From a virus, in IMG/VR virus record IMGVR_UViG_3300044712_002439, positions 1-48,757 of that record: a DNA stretch of 48,757 nucleotides; one strand, written 5' to 3'. The translations under genes and the position numbers were made by a program. Under the pieces are notes generated by a model, which saw nothing but the letters and a program-made list of their open reading frames with translations, was not told where the DNA came from and did not search any database. Shown in pieces: positions 1 to 48,757 of the stretch (the stretch's first letter is position 1; every line of letters starts with the position of its first letter).

Positions 1-227
1 GGTGGCGGTGCCCGCTGCGGGCGTCTGCTGGGCCTGGGCCGGCGCCCCGTTGGCCGGCGGCGTCATCGGCTTGTCCGCCGGCGGCGGACGGCGGGCGGCC
101 GCGGCGGCGGCCCGGGCAGCGGCCTCGCGCTCGCGCGCCTGGCGCTCCTGCTCGGCGCGGACGTTGGCCTCGTCGTCGGCCACCCGCGCGGCCGCCACCG
201 GGTCGTTGGTGAGCAGCGGGGCCAGCT
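1..227. repeat. Left copy of terminal overlap
   Basis: Bases 1-227 match 48513-48757 base for base except that the right copy has one additional 18-bp unit. The 18-mer (103-120 here) occurs once in this copy. The ATPase reading frame crosses the junction cleanly. Most simply an assembly overlap of a circular or terminally redundant genome rather than a true short terminal repeat. Confidence 0.9.
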
Positions 228-948
228 TCTCGACGTGGTCGAAGTGGAGCCGCTCGTTGAAGGTGTCCGGGAACGCCTGCGGGTAGCGGGTCTTCGTGCA
301 CATCGCCCGGTGGCTGTCCTGGTCGAGGTCGAACATCACGTCGAACTCGTACTCGAGGCCGTCGCGCTGCACGGGCGCCATGCCGATCTTCCGCGGCACC
401 GTGATCTTCCGGCCGTCCTTCTCGACCACGTCCTGCACCCACTCGGTCTTGGCCCGCATCGTGGCGATCAGGTGGTAGGGGGTGGCGAGCATCGAGTCCA
501 CGAACTTGTTGTGCTCGGGGGTGATGTCGCGCCAGGCCGTCCAGCTGTTGCCGCTCTTCTGCTTGGCGGACGCGGTGTCCTTCTGCTCCAGCAGGCCGCC
601 GGTCCCCGCCCAGGCCTGGGAGATGCCGTCGATGATGACGATGAAGTACCCGCCGCGCGCGGCGTCGCGCAGCGCCTCGATGTAGCGGCGAGGCCCGTAG
701 TCGGGGCCCAGCGTGGCGATGTCGAAGTCGAAGGGCAGCCCGGCGCTGCCGATGAGCCCCTGGTACTTCGCCGCGCTGCCGCGCTCGCTGTCGATGACCG
801 CGACCTTGCCGTCCGGCTTCATCAGCCGGATCAGGCCGAAGGCCAGGTCGAGCGCCGAGTAGGTCTTGCCCGCTCCCGCCGGCGCGCACATCCCGACCCG
901 CAGCCGCGCCAGGTCCCGCGTTGCCTTCTTGAACATCGACTCCGCCAT
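1..948 (-). CDS. RecA-like AAA family ATPase (N-terminal part, cut by window start)
   Basis: Predicted ATPase for phage recombination or replication. Translation from ATG at 948 (SD-like GAAAGGCGG upstream) gives a Walker A at residues 22-29 (APAGAGKT), then VIDSERGSA and a Walker B-like IVIIDG, the order seen in phage RecA/Sak4-like AAA_24 ATPases. The reading frame is open through position 1 and resumes at 48757, so the whole protein is about 428-434 aa with an Ala/Pro-rich C-terminal linker. The Ala-rich part includes the 18-bp unit whose copy number differs between the two window ends. It is the first gene of a leftward operon and its stop overlaps the start of the nuclease gene at 48177. 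Family assignment is confident; exact role (single-strand annealing partner, SSB partner) is inferred. Confidence 0.85.
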   Translation of the reverse strand, partial: MAESMFKKATRDLARLRVGMCAPAGAGKTYSALDLAFGLIRLMKPDGKVAVIDSERGSAAKYQGLIGSAGLPFDFDIATLGPDYGPRRYIEALRDAARGGYFIVIIDGISQAWAGTGGLLEQKDTASAKQKSGNSWTAWRDITPEHNKFVDSMLATPYHLIATMRAKTEWVQDVVEKDGRKITVPRKIGMAPVQRDGLEYEFDVMFDLDQDSHRAMCTKTRYPQAFPDTFNERLHFDHVEKLAPLLTNDPVAAARVADDEANVRAEQERQAREREAAARAAAAAARRPPPADKPMTPPANGAPAQAQQTPAAGTAT

Positions 949-1033
949 GCCGTCCGCCTTTCGTTGGTCCGCGGCGTCAGTGCCGCAGCGTCCGGTGCGG
1001 TGTAGATCGAAACGCGAACCAGCGCAAGCCCAA

Positions 1034-1062
1034 AGTATCGCGGACCGCGAACGGGGCCGTTG
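1034..1062 (-). promoter_or_regulatory. Candidate leftward promoter/operator for ATPase operon
   Basis: Read on the minus strand: CAACGG (1062-1057, weak -35), 4 nt, GTTCGC, 5 nt, GC, GATACT (1039-1034, -10). The spacing matches the leftward promoters at 12022-12050 and 46705-46733. It contains a perfect 6-bp inverted repeat TCGCGG-A-CCGCGA at 1038-1050, a likely operator. The -35 overlaps the -35 of the divergent rightward promoter. The leader to the ATPase ATG would be about 79 nt. Confidence 0.5.
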
Positions 1063-1089
1063 ACGAGCGCTGTCGCGTTCGGTTATAGG
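1060..1089 (+). promoter_or_regulatory. Promoter of HTH regulator, predicted leaderless
   Basis: TTGACG at 1060-1065 is followed by an 18-bp spacer and TATAGG at 1084-1089 (or TTATAG at 1083-1088 with 17 bp). Within the spacer lies TGTCGC (1071-1076), 5 nt, GT, directly before the -10, echoing the operator layout of the leftward promoters. Transcription would begin near 1095-1096, which is the A of the ATG of the HTH gene, so the mRNA should be leaderless or nearly so. Confidence 0.65.
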
Positions 1090-1095
1090 GAAGCC

Positions 1096-1368
1096 ATGAC
1101 GACTACCAAGCACCCCCTGCAGGCGGCGCTCGACGCGATCCCGCTCTCGCAGAACAAGCTGGCGGACCTCTCGGGCGTGCCCCAGAGCGTGATCTGCCAG
1201 GTGATCAATCAGAGCGGCGGGCGGCTGAAGTTCTCGCCCGACGCCGCGGCGAAGCTGCTGCCGCACCTCCAGGGCCGGCTGACGCTGCAGGAACTGATCT
1301 ATCCGCCGGGTGAGATCCCCGCGGCGGCGGCGACGCCCTCGGCCCCAGCGAAGCGGCGGCGCCGGTGA
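1096..1368 (+). CDS. Small Cro/CI-like HTH regulator
   Basis: A 90-aa basic protein with a helix-turn-helix at about residues 18-40 (SQNKLADLSGVPQSVICQVI), followed by a proline-rich tail ending in RRRR. ATG 1096 is preferred over an upstream in-frame TTG at 1060 because that TTG is part of the -35 box. It is the first gene of the rightward early operon and its stop overlaps the GTG of the next gene. It has no dimerisation or protease-type C-terminal domain, so it is more Cro-like than CI-like. Inferred role: binds the TATCGC-N5-GC operators inside the early promoters, including its own. Confidence 0.75.
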   Translation: MTTTKHPLQAALDAIPLSQNKLADLSGVPQSVICQVINQSGGRLKFSPDAAAKLLPHLQGRLTLQELIYPPGEIPAAAATPSAPAKRRRR

Positions 1369-1976
1369 CCGACTACTTCCGCGACAAGATCCGGCGGGTG
1401 ACGGCCGCGAGGCGCGTCGACCCGGGCCCGGTGCCGCACGTCGCCGGCGGCTTCGGCACCATCCTGATCGACCCGGCGTGGAGCTTCCGGAACAAGTGCG
1501 GCCGGCTGGCGCCCGAGAATGTGGAGGGCGGCTACGAGACGATGAGCGACAGCGCGATCCTGGCGCTTCCGGTGCGCGAGCGGGCGGCGCGCCGGTCGCA
1601 CATCTATCTCTTCGTCACCGACGCCCACCTCCACCTGGGGCTGCATTGTCTGGAGGCGTGGGACTTCGTCTTCATCCAGACGCTGGTCTGGGGGAAGCGG
1701 ACGGCCAAGAACGGCGTGCACCGCGTCGGCGGCGGCAACTACTTCCGGCACGTCCACGAGAACCTGCTCTTCGGCGTCCGGGGGCAGGCGCCTGCAGCGC
1801 GGCACGACCTAATCTCCCGCTTCGACGCCGTCAACCAGGGGCACTCGGTCAAGCCCCAGGCCATCCACGCGATCGCCGAGGCCATGAGCCCGGGGCCGCG
1901 GCTCGAGATGTTCGCGCGACGCCACCACTCGGGCTGGACCTGCTGGGGCGACCAACTGCCAAGGAGGCGGGGATGA
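1365..1976 (+). CDS. MT-A70 family adenine DNA methyltransferase
   Basis: A 203-aa protein with a DPAW motif at residues 36-39, the variant of DPPW typical of MT-A70-like N6-adenine methylases found in phages. The following GGYETMSD, the central HLHLGL and the later HENLLFGVRG also fit the family. GTG start overlaps the preceding TGA by 4 nt (GTGA); the stop overlaps the next ATG. No cognate nuclease lies beside it, so it probably modifies phage DNA as protection against restriction. The conserved Pro in the second position is retained; the third is Ala. Confidence 0.85.
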   Translation: MTDYFRDKIRRVTAARRVDPGPVPHVAGGFGTILIDPAWSFRNKCGRLAPENVEGGYETMSDSAILALPVRERAARRSHIYLFVTDAHLHLGLHCLEAWDFVFIQTLVWGKRTAKNGVHRVGGGNYFRHVHENLLFGVRGQAPAARHDLISRFDAVNQGHSVKPQAIHAIAEAMSPGPRLEMFARRHHSGWTCWGDQLPRRRG

Positions 1977-2233
1977 GCGACCCCACCGAGGCCGCCCTCC
2001 TGAAGGAGTGCAAGCGGTTGCGGAGCGAGGCCACCCTCGCGCGAGAGGCCGGGTTCAGGGAGGGCGTCGAGGCGGCCAAGGACAGGCTCACCATCGAGTC
2101 CATGGCCCGGGAGCGTTGGGACAACCAGGGGTCGCGCCTGCTTGCCTCCTGCGTCAAGTCGCTCGATTCCCTGTCCCCGCCTCCCCCCACCACCCCCGCG
2201 AGCGGCAACGAGAAGAAGGAGGACCAGGGATGA
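1973..2233 (+). CDS. Hypothetical protein, small charged helical
   Basis: 86 aa with no family I recognise. Residues 1-60 are predicted helical and highly charged (KECKRLRSEATLAREAGFR); residues 65-86 are a Pro-rich then acidic tail. Start and stop overlap both neighbours by 4 nt (ATGA), so it is translationally coupled between the methylase and the next small gene, which is the main evidence that it is real. Confidence 0.6.
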   Translation: MSDPTEAALLKECKRLRSEATLAREAGFREGVEAAKDRLTIESMARERWDNQGSRLLASCVKSLDSLSPPPPTTPASGNEKKEDQG

Positions 2234-2514
2234 ACCCCATCGACTTCCCGCAGGCCAACCGGACGTTCACCGGGCCGCGAGAGGGCGGGGCGCCGACGCC
2301 GACTCCCTACCGAAAGCAGACCGCCGAGATGGCCGAATTCGTGCTGCTGGAGGAGATGGACGGCCAGACCCGCGACTTGGTCCTGCACGGCACGGCCGAG
2401 GAGGTGCGGGAGGTCGCAGCCCGCGAGGGCAGCAAGGATCCGGAGGGCGCGGTGCAGCACGCTGCAGCGATCAAGGACCTCATCGAGACGATCCGAAAGT
2501 GGGGTTCGGGGTGA
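2230..2514 (+). CDS. Hypothetical protein
   Basis: 94 aa, acidic, not recognised. The N-terminus has a Pro/Thr-rich stretch (PTPTPYRK), the remainder is predicted helical with many Glu. ATG 2230 follows GAGGACCAGGG and overlaps the upstream stop; its own TGA overlaps the GTG of the sce7726-like gene. Its position among nuclease and helicase genes suggests an accessory role in early DNA metabolism, but nothing in the sequence proves it. Confidence 0.6.
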   Translation: MNPIDFPQANRTFTGPREGGAPTPTPYRKQTAEMAEFVLLEEMDGQTRDLVLHGTAEEVREVAAREGSKDPEGAVQHAAAIKDLIETIRKWGSG

Positions 2515-3083
2515 CCAACGATCCCGCCATCCGCTCTGTCCTGCGCGCCGACCTCGCCGCGCGCTTCCCGGGTGCCATCATCCTCGACGAGTTGGGCCTG
2601 GAGTACGGAGCGAGCCGCGTCGACGTCGCCGTGGTCGACCAGGACGGCCTGCACGGCTTCGAGATCAAGTCGCCCGTCGACTCCCTCGACCGGCTGCCGC
2701 GCCAGGTCACCGGCTACGGCCGGGTGCTCGACACCGTCACCCTCGTCTCCGCCGCCGACCACGTGGACGAGGCCGCCCGGATCATCCCGGCGTGGTGGGG
2801 CCTGTGGGTGGTCGACGGCCAGGGCCTCAAGGAGACGAGGCCGGCGGGCCGCAACCCGGCACCGGACCCGAGGGCGATCGCCAGGCTGCTGTGGCGCGAG
2901 GAGGCCGAGAACCTGGTCCGGCGGGCCACCCACGCCCCGGGGCTCTCCCGGCTGCGCAAGGAGGTCCTGCAGGAGCGGCTCGTCGGCCTCGTGGCCTTGG
3001 AGGAACTTCGGCGGATGGTCCGCGAGGCGCTCGTCGCCCGGCCGAAGTGGGTGGCGAAGCATGGAGCCGAGGTCCAGGCGTGA
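2511..3083 (+). CDS. sce7726 family protein, PD-(D/E)XK nuclease-like
   Basis: 190 aa. RVDVAVV (D38) followed by GFEIKS (E51, K53) forms a D...E-x-K core, and the flanking SLDRLPRQV and a later IPAWWGL match the sce7726 family. This family has a restriction-endonuclease fold and its biological role is poorly known. GTG start by 4-nt overlap. It lies directly before an SF2 helicase gene and upstream of a second nuclease-fold gene (VRR-NUC), so a joint function in DNA processing is plausible. Confidence 0.75.
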   Translation: MTNDPAIRSVLRADLAARFPGAIILDELGLEYGASRVDVAVVDQDGLHGFEIKSPVDSLDRLPRQVTGYGRVLDTVTLVSAADHVDEAARIIPAWWGLWVVDGQGLKETRPAGRNPAPDPRAIARLLWREEAENLVRRATHAPGLSRLRKEVLQERLVGLVALEELRRMVREALVARPKWVAKHGAEVQA

Positions 3084-4639
3084 GCGATCCCGCCGGGCCG
3101 CCGCGGCAGCACCTGCGGCCGTACCAGGACAAGGCCCTCGACGGCCTCCGCCACGCCATCGCCGCCGCGCTCCGCAAGGGCGAGCAGCCGAGGTCCCTGC
3201 TCGTCGCTCCCACCGGCGCCGGGAAGACGTCGATCGCGGCCGCCATGATCGACTCGGCCGTCCGCCGCGGGAAGCGCATCTGGTTCGTGGCCCACCGCAA
3301 GGAGTTGATCGACCAGTGCTCGCGGCGCCTCGACGGCCAGGGCGTCCCCCACGGCGTTGTCATGGCCAGCCACCCGCGCTTCATGCCGAGCCAGCCGGTC
3401 CAGGTGTGCTCGGTGCAGACGATCGCAGCGCGGGACATCAACCTGCTCTTGGGGATGCTCGGCGGGCCGCCCGACATCATCATCGTCGACGAGACCCACC
3501 TCGCGCGCGCGCGCAGCTACGCCCCGTTCTTCTCCCTCTTCCCCAAGGCCGTGGTCATCGGCCTCACCGCCACGCCCTGGCGCCTCGACGGCCGCGGCCT
3601 CGCTGAGCTCTACACCTCGCTCGTGGTCGCGGCGACACCGGCCGAGCTGGAGCAGATGGGCTACCTGGCCCGGGCCACCGGCTTCGCCTTCGACATGCCG
3701 GACCTCTCGGGCGTCCACAAGCGCGGCGGCGAGTACAAGGAGGAGGAGACCGCGAAGCTGATGGCGGCCACCACCATCGTCGGCAACGTCGTTGAGAAGT
3801 GGGTGGAGCACGCGGACGGCCGGCGCACCGTGGGCTTCGCCGTCAACGTCGAGCACTCGAAGCTGCTGGCCGCGCAGTTCTGCGACGCCGGCGTCAGGGC
3901 CGAGCACCTGGACGGCTCGATGCCGAAGAAGGAGCGCGAGGCCGTCCTCGCCCGCATCGCCAGCGGCGAGACCGAGGTGCTCTGGAACGTCAACGTCCTC
4001 ACCGCCGGATGGGACTGCCCGCTCGTCGAGTGCGCCATCCTGGCCCGGCCCACGATGTCGCTGTCGATGGTCCTGCAGATGGTCGGCCGCGCCGCCCGGC
4101 CGGCGTGCCGCGCGTGCGGGCGGGACATCAACACCACCGACCCGGCCTGCCGCCACTGCGGGTCGACCGACCTCAAGCGGACCTTTCGGATCCACGATCA
4201 CGCCGGCTGCATCATGGAGCACGGCCTGCCGAACGCGCCGCGCGACTACGACCTCACCTCGGACGTCCAGAAGAAGAAGAAGGGGAAGCGGGACCTCCAG
4301 GACGCCGCGCAGATCCGGGTCTGCTTGAAATGCTACGCCATGTTCCCGGCCGAACTGGAGGCGTGCCCGGCGTGCGGGTGGATCAACCCGAGGCGGGTGC
4401 GCAAGATCAAGCACGTCGACGGCGAGGCCATCTCTCTCGAGGAGGCAGCTGCTCGGGGCGCCGACAAGAAGCGCACCTGGGTCCCGGACAGCCAGGCCTA
4501 CGCCGCCTTCCTCGGGCTGCTGGCGGAGGCGCAGTCGAAGCGATACAACCGCGCCTGGGTCAAGATCCGGTTCCATCGTCAGCACGGCTTCGCGCCCAAG
4601 AACGAGTGGTGGGAGCGGGCGAACAGCCTGGGGGCCTAG
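3080..4639 (+). CDS. SF2 DEAD/DEAH-type helicase with zinc ribbons
   Basis: 519 aa. Motif I APTGAGKT (43-50), motif II DETH (137-140), motif III TATP (163-166) and motif VI MVGRAAR near 340 show a complete superfamily 2 core like phage DEAD/DEAH helicases (T4 UvsW-like class). After the core are two Cys clusters (CRACG...CRHCG and CLKC...CPACG), probably zinc ribbons. GTG 3080 overlaps the upstream stop. Likely unwinds or remodels branched DNA in replication or recombination together with the neighbouring nuclease-fold proteins. Confidence 0.9.
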   Translation: MSDPAGPPRQHLRPYQDKALDGLRHAIAAALRKGEQPRSLLVAPTGAGKTSIAAAMIDSAVRRGKRIWFVAHRKELIDQCSRRLDGQGVPHGVVMASHPRFMPSQPVQVCSVQTIAARDINLLLGMLGGPPDIIIVDETHLARARSYAPFFSLFPKAVVIGLTATPWRLDGRGLAELYTSLVVAATPAELEQMGYLARATGFAFDMPDLSGVHKRGGEYKEEETAKLMAATTIVGNVVEKWVEHADGRRTVGFAVNVEHSKLLAAQFCDAGVRAEHLDGSMPKKEREAVLARIASGETEVLWNVNVLTAGWDCPLVECAILARPTMSLSMVLQMVGRAARPACRACGRDINTTDPACRHCGSTDLKRTFRIHDHAGCIMEHGLPNAPRDYDLTSDVQKKKKGKRDLQDAAQIRVCLKCYAMFPAELEACPACGWINPRRVRKIKHVDGEAISLEEAAARGADKKRTWVPDSQAYAAFLGLLAEAQSKRYNRAWVKIRFHRQHGFAPKNEWWERANSLGA

Positions 4640-4640
4640 C

Positions 4641-5051
4641 GTGTCGACGCCAGAGCAGATCGTCTCGTCCGAGATCGCGGCCGCCATCGGCGCGCGCCCA
4701 GGTCTGCGCATCTGGCGGAACAACACGGGCACCGCCTACCAACCGATCAGCGACGCCGGCCGCGTGGCGCTCCAGCGCCTGATGCGGACCCCCGGAATGC
4801 TGCGGCCTGTCAACTACGGACTGACCGGATCGACCGACTACATCGGGCTCGCGGCGGCGAAATGCCCCGCGTGTGGGACTGGCCCTGTCGGCCGGTTCGT
4901 GGCATTGGAGGTGAAGTCTCTGAAGGGCACCCTCTCCGAGCAGCAGCGGCGGTTCGGGGTGATGGTCCAGAGCCTTGGCGGGATCTGGATCCCAGCGCGG
5001 TCGGCCGAAGAGGCGCGTGCTGGCATCGAGCGCGAACTCCGGGAGGGCTGA
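4641..5051 (+). CDS. VRR-NUC domain nuclease
   Basis: 136 aa. GSTDYIGL (D65), then ALEVKS (E90, K92) and SEQQRRF (Q101) give the VRR-NUC catalytic pattern of a small phage endonuclease, often beside helicases and primases. An unusual insertion of about 13 residues with CPACG (75-79) sits between D65 and E90. GTG start one base after the helicase stop; the stop is immediately followed by the GTG of the primase. VRR-NUC proteins are associated with Holliday-junction or flap cutting; the specific substrate here is inferred. Confidence 0.85.
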   Translation: MSTPEQIVSSEIAAAIGARPGLRIWRNNTGTAYQPISDAGRVALQRLMRTPGMLRPVNYGLTGSTDYIGLAAAKCPACGTGPVGRFVALEVKSLKGTLSEQQRRFGVMVQSLGGIWIPARSAEEARAGIERELREG

Positions 5052-7382
5052 GTGGCGAGGGTCAAGGAGGAGTGCAGCAAGGCACGTTTGCTGGCGATCG
5101 CCGAGGCCCAAGGGCTGGCGACGCGGGGCGGCCGGATGCAGTGCCCGGCGCGGTGCTCCGACGACGCCCGAGGGGCGACGGTCGACGACTCGGACCATGG
5201 CGCGCTCTGGTCGTGCAAGCGGTGCGGCAAGGGCGGCAGCGTCATCGATTTCTTCCAGGTGCTCGAAGGCCTCGACGTCCAGGACGCGATCGCCGTGGCC
5301 GAGGAGGCGCTCGGCATCATCCCCGAGCCGCCGCCGTCCGCGCGCGCGCAGGAGCGGCGCGACCCGCTCAAGACCTGGCAGGCGACCACCGACAACGACC
5401 CGCCCGGCCTCGCCTACCTCCGCGGCCGCGGGCTCGATTCGGCCGTCGCCCTCGGGGCTGTGCGCTTCAACACGGGCCGGGCCAGTGACTCCTGGGTGGA
5501 CGCGCAGGCGTCTGCAGGCTACCGGGTCGCCATGCCGCTCCGCGATCGCCACGGGACGATCGTCTCGGTGCAGCTGCGCTCGGTGAACAAGGCGGCCGAC
5601 CCCACCAAACTCTCGCTGGCGAAGTGCCCCTACCAGTGCTCGGTCGGCCTCGGCGACCCGGTCCGCGCTGCGAAGGCGGAGACCGTCTTCCTCTCCGAGG
5701 GCATGGCCGATACCCTCGCTCTCACCGTGGCCGGCGTCCCCGTCGTCGGGGCGCCCGGCGCTGACCAGCTGCATCGACTCGTCGACCTGGTCGGCGACCC
5801 GCGCGACCGCCGCTTCATCCTCTGCCCCCAGAACGACAAGCTCGCCCTCGACAAGAAGACTGGGCAGCCCAAGGTCTGGAAGCTGCCGGATGGCACCGAG
5901 AGCACCGGCTGCCAGAGCCGCCTCTTCTTCGACTACCTCGGCGGCATCCTGCGCGAGCGCGGCGGCGAGGTCCTGGTGATGGAGACGCCGGCGCCATCCA
6001 AGGATCCCGCCGAGTGGCTGGCCGCGGTCGGCGTCGACCGCTTCACCGCCACCGTGAAGGCCCTGGCCCAGCCCACCGTCCGTGGCGAGCGGCCCCCGGC
6101 GCCGGTGCGCGCGCTGCGCGCCGTGCCGAACGACCCGTCCGACGCCGGGGCCACCAGCGGCAACGCCGCGGTGGCCGTCGAGGACGCGCCCAAGGGACTG
6201 TCGAAGAGCTACGCCTCGCTCTGCCACATCCTGCGGACGGCCGCGCTCCGCGAGCTGATCCTGGGCCCGGGCGACCTCGAGTTCAACGCGCAGGCCCTGC
6301 TGCCCACCATCGGCCGCAAGCCCCTCGATGAGGACGTGGCCTCCTCGATCGTCCGCGAGCGCTGCGAGACGCGGCTCCGGACGAACCGAGCCGCCAGCGG
6401 CATCCAGTTCAACAAGGGCGACATCGACCAGGCGCTCATCGCCGTCGCGCGCGAGAAGACGTACAACCCGGTCGCCGACTACCTGCGCGGCCTGAAGTGG
6501 GACGGCGTCCACCGCCTCGACCACATCTGCGACGACTTGTTCGAGTGCGAAAAGACGGAGATCACCGCGCTGCTGATGCGCCGGTGGATGATCTCCGCGG
6601 TCGCCCGCGCGCTCCGGCCCGGGTGCAAGGTCGACACCGTCCTGATCCTAGTGGGCGCCGGCGGTCGCAAGAAGAGCACCTTCTTCGAGGAGTTGGTGGG
6701 CGAGGGTTGGTTCTCCGACTCCAGCATCACCATCGGTGACAAGGACGCCTACCTCCTTCTGCGCCGGGTCTGGGTCCTGGAGTGGGCTGAGCTCGAAGCG
6801 ATGCAGAAGGCGGCACGCGCCGGCGCCGTCAAGGCCTTCATCGCCAGCCGCAGCGACTACTTCCGCCCACCCTACGCCCGATCCATGAGGGCGATCCCGC
6901 GGACCTCGGTCATCGTCGGCACCACCAACGAGAACGAGCCGCTCTCGGACCCGACCGGCAACCGCCGGTACTGGCCGATCCGCATCACGGGCGAGATCTA
7001 CCTGGACGGCGTGCGCGCGCAGCGCGACCAACTCTGGGCCGAGGCCGTGGCCGCCTTCGACGCCGGCGAGCGGTGGTGGCTGGAAGCCGACGAGGATGCG
7101 GTCCTCGACCGGACGCGACAGGCCTACGAGCAGCGCGACCCATGGGAGGATCTGATCACCGAGATCGTCCACGAGAAGAGCGGCATCACCACTAACTGGA
7201 TCCTGGAGCAGCTGCACGTCGACATGAAGGACCGGAACCGCGGCCACCAGATGCGGGTCGCGGCGGTCATGGGCTCGGCGCGCCTCGGGTACGTGAAGCG
7301 GAAGCCGGTGGTGGATGGCCGGCGGGCGTGGGTGTGGGTGAAGGACCAACCAGAGCAGCGCAACCTCGGAGGGATGACATGA
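5052..7382 (+). CDS. Primase-helicase: CHC2 zinc finger plus VirE-type helicase
   Basis: 776 aa. The N-terminus has a CHC2-like zinc finger (Cys 31, 35, 55, 58) with the GGSVIDFF continuation of primase zinc domains. A TOPRIM-like segment follows at about 210-235 (LSEGMADTLAL, then VVGAPGA). From about 470 the VirE (virulence-associated E) ATPase domain begins, with RGLKWDG, a P-loop variant GAGGRKKST (535-543) and WAELEAM. The usual Gly before the P-loop Lys is Lys, a variation I recall in other VirE proteins. It replaces separate DnaG and DnaB-type functions and is the probable replisome core. GTG start. Confidence 0.88.
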   Translation: MARVKEECSKARLLAIAEAQGLATRGGRMQCPARCSDDARGATVDDSDHGALWSCKRCGKGGSVIDFFQVLEGLDVQDAIAVAEEALGIIPEPPPSARAQERRDPLKTWQATTDNDPPGLAYLRGRGLDSAVALGAVRFNTGRASDSWVDAQASAGYRVAMPLRDRHGTIVSVQLRSVNKAADPTKLSLAKCPYQCSVGLGDPVRAAKAETVFLSEGMADTLALTVAGVPVVGAPGADQLHRLVDLVGDPRDRRFILCPQNDKLALDKKTGQPKVWKLPDGTESTGCQSRLFFDYLGGILRERGGEVLVMETPAPSKDPAEWLAAVGVDRFTATVKALAQPTVRGERPPAPVRALRAVPNDPSDAGATSGNAAVAVEDAPKGLSKSYASLCHILRTAALRELILGPGDLEFNAQALLPTIGRKPLDEDVASSIVRERCETRLRTNRAASGIQFNKGDIDQALIAVAREKTYNPVADYLRGLKWDGVHRLDHICDDLFECEKTEITALLMRRWMISAVARALRPGCKVDTVLILVGAGGRKKSTFFEELVGEGWFSDSSITIGDKDAYLLLRRVWVLEWAELEAMQKAARAGAVKAFIASRSDYFRPPYARSMRAIPRTSVIVGTTNENEPLSDPTGNRRYWPIRITGEIYLDGVRAQRDQLWAEAVAAFDAGERWWLEADEDAVLDRTRQAYEQRDPWEDLITEIVHEKSGITTNWILEQLHVDMKDRNRGHQMRVAAVMGSARLGYVKRKPVVDGRRAWVWVKDQPEQRNLGGMT

Positions 7383-7588
7383 TCGGGCCGTGTGAGGTGT
7401 GTGGGAAGATGACCATGGAGTCGAAGCCGGTGAGCATCGCCTGGCTGTGCCCAGCCGACTTCGCCGCCTGGCTCGACTCGGGCGAGCGCCGGCGCTGCGT
7501 CCTGCAGGGCGGGCTGCACCGCAACCTGATGGACTTCATCGCCCGCCGCAAGGCGGAGATCCTGAATGGCACCAAGGTGCCGGCGTGA
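7379..7588 (+). CDS. Small hypothetical protein, zinc-binding candidate
   Basis: 69 aa, unrecognised. CEVCGK at 5-10 and a later LCPADF suggest a zinc-binding fold. ATG 7379 has a good SD (GGAGGG at 7368-7373) and overlaps the primase stop by 4 nt; the stop overlaps the next GTG. Probably an operon-coupled accessory protein. Confidence 0.65.
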   Translation: MIGPCEVCGKMTMESKPVSIAWLCPADFAAWLDSGERRRCVLQGGLHRNLMDFIARRKAEILNGTKVPA

Positions 7589-7965
7589 GGTCCATCGCCC
7601 TGCGCCTGAAGCGCGGCGCGCTGGTGGTCCTCGCCGCCATCGAGCGGGCGCTCTTCCCGCGCCAGCACTGCTTCGAGGCCGGCTGCCAGGCTCGCGGAAC
7701 CCACGCCATCCGCGTCACCGTCCGATCCGAGCACGGCGAGCAGGTCGAGATCATGGCCCGGGTCCTCGTGCCTGCAGTCCTCTGCAGCGAGCACGCGCAC
7801 GCCGAGGAGCCGCTCCTGGCCCGCGACGTCATGCCCAAGGCCCACCGCCAGCGCATCGGCTGGGATCTCGAGCGGCGCTTCGGCGGCGTCCCCGTCTCCT
7901 GGGACCGCTCCACCGTCGAGATCCGCCACCGCTTCTGGGCCTGGCTCCTCTGGAGGGCGTCGTGA
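7585..7965 (+). CDS. Hypothetical protein
   Basis: 126 aa, not recognised. It has a basic, hydrophobic N-terminal stretch (LKRGALVVLAAIERALF), Cys at CFEAGC and VLCSEH, and a Trp-rich C-terminus (HRFWAWLLWRAS). GTG start and TGA stop overlap both neighbours by 4 nt, supporting translation. No function can be assigned. Confidence 0.6.
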   Translation: MRSIALRLKRGALVVLAAIERALFPRQHCFEAGCQARGTHAIRVTVRSEHGEQVEIMARVLVPAVLCSEHAHAEEPLLARDVMPKAHRQRIGWDLERRFGGVPVSWDRSTVEIRHRFWAWLLWRAS

Positions 7966-8405
7966 GCGTCCTCGAGCCGATCGGTCGCTACGCCGCCATC
8001 GACTTCATCGACAGCGATCCACGGTTCTCGGAGGTGGATCGCTGGGCCCGCGAAGCGCTCCGGAAGTGGGCGCTCGCCAGGATCGCCGACGTCGAGCAGG
8101 CCAAGCTCGACCGGAACAAGGCCGAGACGAACGCGGTCGTCATGCGAGACCTCCTCCGCGAGCTCCTCCCGCGGATCGACGAGCTATCCGACACCTGCCG
8201 GCGCGTCGAGGCGGCGTGCGAGCCCGACGCGGGCAACAAGGCCGGGATCGTCGTCGACGCTGCCCGGGCGCTCGTGGGCGCGATCGAGACCGGCACCTGG
8301 TCCGGCCAGCCGCTCTCGGCGCTCCAGGCGCTCAGCGCCCGCATGGTGGACCTGCAGGAGGCCGTCCGGGAGATGGGGCTGCCGCCGCCGCGGAGGAAGC
8401 GGTGA
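7962..8405 (+). CDS. Hypothetical helical protein
   Basis: 147 aa, predicted almost wholly alpha-helical with a coiled-coil-like middle (KLDRNKAETNAVVMRDLLRE). Not recognised. GTG start overlapping the upstream TGA and TGA overlapping the next GTG place it firmly in the rightward early operon. Confidence 0.6.
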   Translation: MSVLEPIGRYAAIDFIDSDPRFSEVDRWAREALRKWALARIADVEQAKLDRNKAETNAVVMRDLLRELLPRIDELSDTCRRVEAACEPDAGNKAGIVVDAARALVGAIETGTWSGQPLSALQALSARMVDLQEAVREMGLPPPRRKR

Positions 8406-8704
8406 AGCCCGGCGACGTCGTCACCTGCGGACTGTGCGGTGCCCAGGCCCGAGCCACGTGGACGTCCCTGGCGAAGGCGTGGCAGTCCCCGTGGCCGCTT
8501 CTGCTCTCCTGGACCCACGGGCCGCACCCGCGCCACGAGGCCACCCACGTCGCCCCGGCGCTGTGCCTCTGGTGCTTCGAGCGGCGCCAGGCGCTCGGGC
8601 CCGGCGCCGAGCCGCTCTACCGGCCCACCGGCGCGCTGCCGCCGGCTTCGCCGGTGGCGCCTGCCCAGCGGCCGCTGCCGCTGCAGATGGGGCTCTTCGG
8701 ATGA
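8402..8704 (+). CDS. Small Cys-pair hypothetical protein
   Basis: 100 aa. Two Cys pairs, CGLC (9-12) and CLWC (about 55-58), flank a Trp/His-rich segment, consistent with a single zinc site. The C-terminus is Pro/Ala-rich. GTG start by 4-nt overlap; the stop overlaps the ATG of the DUF4031-like gene. Function unknown. Confidence 0.6.
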   Translation: MKPGDVVTCGLCGAQARATWTSLAKAWQSPWPLLLSWTHGPHPRHEATHVAPALCLWCFERRQALGPGAEPLYRPTGALPPASPVAPAQRPLPLQMGLFG

Positions 8705-9168
8705 TCTTCGTCGACGACGTCTTCGTGATGGTCTCGCGCGACCAGCGCGCCCGGTTCGTCGGCACCAGGACCGGGCACCGCTGGTGCCACATGTGGAGCG
8801 ACTCGAAGGACGGCGGCGCCGAGCTGGACGCGATGGCGCTCCGGATCGGGCTCAAGGTCCGCTGGCGTGACGGCGACCACTACGACCTGGTGCCAGGCAA
8901 GCGCGCTGCCGCCATCGCCCTTGGCGCCCAGGAGGCCACACGGGGCTCGCCGGCGCACACGGCCTGGCTCGGGCAGCGCCGGGGCGGACGGCGCCTACGC
9001 TGCCGCCGATGCGGCCACGTGGAGCGCCTGGAGCGCGGCCAGCTGCCGCCGCAGCGCTGCCCGGCGTGCGGCAACGCCCCGCCGGCGGATCCGGGGCCTG
9101 GCGTCTGCTTCTGCCCGGGCGCAACCGGTGAGCGCTTCACGCACCTACCGGGCTGCCCCGCCAAGTAA
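8701..9168 (+). CDS. DUF4031-like protein fused to a zinc ribbon
   Basis: 155 aa. Residues 1-80 match the DUF4031 pattern: a VDD start (IFVDDVFV), HRWCHMWSDS, ELDAMALRIGL, HYDLVPGKRA and ALGAQEATR. Known family members are about 90 aa, and here a C-terminal extension carries CRRCG...CPACG (zinc ribbon) and further Cys. DUF4031 is common in phages and of unknown function. Last gene of the rightward early operon, 3 bases before a terminator hairpin. Confidence 0.75.
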   Translation: MIFVDDVFVMVSRDQRARFVGTRTGHRWCHMWSDSKDGGAELDAMALRIGLKVRWRDGDHYDLVPGKRAAAIALGAQEATRGSPAHTAWLGQRRGGRRLRCRRCGHVERLERGQLPPQRCPACGNAPPADPGPGVCFCPGATGERFTHLPGCPAK

Positions 9169-9171
9169 GAA

Positions 9172-9200
9172 GCCCCGCCCCTCGGAGTGAGGAGCGGGGC
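9172..9200 (+). terminator. Hairpin terminator between convergent operons
   Basis: GCCCCGCCCCTC (9172-9183), a 5-nt loop, then GAGGAGCGGGGC (9189-9200) form a 12-bp stem with one mismatch. No clear U-tract follows. It begins 3 bases after the last rightward early stop and faces the end of the leftward block, so it may act in both directions. Confidence 0.65.
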
Positions 9201-9233
9201 CTGGCGGGCGAGGCGACTGCGGGAAGTCCAGAT

Positions 9234-9338
9234 CTACCAGCCGACCACTGCCCGCGCAAGCGCTCGAAGCGCCAGCCCGATCCCCAGCCACATCAGCGCC
9301 CCCACGCCCACCAGCGCCACCAGCCGCTGGCCCGTCAC
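9234..9338 (-). CDS. Tiny single-span membrane protein
   Basis: 34 aa from GTG 9338 to TAG at 9234. Nearly the whole length is one hydrophobic helix (about residues 5-26, LVALVGVGALMWLGIGLALR) with basic residues at both ends. The GTG overlaps the stop of the upstream gene as GTGA, the same coupling used throughout this phage, which argues that it is translated. Last gene of the leftward unrecognised block. Function unknown; a small inner-membrane effector is possible. Confidence 0.5.
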   Translation of the reverse strand: MTGQRLVALVGVGALMWLGIGLALRALARAVVGW

Positions 9339-9535
9339 GGACGCGCCTCCTGGCCTACCAGACGCCGCGCGGCCAGCGCCCTGACCTCTCGGGCCCGGCG
9401 CAGCAGATCGCCCGCCCTGGACGGGCTGTAGGCGGCCTGCCGCTCCAGCACGCGGGCCTCCCGAAGCTCCCCGGTGGCCGCGCAGCGCGCGTGGTGGCCG
9501 GCCTGGTCCTGGTCCTTCCGGATGGTCCGGGCCAT
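9335..9535 (-). CDS. Small basic hypothetical protein
   Basis: 66 aa, rich in Arg and Ala, predicted helical, with one Cys. Not recognised. ATG 9535 overlaps the upstream stop (ATGA) and its TGA overlaps the GTG of the 34-aa membrane peptide gene. Part of the leftward block transcribed from the promoter near 12.02 kb. Confidence 0.55.
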   Translation of the reverse strand: MARTIRKDQDQAGHHARCAATGELREARVLERQAAYSPSRAGDLLRRAREVRALAARRLVGQEARP

Positions 9536-9759
9536 CAGCGCCTCCCGTTGCGCCGGCGGGCCTCGCGCAGCGACGTCTTCAGCCGGTCGATGTCGTAGCG
9601 GTCGACTCCAGCCGAGCGCAGTTGCGACTCGGTGAAGAGGCCGGCCGCCTGCAGGACCTCGCCCACCTGGGTGGGCTGGTCGAGCAGCCCGTTCATCTCC
9701 GCGAGCGCCAGTGCCATGCCGCGCGTGAAGGCGTTTCTCTCTCTCCTGGTCTTCTTCAT
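9535..9759 (-). CDS. Small basic hypothetical protein
   Basis: 74 aa with basic ends (MKKTRRERN and EARRRNGRR) and a helical middle (MALALAEMNGLLD). It could bind nucleic acid, but no known fold is evident. Start and stop are coupled to neighbours (stop overlaps the next ATG by 4 nt). Confidence 0.55.
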   Translation of the reverse strand: MKKTRRERNAFTRGMALALAEMNGLLDQPTQVGEVLQAAGLFTESQLRSAGVDRYDIDRLKTSLREARRRNGRR

Positions 9760-9769
9760 GGTGTTGCCC

Positions 9770-10129
9770 TCACGCGCAGAGCGCGCAGCTGGTCTTCGGG
9801 TGGTGGAGGTTCAGCGTGTAGCGTCCCATCGGGCTGCAGAGCCGCCCGTCCTGCAGGCGCTGGAGGTGGTCCAGCGCCGTTGCCAGCGTCATCCAGCCGA
9901 AGGGGACGCTCTCGATCTGGGTGGCGCAGGAGCCGTTTCCCGGGTGCGGGTACGCCTTGAACACCGCCCACTCGGGCGCGCCGTCCTCGCTCGTCGCGTC
10001 GTTGAGCACCAGCATCGTGCCGATGCGGAACCCGGTGCACAGCGTCCAGGACTGGCCCGTCAGCTTCGCGGCCAGGTCCTCGAGAGAGAGCACGTCCACG
10101 ACCTGGTGAATCCGTCCGGTGTGCAGCAT
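9770..10129 (-). CDS. Hypothetical protein
   Basis: 119 aa. ATG 10129 is chosen because it lies 2 bases after the upstream gene's stop and the protein composition (TGQSWTLCTGFRIGTMLVL, then PEWAVFKAYPHPG) is that of a compact folded domain, unlike the overlapping frames. Ends in CALCA. Not recognised. Confidence 0.6.
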   Translation of the reverse strand: MLHTGRIHQVVDVLSLEDLAAKLTGQSWTLCTGFRIGTMLVLNDATSEDGAPEWAVFKAYPHPGNGSCATQIESVPFGWMTLATALDHLQRLQDGRLCSPMGRYTLNLHHPKTSCALCA

Positions 10130-10131
10130 GG

Positions 10132-10689
10132 CTACCTCGTCCTCGTGAGGGTGAAGGTCTCGCCGGCGCCACCCCCAAGCAGCAGGCGGTCGCCCGGGGC
10201 CATGTGGCGGATCTCCTGCACCTGGTCCGGCGACAGGCCGGGCGCATCCGGATCGCTGTTGGCGCGGACGAAGTCGTCGACGTCCACGGGCTCTCCGTTC
10301 AGGAGGTAGGCGCGGCAAGTGTGGCCGCGCTGCTCGCGGTCGATGCCCGGGAATCCTGCAGACGCCTGCTCCTCGCGGGCGCAGGCCAGACATGGCCGGT
10401 CCGGGATCGTGTCGACCGCCGCCTCCAGCGCGGCCAGGATCTCGGCCGCCGTCATGTTCGCCCACGGCCGCAGATTCGTCGGCGGCTCGCAGATCACCTT
10501 GGCGACCAGGAGCCCGCGCAGCGTCTCGTCGCTCGCGTCCGCGGCCGGCTGGTAGCGCTCGTCGGCCACGTTCTGGACCACCCAGGCGAAGGTGGCCGGC
10601 GTCGCGACCTCCGTGTTCAGCCCCTCCACGTACCAGCGGTACAGGCGGCCTCGACCGCAGTCCTTGATCTTCGTGACGTACCAGGGCAT
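10132..10689 (-). CDS. Hypothetical protein
   Basis: 185 aa from ATG 10689. The N-terminus reads MPWYVTKIKDCG; CLAC near residue 98 and later Cys may form a metal site. The C-terminal half carries acidic stretches (EPVDVDDFVRANSDPDAPG) and a Gly-rich end. No family recognised. It follows the upstream gene by 4 bases in the leftward block. Confidence 0.6.
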   Translation of the reverse strand: MPWYVTKIKDCGRGRLYRWYVEGLNTEVATPATFAWVVQNVADERYQPAADASDETLRGLLVAKVICEPPTNLRPWANMTAAEILAALEAAVDTIPDRPCLACAREEQASAGFPGIDREQRGHTCRAYLLNGEPVDVDDFVRANSDPDAPGLSPDQVQEIRHMAPGDRLLLGGGAGETFTLTRTR

Positions 10690-10693
10690 GGCG

Positions 10694-10942
10694 CTACTCC
10701 TTCCCTTCGAGCTTCGCGGGGCCGTAGCTGGTGCCGCAGTCGCAGCGGACGTAGAGGCCGAGGCCCGGGCCGCCCCGGTAGACCGACAGGGTGGACTCGG
10801 TGAGCGGCTTGCCGCAGCCCTCGCACTGCTCGTCATCGACGACGGCGACGCGCGACGGGTCCTCGCGCGGAACGTTCAGGCGGACGCGGATGGAGGCGGT
10901 GTTGCCGTTGACGCGGAAGGACCGGATCTCGGTGGTGACCAT
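10694..10942 (-). CDS. Small zinc-binding hypothetical protein
   Basis: 82 aa. CEGCGK (about 40-45) and RCDCG (about 66-70) suggest a zinc ribbon; the N-terminal half is predicted beta (IRSFRVNGNTASIRVRLNV). ATG 10942 is preceded by TAGGAG. Not recognised. Confidence 0.6.
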   Translation of the reverse strand: MVTTEIRSFRVNGNTASIRVRLNVPREDPSRVAVVDDEQCEGCGKPLTESTLSVYRGGPGLGLYVRCDCGTSYGPAKLEGKE

Positions 10943-10951
10943 GATGGGCTC

Positions 10952-11353
10952 CTAGAGTGGGGCGGGGACGACATCGTGAAGGATCTCGTCGATGACCACG
11001 GCCTCGGACGCCGACCCGTTGCGGGAGTCGAAGCGGATCGTCGCCTGCAGGTCGAAGCCCCCGGCGAGCGCCAGACCCTCGTAGGTCACCCGACCGATCG
11101 GTGCGTCCTCGACCCCGGCCGCCGCCGCGTAGAAGTCGGCGATCATCTGGTGGACCTGGGCGTGGAGCGCGGCCACGACCTCGTGCTGCCCGTCCTGCCA
11201 CCGCAGCATCGCCTGCACGATGCACGAGGACCGCGAGGTCGGCAGGATCTGGATCGTCACCGTGGGCTGCGCGGCGGCGCGGTCAGCACGCCCCCGGCGC
11301 TGGGTCTTGGCGGTCTGCTCGGCGTTCAGCTTCGTCATCGACTTGCGGGCCAT
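10952..11353 (-). CDS. Hypothetical protein
   Basis: 133 aa. Basic N-terminus (KTQRRGRADR), then a mixed alpha/beta region with VTIQILP and a helical LHAQVHQMIADFY. Not recognised. Ends 10 bases before the next gene of the leftward block; spacing fits an operon. Confidence 0.6.
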   Translation of the reverse strand: MARKSMTKLNAEQTAKTQRRGRADRAAAQPTVTIQILPTSRSSCIVQAMLRWQDGQHEVVAALHAQVHQMIADFYAAAAGVEDAPIGRVTYEGLALAGGFDLQATIRFDSRNGSASEAVVIDEILHDVVPAPL

Positions 11354-11378
11354 GTGGATCTCCGTGGTGGTGGGTGGA

Positions 11379-11723
11379 TCAGGCGAAGGTCGCGTTGAGG
11401 GCGCGGCGGCACCGCGCGGTCAGGTAGTCGGCCAGCCGGCCGGCCTGCTCGTGCGTCCTCGGACGCCCCACGTTCCAGCCATCGCTCACGAGGACCGTGA
11501 AGTCGCCCTCGGCCTCCGCCGACGCGATCGACTCGGCAACCAGGTCGAGCAGCGCGCGCTGGGCGGCCAGCGTGAAGATGGGCTTGGGGCCCCCGAGGAG
11601 CGCCAGGCAGCGGCGGCACGTCACGACCTCGGGGCTGGCGAAGGTGATGTTCGTGGCGCCCGGGAGGCCACAGAGCACCTTGCCGATGCCGGTCGCCATG
11701 TGGGTGGGGTTCGTGCTGGCCAT
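11379..11723 (-). CDS. Hypothetical protein with a CxxC motif
   Basis: 114 aa. ATG 11723 has a strong SD (AAGGAGAAGCGC). VLCGLPGATNITFASPEVVT followed by CRRC (about 37-40) resembles small phage zinc proteins. The C-terminus is helical and basic. Function unknown. Confidence 0.62.
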   Translation of the reverse strand: MASTNPTHMATGIGKVLCGLPGATNITFASPEVVTCRRCLALLGGPKPIFTLAAQRALLDLVAESIASAEAEGDFTVLVSDGWNVGRPRTHEQAGRLADYLTARCRRALNATFA

Positions 11724-11761
11724 GCGCTTCTCCTTGGTGGGGCGGGTGGGCTGGGGTGGGG

Positions 11762-11980
11762 CTACCGCAGGTAGGGGCCGGCGCTCGCCGCCAGGGCGCG
11801 CTCCGCGTCCGCGTCGCCCGCAGCGGCCGCCCGAGCCATGTTGGCCTCGTACTCCCGGCAGGCCCTCGACATCGCGTCGGCGTAGGCGACAGACGCCTGC
11901 GGGTGGTTGGCCCGGGCGAGCTTGCAGCGGAGGTCGTAGAGGTTGTGGGCTCGGCGGGGCGTCATCGCGGGGGTCGTCAT
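11762..11980 (-). CDS. Small hypothetical protein, first gene of leftward block
   Basis: 72 aa, helical and Ala-rich (CREYEANMARAAAAGDADAE). Not recognised. ATG 11980 lies about 35 nt downstream of the predicted start of the TTGCCG-N17-GATAGT promoter (12050-12022), making it the promoter-proximal gene of the block running down to 9234. Confidence 0.6.
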   Translation of the reverse strand: MTTPAMTPRRAHNLYDLRCKLARANHPQASVAYADAMSRACREYEANMARAAAAGDADAERALAASAGPYLR

Positions 11981-12021
11981 GTCGGTCTCCGTGGTCCGTG
12001 GGGTCCGTCCCCACGCCCAGG

Positions 12022-12050
12022 ACTATCGCTCTCCGCGATAGGTTCGGCAA
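12022..12050 (-). promoter_or_regulatory. Leftward promoter with embedded palindromic operator
   Basis: On the minus strand: TTGCCG (12050-12045), AACC, TATCGC, 5 nt, GC, GATAGT (12027-12022), giving a 17-bp spacer. The operator is a perfect inverted repeat, CTATCGC-N5-GCGATAG (12023-12041), covering the spacer and most of the -10, as expected for repression. It shares layout with the promoters at 1034-1062 and 46705-46733. Confidence 0.65.
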
Positions 12051-12379
12051 GCCCAGGCCGCGTCCCAGGTGGGTCGTGGCCGTCCAGACCTGTCCGAACC
12101 TCGTCCATACCTTTTCGCCGAGGTCTGGGACCGATATCAGCCTACTGCCGCAGCGATTTCCGGAGGTCGGTCCATACGTCCCAGACCTTTTCTCTAGAAA
12201 CCTATTAGAGGAGGTACGGCGATGTGTGCCCATGTAGGCGCCTACACGATGTATGGCGAATGGGCGAAGGAGGTTCGGACAGGTGTGGACCGAACCCTCT
12301 TATCGCTGGGAGAGTAGGATGAGAACGGTCCCAGACCTCCCGAACCGAGGTTCGGACAGGTGTGGACATGTCCAGACCT
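12041..12379. repeat. Array of inverted and direct repeats (iteron-like)
   Basis: AGGTTCGGACAGGTGTGGAC occurs identically at 12271-12290 and 12348-12367; a minus-strand copy with one change is at 12101-12083. A degenerate minus copy is at 12346-12328. The heptamer GGTTCGG/CCGAACC occurs six times (12041, 12094, 12272, 12290, 12340, 12349), including CCGAACC-GA-GGTTCGG at 12340-12355. AGGTSTGG(G)AC occurs about seven times. 12358-12379 is a 22-bp near-palindrome (20 of 22 positions) centred on GGACATGTCC. Confidence 0.8.
12222..12317 (+). CDS. Possible 31-aa peptide inside the repeat region
   Basis: ATG 12222 follows a near-perfect Shine-Dalgarno (AGAGGAGGT at 12207-12215) with 6-nt spacing, and reads 31 codons to TAG 12315. 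The peptide begins MCAHVGAYTMYGEWAKEVR. Part of it is encoded by the repeat at 12271-12290, so the frame may be incidental, but the ribosome site is among the strongest in the window. It could be a leader peptide. Confidence 0.35.
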   Translation: MCAHVGAYTMYGEWAKEVRTGVDRTLLSLGE

Positions 12380-12579
12380 CACATGCACCTACACGCACCC
12401 GGAAGGGGAGTGGAGCCCATCAAGCAAGGTGGACGCGGCAGGTCCGCATCGCATCCCCGGCGCCGATGGCCTCGAAGCGGCCTCCACGCGCCTGCCGCGC
12501 GGCTCCGCGCCCAGCCGGCCGGCCGAATTCCTGAACGCTTCCCCTAGACGTCTGCAGGCAGGGCGCGATACAGGGAGGC

Positions 12580-13944
12580 ATGGACCGATCGCACGAGAGG
12601 GCTGTCGAGGGCGAGGCCGCTGCCGTCTGGGTGGCCGTCGAGAAGCTGATCCCCTGGGTGAAGAACCCGCGGAAGAACGATGCCAGCGTCGACAAGGCCT
12701 GCGCGTCGATCAAGGCGCACGGGTGGGGCGCGCCGCTGCTGGCGCGGCGGGACAACCAGGAGATCATCGCGGGGCACACGCGGCTGAAGGCGGCGCTGCG
12801 CATGGGGCTGAAGGTCGTGCCCGTGCGCTACCTGGACCTCGACGAGATCCGGGCCCACAGCCTGGCGCTCGCGGACAACCGCGTCGGCGAGGACAGCGAG
12901 TGGGACAAGGAGGCGCTGGCTCGCGTGCTCGAAGAGCTCAAGGCCGGTGGTGCCGACATGGAGGCGACGGCGTTCGAGAAGGAGGAGGTGGACGACCTGA
13001 TCGCCCGCCTCGAAGCGGAGCGGCTCGCCGAGGTGACCGAGGACCTGGACGAGGACCTGCTCGCGCTGCCCGAGAAGCCGGTCTCGATCGAGGGCGAGGT
13101 CTACCTGCTCGGGCCTCACGTCCTGGTGTGCGGCGACTCCACGCGCATGGACCACGTGCAGCTGGCCCTCGGCGAGGCCGAGCGCGTCGACATGATGTGG
13201 ACGGACCCGCCGTACAATGTCGGGTACGAGGGCAAGACCAAGGAGAAGCTGACGATCGAGAACGACAAGCAGTCGCTCTTGGCCTTCACCGACTTCCTGC
13301 GCGACGCCTTCGCCAGCGCCATGGCGGTCTGCAAGCCGGGCGCGGTCTGGTACGTGGCGGCGCCGCCCGGGCCCGACTCCCTGGCCTTCTCGACGAACCT
13401 CCACGCGCTCGGCGTGTGGCGCCAGATGATCGTGTGGGCCAAGGACGTCTTCGTCCTCGGGCACAGCGACTACCACTACAAGTTCGAGTCGATCTTCTAC
13501 GGGTGGACGCCGGGCGGATCGCACCTCTTCACGGGCGACCGCACGCAGGACAACGTCTGGGAGGTGCCGCGCCCGAAGGCGTCGCGCGTGCACCCGACCA
13601 TGAAGCCGGTCGAGCTGATCGCCCGGGCCATCCGCAACTCGAGCCGCACCGACGACCACGTGCTCGACCTCTTCGGCGGATCGGGCTCCACCCTGATCGC
13701 GTGCGCCAAGGAGCGTCGCATCGCGCACCTGGTCGAGCTCGATCCGAAGTACTGCGACGTCATCCGCCGGCGCTGGGCGCGCTTCGCCCTGAAGGCTGGC
13801 CTGGAGGTCGGTGACGGCCTGGTGGGCGAGCAGAAGGCGGCGGCCGAGCCCGAGCCGCTGTCGCCCTTGCGGCGCGAGCGGGTTCTCGACCTGGATCTTC
13901 CGGAGCCGCTGCACGTGGGCGGCGATCCGAAGCTGGTGAACTGA
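12580..13944 (+). CDS. ParB-N domain fused to DNA methyltransferase
   Basis: 454 aa. Residues 15-100 are a ParB/Spo0J-like nuclease domain (NPRKNDASV, then EIIAGHTRLKAA). From about 170 there is an N6-adenine or N4-cytosine methylase with TDPPYNVGY (DPPY 209-212), followed by HPTMKPVELI and DLFGGSGST (FGGSG 365-369), the beta-class order. Such fusions are common in phages near terminase genes. Likely modifies phage DNA against restriction. First gene of the late strand, downstream of the repeat-rich region. Confidence 0.92.
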   Translation: MDRSHERAVEGEAAAVWVAVEKLIPWVKNPRKNDASVDKACASIKAHGWGAPLLARRDNQEIIAGHTRLKAALRMGLKVVPVRYLDLDEIRAHSLALADNRVGEDSEWDKEALARVLEELKAGGADMEATAFEKEEVDDLIARLEAERLAEVTEDLDEDLLALPEKPVSIEGEVYLLGPHVLVCGDSTRMDHVQLALGEAERVDMMWTDPPYNVGYEGKTKEKLTIENDKQSLLAFTDFLRDAFASAMAVCKPGAVWYVAAPPGPDSLAFSTNLHALGVWRQMIVWAKDVFVLGHSDYHYKFESIFYGWTPGGSHLFTGDRTQDNVWEVPRPKASRVHPTMKPVELIARAIRNSSRTDDHVLDLFGGSGSTLIACAKERRIAHLVELDPKYCDVIRRRWARFALKAGLEVGDGLVGEQKAAAEPEPLSPLRRERVLDLDLPEPLHVGGDPKLVN

Positions 13945-13945
13945 G

Positions 13946-14458
13946 ATGGCCGACCCCACCACCCCCGAGCCCGAGGGCCCGCCGCCGCCGGCGGGGACGC
14001 CCGGGCGTGGCCGGGGCGCGCCGTCGCGCTTCGAGCCCGAGATCGCCAAGAAGGTGCTCGACCTCCTCGCGCGCGGCAACTACATCGAGACCGCGGCCGC
14101 AGCTGCAGGCGTCTCCAAGGTCACGATCTACACGTGGCTGAAGCGCGGGGCTCGCTCGCGCAAGGGCCCGTTCCATGACTTCGCGGTCGCCGCGGAGAAG
14201 GCCCAGGCCGAGGCCGAGGTCCTCGACCTCGCGCGGCTCGAGAAGATGGCGATGAAGGGCGACTTCCGCGCCATCTCCTGGCGGCTCGAGAGGCGCAACG
14301 CGAGGCGCTGGGGGCCGCAGATCCAGGTTCAGGTGCACCAAGTCATCGACGAGTACCTGGGATACCTGCAGGCGAATCTCGACGCTCCACTCTTCGAGAA
14401 GGTGCTATCCCTGACCATGTCCTGGGACGGCAACGCGGTCCCGAGAGTGGGGGGCTGA
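13946..14458 (+). CDS. terS: Terminase small subunit
   Basis: 170 aa. After a Pro-rich start, residues 33-75 form a homeodomain-like HTH (IETAAAAAGVSKVTIYTWLK) followed by the helical segment GPFHDFAVAAEKAQAEAEV typical of small terminases. It binds packaging-site DNA and hands it to TerL. One base after the methylase stop. The motor subunit follows after an intervening cytosine-methylase-like gene, which is unusual. Confidence 0.85.
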   Translation: MADPTTPEPEGPPPPAGTPGRGRGAPSRFEPEIAKKVLDLLARGNYIETAAAAAGVSKVTIYTWLKRGARSRKGPFHDFAVAAEKAQAEAEVLDLARLEKMAMKGDFRAISWRLERRNARRWGPQIQVQVHQVIDEYLGYLQANLDAPLFEKVLSLTMSWDGNAVPRVGG

Positions 14459-15102
14459 TGCGCGTCCTCGTGGCCTGCGAATACAGCGGCATCGTCAGTG
14501 GCGCCTTCCGCGCCGCCGGCCACGAGGCATGGTCGTGCGACCTCCTGCCCACCGAGGGCGACGCGCGCTGGCACATCCAGGGCGACGCCCTCGCGGCTGC
14601 GCGGAGCCGCAGCTGGGACCTGATGGTCGCGCACCCGCCCTGCACGATGCTCTGCCGGGCCGGCGCGCGGTGGTGGAAGGAGCCTGGGCGCCTGGGGCTG
14701 CAGGAGGAGGCGCTGGCCTTCGTGCGGGCGCTCATGGACGCGCCGATCCCACGCATCGCCATCGAGAACCCGCCCGGCGCCATCGGCACGCGGATCCGGC
14801 CGGCCGATCAGAGCGTCCACCCATGGTGGTTTGGCGACGAGATGTCGAAGCACACCTGCCTCTGGCTCAAGGGCCTGCCTCGGCTTCGGCCGACGAAGGT
14901 GGTGGGCCGCGGCGCGCACATCACGATGCGCAGCGGCAAGCGCATGCCAGCCTGGTACGCCATCGGACCGAGCCCGACCCGCGGACTGGAGCGCAGCCGC
15001 ACGCCAGTGGGCCTGGCCTCGGCGATGGCCGAGCAGTGGGGCCGCCCCTCGGGCACGTCGGCGTTCTGGGAAGCGCGACAGTCGGCGCTGCGGTTCGGGT
15101 AG
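14458..15102 (+). CDS. C5-cytosine methyltransferase-like protein, short
   Basis: 214 aa. ACEYSGIVSGAFRAAGHEAW resembles the motif I region; HPPCTML (59-65) carries the motif IV Pro-Cys; IENPPG (102-107) is motif VI ENP. It is much shorter than bacterial C5 methylases (about 300-400 aa) and lacks an obvious target-recognition domain, as in the small phage Dcm-like group. ATG 14458 overlaps the terS stop by one base. It may methylate without sequence specificity or be degenerate. Confidence 0.75.
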   Translation: MRVLVACEYSGIVSGAFRAAGHEAWSCDLLPTEGDARWHIQGDALAAARSRSWDLMVAHPPCTMLCRAGARWWKEPGRLGLQEEALAFVRALMDAPIPRIAIENPPGAIGTRIRPADQSVHPWWFGDEMSKHTCLWLKGLPRLRPTKVVGRGAHITMRSGKRMPAWYAIGPSPTRGLERSRTPVGLASAMAEQWGRPSGTSAFWEARQSALRFG

Positions 15103-16512
15103 ATGGCGATCGCCGTCGCCCCGCTGATGCGCAGCCTCGCGGCCCGCCGCATGGCCGAGTTGCGCACGGTGCAGGGCGTGCCCGACCTGTCGCTGCTCGA
15201 CTGGATCCCGCGCTACGCCGCGGGCTACGAGTCGCCGCGCCACCTCGCGCCGCTGGCCGAGTTGCTGGAGCGCGCCGAGCGCGAGCCCGTGCAGGCCGTC
15301 GTCCACGCGCCGCCGCGGCACGCCAAGACCGAGACGATCCTGGCGGCGATCGCGCGGTTCATGCAACGGAAGCCGGACAAGCGGCACGCTTACATCACGT
15401 ACCAGGCCGACCTCGCCAAGGAGAAGAGTAGGCGCGTGCAGGACCTGGCGATGGCCGCCGGCGTCGAGCTTCGCACCCGGGCGATCGCGCACTGGTGGAC
15501 GCGCGCGGGCGGGGCGCTGTTCACTGCAGGCGTCCGCGGCCCCTTCACCGGCCGCGGCGTCAACGGCCTCATGGTCATCGACGACCCCTTCAAGAGCCGC
15601 CTGGAGGCCGAGTCCACGGCGGTGCGCGCGCAGGTCTCGCAATGGTTCAAGGACGTGGCGTACACCCGCCGTGAACCCGGGTGCTCGATCATCATCGTGA
15701 TGACGCGCTGGCATCCGCAGGACCTGGCCGGGGAGAAGATCGAAGGCGGTTGGGAGAACGTCTGCCTGCCCGCGATCGAGACCGACGACCTGGGCATCGA
15801 GCACGCGCTCTGGCCGGGACGTTACGACCTGGAGGAGTTGAAGAAGATCGAGCACGAGGTCGGCGCCTACACCTGGGCCTCGCTCTACCAGGGCGCGCCG
15901 CGCGGGCGCGGCGGCAGCGTCTTCGAGGACGTCCACTTCTACGACCAGCTGCCGAGCAAGATGTTCCGCACGGGCCTGGGCTTCGACCTCGCCTACACGG
16001 CCAAGAAGTACTCGGATTACAGCGCAGCCGTGGCGATGCGCGCGGTCGAGGACACCTACCACGTAGCCGAGGCGGTGCGCCGCCAGGCGAAGGCCCCCGA
16101 GTTCAAGAAGATCGCGCTCGACTTCGTGGGCCGCCACGGGCGCTCCGCCCGCCGGCGCTGGTACTGCGCTGGCACGGAGATGGGCGTGGCCGACTTGCTC
16201 AAGGCGAGCGACGGGACGCCGGGCGAGAAGAGCCTCGACGTCGGCGCCGAGACGACGCGCCTCGACAAGTTCACGCGCGCGCAGCCGATGGCTGCGGCCT
16301 GGAACACGGGCCGGGTGCTGGTGCCCAGCCAGGACCTCGTGGACAGCGACCCGGTCAAGTACGCCTGGGTCGAGCCCTTTGTGACCGAGGTCCTGGGCTT
16401 CACGGGCCTGGGCGACGGCAACGATGACCAGGTGGACGCGGCGGTCGCGGCCTACGACGTGATCAAGCGCTCGTCGGCGCTCGGCCGTTTCCGGGCGATG
16501 TCGAAGTTGTGA
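15103..16512 (+). CDS. terL: Terminase large subunit
   Basis: 469 aa packaging motor. The Walker A variant APPRHAKT is at 69-76, Walker B LMVIDDP at 156-162 (D160/D161), an MTRWHPQDL segment follows, and the RNase H-like nuclease begins with GLGFDLAYT (D295), ending with GNDDQVDA near 440. This is the Terminase_6/17-like arrangement. ATG directly follows the upstream TAG. It binds the portal, encoded next. Confidence 0.95.
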   Translation: MAIAVAPLMRSLAARRMAELRTVQGVPDLSLLDWIPRYAAGYESPRHLAPLAELLERAEREPVQAVVHAPPRHAKTETILAAIARFMQRKPDKRHAYITYQADLAKEKSRRVQDLAMAAGVELRTRAIAHWWTRAGGALFTAGVRGPFTGRGVNGLMVIDDPFKSRLEAESTAVRAQVSQWFKDVAYTRREPGCSIIIVMTRWHPQDLAGEKIEGGWENVCLPAIETDDLGIEHALWPGRYDLEELKKIEHEVGAYTWASLYQGAPRGRGGSVFEDVHFYDQLPSKMFRTGLGFDLAYTAKKYSDYSAAVAMRAVEDTYHVAEAVRRQAKAPEFKKIALDFVGRHGRSARRRWYCAGTEMGVADLLKASDGTPGEKSLDVGAETTRLDKFTRAQPMAAAWNTGRVLVPSQDLVDSDPVKYAWVEPFVTEVLGFTGLGDGNDDQVDAAVAAYDVIKRSSALGRFRAMSKL

Positions 16513-16525
16513 TAGGGAGGGATCC

Positions 16526-18190
16526 ATGGCCAAGCGAGGCGGCACCCAGCGAGTCAACACCACCCCCGACGCTGCAGACGCCCGCACCCTGTCCGCGCGC
16601 GCGCGGCTCGACGGCGACAAGGCGAAGGCGATGGCCGCCGTGCTCAAGGGCCGGCGCGTCGAGGACGGGTGGCAGAACGTCCTCACCGGCATCGGCGACC
16701 CGAAGCGCGACAAGCGCATGGCGAGCGGCGTCTTCGTCGACCGGCTGACCTACGACGAGGCCGCCGCCCTCTACCGCACCGATGACATGGTGGCGAAGAT
16801 CGTGGACCGGCCCGCCAAGGAGATGGTCCGCCGCGGCTTCGAGGTCCACGTCGAGAACAAGGGAGAGCTCGACGAGGAGACCGGCGACGCCATCGAGGCC
16901 ACCCTCTTCCAGTCGCTCGACTGGCGCACCAGGAGCTACGACGCCGAGCGCTACTCGCGCGCCTACGGCGGCGCCGGCATCTTCATCGGCGCCGTCGACC
17001 TGGCCTCCGGGCCCGACCAGCCGCTCAACGAGGACAACCTGCAGGAGATCCGCTTCCTCACCGTCCTCGACCGCCGCGAGCTGTACCCGCTGAGCTACTA
17101 CACCGACCCCACGGCACCGAAGTTCGGCATGCCCGAGTTCTACCGGGTCCAGCCGGCGTTCACCTCGCTCGCCACCGGGACGTCGCGCGAGCGCCAGCGC
17201 ACCGCGCAGATGCAGCGCACGCTGCCGGTCGTCCACGAGTCGCGCATCCTGCGCTTCGAGGGCGTGGTCGTGAACCGCTGGCAGCAGCGCGAGACGCTGG
17301 GCTGGGGCGACTCGGTGATCCAGCGCATCATGGACGTCGTCCGCGACTTCCAGATGTCGTGGCACTCGGCCGCCTACCTGATCACGGACTTCTCCCAGGC
17401 CGTCGCCACGATGAAGGGGATCTCCGAGGCCATCGAGAGCGGCGATGACAAGAGCGTCCAGGCGCGGCTCCTGGCGATCGAGATGATGCGCTCCGTCGCG
17501 CGCATGGTGGTGATGGACGAGGGCGAGACCTTCGAGCGCAAGGCGACGCCGCTGTCCGGGCTGAAGGAGCTGCTCGACGGCTTCTTCACGCGCCTGGCCT
17601 CGGCCGCCGAGATCCCCGTGACCCTGCTCGCCGGCGAGGCGCCGGCCGGGCTCAACGCCACGGGCGCGAGCGACATCCGCAACTGGTACGACCAGATCTC
17701 GTCCATGCAGACGTGGCGCCACGAGCCGCTGATCCGCCGCCTGGTCACCCTGCTCTGCAAGTCGAAGCGCGGGCCGACGAAGGGCCAGCTGCCCGAGAAG
17801 ATCCAGATCACCTTCAACCCGCTCTGGCAGCTGACGTCTCTCGAGGAGGCGCAGCGGCGCAAGGCTGTGGCGGACACCGACCACGTCTACATCATGGACC
17901 AGGTCCTCGACCCGGCCGAGGTGGCGATCGCGCGCTTCGGCGGCCCGGCCTACTCGAGCGAGATCACGATCGACATCGACGCGCGGCGGGACTTCCTGGC
18001 GGCCAACCCGCCCGGAGCCGAGCGCGAGGAGCCGCCGGATCCGAACGCGCCTCCCGGCGCCGGGGGTGCGAAACCAGGAGAGAAGCCGGAGCCCGGCAAT
18101 GGCTCGGGCAAGGAGCCGCCCGAGGTCGACGACGAGGCCGAGGACGATGACGCCAAGGAGGCGCCGGCCGCGGCCGGTGGCAAGAAGTGA
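16526..18190 (+). CDS. Portal protein (DUF1073-like)
   Basis: 554 aa. RTDDMVAKIVDRPAKEMVRR, SYDAERYSRAYGGAGI and LLAGEAPAGLNATG are features of the DUF1073/HI1409-type portals that form the dodecameric ring for DNA entry. The C-terminus is a Pro/Gly/acidic tail. ATG 16526 has SD GGGAGGG. Lies right after terL and before the head genes, as expected. Confidence 0.88.
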   Translation: MAKRGGTQRVNTTPDAADARTLSARARLDGDKAKAMAAVLKGRRVEDGWQNVLTGIGDPKRDKRMASGVFVDRLTYDEAAALYRTDDMVAKIVDRPAKEMVRRGFEVHVENKGELDEETGDAIEATLFQSLDWRTRSYDAERYSRAYGGAGIFIGAVDLASGPDQPLNEDNLQEIRFLTVLDRRELYPLSYYTDPTAPKFGMPEFYRVQPAFTSLATGTSRERQRTAQMQRTLPVVHESRILRFEGVVVNRWQQRETLGWGDSVIQRIMDVVRDFQMSWHSAAYLITDFSQAVATMKGISEAIESGDDKSVQARLLAIEMMRSVARMVVMDEGETFERKATPLSGLKELLDGFFTRLASAAEIPVTLLAGEAPAGLNATGASDIRNWYDQISSMQTWRHEPLIRRLVTLLCKSKRGPTKGQLPEKIQITFNPLWQLTSLEEAQRRKAVADTDHVYIMDQVLDPAEVAIARFGGPAYSSEITIDIDARRDFLAANPPGAEREEPPDPNAPPGAGGAKPGEKPEPGNGSGKEPPEVDDEAEDDDAKEAPAAAGGKK

Positions 18191-18696
18191 GGAGGGCTCC
18201 CACCGAGGCCCCGCCGCTGCTGCAGGCGCGTGCACCGTCCAGCGCGGCGGCGGGGCCGGCAGTCCAAGCCCTCCCGGGCCATGGGCGCCGGCGGTCGAGG
18301 ACGCTCTCGCTCAAGACCATGGCCCACGACCGGCGCCACGAGGCGCCCGATCCCGGGCTCGCCGCCGTCCTCGCCGACCTCGATCGCGCCCGGCCGCGCT
18401 GCCGCGCCGACTGCGAGAACCTGCCCAGGCCCTGCCCGTTCCTGTCGTGCCGCCACCACCTCTTCCTCGACGTGAACCAGGACACCGGGTCGATCAAGTT
18501 CAACTTCCCGGGCATCGAGCCGTGGGAGATGGCCGAGTCCTGCGCGCTCGACGTCGCCGACCGCGGCGGCGTCACCCTGGAGGAGGTGGGCTCCATCCTC
18601 AACGTCACGCGCGAGCGGATCCGGCAGATGGAGACGCGGGCACTCGTGCACCTGCAGGAGCGCACCGCGTTCGCGTCCCTGGACGAGGTCGGGTGA
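18187..18696 (+). CDS. Sigma-70 region-4-like DNA-binding protein with Cys motif
   Basis: Up to 169 aa. CRADCENLPRPCPFLSCRHH, at about 77-96, has four Cys and may bind zinc. Residues 118-160 (TLEEVGSILNVTRERIRQME) closely resemble sigma factor region 4, the HTH that contacts -35 boxes. GTG 18187 overlaps the portal stop, but its first 44 residues are low-complexity, so ATG 18319 (MAHDRRHE) is a good alternative start. Its location inside the head operon suggests a late transcription regulator or anti-host factor. Confidence 0.7.
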   Translation: MRRAPTEAPPLLQARAPSSAAAGPAVQALPGHGRRRSRTLSLKTMAHDRRHEAPDPGLAAVLADLDRARPRCRADCENLPRPCPFLSCRHHLFLDVNQDTGSIKFNFPGIEPWEMAESCALDVADRGGVTLEEVGSILNVTRERIRQMETRALVHLQERTAFASLDEVG

Positions 18697-18699
18697 ACC

Positions 18700-18933
18700 A
18701 TGGCCCGCCGCGACGCCAGGCGATGCGCGTGCGGCGAGCCGATCGTCATCACCGGCGTGGGCAAGGACCACGGCACGCGGTTCGTCAAGGACCACGATAT
18801 GTGCAGGCGGTGCTGGCGATCCCAGAAGGACCGCGAGCAGGCCGCGGCGGCGCGGCCCCGGGTTGACAGGGAGACCGCCGTGCGCGAGAAGCGGGGAAGG
18901 GACGAGTACTTCAGGCGCCGCGCGGAGGGATGA
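18700..18933 (+). CDS. Small basic zinc-finger-like protein
   Basis: 77 aa, strongly basic. CACG (9-12) and CRRC (35-38) form a probable zinc site; the C-terminal half is Arg/Glu-rich helix. ATG 18700 lies 3 bases after the sigma-like gene. Unrecognised. Confidence 0.6.
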   Translation: MARRDARRCACGEPIVITGVGKDHGTRFVKDHDMCRRCWRSQKDREQAAAARPRVDRETAVREKRGRDEYFRRRAEG

Positions 18934-19124
18934 CCATGACGCTGTGCGATCCGAGCAGGTTCAACCAGCGCAACACCGACAGCGCGCTCGCGCTCGCACT
19001 CCAGTTCGCCAAGGAGGACTGGTACACCTTCCACCCGGGCGGCCGGATCACCCGCGTTAGCTTCACGCCCACGCCCTTCGCCTGGGAGCGCGTCCGCCGC
19101 CCACCCGTCGTCAACCCGAAGTGA
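18930..19124 (+). CDS. Small hypothetical protein
   Basis: 64 aa, unrecognised. Contains FNQRNTDSALALALQFAKED and HPGGRITRV. ATG 18930 overlaps the upstream TGA; an SD-like GGAGG precedes it. Located between portal and minor head genes. Confidence 0.55.
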   Translation: MTMTLCDPSRFNQRNTDSALALALQFAKEDWYTFHPGGRITRVSFTPTPFAWERVRRPPVVNPK

Positions 19125-19136
19125 AGGAGGTACCCG

Positions 19137-19415
19137 ATGGCCCCCTGCAGCGTCTGCAACACCACCCACCCCACCATCCAGGGCGCGCCGAACGACTGCG
19201 TCCGCGCGCTCTCGAGCCGCGTCGCCGCCCTGGAGGGCGTCCTCGCCGAGGAGGTCGCCGGCCTCGGTGACCAGGTCGTCGCCCTCGCCAAGCAGATCTC
19301 CGACGCGGCGAAGGCCCGGGGCTTCACCGCCGAGCCCCTGCTGGCGACCGTCCCCGCCGAGCAGCCCGGACCGCTGCCGCCCCTCGCCCCGCCCCCCGTG
19401 GACAGCGCGGGATGA
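19137..19415 (+). CDS. Small helical hypothetical protein
   Basis: 92 aa. CSVCNTTH at the start, then a coiled-coil-like middle (LSSRVAALEGVLAEEVAGLG) and a Pro-rich tail. Good SD (AAGGAGGT) before ATG 19137. Unrecognised. Confidence 0.6.
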   Translation: MAPCSVCNTTHPTIQGAPNDCVRALSSRVAALEGVLAEEVAGLGDQVVALAKQISDAAKARGFTAEPLLATVPAEQPGPLPPLAPPPVDSAG

Positions 19416-19612
19416 TGCCCCCCGAGCGCCGCACGGACCCGGACCAGTCTGGCCGTGCGGCGCCGGACCGTCGCCCGATGGGCAGCCCGGCGCCGCTCCT
19501 CTGCGACTGCGGCACCCTCACCCACGGCCGGTGCGGGTCCTGCTGCCGGCCGATGTGCGGCGCCTGCGTGCCCAAGCATGGTGGGCGCCGCTGCGGTAAG
19601 CGGGTAGGGTAG
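19412..19612 (+). CDS. Small Cys-rich hypothetical protein
   Basis: 66 aa with eight Cys in the last 36 residues (CDCGTLTHGRCGSCCRPMC, then GACV and RRCG), compatible with one or two zinc sites. ATG overlaps the upstream stop by 4 nt. Unrecognised; the spacing of Cys is reminiscent of small zinc-binding host-takeover proteins, which is inference only. Confidence 0.55.
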   Translation: MMPPERRTDPDQSGRAAPDRRPMGSPAPLLCDCGTLTHGRCGSCCRPMCGACVPKHGGRRCGKRVG

Positions 19613-19616
19613 CCCC

Positions 19617-20552
19617 ATGGCCGTCCCCTTCGCCGTCGACCTGCCGATCGTCGGGCGCAAGCTGTCGCCCGCCAAGCAGGCCAAGCTCTCGCGGCAGCTG
19701 CGGTTGATCCAGGCGCGCTCGCTCGCGGTGTCGATCGTCCAGAAGCGCCGGCGCAAGAAGCGCCTCCCGGTGAAGCTCGGCCGGCAGCAGCAGCCCGACC
19801 ACATCCGCCGCCAGTACCGCGCCGCCCTGGTGGCCATCTTCGCCGAGGCCCACGCGGTCACCCGCCGCGCGCTCGAAGATGCGCGCCCAGAGATCGAGGC
19901 CGCGGCCGCTGCGCAGCGCAAGGACGGGCTGCGCGGCGACGCCGCTGGCCAGCCGCTGCAGCGCGTCGCCAAGGCCTTCTTCGACGCCTTCCCGAACACG
20001 CTGCTCGCGCGCGTGGCCCGCCGCTTTGCCGACCTCACCAGCGACTACCAGAAGGCGCAGATCATCGAGCAGTTCAAGGCCGTCGTCGGCATCAACATCT
20101 TCGGCGGCATCGTCGAGGACTGGCTCCCCGCGCGCGTCAACGACTTCGTGGAGAAGAACGTCTCGCTGATCCGATCGCTCGCGCACGAGCACTTCGACGA
20201 CCTGCGCAGCCACCTCACCGAGGGCATCGCGGCGGGCCGCCGGTGGGAGGAGATCGCCACCGAGATCGGCGAGCGCTACGACGTCGCCGACCGGCACGCC
20301 GAGCTCATCGCGCGCGACCAGGTGGGCAAGTTTTACGGGGCGCTCAACGAGGAGCGCCAGACCGAGCTTGGGGTGCTGAAGTACGTCTGGCGGACGGCTC
20401 GTGATAATAGGGTCCGTGACGCCCACTTCGAGCGAGAGGGCAAGGCGTTCTCCTGGGACGATCCGCCCGAGGACGGGCACCCGGGCGAGGCCATCAACTG
20501 CAGGTGCCAGGCGGAGCCCGACCTGGCCGGCCTGCTGGAGACGATCGGATGA
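19617..20552 (+). CDS. Minor head protein (SPP1 gp7 / Mu F-like)
   Basis: 311 aa. The C-terminal half has the phage Mu F/SPP1 gp7 pattern: AELIARDQVGKFYGALN, then WRTARDNRVRDAH, ending AINCRCQAEP. The protein sits in the procapsid near the portal and is thought to help DNA ejection or head assembly. Stop overlaps the next ATG. Position between portal and DUF2213 gene fits head modules. Confidence 0.9.
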   Translation: MAVPFAVDLPIVGRKLSPAKQAKLSRQLRLIQARSLAVSIVQKRRRKKRLPVKLGRQQQPDHIRRQYRAALVAIFAEAHAVTRRALEDARPEIEAAAAAQRKDGLRGDAAGQPLQRVAKAFFDAFPNTLLARVARRFADLTSDYQKAQIIEQFKAVVGINIFGGIVEDWLPARVNDFVEKNVSLIRSLAHEHFDDLRSHLTEGIAAGRRWEEIATEIGERYDVADRHAELIARDQVGKFYGALNEERQTELGVLKYVWRTARDNRVRDAHFEREGKAFSWDDPPEDGHPGEAINCRCQAEPDLAGLLETIG

Positions 20553-21190
20553 CCACCAAGCGGTGTGACGCATTCAGCCCCGACCAGGAGCGCGACGAGA
20601 ACGGCCGCTGGACATCGACGGGCTCGGGCGACAAGAAGTCCGAGGTCAAGAAGGCGGTGGGCGGCGGCTACCACGAGATCAAGCAGAACCCGACCACGGG
20701 CTACCACGAGGCCACGCACACCCAGGGCGGTCGGACCTCGCACATGGGGACGTACTCGTCGCCGGAGAAGGCGAAGAGCGCGATCGCGGCGCACGAGGCC
20801 AAGGTCAAGGAGCGGATGGCGACGAGCGGGGCCAACAGCGCGAAGGTCCACAACCAGGTGACCGAGAGCATGATGGCGAAGCGCGAGGAGCGCAACGCGA
20901 TGCTCGGCGCGCCCGTGCTGAACAAGTCCGGCCGGCCGATGTCGGCCAAGGCGTCCGCCCTGATCCGGGAGAGCGAGGCCCGGACGGCGGCGCTGAAGGA
21001 TAAGACGGCGGCGCTCAAGGAGCGGTCGGCGTCGCTGCGCAAGGCCACGCGCGAGGTCAAGGCCATCGGCAAGGAGGCGGAGCGCTACAACCTGACCGCT
21101 GGGCGCTACACGCAGTTGGTCAAGGAGCGCCAGGCGCTCGCCAAGAAGCAGGGCGGCCGCGACTTCATGGGCGGCCGGCTCATCCACTGA
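20549..21190 (+). CDS. Head-region hypothetical protein
   Basis: 213 aa. Near the N-terminus is DQERDENGRWTS, a motif seen in many phage head-operon proteins of unclear function. The rest is basic and helical, with KTAALKERSASLRKATREVK near the C-terminus suggesting coiled coil. Possibly an internal head or scaffold-associated protein; no enzyme motif seen. Confidence 0.6.
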   Translation: MTTKRCDAFSPDQERDENGRWTSTGSGDKKSEVKKAVGGGYHEIKQNPTTGYHEATHTQGGRTSHMGTYSSPEKAKSAIAAHEAKVKERMATSGANSAKVHNQVTESMMAKREERNAMLGAPVLNKSGRPMSAKASALIRESEARTAALKDKTAALKERSASLRKATREVKAIGKEAERYNLTAGRYTQLVKERQALAKKQGGRDFMGGRLIH

Positions 21191-21197
21191 GGACGCC

Positions 21198-22442
21198 ATG
21201 ACCATCTCGACCGTCCGCCGCCACGACGTCATCCGCTTCGACGCCCGCAAGGCGCAGAAGCTCGACAACGGGTTCCTGCGGGCGCCTGCACAGATCTCCC
21301 GCATCGGCATCTACGAGTACCTCAACGAGGACGGGACCGTCCGCCGCGAGCTTCGACTGCCGGACGACGTGTTCCAGGAGGACTCCCTCCGCTCGTTCGC
21401 CATGATGCCCGTCACCGATGGCCACCCGCCCCCGGGCTGGGTCACCGCCGACAACGCCCGCGAGTACCAGTGCGGCACCATGGGCGAGGCGCTCTCCCCG
21501 GCGCCGGATGGCGTGCACGTCGCCGGCACCATGATGATCACCGACGCCGCCCTCGTCCGGAAGGTCCTCTCCGGTGAGAGCCCCGAGACGTCCTGCGGCT
21601 ACACGTGCAGCGCGGACGAGACGCCGGGCATCGTCGACAAGAAGATGGTGGACAGCTATCCGGGCCTGCAGCCGTGGCTCGGGCAGCGCTTCGACGTGAG
21701 GCAGACCAACATCCGCGGCAACCATGTTGCCGTGCTCCCCCGCGGTCGCGCAGGCTCCGAGGCCCGTGTGAAGTTGGACAAGGGCGATGCGATCGTGATA
21801 ACCGACTCCCATCGCCGGGACGTCAATCCCCAGGAGGCACTCGTGAAGATCACCATCCGCGGCATCACCTTCGACGTCCCCGACCAGGCTGCCGAGGCGC
21901 TCGTCGCCGAGCGCGCCGACGCCCAGCAGGCCCTCGACACCACCGTCCTCCGCGTCGACGAGCTGGAGGGCGAGGTCGCCGCCGCCCGCTCCGCCGTCGA
22001 GAAGGAGAAGGCCCGGGCCGACACGGCCGAGGCCGAGGCCAAGAAGCAGACCGCGCGCGCGGACGGCGCCGCCTCCCCGGCCGCCATCGCCGCGGCCGTG
22101 AAGCTGCGCACCGACCTGGCGGACGTCGCCAAGCGGGCCGGCGTCGAGGTCGACCTGGAGAAGTTCGACGCCGAGGCCATCAAGCGCTCGGTCGTCGAGA
22201 AGCTCACGGGCCTGAAGCTCGACGGCAAGAGCCCCGAGTACGTGGCGGCCGCCTTCGACATCGAGCGCACCAAGCTCGACGAGCGGGTCGTGGGTGCCGA
22301 GGTCGTCGAGGTCGTCGAGGGCCAGGACAAGAACGGCAGCCGCGCCGACGCCGACAAGGGCTCGGGCGACGCCCGCCTCGACATGATCGCCGAGCAGTCG
22401 CAGCGCTGGAAGAAGCCGATCCCCGGGGCGGTCAAGGCCTAG
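21198..22442 (+). CDS. DUF2213 protein, probable prohead protease/scaffold
   Basis: 414 aa. The first half matches DUF2213: VYEY-like IGIYEYLNEDG, AMMPVTDGHPP, GTMGEAL, GESPETSCGY. DUF2213 sits where other myophages have head protease plus scaffold. The second half (about 215-400) is Ala/Glu/Lys-rich coiled coil (AAARSAVEKEKARADTAEAE), as in scaffolds. Upstream of decoration and capsid genes. Confidence 0.85.
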   Translation: MTISTVRRHDVIRFDARKAQKLDNGFLRAPAQISRIGIYEYLNEDGTVRRELRLPDDVFQEDSLRSFAMMPVTDGHPPPGWVTADNAREYQCGTMGEALSPAPDGVHVAGTMMITDAALVRKVLSGESPETSCGYTCSADETPGIVDKKMVDSYPGLQPWLGQRFDVRQTNIRGNHVAVLPRGRAGSEARVKLDKGDAIVITDSHRRDVNPQEALVKITIRGITFDVPDQAAEALVAERADAQQALDTTVLRVDELEGEVAAARSAVEKEKARADTAEAEAKKQTARADGAASPAAIAAAVKLRTDLADVAKRAGVEVDLEKFDAEAIKRSVVEKLTGLKLDGKSPEYVAAAFDIERTKLDERVVGAEVVEVVEGQDKNGSRADADKGSGDARLDMIAEQSQRWKKPIPGAVKA

Positions 22443-22490
22443 TCGGCGCCTGCAGACGCCTCCACCGCAACCCAAGGAGAGAGAGCCGCC

Positions 22491-23000
22491 ATGAGCCAGA
22501 CCACCTACAACGAGAAGCCCGGCATCGCGATGCCCGGCCTGATCGCCGACGTGAACGACGCCGCCCGCATCCGGACCGGCAAGTTCACCGACGCCGCCGG
22601 GGGCCAGTTCGGGACCTTCGTCACCAAGGGCGCCGCCGAGGGCGAGGTCAAGATGATGACCGGCGCCGGGGACAAGATCGCCGGCCTCCTGGTCCACACC
22701 CACCACATCGACGTGACGACCCTGCCCGCCAGCAAGGACATCAACCAGAACGACATCGTTCCGGTGATGGAGGTCGGCCGCGCCTACGCCCTGATCGAGG
22801 AGGACGTGGCCGAGGACGATGCCGTCTACGTCCGCCACACCGCCAACGGGGCCGGCAAGCTCCAGCTGGGCGCGATCCGCAACGACGACGACGGCGGCAA
22901 CGCGGTGCTCCTCAAGGGCGCCACCGTCCGCGTCGGTGGCACGCTCGCCGGCGACGGCTGCGCGGTCATCGCGTTCAACCTCGAGGCCTCGCGCGTCTAG
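22491..23000 (+). CDS. Head decoration / structural cement protein
   Basis: 169 aa beta-rich protein starting MSQTTYNEKPGIAMPGLIAD, with MEVGRAYALIEEDVAEDDAVYVRH near the middle. This resembles phage capsid cement proteins encoded just before the major capsid gene. SD GGAGAGAGA precedes ATG 22491. The exact family is not certain. Confidence 0.75.
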   Translation: MSQTTYNEKPGIAMPGLIADVNDAARIRTGKFTDAAGGQFGTFVTKGAAEGEVKMMTGAGDKIAGLLVHTHHIDVTTLPASKDINQNDIVPVMEVGRAYALIEEDVAEDDAVYVRHTANGAGKLQLGAIRNDDDGGNAVLLKGATVRVGGTLAGDGCAVIAFNLEASRV

Positions 23001-23057
23001 CGCTGGCACAGCCCACCGGGGGCTGCAACCACCACCGGCAGAAGGAGATCCGGCGTC

Positions 23058-24020
23058 ATGACCATCAAGCGGAAGACCAGCCCCCGGCGACTCGACTTCG
23101 CGCAGCTGCGCGCGGACGACGCCGATCACAACGCCTTCTTCGCCAGGCAGCTCTGGGAGATCGAGCAGGAGCTCTACCGGGTCGAGTACCCGGAGCTGAT
23201 CGCCAAGAGCCTGATCCCGCCGAAGTCCGGGATCAACCCGGCGGCCAAGGTGTTCGCGTACCGCATGTACGACCGCTTCGGCACGGCCAAGCTGCTCGCC
23301 AGCTACGCCGAGGACCTCCCCCGCTCCGACGTGCGCGGCAAGGAGTACACGGTCAAGATCGAGGGCTACGGCGCCTCCTTCGGCTACTCGGTGATGGACA
23401 TCCGCGGCGCGGCCATGGCCGGCGTGCCCCTGGAGAGCGAGAAGGCCGACGCCGCGCGCGACACCATCGAGCGCACGCTCGACGCGGTCTACGCGGTCGG
23501 CGACACCAAGGCCGGCAGCAAGGGCCTGCTCAACCTCGCCAACGTGCCCGCCTACGTGATCCCCGCGGGCGCCGGCGGCAGCGCGCTCTGGAAGGACAAG
23601 ACCTCCCTGGAGGTGCTGGCCGACCTGAACGGCATCGCCCACAACAGCGCGAGCCTCACGCGCGGCATCGAGCGGCCCAGCCGCATGCTCCTGCCGCTCG
23701 ACCAGTTCGCCGACATCAGCACCCGGCCGATGTTCGCGACCGCCAGCGACACCACGATCCTGCAGTACTTCCTCAAGAACTCGCCGTACATCAAGGAGGT
23801 CATCCCCTGGTGGCGGTGCAAGGGCGCCGGCGTCGGCCCCACGGATCGCGTGGTCGTCTACACCCCGGACCCGAAGAAGGTGGCGTACATCGAGCCGCAG
23901 CCCTTCGAGATCTTCCCGCCCGAGCCCAAGGGCATGACGTTCAAGAGCGCGTGCCACGCGCGCACGGGCGGCGTCTTCACCCGCTACCCGTACAGCATGA
24001 CCTACGCGGACGGCGTGTAG
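23058..24020 (+). CDS. Major capsid protein (DUF2184-like)
   Basis: 320 aa. WEIEQELYRVEYPELIAKSL, SYAEDLPRSDV, GYGASFGYSVMDIRGAA and KAGSKGLLNL match DUF2184 major capsid proteins of contractile-tailed phages (HK97 fold). It has SD AGAAGGAGAT and is followed by a strong terminator, the usual arrangement for the most abundant virion gene. Confidence 0.92.
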   Translation: MTIKRKTSPRRLDFAQLRADDADHNAFFARQLWEIEQELYRVEYPELIAKSLIPPKSGINPAAKVFAYRMYDRFGTAKLLASYAEDLPRSDVRGKEYTVKIEGYGASFGYSVMDIRGAAMAGVPLESEKADAARDTIERTLDAVYAVGDTKAGSKGLLNLANVPAYVIPAGAGGSALWKDKTSLEVLADLNGIAHNSASLTRGIERPSRMLLPLDQFADISTRPMFATASDTTILQYFLKNSPYIKEVIPWWRCKGAGVGPTDRVVVYTPDPKKVAYIEPQPFEIFPPEPKGMTFKSACHARTGGVFTRYPYSMTYADGV

Positions 24021-24057
24021 CGGTAACGCAGCCCGCGAGAGCAACACCCCACCGAGC

Positions 24058-24095
24058 GGGCCCGGCGTGCTACAACAGGCGCCGGGCCCTTTCTC
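24058..24095 (+). terminator. Rho-independent terminator after major capsid gene
   Basis: GGGCCCGGCG (24058-24067), a 12-nt loop, CGCCGGGCCC (24080-24089), then TTTCTC. A perfect 10-bp stem and short T-run 37 bp after the capsid stop, probably partial so that tail genes receive less transcript. Confidence 0.9.
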
Positions 24096-24128
24096 GTAGG
24101 GCACCATCCACCACCAGGAGGGCATTCC

Positions 24129-24611
24129 ATGGCAGACCCGCAGACCACCCAGCAGCCCCGCCCGGCGCAGGCGCCCGCAGCCAAGCGGAAGATCCTCGTC
24201 GTGAACAACACCGACTCCACCTACCGGATCCCGATCATGGACTCGGGCTCCGGCAAGGACCCGCGCCCGACCACGGCCGCGGTCATCGTCCTGCTCCCCG
24301 GCGCCAACGCCGTCGACCCGGACGAGTGGGACCTGGTCGCCGAGTACCCCATCGTCGAGATCCTCTGCCGCAAGAAGCAGCGCGGCGGCTTCGAGGTCGG
24401 TGACCCGCGCGTCGACGTCCGCACCCTCGACTCGTTCAAGGACGAGGACGAGGCCAAGGAGCTCGTGGACGCCACCGTCGACGGCGACCTCCTCCGGTCC
24501 TGGCTGCGCGCCGAGAAGCGGCCCGCCATCGTCACCGCTCTCGAGGAGCAGCTGGAGAAGATCGACCCGCGCCGGGACCGCGAGGGCAGCGCCGACGAGG
24601 ACCAGGAGTAA
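24129..24611 (+). CDS. Hypothetical head-tail region protein
   Basis: 160 aa. Pro/Gln-rich N-terminus, beta-like middle (AAVIVLLPGANAVDPDEWD), helical acidic C-terminus. First gene after the capsid terminator; SD AGGAGGG. Position suggests a head-completion or neck factor; family not recognised. Confidence 0.65.
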   Translation: MADPQTTQQPRPAQAPAAKRKILVVNNTDSTYRIPIMDSGSGKDPRPTTAAVIVLLPGANAVDPDEWDLVAEYPIVEILCRKKQRGGFEVGDPRVDVRTLDSFKDEDEAKELVDATVDGDLLRSWLRAEKRPAIVTALEEQLEKIDPRRDREGSADEDQE

Positions 24612-24644
24612 CGCACCGCCGCGCGACGCGGCTCGGGAGACACG

Positions 24645-25001
24645 ATGAAGGCCACCAAGCAGGACGTCCTCGCCGTCGCTCCCGAGTCGCAGTTCGCCAC
24701 CCTCACCGACCAGCAGTGGACCGACGCCTTCCGCCTCTGCAGCCCGTTCCAGAACGACGCGGCCTGGGGCACCGACGAGCGCGCGGTCATGGCCGGGGCG
24801 CTGTTCGTGGCCCACCACCTGGCGCTGATGTACCCGTCGAAGGCCGGGCCCGGCGGCGCCACCATCACCTCCAAGAGCGTCGGCGGCGTCTCGATCAGCT
24901 ACGCCGCGCCCTCGGTCGACAAGGACGTCCTCGCGCTCACGCGCTGGGGCATCATCCTGCTCCGCCTCCGCAAGAGCATCCCCAAGATCATGGTGATCTG
25001 A
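24645..25001 (+). CDS. Head-tail adaptor (DUF4054-like)
   Basis: 118 aa. FRLCSPFQNDAAWGTDERAV, HHLALMY, then SVGGVSISYAAPSVD match DUF4054 neck proteins. It probably joins the portal to the neck. Followed immediately by the GTG of the gp10-like gene. Confidence 0.8.
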   Translation: MKATKQDVLAVAPESQFATLTDQQWTDAFRLCSPFQNDAAWGTDERAVMAGALFVAHHLALMYPSKAGPGGATITSKSVGGVSISYAAPSVDKDVLALTRWGIILLRLRKSIPKIMVI

Positions 25002-25559
25002 GTGACCGCCGCGACCTTCGAGATCGAGGAGAACAGCGTGGGCTGGCAGGGCATCCAGCGCATGCTCCGGTCTCTGCGCGCGGGCGAGTCGTACGTGAAG
25101 GCCGGCGTGACCGGCGCCGCTGCCAGCGAGCAGCACGACGCCGAGGACGACGCGCCGCTGACGAACGTCGACCTCGCGGTCATCCACGAATTCGGTGCGC
25201 CGTCGCGGAACATCCCGCCGCGGCCCGCCATCAATGGCACCTTCGCGCTGCACCGCGACGAGTACATCAAGCGGCTGCGCGACCTGATGCCGAAGGTCTA
25301 CGAGCAGCGCATCACGATCACCTTCATGCTGGAGGTCGTGGGCCAGCAGATGGCGAGCGACATGCGGAACCGCATCTCAAGCGGCGAGCCGCCGTTCGCG
25401 CCCAACGCGCCGAGCACGCTCGCGCGGAAGCTGGCGAAGGGGACGTGGAACCGCAAGGGCAAGGCACAGGCCGCCGGCCAGCAGCCGATGCCGCTGCTCG
25501 ACACCGGGCGCTTCCGCAACTCGATCACCCACGAGGTCGTGATCACGGAGGGCACATGA
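25002..25559 (+). CDS. Neck protein, HK97 gp10 / Mu G-like
   Basis: 185 aa. YVKAGVTG, then LAVIHEFGAPSRNIPPRPAI is the hallmark of HK97 gp10-like or phage virion morphogenesis proteins; PLLDTGRFRNSITHEV near the end is also typical. GTG start directly after the upstream TGA; stop overlaps the next ATG. Confidence 0.85.
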   Translation: MTAATFEIEENSVGWQGIQRMLRSLRAGESYVKAGVTGAAASEQHDAEDDAPLTNVDLAVIHEFGAPSRNIPPRPAINGTFALHRDEYIKRLRDLMPKVYEQRITITFMLEVVGQQMASDMRNRISSGEPPFAPNAPSTLARKLAKGTWNRKGKAQAAGQQPMPLLDTGRFRNSITHEVVITEGT

Positions 25560-25912
25560 GCCTCGGCAGCGACGTCCTGCAGGACCTGACGGAGCCCTAC
25601 GTGGTCGAACGCGCAGACGCGCCGGCGCTCGTCAACGGGCGCGCGGTCCCGGCGGTCCCGGTCCAGGTGACGATCCGGGCGTGCATCCAGCCCACGGCCG
25701 GGCGCGACCTGCTGCTCCTCGAGGAAGAGATGCGGACCCGGCAGACGGTCACGGTGTTCACGACCGACCTGATTCGGACCGCCGACGATGCCACCCAGAC
25801 GCCGCCCGACGTCATCCAGTTCGCCGGCGAGCGCTACCAGGTCCACACCGTTCAGGACTGGATGGCGCTCGGTGGGTACTACAAGGGAATCGCCCTGAAG
25901 GTCCCGCGGTGA
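25556..25912 (+). CDS. Head-tail connector / neck protein
   Basis: 118 aa, predicted beta. LLLLEEEMRTRQTVTVFTTD and FAGERYQVHTVQDWMALGGY resemble neck proteins encoded between the gp10-like protein and tail terminator in related myophages. In those phages the tail terminator would normally be next, but here four exported-looking genes intervene. Confidence 0.7.
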   Translation: MSLGSDVLQDLTEPYVVERADAPALVNGRAVPAVPVQVTIRACIQPTAGRDLLLLEEEMRTRQTVTVFTTDLIRTADDATQTPPDVIQFAGERYQVHTVQDWMALGGYYKGIALKVPR

Positions 25913-25955
25913 TAGCCTGCCGACGCCTGCACCACAACCCCAGGAGGGTACGTTC

Positions 25956-26648
25956 ATGAGAAACCTCGTCGTCGCACTCGTCGTCGCTCTCGTCCTCGCC
26001 CCGCTCGACGCCCTCGCCGCCCCGGCGCAGACCATCGACGCCTCGGGCCAGGTCCGCGTCGTGGCCCCGCTCACCAGGACCAACGCCGGCATCGGCATCG
26101 CCGCGGCCGGTGCCGCGTCCTCGGGCGTCGTCACCACGGGCGCCCAGACCATCGCCGGCGCCAAGACCTTCTCCGGCGCCGCCGTCTTCGGCAGCACCGT
26201 GGGCGTCACCGGCAAGATCACCGCCTCCGACCTGATCGCGTCGACGACCTCGCACACCCTGCTGACCTGGTGGCTGAACGCCGCGGCCGCGACCGGCAGC
26301 TGCCCGGCCACCGGCACCGGCTGCGTGGGCCACGTCCTCCCGGCGCAGGCCTTCACCCTGACCGGCGTCACCGGGTACGCCAGCGTCGCCAGCGGCGGCG
26401 GCGCCGCGAACACCGTGATCACCGTGACCGATGGGACGAACACCTGCACCATCACCATCCCCTGCAACGTGGCCCCGCCCGCCGGCACGTCGACGGCCGG
26501 CCTCTGGCGCATCGCTGCGGTGGACGGCGCCGGGACCGGGTGCGCCTTCCCGGCCAGCGCGGGGATCACGGCGAGCGTGACGACCGCCGGCTGCACGGCG
26601 ACGCAGCCGACGCTGCGCAACCTCAACTTCGTCGGGAAGTGGCAGTAA
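25956..26648 (+). CDS. Exported-looking Cys-rich protein 1
   Basis: 230 aa. The N-terminus MRNLVVALVVALVLAPLDAL followed by AAPAQ is a classic Sec signal peptide (positive n-region, hydrophobic core, Ala-x-Ala before about residue 22). AGAKTFSGAAVFGSTVGV is like tail-fibre/beta-helix repeats. Six Cys in the mature part would suit disulphides in the periplasm or outside. SD AGGAGG. First of four adjacent genes with signal-like N-termini. Function unknown; secreted fibre or surface protein is inferred. Confidence 0.75.
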   Translation: MRNLVVALVVALVLAPLDALAAPAQTIDASGQVRVVAPLTRTNAGIGIAAAGAASSGVVTTGAQTIAGAKTFSGAAVFGSTVGVTGKITASDLIASTTSHTLLTWWLNAAAATGSCPATGTGCVGHVLPAQAFTLTGVTGYASVASGGGAANTVITVTDGTNTCTITIPCNVAPPAGTSTAGLWRIAAVDGAGTGCAFPASAGITASVTTAGCTATQPTLRNLNFVGKWQ

Positions 26649-26658
26649 GGAGACCGCC

Positions 26659-28689
26659 GTGACCTACGCCCGCATCGCCACGATCCTGCTCCTGGCCGCC
26701 TCGCAGGCGTCTGCGGGCGACTTCGTCACGAACCCCTCCGCCACGCTGCCGGCGAACACGCGCGGCACCAAGAGCAACGTCCGCGCGCTGCCCGGCGGCG
26801 CGGACCCCACCAAGTACATCCAGGCCCAGGATTACAACGAGCACAGCACGCGGCTCGACTCGGCCAACGAGGCGCTCTACGACCTGCGCAACGCCATCGA
26901 CGGCGTCGGCCCCGGCGACCTGAGCCCCGCCAAGAGCCTCGCCACCGGGGCCAACACCTCCCGGACCATGGCGGCGCGCTTCGCCGACGAGGTCAACGTG
27001 CGCGACTTCGGCGCCCTCGCCAATGGCACCGACGACGCGCCGCGCATCCAGGCGGCCATCAACTACGCGGTGTCCTCCGGCAAGCGCGCCATCTACATCC
27101 CGCCTGGCACGTACACGATCCGCTCCTCGCTCAACATGACCGGCATCACCGGCCTGACGATCCGGGGCGCCGGCAGCGGCTGGTACAACTGCACCAAGAT
27201 CTACGCCGCGTTCACGACGCCGCGTCCCGTCTTCGACATGGCCGGCAGCAACAACTTCCGCGTGCGCGGCATCATCATCTGGGGCGACCAGACCAGCCCG
27301 CCGTCGACCGCCATGCTCATGTCGCGCGTCGCCGGGATGGGCGGCGCCGGGGTCCACGTGTTCGAGGATGTCCAGGCCAACGGCTGGTTCACGATCGCGT
27401 CCGTGATCAGCCTCTCGTCCGAGGTCAACAAGTACTTCGGCTGCGGCTTCCAGAACTCGCGCGCTGGCGGCCACGCCTTCTGGGCGGCCAACGACAACGA
27501 CCCGGGGGCCGTCTCCGACTTCGTCACGATCCCGGCGACGCAGTCCGGCGGCAACACGCTGTTCACGTTCGTCGGCACCGGCTTCAACGCCTTCGGCGGA
27601 ACCGGGACCGAGGTCTCGGTCAAGGGCACGTTCACCAACGCGACCTGGGACTCCTGCTACACCAACGCCACCAACGGGCTCGCCGCCTTCCAGTTCACCC
27701 ACGGCGTCAGCAACTCGGTGATCCTGGGCCACCGCGACGAGAGCAGCAACGCGCAGAACTGGCTCCGCTTCGAGGGCAACGTGGCGCACTTCACCGTCAT
27801 CGGATCGAAGGCGTCGGCCGGCATCTACGGCCTCGACGGCGTCACGGTCTCGCGCCTCACCGTGCTCTCGAGCGAGCTCTCCTGGAACGCGCTCGACCCG
27901 CCTGGCCCGTACACCGTCAACGTGGACATCCTCAAGTACTCGCTGATCGATGCCCACAACAATGTGAAGGTCCGGACGCAGGTGCGAGGCGGCCAGTTCC
28001 TCTCCGCCGGCGAGGCCATGACCTCGGGCGCCCAGATCTCCCTGCCCACCGACACGCGCGGACTCATCTACGCCAAGGAGCGGACGAAGAACAACTACGC
28101 GGCCGGCACCAGCAACCCGATCGTGGAGTGGAACATCGGCAGCGACTTCGCCACCCACCTGGTCGTGCCCCGCGTCGAGGCCAAGAAGTTCGCCACCGTC
28201 GTGCAGCCGTTCGTGTCGTCGACGCTCTCGCCGACCCCCGGCCTGCTGGACCCGGTCAACCTGGACCTCGGCTCCTACGTGTCGGTGCTGCTCGACCAGA
28301 ACCTCACCATCCGCAATCCCAACTACGGCGCCAACGCGGGCGGCTCCGACGACGGCGTCCGGCTGACCTTCGTGCTGACGCAGGACGCGGTGGGCGGCCG
28401 CACGGTGACCTGGCCGCTGGCGTCGCTACAGCCGCCTGCAGCCTTCAAGGTCGACCCGACCGCCAACGCCACGACCACCATCACCTTCATCGCCGACACC
28501 AAGGCCAACGCCTGGCGGGCCGAGTCCTGGACGGTCATGCGCGCGGCGGCCCGTGCCGACGCCCCGACCTACACCGGAAACCCGGCCGTCCTCACCGACG
28601 CTGCCACGAAGACCGACCTCAACGCGCTCGGGACCATCGTCAACGACCTCCTCGCCAAGCTCCGCACCGCGGGGCTCGTCGCCCCGTAG
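26659..28689 (+). CDS. Pectate-lyase-fold tailspike with signal-like N-terminus
   Basis: 676 aa. After a short hydrophobic start (TILLLAASQASAGD, possible signal peptide) there is a head-binding-like region, then VNVRDFGALANGTDDAPRIQ (about 114-133) and AIYIPPGTYTI, the Pectate_lyase_3 entry to a right-handed beta-helix. The C-terminus ends with a short trimerisation-like helix (TDLNALGTIVNDLLAKLRTA). Probably a depolymerase or receptor-binding spike for host polysaccharide. GTG start; its position before the sheath gene, not after the baseplate, is atypical. Confidence 0.85.
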   Translation: MTYARIATILLLAASQASAGDFVTNPSATLPANTRGTKSNVRALPGGADPTKYIQAQDYNEHSTRLDSANEALYDLRNAIDGVGPGDLSPAKSLATGANTSRTMAARFADEVNVRDFGALANGTDDAPRIQAAINYAVSSGKRAIYIPPGTYTIRSSLNMTGITGLTIRGAGSGWYNCTKIYAAFTTPRPVFDMAGSNNFRVRGIIIWGDQTSPPSTAMLMSRVAGMGGAGVHVFEDVQANGWFTIASVISLSSEVNKYFGCGFQNSRAGGHAFWAANDNDPGAVSDFVTIPATQSGGNTLFTFVGTGFNAFGGTGTEVSVKGTFTNATWDSCYTNATNGLAAFQFTHGVSNSVILGHRDESSNAQNWLRFEGNVAHFTVIGSKASAGIYGLDGVTVSRLTVLSSELSWNALDPPGPYTVNVDILKYSLIDAHNNVKVRTQVRGGQFLSAGEAMTSGAQISLPTDTRGLIYAKERTKNNYAAGTSNPIVEWNIGSDFATHLVVPRVEAKKFATVVQPFVSSTLSPTPGLLDPVNLDLGSYVSVLLDQNLTIRNPNYGANAGGSDDGVRLTFVLTQDAVGGRTVTWPLASLQPPAAFKVDPTANATTTITFIADTKANAWRAESWTVMRAAARADAPTYTGNPAVLTDAATKTDLNALGTIVNDLLAKLRTAGLVAP

Positions 28690-28700
28690 AAAGGACCGCC

Positions 28701-29240
28701 ATGCGCAAGCTGATCATCAGCGCCTCGATCGCCGCCGGCCTCGTGCTGGGCCTGCTCTTCACGCCGCTCGCGTCCGTGGCGTCCTCGGTCACCAACGCCC
28801 TGTATCCGGTGGCGGCCAAGTTCACCTCGACGGTCGCGACCAACGGCGTCGCGTTCAAGTGCGTGAACAACTGCGCGATCGACCTCGGGTCAGGGGCCAA
28901 CGACTGGATCAGCTCGAACGGGACGAGCGTCGTCATCGGGCAGGGCGGGCTCTCGGTCTACGGCGGCAGCATCACGACCACCGGCGGCACGCCGCTGTAC
29001 CTGTCGGGCACCGGCGCCGTGAACATGACCACGGGCATCAACATCAACCTGACCGCCATCGGCACGTGCGACTCCACCAAGGAGGGCGACGTCCGGCGCA
29101 TGACCGGCACCGGCGGGACGGGCACCACGCTGCGCACCCGCATGTGCATCTGCACCTCGGACGGGGCGGCGTCGCCGGCCTACGCCTGGATGAACCTCGT
29201 CAGCGGCACGGTCGGCAACAGCACCACCTGCAGCCTCTAG
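28701..29240 (+). CDS. Exported-looking Cys-rich protein 2
   Basis: 179 aa. MRKLIISASIAAGLVLGLLF then TPLASVAS is a signal peptide with predicted cleavage near residue 27-28. The mature part is beta-rich with Gly/Thr/Ser repeats (GSITTTGGTPLYLSGTGAVN) and six Cys. Ends in CSL. Related in style to the gene at 25956. No domain recognised. Confidence 0.72.
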   Translation: MRKLIISASIAAGLVLGLLFTPLASVASSVTNALYPVAAKFTSTVATNGVAFKCVNNCAIDLGSGANDWISSNGTSVVIGQGGLSVYGGSITTTGGTPLYLSGTGAVNMTTGININLTAIGTCDSTKEGDVRRMTGTGGTGTTLRTRMCICTSDGAASPAYAWMNLVSGTVGNSTTCSL

Positions 29241-29249
29241 GAGCCCGCC

Positions 29250-29738
29250 ATGAAGAAGCTCGCCACCGTCCTCCTCTCGACGCTCCTCCTGCTCGCGCTG
29301 GCCCCGGCGCCGGCGGCCGCCACGTGCACCTGGACGGCGACCACGACGGCGCTCACGCCCGGGCTCGCCGGCGGCCGATCCGTCAAGGCCGTGTGCACCA
29401 CGGGCACCGAGACCATCGCCTCGGCGCTGGCGAACGCCACGGACGCGCTCGCGCTGCCCGGGCTGGCCTCCTTCTCGGTGACGGTCGAGGCCGTGGCCGG
29501 CCAGACGCTCACCGGCGGGAAGCTGGCGGCGTTCTACTACGATGACGTGGCCGCGGCGTGGTCGCCGCTGCTCGATGGCACGCTCGACGCCACGCTCTCG
29601 GCCACGGCCAGCCTGCGCCAGTCCTTCCTGGGCTTCCGGGTGACCGGCAACCGCAAGGGCACGCGGTTCGCGCTGATCCCGTCCGGCGTCACGATCTCGA
29701 GCGGCAACCTCACCATCTACATCAACGGCAGCCCGTAG
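29250..29738 (+). CDS. Exported-looking small protein 3
   Basis: 162 aa. MKKLATVLLSTLLLLALAPA then PAAAT gives a strong signal peptide, cleavage near residue 24. The mature part begins with a Cys pair (TCTW and VCTT) and is beta-rich. No domain recognised. Directly before the tail terminator gene. Together with the previous three genes it forms a cassette inserted between neck and tail genes. Confidence 0.72.
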   Translation: MKKLATVLLSTLLLLALAPAPAAATCTWTATTTALTPGLAGGRSVKAVCTTGTETIASALANATDALALPGLASFSVTVEAVAGQTLTGGKLAAFYYDDVAAAWSPLLDGTLDATLSATASLRQSFLGFRVTGNRKGTRFALIPSGVTISSGNLTIYINGSP

Positions 29739-29743
29739 CGGCC

Positions 29744-30313
29744 ATGGGCACCAAGACCGACCTCGAAGACGCGCTGCAGGCCTGGGCCAAGTCCACGGCC
29801 GGCGTCGAGGCGTTCTGGGTGCGCCAGAAGGTGAAGGGCCCGGCCGCCGGCTGGCTGACGCTGCACCTGGACGGCCCGAGGACCCTCTCCCAGCAGCCCG
29901 AGCGGTGGCACGACTTCGTGGGGTCGAGCGAAGTGCCCGGTCCGCTGCCGGGAGAGCTCAACCCGCCGGGCGAAGAGATCCAGCACTCCGCCCGGGACAA
30001 CGAATCGTGGTCGCTGCAGATCCAGGCGTACACCAAGAACAACACGGGGGAGGCGGACTCGGCCTCGCTCCTGCGCCGGCTGAAGAACAGCCTCAAGCTC
30101 CAGGGGACGCTGGCGACGCTCCGGGCGGCCAGCATCACCGTGGCCGAGGTTGGAGATATCCATGACGTTTCGGTCGTGATAGAGACCGAGTGGCAGGACC
30201 GGGCCGCGATGACGATCCTGCTCTGGACTGCAGACGTCTCCACGGAGCGGACGACGTTCATCGAGACGGCGGAAGGCCAGGGCGAAGGCGACCTGGCCCC
30301 GACCACGATCTAG
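29744..30313 (+). CDS. Tail terminator / neck protein (gp12-like)
   Basis: 189 aa. It begins MGTKTDLEDALQAWAKSTAG and contains FVGSSEVPGPL and NESWSLQIQAYTKNN, then VVIETEWQDRAAMTILLW, matching phage neck terminator proteins placed just before sheath genes. It would cap the tail tube and sheath. Confidence 0.78.
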   Translation: MGTKTDLEDALQAWAKSTAGVEAFWVRQKVKGPAAGWLTLHLDGPRTLSQQPERWHDFVGSSEVPGPLPGELNPPGEEIQHSARDNESWSLQIQAYTKNNTGEADSASLLRRLKNSLKLQGTLATLRAASITVAEVGDIHDVSVVIETEWQDRAAMTILLWTADVSTERTTFIETAEGQGEGDLAPTTI

Positions 30314-30322
30314 GAGGAAGCC

Positions 30323-31666
30323 GTGCCCCTTTCCGACGTTGCGAACATCCAGATCTCGACCTCCGGCGCCGGCCTCACCCAGCCCGGCTTCGGCACGGCC
30401 CTCATCCTCGGCGGCTACTCGAAGGCCTGGGCGGAGCGCACGCGCTTCTACTCCGAGCTGGCCGGCGGCGTCGACGTCGACTTCGCGGTGGGCACCCCCG
30501 AGTACCTGGCGGCGGAGAAGCTCCTGTCCCAGAACCCGCGCCCCGAGCTCATCGCCATCGGCCGCGGTACCCGGAAGCCCACCCAGGTCTTCAAGCTCAC
30601 GATCCCGGCCGTCCTCGCCCAGGTCGTCACCAAGTTCTCGCTCACCATCGCCGGCGCCGAGGTCAGCTTCACCTCGGACGCCAACCCGACCCAGGCCGAG
30701 GTCGCCCAGGGCCTGACCGACGCCATCAACGTCGGCACCGCGGCCCACCACCTCGGCGCCGTCAAGGACGCCGGCAACGGCTTCATCACCATCACCCACG
30801 ACACCGTGGGCGGGTGGACCCGCCTCGCCATGGTCGACCAGGCCCCGGGCGTCCAGGTCCTCTCGATCGAGGAGACCTCCGCCGATCCCGGCGTCGCCGC
30901 CGACCTCGGCGAGATCGCGGTCGAGAGCGGCGCCAACTGGTACGCCCTCGTCACCACCCACAAGAGCACCGCCATCGTCACGGCCGCGGCCGCGTGGGTC
31001 GAGGCCAACGAGAAGCTCTACCCGGTCCAGAGCATCGAGACCGCGATCCCCAACACGGCCCTGGCCGGCGCGACCGACATCGCCACCGCCCAGAAGGCCC
31101 TGGCCCACGCCCGCACCGGCGTCTTCTACGACCCGGACAACGGCGCCTTCCTCGACGCCGCGCTCCTCGGCCGCGTCCTGCCGCTGACCGCCGGCAGCGA
31201 GACCTGGGCGCTCAAGACCCTCTCCGGCATCGTCGCCCGCACCTACACCGGCACGCAGCTGGTCAACCTCAAGGCCAAGCTCTGCGGCTGGTACTACTCG
31301 CTCTGGGGACGCAACGTCACCCAGGAGGGCAAGGTCGCCGCCGGCGAGTACTTCGACACCATCCGCGGCCGCGACGCCCTCAAGGTCGACATGCAGGGCC
31401 GCGTGTTCCTGGCGCTCGCCATCCCGGACAAGGTCCCCTTCACGGACGGCGGCGCGTCCATGGTGGCCGCCGAGATCCACGCCTCCCTGGAGGCGTACGT
31501 CCGGATCGGCTTCCTGGTCGAGGGCTCCACCACCGTCACGATGCCCAAGATCTCGACCGTCAGCGTCAACGACAAGGCGCTGCGGAAGCTCACCGGCATC
31601 AAGTTCGGCGCGCAGCTGGCGGGCGCCATCCACAAGACCGACATCGCCGGCGTCCTCACCAACTAG
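30323..31666 (+). CDS. Tail sheath protein (DUF3383)
   Basis: 447 aa. MPLSDVANIQISTSGAGLTQ, FGTALILG, YALVTT, VFYDPDNGAFLDAALLGRVL and the C-terminal VSVNDKALRKLTGIKFGAQL are DUF3383 signatures. It forms the contractile sheath. GTG 30323 with SD AGGAGG, directly before the tube gene. Confidence 0.92.
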   Translation: MPLSDVANIQISTSGAGLTQPGFGTALILGGYSKAWAERTRFYSELAGGVDVDFAVGTPEYLAAEKLLSQNPRPELIAIGRGTRKPTQVFKLTIPAVLAQVVTKFSLTIAGAEVSFTSDANPTQAEVAQGLTDAINVGTAAHHLGAVKDAGNGFITITHDTVGGWTRLAMVDQAPGVQVLSIEETSADPGVAADLGEIAVESGANWYALVTTHKSTAIVTAAAAWVEANEKLYPVQSIETAIPNTALAGATDIATAQKALAHARTGVFYDPDNGAFLDAALLGRVLPLTAGSETWALKTLSGIVARTYTGTQLVNLKAKLCGWYYSLWGRNVTQEGKVAAGEYFDTIRGRDALKVDMQGRVFLALAIPDKVPFTDGGASMVAAEIHASLEAYVRIGFLVEGSTTVTMPKISTVSVNDKALRKLTGIKFGAQLAGAIHKTDIAGVLTN

Positions 31667-31681
31667 CCCCGGAGGGCTTCG

Positions 31682-32110
31682 ATGGTCCCCACCTACGACC
31701 CCAAGCTCGTCATCCTGACCCTCGGGGAGATCTTCGTCTCCGGCTACGCCGAGGGCTCGATGGTCGAGGTCGCCCGCGACGGCGACTCGTTCACCAAGTA
31801 CGTCGGCGGCGACGGCGAGGTGTCGCGCGTGAAGAACCGGAACCGCTCCGGGACGGTCACCGTGACGCTCTCGCAGACCTCGCTCACCAACGACGAGTTC
31901 TCGGCGCTGCTGGCCGCGGACGAGCTCTTCGGGACCGGCGTCCGGCCGCTGCGCCTCAACGACATGAGCGGCAACACGATCGTGGGCGCCGACCGCGCCT
32001 GGATCCGCAAGCCGGCCGACTCCGGGTTCGCCACCACCATGGGCACCCGGCAGTGGGTGATCGACTGCGCCTTCCTGCAGCCGTTCGTCGGCGGCGCCCC
32101 GGCCGTCTAG
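31682..32110 (+). CDS. Tail tube protein (DUF3277-like)
   Basis: 142 aa. PKLVILTLGEIFVSGYAEGS, VEVARDGDSFTKYVGGDGEV, NRSGTVTVTLSQTS and LNDMSGNTIV are typical of DUF3277 tube proteins always paired with DUF3383 sheaths. It forms the inner tube around the tape measure. Confidence 0.92.
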   Translation: MVPTYDPKLVILTLGEIFVSGYAEGSMVEVARDGDSFTKYVGGDGEVSRVKNRNRSGTVTVTLSQTSLTNDEFSALLAADELFGTGVRPLRLNDMSGNTIVGADRAWIRKPADSGFATTMGTRQWVIDCAFLQPFVGGAPAV

Positions 32111-32134
32111 CCGGCGCCGGGGACCGAGGGGACC

Positions 32135-32656
32135 ATGGGCATCCAGACGAGAGACATCGAGATCCGCGGCGTCAGCTTCAAGGTCACGCAGCTGACGCCG
32201 ATGCGGTCCCTGAAGCTGCTGAACCGCCTGGGCAAGGTCCTCGGGCCGGCGCTCGCGCGGGCCGGCGCGGCGGTGGGCAAGGGCGGCGGCCTGGACATCC
32301 TCCAGGCCGACATCGACTTCGGGGAGCTGGGCCAGGCGCTGGCGGCCCTCTTCTCGGAGTTGGCCGACGACGCGCAGTTCGAGTACCTGATGCGCAACCT
32401 GCTCTCCGGCGCCGTCGTCATCGGCCACGAGGGCAAGGTGCAGCCGCTCTTCGGCGGCGACGGGCACGGGTCCTCGGCGGTCTTCGATGCGGTCTTCGCG
32501 GAGCACCCTGCGGACGCCTACAAGCTCGCGCTGTTCGCTCTCGAGGTGAACTACGCGGATTTCTCCGACGCCATCGCCGGGATCAAGGCCCGGGTGATGG
32601 CGGCGCTCGCGGCCAAGGCGTCCGGCACGTCCGCCTCCGGGACGTCGACCACCTAG
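32135..32656 (+). CDS. Tail assembly chaperone
   Basis: 173 aa. IEIRGVSFKVTQLTPMRSLK followed by a helical region resembles tail assembly chaperones found between tube and tape measure genes. C-terminus Ala/Ser/Thr-rich. I searched its 3' end for a slippery heptamer producing an extended form and found none; the second chaperone is a separate ORF. Confidence 0.78.
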   Translation: MGIQTRDIEIRGVSFKVTQLTPMRSLKLLNRLGKVLGPALARAGAAVGKGGGLDILQADIDFGELGQALAALFSELADDAQFEYLMRNLLSGAVVIGHEGKVQPLFGGDGHGSSAVFDAVFAEHPADAYKLALFALEVNYADFSDAIAGIKARVMAALAAKASGTSASGTSTT

Positions 32657-32658
32657 AG

Positions 32659-32802
32659 ATGTCGGTGTGGCGGCTCGTCCTTGAGCGAGTCGCCACCCTC
32701 CGCGAGATCGAGGAGCACTGGAGCATCCTCGACCTGGCCGAGGCCAACGACGCCCTGGACGCCTGGATCGAGGCGCAGGGCCACCAGCCGAGGACGTCAT
32801 GA
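32659..32802 (+). CDS. Small second tail chaperone-like protein
   Basis: 47 aa helical peptide, WRLVLERVATLREIEEHWSI then DLAEANDALDAWIEA. The same kind of small protein sits before the tape measure in many myophages, and is likely the GT-type companion of the chaperone. ATG 32659, 2 nt after the preceding stop; its TGA overlaps the tape measure ATG. Too small for routine gene calling. Confidence 0.7.
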   Translation: MSVWRLVLERVATLREIEEHWSILDLAEANDALDAWIEAQGHQPRTS

Positions 32803-34445
32803 CCGTCGTGGAGTTGGTCGCCAAGCTGGGCCTCAAGGTCGACGAGGGCGACTTCCAGAAGGGCGCGGCCGCCATCGGTGGCGTCAAGGCGGGGCTGGCG
32901 GCGCTCGGGCTCACGGTCGGCGCCGTCCGGGCCGGGCTGGAGGCCATCATCGCGTCGACGGCCGCCTACGGGAACGCGGCTGCCAAGAGCGCCCAGCGCA
33001 TCGGCGTCAGCGTCGAGGCCTTCCAGGAGATCGTGGAGGCCGCGGACGACGTCCAGGTGTCCGCCGGCAGCGTGGAGGCCGGGCTGCGCTTCCTGGGGCG
33101 CAACGCCTACGAGGCCTCCAAGGGCGGCAAGGAGGCGGCCGCCTCCTTCCGGTCGCTGGGGGTGGCGCTGCTCGACGAGAACGGCAAGCTGCGCGGCACC
33201 GACGCGCTGCTGATGGACCTGGCGGACCGCTTCTCGGTGATGCCGGACGGGCCCGAGAAGACCGCCCTCGCCATGAAGGTGCTCGGCCGCGGCGGCACCG
33301 AGATGATCCCGCTGCTGAACAAGGGCAGCGCGGCGCTCGCCGAGATGCGCGAGGGCGCGCGCGAGACCGGCCTGGTGCTGTCCAAGGAGGGCGTGCAGGC
33401 GTCTGTCGAGTACACCGAGGCGCTCGACGAGCTGGAGGACGCCATCACCGGGCTCAAGCGGTCGATCGGCGTCTCCTTCATGAAGGACTCGACCAGCCTG
33501 ATGAAGACGATGGCCGCGTGGGTGGCCGAGAATCGGAAGCTGATCGCCACCAAGGTGCAGGCCTTCGTGGAAGGCTTCTCCGCCGCCATGAAACGGCTGC
33601 GGCAACTGACCGAGCCCTACGTCAAGATGCTGGGAGCGATCGTCTCCAACTCCATGGTGTGGAAGGGGCTCCTGATCGCTCTCGGCACGGTCGCGCTCGC
33701 GCAGTTCGGGTCCGCCGTCGCCGGCGTCGTCGCCAGCCTCGGGACGATGCTCACGGCGGTGCGAGCGATCACCGCGGCCCAGGTGATCGGTGCCGCGGCG
33801 TCGCTGGCGGCCGGCCTGCTGTGGGCAGCTGGCATTGCCATCATCGCGCTCGTGATCGAAGACCTCTACACGATGATGGAGGGCGGAGAGTCGCTCGCGT
33901 CGGACTGGACGAAGTGGCTCGACCGCATGCTCAAGATCGACCCGGCCGATTCCCCGCTCCTGAAGGGGCTGAAGGGGCTCCTGCAGGTGATCTTCGACAT
34001 CCAGGGCGCGCTCCAGAAGCTCGAGAGGTCACTGGACAGCAGCCGCGTCGGCGCCGCCGTTGCCGGCGCGATGGCGACCGTCAATTATGTCGGGTACGGC
34101 GTCGCTGCGCCTTTCAGCAGCGGGGCCTCCAAGCTCCGAGACGAGAACTGGAGGGCGATGGGGTACTACGGCGGCCAGGCCTTCTTGGACGACCGCGGCA
34201 AGCAGGGGTGGGGCTGGAACGCCGAGTTCGATCGGGCCTCCAACGCCCGCTTCCTGGCGGCCCCGGCGCCGGCGGCAGGAGTGGCTCCGGTGTCGGTGAC
34301 GTTCGGGGACGTCAACGTCGGCCCGGTCCAGGGCGGCACCGTGGAGGACCTCAAGAGCGCCTTCGGCGACGTGGTCGAGGAGAAGCTGCAGCAGATCCTG
34401 AACCCGGCCTGGGAGGCCGCGCCGCTCGCCGGCGGCGGAGGCTAG
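32799..34445 (+). CDS. Tail tape measure protein
   Basis: 548 aa. N-terminal VVELVAKLGLKVDEGDFQKG is the standard tape-measure start; long helical regions and hydrophobic spans at about 285-355 (LLIALGTVALAQFGSAVAGV) follow. It is short for a tape measure, predicting a fairly short tail. No lytic domain was seen. Confidence 0.88.
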   Translation: MTVVELVAKLGLKVDEGDFQKGAAAIGGVKAGLAALGLTVGAVRAGLEAIIASTAAYGNAAAKSAQRIGVSVEAFQEIVEAADDVQVSAGSVEAGLRFLGRNAYEASKGGKEAAASFRSLGVALLDENGKLRGTDALLMDLADRFSVMPDGPEKTALAMKVLGRGGTEMIPLLNKGSAALAEMREGARETGLVLSKEGVQASVEYTEALDELEDAITGLKRSIGVSFMKDSTSLMKTMAAWVAENRKLIATKVQAFVEGFSAAMKRLRQLTEPYVKMLGAIVSNSMVWKGLLIALGTVALAQFGSAVAGVVASLGTMLTAVRAITAAQVIGAAASLAAGLLWAAGIAIIALVIEDLYTMMEGGESLASDWTKWLDRMLKIDPADSPLLKGLKGLLQVIFDIQGALQKLERSLDSSRVGAAVAGAMATVNYVGYGVAAPFSSGASKLRDENWRAMGYYGGQAFLDDRGKQGWGWNAEFDRASNARFLAAPAPAAGVAPVSVTFGDVNVGPVQGGTVEDLKSAFGDVVEEKLQQILNPAWEAAPLAGGGG

Positions 34446-35012
34446 ATGGTCACCATCCGCTACTCGACGACGGGCGGGCTCTCGGGCGAGTTGGTGCTCG
34501 ACGCGGCGATCTCGCAGTCGCACGTCCTCTCCGTCGAGGTCACCAAGTTCCCGATCGAGGACGGCGCCACCATCTCCGACCACGCCATCGCGCTGCCGGA
34601 CACCTACCAGCTGGAGGGCCTGATCTCCAACGCCCCGCTGCTGCGGCCGGAGGACATGCCAGCCGCAGCGCGCCGGGCAGAGAACGCGCGGGACCTGCTC
34701 AAGGCGCTGATCGCCGCGCGCGAGGGCGTCACCATCGACACCGGGTCGGAGGTCCTGTCGATGATGGTGCTCTCGGGGCTCACGTTCCCGAAGGAGGCGG
34801 CTGTAGGCGACTGCACGAAATTCTCCTGCACGGCCACGCAGATCACCGCGGTGCGCAGCGAGACCGTGCCGATCCCGCGGAGCACCAAGCCGGGCGCGGC
34901 CAAGGGCGGCCGCCAGCCCACGCAGAAGGCGTCGGCGCCCGTCGAGGCCAAGGTGAGCGTGCTGAAGCAGATCGTCAACAAGATCCGCGGCGTCGCACCG
35001 AAGGGGCCATGA
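34446..35012 (+). CDS. Dit-like baseplate protein
   Basis: 188 aa. LVLDAAISQSHVLSVEVTKF, EDGATISDHAI and LPDTYQLEGLISN are typical of Dit-like phage tail proteins that start baseplate assembly at the tube end. ATG directly follows the tape measure stop. Confidence 0.85.
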   Translation: MVTIRYSTTGGLSGELVLDAAISQSHVLSVEVTKFPIEDGATISDHAIALPDTYQLEGLISNAPLLRPEDMPAAARRAENARDLLKALIAAREGVTIDTGSEVLSMMVLSGLTFPKEAAVGDCTKFSCTATQITAVRSETVPIPRSTKPGAAKGGRQPTQKASAPVEAKVSVLKQIVNKIRGVAPKGP

Positions 35013-35013
35013 C

Positions 35014-35340
35014 ATGGCGACCCTCGTTCTCCCGGCGCGGCATGACGTCCCATTCTTCGACTTCGAGGTGGATCTCGAGGGCCGGACGTACACCTTCACC
35101 TTCCGGTGGAACGAGCGCGCCGGCGCCTGGTTCTTCACGCTGCGGAACGCCACCGGGACGATCCTCGTGGCCGGCCGCAAGGTCGTGCTCGGCGCCAGGC
35201 TGATGGGCCGCTCGCGCGACGCCGCGCTGCCGCCCGGGGCGCTGTTCGCCATCGACACGGCAGGGACCGACGTCGACCCGGGCCGAGACGACCTGGGCAG
35301 CCGCGTGCTGGTGGTGTACTCAGAGTCAACGGTGGCCTAG
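35014..35340 (+). CDS. Baseplate plug protein (DUF6983-like)
   Basis: 108 aa. FFDFEVDLEGRTYTFTFRWN, GAWFFTLRN and DPGRDDLGSRVLVVY match the phage baseplate plug family (as in cyanophage Pam3). Located between Dit-like and hub genes, as in related phages. Confidence 0.85.
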   Translation: MATLVLPARHDVPFFDFEVDLEGRTYTFTFRWNERAGAWFFTLRNATGTILVAGRKVVLGARLMGRSRDAALPPGALFAIDTAGTDVDPGRDDLGSRVLVVYSESTVA

Positions 35341-35342
35341 CC

Positions 35343-36170
35343 GTGGCGAACCTCTACGGCCGCGACTGGTACGTCATCATCAACGATCTCAAGGTCGCTG
35401 GCCTCCGCCTGAAGTTCAAGGTGGAGAAGACGATCACCGGCGAGCCCAACAAGCTCGACCTCCACGTCTACAACCTCGCCGCGTCCACGCGCGCGAAGAT
35501 GCAGGCCAAGGATGTTCCGGTGGTCCTGGTCGCCGGCTACAAGGAGACCGCGCAGGTGATCTTCGCCGGCGACGTGCGGACCATCGACCACGTGCGCGAG
35601 GGTGCCAGCTGGGACACCCACATCCAGAGCGGCGACGGCGAGCTCTCCTTCCGCGACTGCTTCTCCAGCCACTCCTTCTCGGCGGGGACGGCCTGGCGCG
35701 ACGTGGCGACCACGCTCGCCAAGGACCTGAAGGCGAACGTCGGTGACGCGGTGGCCCACATCGCCGGGGGCGACTTCGACGGCGCCATCGACAAGTTCCT
35801 GCAGGGCTACACGGCGCACGGCCCGACCGTGCGCGAGTTCGACAAGGCCATGAAGGCGGGCGGGTTGGAGTGGTCGATCCAGGACGGCAAGCTCCAGATC
35901 CTGGCGCCGCGCAAGGCGAACGACGAGGGGGCCATCCTGCTGTCGCCGGGGACCGGGCTGGTGGGCTCGCCGGACCACTGCTCGCCGAAGGACGGGGAGC
36001 CGGCGCCGCTCCAGGTCCGCAGCCTCCTGCAGGGCGGGCTGCGGCCCGGCCGCGCCATCGAGGTGCGGGCGTCGAAGATCTCCGGCTTCTACCGCTGCAG
36101 CAAGGTCGTGCACGAGGGAGACACACACGGCGGCGAGTGGTACACCACCGTAGAGGCCGAGCCGCTCTAG
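35343..36170 (+). CDS. Baseplate hub protein
   Basis: 275 aa. VANLYGRDWYVIINDLKVAG, VEKTITGEPNKLDLHVYNLA and later VSSLLQG-like VRSLLQGGLRPGRAIEV identify the hub family of DUF3383-type myophages (T4 gp27/P2 gpD analogue). GTG 35343 two bases after the plug stop; a copy of the dispersed 10-mer overlaps its stop region (36169-36178). Confidence 0.82.
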   Translation: MANLYGRDWYVIINDLKVAGLRLKFKVEKTITGEPNKLDLHVYNLAASTRAKMQAKDVPVVLVAGYKETAQVIFAGDVRTIDHVREGASWDTHIQSGDGELSFRDCFSSHSFSAGTAWRDVATTLAKDLKANVGDAVAHIAGGDFDGAIDKFLQGYTAHGPTVREFDKAMKAGGLEWSIQDGKLQILAPRKANDEGAILLSPGTGLVGSPDHCSPKDGEPAPLQVRSLLQGGLRPGRAIEVRASKISGFYRCSKVVHEGDTHGGEWYTTVEAEPL

Positions 36171-36189
36171 ACGCCTGCAGGAGCCACGG

Positions 36190-36870
36190 ATGCCGTCCGT
36201 CCCACCCAAGCGCACGCTGCCTGACGTCCTGCTCCGCGCCGTGCGGCTGGGGCTGGCGGACGCCCACGTCTCCATCCCGGCGCGGGTGGTCCGGGTCGAC
36301 CTGGCGGCGAACCTGGTGGACGCCCAGCCCCTCATCATGGACGTCGTCGACGACGGGCGCGGCGGCCGGCGGGCCGTGGCCTTCCCGGTGGTGACCAACG
36401 TCCCGATCTTCTCGCCGAGCGGCGGCGGCTTCCGCATGACCTTCCCGGTGGCGGTCGACGACGTCGTCACCGTCATGTTCTCGGACCGCTCCGTCGACAT
36501 CTGGCTGGCGCGCGGCGGCGGCCCGGTGGACCCGGTCGACCCGCGGGCCCACGCGCTCTCGGACGGCGTCGTCGCCATCCCCAGCATCAACCCGGCCGCC
36601 CCGTGGACCATCCGCGCGGACGCGGCCACCATCGGCCACGAGGCCGGGCCGCTCCTGGTGCTCAAGGCCAACGAGATCCGCCTCGACGACGGCGGCGCGC
36701 TGGTGGCGCGCAAGGGAGACCGCGCCAAGGCCGGGAACACCATGGCCGCGTGGATCACCAAGGTCCAGGCGTGCCTCGCGGGCTCCGGCCCGGCCGCCCG
36801 TGACCCGACCCTGCTGGCCCCGACCGACTTCGGCGTCATCGACGAGGGCGCCGCCCGGGTGAAGGCATGA
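36190..36870 (+). CDS. Membrane-puncturing spike, Gp138 family
   Basis: 226 aa. IPARVVRVDLAANLVDAQPL, FPVVTNVPIFSPSGGGFRMT and VDDVVTVMFSDRSVDIWL match the Gp138 N-terminal OB-fold domain of membrane-puncturing devices. The C-terminal part is the beta-helix spike. Stop overlaps the wedge gene's ATG. Confidence 0.88.
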   Translation: MPSVPPKRTLPDVLLRAVRLGLADAHVSIPARVVRVDLAANLVDAQPLIMDVVDDGRGGRRAVAFPVVTNVPIFSPSGGGFRMTFPVAVDDVVTVMFSDRSVDIWLARGGGPVDPVDPRAHALSDGVVAIPSINPAAPWTIRADAATIGHEAGPLLVLKANEIRLDDGGALVARKGDRAKAGNTMAAWITKVQACLAGSGPAARDPTLLAPTDFGVIDEGAARVKA

Positions 36871-37256
36871 TCGAGCGCGACTGGAAGAGCGACCCGGTGA
36901 CCGGCGAACTGGTGATCGGCGACGACATCGTCATGGTCTCCGACGCCCCGGGCCGGCCCGACTCGATCCGCCAGGACGTCGAGGAGCGGCTGCAGAATGT
37001 CCGCGGGGAATGGTTCCTCGACCCGGACGACCAGGACGCGATCCCGCTCTTCGACGGCGTGCTGGTGAAGAACCCGAACCTCGCCACCATCCGGGGCATC
37101 TACGAGCGGGCGATCCTGGCGACGCCGGGCGTAGGCTCAGTGCTCGCCATGGACCTGCAGCTGGACCGGGCGGCGCGCAGGCTGAGCATCAAGTTCACGG
37201 CGAGCACCTACCAGGGCGAGATCGCGGCCTCGGTGTCGATCGCGGTGGGAGGCTGA
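36867..37256 (+). CDS. Baseplate wedge protein, gp25/XkdS-like
   Basis: 129 aa. Starts MIERDWKSDPVTGELVIGDD; SIRQDVEERLQNVRGEWFLD and FDGVLVKNP are typical of the gp25-like wedge proteins that precede J-like proteins in baseplate operons. Confidence 0.82.
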   Translation: MIERDWKSDPVTGELVIGDDIVMVSDAPGRPDSIRQDVEERLQNVRGEWFLDPDDQDAIPLFDGVLVKNPNLATIRGIYERAILATPGVGSVLAMDLQLDRAARRLSIKFTASTYQGEIAASVSIAVGG

Positions 37257-37257
37257 G

Positions 37258-38436
37258 ATGGGAACGATCTATGGGGTCACGCCGCAGGGGTTCGTCGTCA
37301 AGCCTCTCGACCAGTGCCTGACCGAGCTGGAGGCGCTCGCTCGCGGGACCTTCGGCGACGGCATCAAGCTGAACCCGTCCTCGAAGTGGGGCCAGTTCCT
37401 CGGCATCCTCGCCGAGCGCGAGTCCGAGATCTGGGACATGGGCGAGGAGGTCCACGCCTCGCGCGATCCGGACCAGGCCACCGGCACCGGGCTGGAGGCG
37501 CTCTGCGCGCTCACCGGGCTCGAGAGGAACGGCGCGGCCAAGTCCACCGTCCCGGTCATCCTCGGCGGCGTCGTCGGCACCGTCATTCCCGCCGGCAAGG
37601 TGGCGAGCGTCACGGGCACGGGGACGAGGTTCGTGCTGACGGCCCAGGCGACCATCGGTCCCGGCGGCAGCGTCGGTGCCACCTTCGAGGCCGAGGCCAC
37701 GGGTCCCTTCCCGGCGCCGGCGGGCGCGCTGACGACGATCGAAACGCCGGTGGCGGGCTGGGCCACGATCACCAACGCCGTCGACGCCACGCTCGGCCGC
37801 GACGTGGAGCTGGATCCGGCCCTTCGCCTGCGCCGGGAGCAGACGCTGGCGATCGCCGGCAGCGCCACGGAGGCGGCCGTGACCGCCGAGGTGGCCCGGG
37901 TGGACGGTGTCGTCGCCGCTGCCACCTACATCAACGACGAGGACGTGGTCGTCGATGGGATGGAGCCCCACTCGATGGAGGTGGTCGTCGCCGGCGGCAC
38001 GGATGCTGCCGTGGCGGCCGCCATCTGGCGCGCCAAGGCGGGCGGCATCAAGTCGCTGGGGTCCACCGCGGTCGTGGTCCAGGACTCGGCGGGCGCCAAC
38101 AAGACGGTGCGCTTCTCGCGGCCGGAGCCGGTGCTGGCCTACCTGCGGGTGACGGTCTCGATCAACGACGGGTACTCGACCTCGGAGCCGCCGCTCGACG
38201 GCGACACCCTGGTCAAGAACGCGCTGGCGGCGTGGGCGGCCGCCAACATCATCGCCGGCGAGACCCTGTACCCGCGCGCGATGCTGCCGGCGGTGTTCGG
38301 CGTCGCAGGCGTCTACAACGTCCCCCTGATCGCGGCCGGCCTCGCCGCGGACCCGGTCGCCGAGGTCCCGGTGGTCGCCACCAAGCGCCAGGTCGTGCAG
38401 GTCGACGCCACGCGCATCTCGGTCGTGCACGGGTAG
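37258..38436 (+). CDS. Baseplate J-like protein
   Basis: 392 aa. GVTPQGFVVKPLDQCLTELE, LAERESEIWDM, then TGTGLEALCALTGLERNGAA and AGSATEAAVTAEVARVDGV match baseplate J/gp47. It joins wedge and tail fibre network. Confidence 0.93.
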   Translation: MGTIYGVTPQGFVVKPLDQCLTELEALARGTFGDGIKLNPSSKWGQFLGILAERESEIWDMGEEVHASRDPDQATGTGLEALCALTGLERNGAAKSTVPVILGGVVGTVIPAGKVASVTGTGTRFVLTAQATIGPGGSVGATFEAEATGPFPAPAGALTTIETPVAGWATITNAVDATLGRDVELDPALRLRREQTLAIAGSATEAAVTAEVARVDGVVAAATYINDEDVVVDGMEPHSMEVVVAGGTDAAVAAAIWRAKAGGIKSLGSTAVVVQDSAGANKTVRFSRPEPVLAYLRVTVSINDGYSTSEPPLDGDTLVKNALAAWAAANIIAGETLYPRAMLPAVFGVAGVYNVPLIAAGLAADPVAEVPVVATKRQVVQVDATRISVVHG

Positions 38437-38445
38437 GAGCCGGCC

Positions 38446-39078
38446 ATGGATCACATCACCGACCACGCGGACCGAGCCGTCGCCCGGCTGATCCAGCAGT
38501 ACCGGACGAAGGTCACCTACCCGCAGGTGGTCCGGCTGATGACGGCCGAGCACCAGGTCCTGGAGGACGAGTTCTGGCTGCTCTACGACGAGCGCCTCGA
38601 CACCGCCACCGGCGAGCAGCTGGCGGTGTGGGGCCGGATCGTGGGCCAGGTGAAGGACCCGGGCTGGGACGACGACGTCTTCCGCGCGTGGATCCGGATC
38701 CGCATCCTGATCATGCTCTCGGGCGGGACGGGCGACACCATCATCGGCGTCTTCCGGGCGGTGCTCGCGGACCCGGTCCTCGTCCTGCTCCTCGAGGAGT
38801 TCCCGGCGGCGCTGACGGTCCGCCTGGTGGGCGACGTGCCGACGCTGCGCTGGGGCACGCTCGCCGACACGATGCCCGGGGCGCTCGCGGTGCCGCTGGC
38901 CTTCGGAGAGCTCGTGGCGGTGCCGTCGCTGCTCGCGGCGCTGCTCCGGGTGTGTAAGGCGGCTGGCGTCCGGGGCATCGTGGAGTGGCTGAACGCGGCG
39001 CCGGCGGAGACCCTGACGCTCGACGTCGGGCCCGGCCTCGACGCGGGCGTTCTTGCGGACGCCGCTCTGGCGCGATAA
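38446..39078 (+). CDS. DUF2612 baseplate/tail protein
   Basis: 210 aa. RLIQQYRTKVTYPQVVRLMT, LDTATGEQLAVWGRIVGQVK and RAWIRIRILIMLSGGTGDTI are DUF2612 signatures. This family replaces tail protein I after J-like proteins in this myophage group and links baseplate to fibre. Confidence 0.9.
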   Translation: MDHITDHADRAVARLIQQYRTKVTYPQVVRLMTAEHQVLEDEFWLLYDERLDTATGEQLAVWGRIVGQVKDPGWDDDVFRAWIRIRILIMLSGGTGDTIIGVFRAVLADPVLVLLLEEFPAALTVRLVGDVPTLRWGTLADTMPGALAVPLAFGELVAVPSLLAALLRVCKAAGVRGIVEWLNAAPAETLTLDVGPGLDAGVLADAALAR

Positions 39079-39090
39079 GGAGGAACCATC

Positions 39091-39891
39091 ATGGCGAAGC
39101 CTGCAACCCTACCGCGCTGGGCCGAGACCGCCGGCGGGGTGCCCGACGCCAACATCGTCGCGCCCAACGCCGGCAAGATGGATACCGGCTTCACGGTCGG
39201 TGGCGACATCCCGACCTCGGGTGGCCTCAACTGGCTGTTCAACACGTTCCTGCAGTGGGTGAAGTGGCTGAACGACTCCGCGTCGATCGCCACGCCATCG
39301 GTCCTGGTGGCGCGCGACGCCGCCGGCCGGGCCCGATTCGTCGACCCGGCCGACGCTGCAGACGCCGACACGCTGGGCGCCCGGACCGCGGCCGTTGCCG
39401 CCCACGCGGCCCTGCTCAACACGCACGGGGCCGTGGTGGCGGCCACGCCCGACCACCTCGTCCTGCGCGACGCGGCGGGCCGGTCGAAGTTTGCCGACCC
39501 GGCCGCGGCCGACGACGCCGCCACGCGGGGATTCGTCGAGTCGCTCGAGATTCCCTGGACCGCGCTCGCACCGAACATCTATTGGGGGGCGGGCATCTCC
39601 TACTGCCGAGACCGGTTCGGCATCGTGCACCTGGCCGGGGTAGCGACGGTCGCCAACGTGAACGCCTCGGGCAACCCGTGCGCCAACCTGCCAGTCGGCG
39701 CGAGACCGGGTGGCGCCGGCATCTTCATGCCGATCGTCAAGGGCGTCTCCGGCCCGGTCTACTCGCCGTTCTCCATCTGGCTCTCCGGAGCGACGGGCGC
39801 GATCTCGTTCCAGCCCTATGGCGGGAATTGGGTTGCGCCAGCGGTCGGCGACGAGTTCTGCGTGGACGGCATCTCCTTCTTTGGCGACTAA
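39091..39891 (+). CDS. Tail fibre protein
   Basis: 266 aa. N-terminus has the NIVAPNAGKMDTGF and WLFNTFLQWVKWLND features of short fibres. Two internal repeats, RDAAGRARFVDPADAADADT and RDAAGRSKFADPAAADDAAT, are followed by a C-terminal receptor-binding-like beta domain with three Cys. Encoded at the usual fibre position. Confidence 0.85.
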   Translation: MAKPATLPRWAETAGGVPDANIVAPNAGKMDTGFTVGGDIPTSGGLNWLFNTFLQWVKWLNDSASIATPSVLVARDAAGRARFVDPADAADADTLGARTAAVAAHAALLNTHGAVVAATPDHLVLRDAAGRSKFADPAAADDAATRGFVESLEIPWTALAPNIYWGAGISYCRDRFGIVHLAGVATVANVNASGNPCANLPVGARPGGAGIFMPIVKGVSGPVYSPFSIWLSGATGAISFQPYGGNWVAPAVGDEFCVDGISFFGD

Positions 39892-39900
39892 GAGGACTCG

Positions 39901-40590
39901 ATGACCACGCCCACCGACCCCAAGGACGACCTCCTCCGCCTGCAGCCGCACCTGGGCGACATCCAAGAGGCGGTGCTCGCGCTCGACGAGGGCCTCGCCG
40001 TCCGCGACGGCCTGCGCATCGACGTGCCGATGGTCTGCGCGGTCGGCCAGCGCGAGTCGCACTTCGGCTGGGGCTGGGGCTATTCGCCGAAGGGCGACCG
40101 CAACGGCGCCGGCGACGCCAGCGTCCGGGAGTGGACGCGGGCCCGCTACGAGGCTCACCGAGACCGCGTGAAGATCGTGGGTCCCGGGGCCGAGGGCAGG
40201 GTCCGCGTCTATCCCACGGACGGCAAGGGCTGGGGCCGGGGCTTCTTCCAGATCGACCTGGTCGGCGACTTCGCCCATCTGATTCCTACCCCCGGCGTCG
40301 ACTGGCCGGTCTTCGAGCAGGCGTGCGCCGCCGTCCGCGTCCTCCAGGGCGCGCGCAAGGACCTCGCCGAGTTCGTCGGCCATCCCCGCTTCGAGCAGGC
40401 CGTGCTCTGCCGCTACAACGCCGGGCTGCCGTACGTGCTCTCGGCGATGCGGGCCGGCCGCAACCCGGACCTCGTCACGACGCCGAGCGAGGTCGGCAAG
40501 CCGGGCGACTACGGATCGGACGTCCAGCGGCGGCGCGACGCGCTGATCGCCCGCTACCCGCAGACCTTCAACAGGAGGGACATCTCGTGA
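39901..40590 (+). CDS. Endolysin, lysozyme-like
   Basis: 229 aa. VGQRESHFGWG places a likely catalytic Glu at residue 52, and GRGFFQID matches the goose-type/SLT lysozyme fold, with CRYNAGLPYVLSAM near residue 170. No signal peptide, so it should need the holin encoded next. Degrades peptidoglycan at the end of infection. Confidence 0.88.
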   Translation: MTTPTDPKDDLLRLQPHLGDIQEAVLALDEGLAVRDGLRIDVPMVCAVGQRESHFGWGWGYSPKGDRNGAGDASVREWTRARYEAHRDRVKIVGPGAEGRVRVYPTDGKGWGRGFFQIDLVGDFAHLIPTPGVDWPVFEQACAAVRVLQGARKDLAEFVGHPRFEQAVLCRYNAGLPYVLSAMRAGRNPDLVTTPSEVGKPGDYGSDVQRRRDALIARYPQTFNRRDIS

Positions 40591-40880
40591 CCGTCACCGG
40601 CAAGCGCACGCTCCTCTTCGCCCTCTACGCCTCCACCCTGCTGCTCGCCGGCCTGGCGCTGCTCCCGGTCGAGTCCCGCGGCCCGGCGTACGTCTTCTTC
40701 GCCGGCGGCATCGGCGCCATGATGGGCGCGGTCGCGGCCAAGGCCTCGGTCGACGCGCTCTCTCAGGGCGACGGCTCCAAGGGCCTCTGGGCCAACCTGA
40801 CGACGCCCCGGAAGCCCGGGGACGGATCTACGCTCCCCGTTCCCGGCGCCGGGGCCGGGGCTGGCCCGGTGGCGCCGTGA
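40587..40880 (+). CDS. Holin candidate, two TM segments
   Basis: 97 aa. Hydrophobic segments at about 8-25 and 33-50 (YVFFAGGIGAMMGAVAAKAS), then a short polar tail. GTG overlaps the endolysin stop. Size, membrane topology and position suggest the holin, but families differ and this is inferred. Confidence 0.65.
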   Translation: MTVTGKRTLLFALYASTLLLAGLALLPVESRGPAYVFFAGGIGAMMGAVAAKASVDALSQGDGSKGLWANLTTPRKPGDGSTLPVPGAGAGAGPVAP

Positions 40881-41647
40881 CCGCGGCCGACGTGCTGGCC
40901 CGCGGCCGAGCGCTGGTCAAGGCGCTGCTCCCCAAGGCGTCGGCGGCCGGGGCCTGGGCCTGGCGCAACCGGGTGCTGGTGCTCGTCGTCCTGGTGGTGG
41001 TCCTCGCGGTCCTCGGGCTGCGCTCCTGCCAGCAGGCCCGCGTAGCCGAGGCCGGCCAGGTGGCAGTCGTCCAGCGCGCTGCGGGTGAGGTCAAGGCGGA
41101 GGCGGCCGGCATCCCCGTCGTGCACGCGGTCCCGCAGGCGTCTGTGGACGAGGAGGGCGAGCGGGCCAAGCGCGAGGTCCCGATCCTCAAGGCGCAACTC
41201 GACCGGGTCCAGAAGGAGCTCGGCAAGGTGCGGCTCGAGTTGGTCGCCCGCGTCCGGACCGAGCCGGCGCCGGCACAGGCGCCCGTGGCGAAGGGCGAGT
41301 ACCTGCAGCTGGGCGCGGACCTGATGGTCGCCGAGACCAAGGACGGGGCCCACATCCTGGAGGGCACGCTGGAGGCGCGCACGGTACCCGCCGGCGAGGT
41401 CGTGCTCCTGCAGCCGTACTCGGCGCCGATCACCATCGCGGTGTCGTCCCCGCCCGCGCCGTGCCCCGCGGACGCCGTGATGCGCTCCTGGCGCCTAGGC
41501 CCGGTCGGCGGGGTGTCCGGGCAGGGCTGGCTCGTCGGCGGCGCCTACACGAGGCGCCTGGACTTCTGGGGCTACCGTCCCGAGGTGCTGGTGACGGTCG
41601 CCGGCGGCCCGGGCCAGGGCCTTGTGCTGGTCGGCCCGTTGTTCTAG
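40877..41647 (+). CDS. Inner-membrane spanin-like / lysis-region membrane protein
   Basis: 256 aa. One TM at about 32-50 (VLVLVVLVVVLAVLGLR), then a helical coiled-coil stretch (REVPILKAQLDRVQKELGKV) and a beta-rich C-terminal domain. Resembles Rz-like i-spanins, although longer. No separate lipoprotein o-spanin was found. GTG overlaps the holin stop. Confidence 0.55.
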   Translation: MTAADVLARGRALVKALLPKASAAGAWAWRNRVLVLVVLVVVLAVLGLRSCQQARVAEAGQVAVVQRAAGEVKAEAAGIPVVHAVPQASVDEEGERAKREVPILKAQLDRVQKELGKVRLELVARVRTEPAPAQAPVAKGEYLQLGADLMVAETKDGAHILEGTLEARTVPAGEVVLLQPYSAPITIAVSSPPAPCPADAVMRSWRLGPVGGVSGQGWLVGGAYTRRLDFWGYRPEVLVTVAGGPGQGLVLVGPLF

Positions 41648-41656
41648 GAGAGCCCC

Positions 41657-41989
41657 GTGACCGACACCGACCCGACCACCCTCCCCCTGATCATGCAGGC
41701 CGCCGGTCTCCTCGGCCTCGGCGTGATCGGCCTCCTGAGCTTCTCGCTCCGCCGCAACGTCAGCGACCAGGACGCGCGCTCGAAGCGGATCGAGGCAGGG
41801 ATCTCCGAGGTCGCTGCAGACGTCCGCCAGCTGACGAGCACGGTCGGCACCCACGGGGAGAGCCTGGCCGAGGGCCGCGCCACCTTTCGGGGCCTGCAGG
41901 AGTCCGTGAAGGGGCTGGAGGAGCGCGAGCGGCAGCGCGGGTGCTTCGGGACCTGCCGCTTCCGGGGCGTCAACGGCGACGCCGGCTAG
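41657..41989 (+). CDS. TM plus coiled-coil lysis-region protein
   Basis: 110 aa. TM at about 10-31 (LIMQAAGLLGLGVIGLLSF), then coiled-coil-like ISEVAADVRQLTSTVGTHGE, resembling XhlA/haemolysin-type or holin-associated proteins. GTG start with SD AGGAGAG. Its TAG shares bases with the TAG of the convergent HTH gene (CTAG at 41986-41989). Confidence 0.6.
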   Translation: MTDTDPTTLPLIMQAAGLLGLGVIGLLSFSLRRNVSDQDARSKRIEAGISEVAADVRQLTSTVGTHGESLAEGRATFRGLQESVKGLEERERQRGCFGTCRFRGVNGDAG

Positions 41990-42390
41990 GACTCGCCCCG
42001 CAGGACGAGCCGCACCGCCTCCAGCAGCCGCGTCGGCTCGACGGGTGCCCTCCAGGGCCGGCCCAGCGCCGCGCCAGCGGCCCGCAGGACCGTCACCGCG
42101 GCATCGTGCTCGACCTGGCTGCCGATCGCCTTGCCAGCGGCCCGCTCGACCGCGGACAGGGTGGCGACGGCCAGGCCCAGGGCCCGGGCGCCCTCCCCGA
42201 GCGAGAGGCCGCTGGCGACTCGCTCCCGGCGCAGGGCGGCCCCGCGGCCGTCGTCGGCGGGGTAGCGGGCCTCCAGCCGGTCGTAGACGCCGCCGCGGCC
42301 GTCCTGGGCGTCCCAGAAGCCACAGGCGCGCTGCTCGCCGACCGGCGCCACGTCCACGATCGTGGGGGACCAGGGCACCCTACGCCCCAT
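41986..42390 (-). CDS. XRE-like HTH protein
   Basis: 134 aa from ATG 42390. ALRRERVASGLSLGEGARAL plus GLAVATLSAVERAAG (about 55-90) is an XRE-type helix-turn-helix. An N-terminal extension of about 50 aa (SPTIVDVAPVGEQRACGFWD) precedes it. Last gene of the leftward arm; overlaps the upstream gene by 11 bp. Possibly a second regulator. Confidence 0.6.
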   Translation of the reverse strand: MGRRVPWSPTIVDVAPVGEQRACGFWDAQDGRGGVYDRLEARYPADDGRGAALRRERVASGLSLGEGARALGLAVATLSAVERAAGKAIGSQVEHDAAVTVLRAAGAALGRPWRAPVEPTRLLEAVRLVLRGES

Positions 42391-42703
42391 CCGAGTAGGC
42401 GATGGGCCGGTGGCGCTGGCACGTCGGGCTGTGCCATGGCCCCGGGGGAGGGGCGGCGGCAACGCACCTGCATGGCGGCCACTGGCTCGGCGGCCGGAGG
42501 GCGTCCAGGTGCTCGCCGGCGACGCCGGCCAGCTTGCCGATGGCGGCGAGCAGGGTGCCGACCGCGTGCAGCCTCACCCGGTCGATGGTGACGGCGCTGC
42601 CCGTCAGGTCGTCGGGCATCCGGATGGACTTCCAGCGCGCGGCCTCCAGCGCGGCCACCCGGCGGACCTCGTCCAGCCATCTCGAGAGCTCGGCCGAGGT
42701 CAC
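42380..42703 (-). CDS. Hypothetical protein
   Basis: 107 aa, GTG 42703. Helical N-terminal two-thirds (LSRWLDEVRRVAALEAARWK, LHAVGTLLAAIGKLAGVAGE), with Cys/His (CRC, SPTCQRHR) at the end. Unrecognised. GTG overlaps the upstream stop region by 4 nt. Confidence 0.55.
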   Translation of the reverse strand: MTSAELSRWLDEVRRVAALEAARWKSIRMPDDLTGSAVTIDRVRLHAVGTLLAAIGKLAGVAGEHLDALRPPSQWPPCRCVAAAPPPGPWHSPTCQRHRPIAYSDGA

Positions 42704-42954
42704 GGCGAGGCCTCCGCGACCTTGGCTGGCCGGGCCACCGGCGCGACGCGCAGGTCCTCCAGCGGGTCGCACCTGGTCATGATGACCTTCGCCGGCGGCG
42801 CGTGAACGATCGGCGCGGGGCACGCCGGGATGGCCGGGCACGTCAGCGTCACCGGCACCGGGGGGTGCCGAGCCATCGCGTCCTCGCGCCCGAAGCCCCA
42901 GCCGAAGCCGAAGGCGATCAGGGCGCAGCCGGTGGCGACGAGGCGGCCGCTCAC
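42700..42954 (-). CDS. Small membrane-anchored hypothetical protein
   Basis: 84 aa, GTG 42954. N-terminal hydrophobic stretch (LVATGCALIAFGFGWGFG, about 5-22) then a Pro/Cys-rich soluble part (CPAIPACPAPIVHAPPAK). It could be a single-span membrane protein; the lipobox match around Cys 10 is poor. GTGA overlap with the upstream gene. Confidence 0.55.
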   Translation of the reverse strand: MSGRLVATGCALIAFGFGWGFGREDAMARHPPVPVTLTCPAIPACPAPIVHAPPAKVIMTRCDPLEDLRVAPVARPAKVAEASP

Positions 42955-43373
42955 GGCGCCGCCTGCGCGAGGGACCTGTACTCGATCTCCTGCTCGATGG
43001 CGTTGGCGTGCTGGATGCCGAGGTGGATGCCGCGGGAGAGCCCGCGGTCGATGTAGACGACGCGGAGCGCCCGGTGCTCGGGCCCCTTCACGCGAGCCCA
43101 CGCCTGGGCGGCCTCGGCCCAGACCAGGCCGGCCGTGATGCCGGTGTGGCGCTCGACCGGGTCCTCGTCGCGGAGGATGCCGGGCTGGGTGTAGAGCAGG
43201 TGGCTGGCGATCGGAAACTCGCCGCGGCGGATGCAGTCATGCATCGCGCGCCGAGCGTACCGGACATTGCGCCAGCGCAGGAACATGGCGACCAGCCAGC
43301 GCAGCGGCCGCGGCCAGCTGTTGACGACGAGGGGATCGGCTGCGTAGGGGCTCTCGACGATCACGAGCTTCAT
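42951..43373 (-). CDS. DUF7768-type protein (nucleoside deoxyribosyltransferase-like)
   Basis: 140 aa. It starts MKLVIVESPYAADPLVVN, with CIRRGEFPIASHLLYTQPGI and ERHTGITAGLVWAEAA, the pattern of DUF7768, a Rossmann-like family related to nucleoside 2-deoxyribosyltransferases and common in phages. Could act in nucleotide or NAD-derived metabolism; activity is not established for this family. The SD GGAGGGACC lies just below a strong hairpin (43392-43425). Confidence 0.8.
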   Translation of the reverse strand: MKLVIVESPYAADPLVVNSWPRPLRWLVAMFLRWRNVRYARRAMHDCIRRGEFPIASHLLYTQPGILRDEDPVERHTGITAGLVWAEAAQAWARVKGPEHRALRVVYIDRGLSRGIHLGIQHANAIEQEIEYRSLAQAAP

Positions 43374-43391
43374 GGTGGGTCCCTCCGTGGT

Positions 43392-43425
43392 GGGCGCCGG
43401 CGACGCTGACCTGCCGCCGGCGCCC
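43392..43425 (-). promoter_or_regulatory. Perfect 11-bp intercistronic hairpin
   Basis: GGGCGCCGGCG (43392-43402), a 12-nt loop, then CGCCGGCGCCC (43415-43425). On the minus strand it stands between the small DIPF-ending gene and the SD of the DUF7768 gene. There is no U-tract downstream, so it may be an mRNA stability or attenuation element rather than an intrinsic terminator. The 10-mer GCAGGCGTCT adjoins it (43427-43436). Confidence 0.6.
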
Positions 43426-43434
43426 TGCAGGCGT

Positions 43435-43656
43435 CTAGAACGGGATGTCGCAGATGGTGGCGGGCGGGTTGGCCTCGTCGGCGACGGCGTTGATCAGAAC
43501 CGCCTCCGCCCTGCGGACCACCACCTTCTGCTCCTCGAGGAGCGTCCGGGCCTCTTCGAGCGCGCGCTCGTAGCTCGTCGCCGCCTCCTCGCGCTGCCGC
43601 AGGATCTTCCTGGCGGCGAGCAGGTCCTCCACTGCCGATGTGGTCTTGGCGTCCAT
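43435..43656 (-). CDS. Small coiled-coil protein ending in an SSB-like tip
   Basis: 73 aa, predicted coiled coil (ILRQREEAATSYERALEEAR, LLEEQKVVVRRAEAVL). Its C-terminus is CDIPF, nearly the same as the DDIPF tip of the SSB encoded just upstream. The SSB tip recruits many repair proteins, so this protein might compete for or share SSB partners; that is inference. ATG 43656 lies 6 nt after the ssb stop. Confidence 0.65.
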   Translation of the reverse strand: MDAKTTSAVEDLLAARKILRQREEAATSYERALEEARTLLEEQKVVVRRAEAVLINAVADEANPPATICDIPF

Positions 43657-43662
43657 GGTGGC

Positions 43663-44094
43663 CTAGAACGGGATGTCGTCGCCGCCGCGCGGCGGATCGA
43701 TCGGGTCGCCGTTGTCGACGCCGGCGCCGGGGCCGTCGTCGCGCCGCTCACCGCCGCCGCCCTTGCCGCCGCCGAGGAAGCGCACGTTCTCGGCGACGAT
43801 CTTGATGCGGTAGCGCTTCTCGCCGCTCTGCTTGTCCTCCCAGGTGTCGGTCTTGAGGCGGCCCTCCACGAACACCGACCGGCCCTTGACCAGGTGCTCG
43901 CCGCAGGCCTCCGCCTGCTTGCCCCACACCTCGATGTCGTGCCACTCGGTCTCCTCCTTGCGGGTCCCCGACTGCTTGTCGGTCCAGCTGCGGGAGGTGG
44001 CAATGCGCATCGCGCACACCGCCTGGCCGCCGTTGAGGAACCGGACCTCCGGGTCCTTGCCGAGGTTGCCGATCAACATCACCTTGTTAACCAT
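43663..44094 (-). CDS. ssb: Single-stranded DNA-binding protein
   Basis: 143 aa. [40 protein letters not shown] and [20 protein letters not shown] define a bacterial-type OB-fold SSB, ending in the acidic tip GGDDIPF. It coats single-stranded DNA during phage replication and recombination, next to the ParB-like protein and upstream RecA-like ATPase operon. Confidence 0.96.
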
Positions 44095-44099
44095 ACGTG

Positions 44100-44474
44100 C
44101 TACACGCTCCTTCCGTCGATGCGGTCGTATGGGCTGTGGGTGGTGACCCACCGCCTCTTTGCCGCGTTGTGCAGCGCCACCAGCTTCGGGTTCGACTTCA
44201 GCGGGACCCAATGCTCGGGCCACCACTCCTTCGCCATCTGGTAGAGGCGGGCGCGGCCCACCTCGCACCGGAACACGATCTCGCGCTTCCTCTCCCCGTG
44301 GATCAGGTAGGAGCATGGGTAGTACCGAGCGCCACGCGGGGAGCCCGTGGCGCGCGCGTGCTGTCGCTCGGCGCAGAAGTGCGCCGTCACGGTGCCCGCT
44401 CGGAGGAGGGGGCACGTCACCTGGTCGTCCGGCTGGATGACCTTGAGCTTCGTGCCCCTCCTCCGGGCGCTCAC
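44100..44474 (-). CDS. Small Cys-containing hypothetical protein
   Basis: 124 aa, GTG 44474. [20 protein letters not shown], then [18 protein letters not shown] and FRCEVGR give four spaced Cys, possibly one zinc site; the C-terminal half is basic. GTG overlaps the ParB-like stop by 4 nt and it lies 5 bases before ssb. Not recognised. Confidence 0.6.
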
Positions 44475-46660
44475 TTCTTCGCCGCCTTCTGCTTGCGGGC
44501 CAGCGGGCCCTTGGCCTTGCCCGGCGCCGGCTTCTCTTCGGGCTCGTCGGCCTCCTCCTCGCCGCCCTCGGCCAGGACCTCGGCCGCCTTCCAGTCGGTC
44601 CCGAGCGCCTCGATCATGGTGCGGAAGGTCCTCGTGCTGCGGTCCCCGTACGGCGCCAGCATCCGCTCGACCTCGCGCTGCAGGGCGGCCTCCAGCATCA
44701 GGGTCAGGCACTCGCCGGCGTCCATCTTCTTCAGGCCGTCGTAGAGGTCGCTGGCCTGGTCGAGCCCGCGCCGCTTGGCCATCCGCGTGGCCCAGCCGTG
44801 CTCCATGCTCTGCTCGGCCATCGACCGCATCACCTCGACCGGCCACGTCGACATCTTCGGGACCTTCTCCATGATGGCGTCGATCGCGGCGTGCGCGACC
44901 TTGCGGTCCTCGCGGATCTTCTTCCTGGCGGCGGCCTGCTTCTCGTCCTCGCTGGTGGTGCCGCCCTTGGCCGTCGACGGCTTCAGGACCTTGGCCTCGA
45001 TCGCGGCCGCGCGCAGGGTCTCGCGCTTCCACGCCGGGATCGCGGCGCCGGTGTGCGGGCTCTGGATCAGGACGTCGGGGGGCGGGACCGCCTTCTTGGG
45101 CAGGAGCTTCTTCCACTCCTTGTAGTCGGCGCCGGCGTCGTGGCAGGTCGAGTCGAGGGTGCAGAACCCGTCGTGCTCGGCGACCTGGTCCCCGGTGTAG
45201 ACGAGGTGCCGCTTCTCGGCGGCGGAGGCGTCGATGACCTCCACCTTGGCCTCCTCGGCGGCGGCCGCGCGCAGCTGCCAGTCGGCCTGCGTCTTCTGGC
45301 CGTAGCAGTCGCGGTCGAGGCAGATGTCGGCGCCCTTGAGGTCGGTGCGGATCTCGGCCGGCAGCGCGCCCGAGCGCTTCGGGCACTCACTGCAGGCGCC
45401 CGCGATCGGCAGGAGATCGGTGCTCTTGCGGTCGAAGGGGGCCTTGGCGAGGACCAGCATGAAGCGGCCCTGGATGTGGGCCTGGGCCTCTCGGTAGCTC
45501 ATCGCGTCGTGGTCCTGCTTCTCGTCCGGGCCGATCTCCCGGAGCGCCCGCTCCTGCAGCGCCTCGGTGGGGATGCGGGCGACGAGGAGCCCGGTCTCGG
45601 CCGAGAGCCAGCCGGACACCATGGCCTCGCGGCCGGCGGCGCCGAGCGCGGTCAGCTTCATCCGGGCGTAGACGTGGGCCACGCTCTTGCCGACGAGGGC
45701 GGCGATCTGCTCGGTGCTCTGGCCGCGGGCCTGGAGGCCCTGGAAGGCGATGCCCTCCTCGATCGCGGTCAGGTCCTCGCGGTGCTCGTTCTCGACGACC
45801 ACCCGCTGGTAGGCGGCGAGGTCGTCGAGGTGCTCGACGGTCGCCAGGGTCTCGGTCCAGCCGAGCGACTTCATCGCGCGGAGGCGGCGGTGCCCGGAGA
45901 GGACCTCGTACCCGGCATCGACCTTGCGCACCTTCAGCGGCTCGCGGAGGCCGTGCTCCTTGATGTCGGCCGCGAGCTCTGCGATCCGCGGGTAGAGGAT
46001 GCGCGGGTTGGCCGGGTGCTCGTGGACGTCCGAGATCTTCAGGACGAAGACCTCTCGGTCCGGCGCCGGGGCCGGCGTCGCCGACTCCGGGACGTGGAAG
46101 CGGCGGTCACCATCGCGGAGGACAGGCCCGGGCTCGCCGGTGGTGGCGACGAGGCTCAGGGTCTTCTTGAAGCGCTCGTCGAGCGGCTTGGCCTCGGGCT
46201 CCGCCGGGGCCGGCGCGGCGGCCGCGGCCTCGGCCAGCGGGTCGGTGGTGGCCTCGGCAGCCTCCTCGGCGGCCTCCTCCTTGACCATCTCCTGCAGCCC
46301 CTCGATCCGGGGCGGCTCGACCGCGGCCGGGGACTCCACCGGCGCCGGCGCCGGGGGCGAGGCGGGTTGCGCGGCCTCGGCGAGGATGGCCTTGGCGCGG
46401 TTGAGGGAGACCTTGTACTTCCGGATCAGGTCCACCGGCTTGATGCCCGGCGTGGCCTGGGCGTGCGCCACCATCTCGGCGTGGGTGGGGTCGGTCGCCG
46501 CCTGCTCCTTCAGGCCGGCCGCCAGCTTCACCTCGGCGGAGATCGGGTCGGAGACCTTGACCTCGGCCGCCGTCGTCGCCTCGGTGGGCTGGGCCGCCGG
46601 CGCCCCCTTCGCCGCCTTCTTCTTCTCGATCAGCCTCTTCACATTCTCGGTCTTCGCCAT
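44471..46660 (-). CDS. Large ParB/RepB/Spo0J-like protein
   Basis: 729 aa. ATG 46660 (SD GAGGGA) rather than an upstream in-frame ATG at 46690. The ParB domain spans about 205-290 ([34 protein letters not shown]), followed by a KorB/ParB-like HTH ([20 protein letters not shown]). Further on is a Cys-rich segment (CSECPKR...[10 protein letters not shown]). The first 200 residues are Ala/Pro-rich. Similar large phage ParB-like proteins are found near SSB genes. A role in replication or genome maintenance is likely. Confidence 0.88.
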
Positions 46661-46704
46661 GGTTCCCTCGCCTGTTGGTCGCGGCGTCATTGCCGTCGTC
46701 TGGT

Positions 46705-46733
46705 CATGTAGCGTGTTGCGATACCCGCGTCAA
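46705..46733 (-). promoter_or_regulatory. Leftward promoter for parB-ssb operon with embedded operator
   Basis: On the minus strand: TTGACG (46733-46728), CGGG, TATCGC, AACAC, GC, TACATG (46710-46705), a 17-bp spacer. The TATCGC-N5-GC unit is placed exactly as in the promoter at 12022-12050. It lies just downstream of a terminator-like hairpin, so the ParB/SSB genes have their own promoter. Confidence 0.65.
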
Positions 46734-46750
46734 GCCCTGCAGACGCCTGC

Positions 46751-46778
46751 GGGCGGAGCCCCAGGACGGGGCCCGCCC
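46751..46778 (-). terminator. Terminator-like hairpin after nuclease gene
   Basis: GGGCGG-A-GCCCC (46751-46762), loop AGGAC, GGGGC-CCGCCC (46768-46778): an 11-bp stem with one bulged A. Lies 11 bp beyond the nuclease stop on the minus strand and just before the ParB promoter. No clear U-tract, so efficiency is uncertain. Confidence 0.6.
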
Positions 46779-46788
46779 ACCCGGTCGG

Positions 46789-48177
46789 CTAGTCCGCCTC
46801 GGCCTGGTCCTCGCCGGCGTCGTCGCCATCGGCCTCTCCGCCACCGCCCTCCTCGCGCACCGCCTTCTCCTTGAACTCGACGACGCGCTCCTTCGTCTTG
46901 TCGACGATGCCGCCGCGGCTCCGGATCTCCGCCGTGAGGTCGCGCGTCATCTTGGCCCCAGCACGCTTGAGCCCCAGGCCCGCCGCCAGCGCCTTGCCGG
47001 CGTCCTCGAGCCCCTTCTTCGAGGCCGTGAACTTCACCGCCATCAGCGGCAGCGAGTCGCGCAGGTCCTCGTCCGCGATCTCGGCGGAGCGCGCCTCCAG
47101 GACCTCGAAGACCACGTCCCCGTCGAGCGCCTCCTTCGGCACCGCGCGCAGGCCCAGGAAGCGGTCGTCGCCGAGCGGGATCGGCTTGTCGCTGGCGGCC
47201 GCGTAGATGATGGCGCCGGCCCGCTTCGTCACGTCCTTGCTCGCCTTCCACCGGCGGTACGCCTCCGCCATCTGCTCGGGCGTGGTGCACTCCATCAGCT
47301 TCTTCTCGACGGCGAGCGGCTCGTTGGTGATCGCGTAGAGGAGCCGCATCTTCGGCTCGCACCAGGGCAGAGACGAGCAGTACGTGCAGTGCTCGCCCGT
47401 GGTGTAGTCGAGGCGCTCGGCCCCGGGCGCGCCCGACTCGATCACCTGCAGGCGCCCGCGCTGGGTGCGCTGGCGCTCCAGGATCTCGTGGATCTCCAAC
47501 TCCACGATCTCCAGGTCGTCCAGCGTGAACTCGGCGTGGTCGAACCAGGCCTCGTCCTCCTTGCCGCGGCGGATGTAGGCGATGCCCACCCGCACCTCGA
47601 CGACGTCGACGCCCAGCGCCTGGAGCGCACGGGCAGCGGCGAGGGCGGCGGTCCGCAGCTGCATGTTGACCCGGGCCGCCGGGACGTACCCGCGCCCCGT
47701 CTTGTAGTCGAGCAGGTAGAGGACGCCGCCGGCGAGCAGGGCCCGCAGATCGATGACGCCCGGGATCTCCTCGGCCGGGTTGACCTTGGCGACGCCGTGC
47801 CCCTGCCCGGCGCCGGTGATGCGCGCCGTCAGGGTCCGGACGTTGTAAGCGTAGCCCTCCTCCGCCACCAACTCCTCCGCGTCGAGGAGCGGCCGCAGCC
47901 ACTCGTGATCGATCTGGGCGAAGGCCAGGCGGTCGTTGACGGCCACCTGCAGGAGCGCGGCCTCGATCGCGGCCTCGATCGCGGCCTCCGGCGTCAGGCC
48001 GGCCAGGATGTGGGGCTTGGCCTCGTTGACGAGCCGCTCCAGGAAGGCGTGCATCTTGGTGCCGTGCGTCGTCGCGCTGGTGCCGTCGCGGTCGGGGGCG
48101 CGCGGCAGCGCCAGGGAGGCGGCGCAGGCCTGTGCGCGCTGCATCCCCGAGAACGAGAGTCCGATGGCGTCGATCAC
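46789..48177 (-). CDS. PD-(D/E)XK nuclease, DUF2800/Cas4-RecB-like
   Basis: 462 aa. LSFSGMQRAQACAASLALPR and THGTKMHAFLE near the N-terminus, PGVIDLRALLAGGVLYLLDY followed by KTGRGYV (catalytic D...D-x-K), and the C-terminal GEHCTYCSSLPWC Cys cluster match DUF2800 and RecB/Cas4-like phage exonucleases. It overlaps the ATPase gene by 4 nt, forming a nuclease-ATPase pair like phage recombination systems. C-terminus acidic. Confidence 0.86.
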   Translation of the reverse strand: MIDAIGLSFSGMQRAQACAASLALPRAPDRDGTSATTHGTKMHAFLERLVNEAKPHILAGLTPEAAIEAAIEAALLQVAVNDRLAFAQIDHEWLRPLLDAEELVAEEGYAYNVRTLTARITGAGQGHGVAKVNPAEEIPGVIDLRALLAGGVLYLLDYKTGRGYVPAARVNMQLRTAALAAARALQALGVDVVEVRVGIAYIRRGKEDEAWFDHAEFTLDDLEIVELEIHEILERQRTQRGRLQVIESGAPGAERLDYTTGEHCTYCSSLPWCEPKMRLLYAITNEPLAVEKKLMECTTPEQMAEAYRRWKASKDVTKRAGAIIYAAASDKPIPLGDDRFLGLRAVPKEALDGDVVFEVLEARSAEIADEDLRDSLPLMAVKFTASKKGLEDAGKALAAGLGLKRAGAKMTRDLTAEIRSRGGIVDKTKERVVEFKEKAVREEGGGGEADGDDAGEDQAEAD

Positions 48178-48757
48178 GGCGCCCTCCCGCCCGCCGCCTC
48201 GGCGATCAGGATCTTCTTGCGGTCCTGGTAGATGGTGGTGAGCATGTCCTTCTCCTCCGCCTCCTGGATCTTCCGGATGTCCGGCATGATCCGGAGCAGC
48301 TCGGTGGCAGTCTTGGCCTGGGCGATCCGGTGGGCGATGTGGTCCGCCGGCGTCCAGTTGGCCTGCTGCTCCGCGGTCGGGCCCGCCGGGGCCGGCGCGG
48401 CGGCCGGGGTCGGGGCCGGCTTGTCCATGGACGGCACGTCGACGCCGGGCGTCAGCGGATCGCCCTTCGGCGGCGCGGCATCGGCCGCCGGCTGCGCGGT
48501 CCCCGGCGCCGGGGTGGCGGTGCCCGCTGCGGGCGTCTGCTGGGCCTGGGCCGGCGCCCCGTTGGCCGGCGGCGTCATCGGCTTGTCCGCCGGCGGCGGA
48601 CGGCGGGCGGCCGCGGCGGCGGCCCGGGCAGCGGCGGCGGCCCGGGCAGCGGCCTCGCGCTCGCGCGCCTGGCGCTCCTGCTCGGCGCGGACGTTGGCCT
48701 CGTCGTCGGCCACCCGCGCGGCCGCCACCGGGTCGTTGGTGAGCAGCGGGGCCAGCT
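48174..48757 (-). CDS. RecA-like ATPase, C-terminal part (continues from position 948-1)
   Basis: Reading from 48757 to TGA at 48174 completes the ATPase that starts at 948. This part contains the Ala/Pro/Gln-rich linker and a short helical C-terminal domain (ELLRIMPDIRKIQEAEEKDM). In this copy the 18-bp unit is duplicated (48615-48632 and 48633-48650), adding six residues. Stop overlaps the nuclease ATG by 4 nt. Confidence 0.85.
   Translation of the reverse strand, partial: LAPLLTNDPVAAARVADDEANVRAEQERQAREREAAARAAAAARAAAAAARRPPPADKPMTPPANGAPAQAQQTPAAGTATPAPGTAQPAADAAPPKGDPLTPGVDVPSMDKPAPTPAAAPAPAGPTAEQQANWTPADHIAHRIAQAKTATELLRIMPDIRKIQEAEEKDMLTTIYQDRKKILIAEAAGGRAP
48513..48757. repeat. Right copy of terminal overlap with an extra 18-bp unit
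   Basis: Matches bases 1-227, except that the 18-mer GGCGGCGGCCCGGGCAGC is present twice in tandem (48615-48632, 48633-48650) against once at 103-120. The change is in frame in the ATPase. The two ends may reflect read heterogeneity in the population, slippage or assembly error. Confidence 0.9.

Follow-up and report, generated by a model that had tools for sequence, protein, structure and literature searches.

Sec-type signal peptides on a neck-sited cassette of fibre- and spike-type genes in a contractile-tailed phage, with counterparts on tail-fibre genes of Myxococcus phages

Four consecutive genes within the virion module of a contractile-tailed phage encode proteins that each begin with a Sec-type signal peptide, and signals of the same kind precede tail-fibre proteins of the cultured Myxococcus phages Mx8 and Mx9. 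The window analyzed here is the complete IMG/VR virus record IMGVR_UViG_3300044712_002439 (48,757 bases, GC content 71%), whose late block is a contractile-tail module comprising terminase, portal, protease, capsid, neck, terminator, sheath, tube, tape measure, baseplate and fibre genes. Export of the four proteins, as predicted from their sequences, is well supported: it is their likely fate because the signals look real, are conserved and are coupled to conserved cysteines. We tentatively propose, at somewhat less than an even chance, that the cassette encodes virion-type appendages that would be exported through Sec, cleaved, folded with disulfides outside the cytoplasm and mounted on particles at lysis.

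Signal peptides were scored with a home-made, rule-based scheme that rewards a basic n-region, a hydrophobic h-region and small residues at positions -3 and -1; ten familiar signal peptides of E. coli served as positive controls and scored between 5.96 and 10.13. A sequence-only reading of this DNA had assigned Sec-type signals to the genes starting at 25956, 26659, 28701 and 29250, and these score 8.99, 7.83, 8.31 and 9.79, respectively, within the range of the controls. All four show the type I Sec design (basic n-region, hydrophobic core, AxA-like site), and none of the 29 other window proteins tested scores above 1.4. When the N-terminal 45 residues were shuffled, the observed score was equalled 19, 5, 145 and 0 times per 5000 for genes 1 to 4, so that the signal of gene 3, taken alone, is statistically weaker than the other three. 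None of 1082 internal 45-mers from the mature parts scores 7.5 or higher. A 97-amino acid reading frame in the lysis region (40587-40880), outside the 29 tested, has a signal- or anchor-like N-terminus with a score of 7.39 and probably encodes a lysis protein.

The cassette had been placed between a neck gene and the tail terminator gene, at a site said to be normally uninterrupted, and family searches and related phages agree on both counts. Its left border is a plus-strand gene for a collar-type neck protein (25556-25912, ATG at 25556; phrog_939, head, E 1.2e-18), the product of which also matches PF22755 (E217_gp28) with an E-value of 9.4e-5, under the family cut-off. The right border, also on the plus strand, encodes the tail terminator, or neck gateway (29744-30313; PF23961, E 4.6e-16). 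Pseudomonas phage VCM, phage ctsHD2 and a provirus of Myxococcota (L160) have no insert at this site. Within the cassette the junctions between genes are short, and the Shine-Dalgarno matches of genes 1 to 4 are, in order, AGGAGG, AAGGAG, AAGGA and AGGAG. The window also provides an internal contrast, a conventional tail fibre encoded 3' of the baseplate genes (39091-39891, plus strand), which matches tail-fibre PHROGs and has no signal score.

Relatives of the virion module are present in Myxococcota genomes (portal 37-42% and capsid 37-38% identity). Because of these relatives, the domain common to gene 3 and Mx8 p66, and the domain common to a related environmental phage (L005) and Mx9 p15, the host of the window phage is likely to be myxobacterial. 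Elsewhere in the window, ParB-domain proteins are encoded at 12580-13944 and 44471-46690, one of them as a fusion with a DNA methylase. A Pfam scan of ten window proteins, mostly non-virion, found no integrase.

All four cassette genes lie on the plus strand. Gene 1 (25956-26648) begins with the signal peptide MRNLVVALVVALVLAPLDALA, carries the fibre motif GAQTIAGAKTFSG, with a weak BppL_N-like fibre match (PF18338, E 1.5e-5, slightly under the cut-off), and ends in a conserved C-terminal domain with six invariant cysteines. Gene 2 (26659-28689; signal peptide VTYARIATILLLAASQASA) had been read as a pectate-lyase-fold spike, and matches to PF12708 (E 2.4e-9) and to phage tailspike PHROGs (best E 2.9e-9) confirm the fold of this pectate-lyase-like beta-helix protein. 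Gene 3 (28701-29240; signal peptide MRKLIISASIAAGLVLGLLFTPLASVA) is Gly-rich and fibre-like, and its link to a fibre family is the C-terminal domain that it has in common with Mx8 p66 (blastp E 2e-7 over 29 residues). Gene 4 (29250-29738; signal peptide MKKLATVLLSTLLLLALAPAPAAA) encodes a small protein with no match to any Pfam or PHROG family. The mature parts contain 6, 3, 6 and 2 cysteines, exactly as first counted, and in genes 1, 3 and 4 together cysteine makes up 14 of 571 residues versus 30 of 5961 in the other proteins counted, an approximately five-fold enrichment (p 1e-5). For genes 1 and 2, AlphaFold gave models too unreliable for use (mean pLDDT 36.5 and 32.8). Single-protein scans of viral contigs with genes 2 to 4 returned no relatives; a gene 1 profile had no matches in genome contigs or in 195 Myxococcota genomes, and gene 1 had none among GenBank phages.

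Two environmental phages, L041 (capsid 84% identical) and L005 (62%), carry a cassette at exactly the same site. In both, gene 1 comes first and keeps all six cysteines in alignment; its signal differs in sequence and retains its design, and in L005 its C-terminal domain is better conserved than the capsid. Behind gene 1, L041 has two further signal-bearing genes and L005 has one, followed in each case by three signal-less genes. This trio, absent from the window, encodes proteins of 161-175, 424-471 (LamG-like) and 129-134 amino acids (L041:8969-11255 and L005:3915-6121). Because the content behind gene 1 differs between L041 and L005, with signal-bearing genes leading, the signal-bearing genes make up the opening block of an appendage cassette with variable content. 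L162, a relative of the window virion module from Myxococcota, has a 208-amino acid, signal-bearing, fibre-tip-like gene (L162:11438-12064) at another neck position, between homologs of the window genes at 24129 and 25002.

Variable, cassette-like content at one site is also what one would expect of cell-surface conversion genes (morons), whose exported products remain in or on the host envelope, preventing superinfection or altering the surface, as Lom- and Cor-type proteins do; Mx8 and Mx9, moreover, are lysogenic phages (PMC10720576). This explanation is improbable for the cassette, given that genes 1 to 4 have fibre/spike architecture instead of a recognized lipobox or outer-membrane barrel: no Cys stands at +1 after their predicted cleavage sites, and scans against Pfam and PHROGs identified neither a Lom/Cor-type family nor an outer-membrane barrel among them.

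Kinship with cultured phages leads to Mx8 and Mx9. Mx8 encodes a run of signal-bearing proteins consisting of p64, a frame opposite p65, p66 and p67, the last being GDSL esterase-like and weaker (score 4.8), and in Mx9, p14 and p15 have the only two strong signal scores among 80 CDS. Mx8 p64 is a tail fibre that reads MRYLPSAAGLAVGVLLGVIISVSTPASA and then TRNSVGTYTLPGGNPVVSGTTISSTWAN, and loci of other bacterial groups encode the same fibre protein with the start M(A/S)RNGSGTYSLPAGNPVV or nearly so. In Mx8 p64 and Mx9 p14 the signal is joined exactly ahead of the canonical tail-fibre N-terminus. The second gene of the L005 cassette matches an unannotated reading frame of Mx8, and the small L005 protein has a domain in common with Mx9 p15 and L069 (E 9e-11), a scan for which recovered known members only. 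In the Mx8 record (L050:13825-14170, record positions ~37824-38169), the annotation of p65 lies on the minus strand, and the plus-strand coding region opposite it has homologs in Mx9 p15, L069 and L005; this plus-strand frame is split in the record, by either a genuine frameshift or an error in sequencing. The position of p64 in Mx8, behind the antirepressor region, is matched by that of the tailspike gene in P22. We rejected the idea that a signal is required in every Myxococcus phage, since the fibre of Mx4 is signal-less.

We surveyed 80 IMG/VR loci with the fibre module. The protein starts at the module itself in 74 of them and carries a signal in six, among them Mx8 itself and one pair of near-copies. 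The GC content of all six is at least 65%, and those examined belong to Mx8-like podophages, in which the gene comes immediately after those for internal virion proteins. An artefact of GC content was rejected, as 23 GC-rich fibre loci have no signal. L071 and L074-L080 are the contigs in which the fibre gene has this position. We also searched 195 genomes from the phylum of a Corallococcus locus, by inference Myxococcota, where each of the five intact module copies has a hydrophobic N-terminal extension; four of these extensions are clear signals and the fifth (L065) is longer and anchor-like. A decayed fibre copy in Corallococcus interemptor (L054:5866-6922) has a frameshift that puts the module and a signal-like stretch in different frames. 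Among 369 genomes of another class the module occurs in two, neither with a signal, and four loci from other bacterial groups also have the module without one. Related podophages of other hosts, namely BUCT555, ppBjS10J-1, phiGT1 and EBPR podovirus 2 (host unstated), have a signal-less fibre in this same position. Signal state, mapped on a tree of the fibre module, needs four changes by parsimony, of which only one is forced by well-supported branches.

Signal-bearing fibre proteins are also encoded in two further contigs, where they close the run of tail genes: L017 (5143-6696, 517 amino acids, GC 69%) and L020 (4525-7266, 913 amino acids, GC 46%). Because these contigs are not recognizably related to each other and L020 is not GC-rich, the phenomenon reaches beyond one family and beyond GC-rich phages. 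An Mx8-like contig (L112:3914-7364) encodes a signal-less, 590-amino acid pectate-lyase-like protein between two signal-bearing genes, the last of which has a lipobox-like site, LSAC.

Tailed-phage virions are held to reach completion in the cytoplasm, and the N-terminal segments might be uncleaved hydrophobic tails that help fibres synthesized and assembled there to trimerize or anchor. Cytoplasmic assembly is normal for tailed-phage virion proteins, and the shuffling result for gene 3 also leans this way. We consider it unlikely, however, as the full n-h-c design with Ala-type sites recurs in many divergent proteins, the signal junction falls exactly at the fibre N-terminus, and cysteine is enriched. 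The predicted mature forms of the signal-bearing fibres begin TRN, ARN or SRN, like the Met-processed cytoplasmic forms, which are likewise predicted.

A close rival to the appendage proposal, and considerably more plausible than uncleaved tails, is the possibility that the proteins are secreted non-virion factors. A depolymerase and esterases, together with adhesins, would thin the host polysaccharide coat or occupy receptors, and so aid release or keep progeny from adhering to debris and to cells already infected. The export signals as such are in line with it, as are the enzyme-type members (pectate-lyase-like gene 2, GDSL esterase-like Mx8 p67) and the fact that the window phage already owns a normal fibre. 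Virion spikes, however, also commonly have pectate-lyase and esterase tips, and the signal-bearing myxophage fibres retain both the fibre N-terminal module and the tail-adhesin position. Among copies of this fibre the N-terminal module is kept and the C-termini are exchanged, as in working virion fibres. Because the signal precedes an intact N-terminal module, the genes occupy a virion-adhesin position and the C-termini are mosaic, the Mx8-like podophages appear to fit Sec-routed virion appendages better than free effectors. Genes 1 to 4 of the window lack the xRNxSGTYxLPxGNPVV fibre module, and on present evidence are compatible with either a virion appendage or a free effector. The sequence-only reading had proposed that the phage may export these proteins, for instance to alter the capsule or receptors of the infected cell or its siblings: export is indeed likely, given the conserved signals and cysteines, and the action on cell surfaces is possible, with nothing that specially speaks for it.

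According to the exported-appendage proposal, fibres and spikes with adhesin or enzyme tips would leave the cytoplasm through Sec, with cleavage of the signal, and would fold outside, where disulfides can form. Lysis would then mix the compartments, and the appendages would dock at the neck or tail of completed particles, a function that export would leave intact if the N-terminal module is retained behind the signal. In vitro, completed P22 particles accept added spikes, which makes such late docking feasible. The proposal draws on the four consecutive signals, the conserved signal design and cysteines, the position within the virion operon, and kinship with the signal-bearing myxophage fibres. 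Counting against it are the signal-less second fibre of the window phage and the signal-less fibre of Mx4, as well as the signal-less genes in related cassettes. Cleavage, disulfides, late expression and post-lysis docking are steps we infer; attachment to the virion is likewise presumed, and for the window genes, which have no fibre module, by analogy only. A broader generalization, which we regard as conceivable but put clearly below an even chance, is that some tailed phages, chiefly of Myxococcota, may build heads and tails in the cytoplasm and export their receptor-binding appendages through Sec, to be disulfide-bonded outside and attached after lysis.

If true, signal-fused tail-fibre genes would point to a step of virion assembly outside the cytoplasm, or to a diverted second life for receptor-binding proteins. 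Signals on true tail-fibre genes recur in one bacterial phylum, including the cultured model phages Mx8 and Mx9. Both possibilities are directly testable in a standard laboratory system. For annotation pipelines, signal peptides within structural modules are not necessarily errors.

Endolysins, spanins, conversion proteins and filamentous coat proteins are established cases of phage products that use Sec. Lambda Lom is one Sec-exported phage protein. The host Sec system is also used by signal-bearing endolysins and by M13 G3p (PMC8878798, PMC8310372). These differ from the cassette in being lysis, envelope or filamentous coat proteins, whereas the cassette encodes fibre-type proteins of a tailed phage; a literature search that covered few subscription journals found no report of Sec signals on such proteins. 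The neck of Pseudomonas phage E217 offers the same types of neighbor as the window cassette, the collar gp28 and the gateway gp29, although the text consulted describes no appendage proteins between the two. Stenotrophomonas phage BUCT555, Sulfitobacter phage phiGT1 and Bradyrhizobium phage ppBjS10J-1 share the virion-module type and fibre position of Mx8, but their fibres begin at the module, without a signal. Closest to the window are Mx8 and Mx9 themselves, with consecutive signal-bearing fibre-type genes within the virion region and, in Mx8 p66, the C-terminal domain of window gene 3. They differ in being podophages, in that their run lies at the tail-adhesin position and not in the neck, and in that their first gene has the canonical tail-fibre module that the window genes lack; their genes are annotated merely as hypothetical or putative tail fibre, in records that are silent on the signals these proteins carry.
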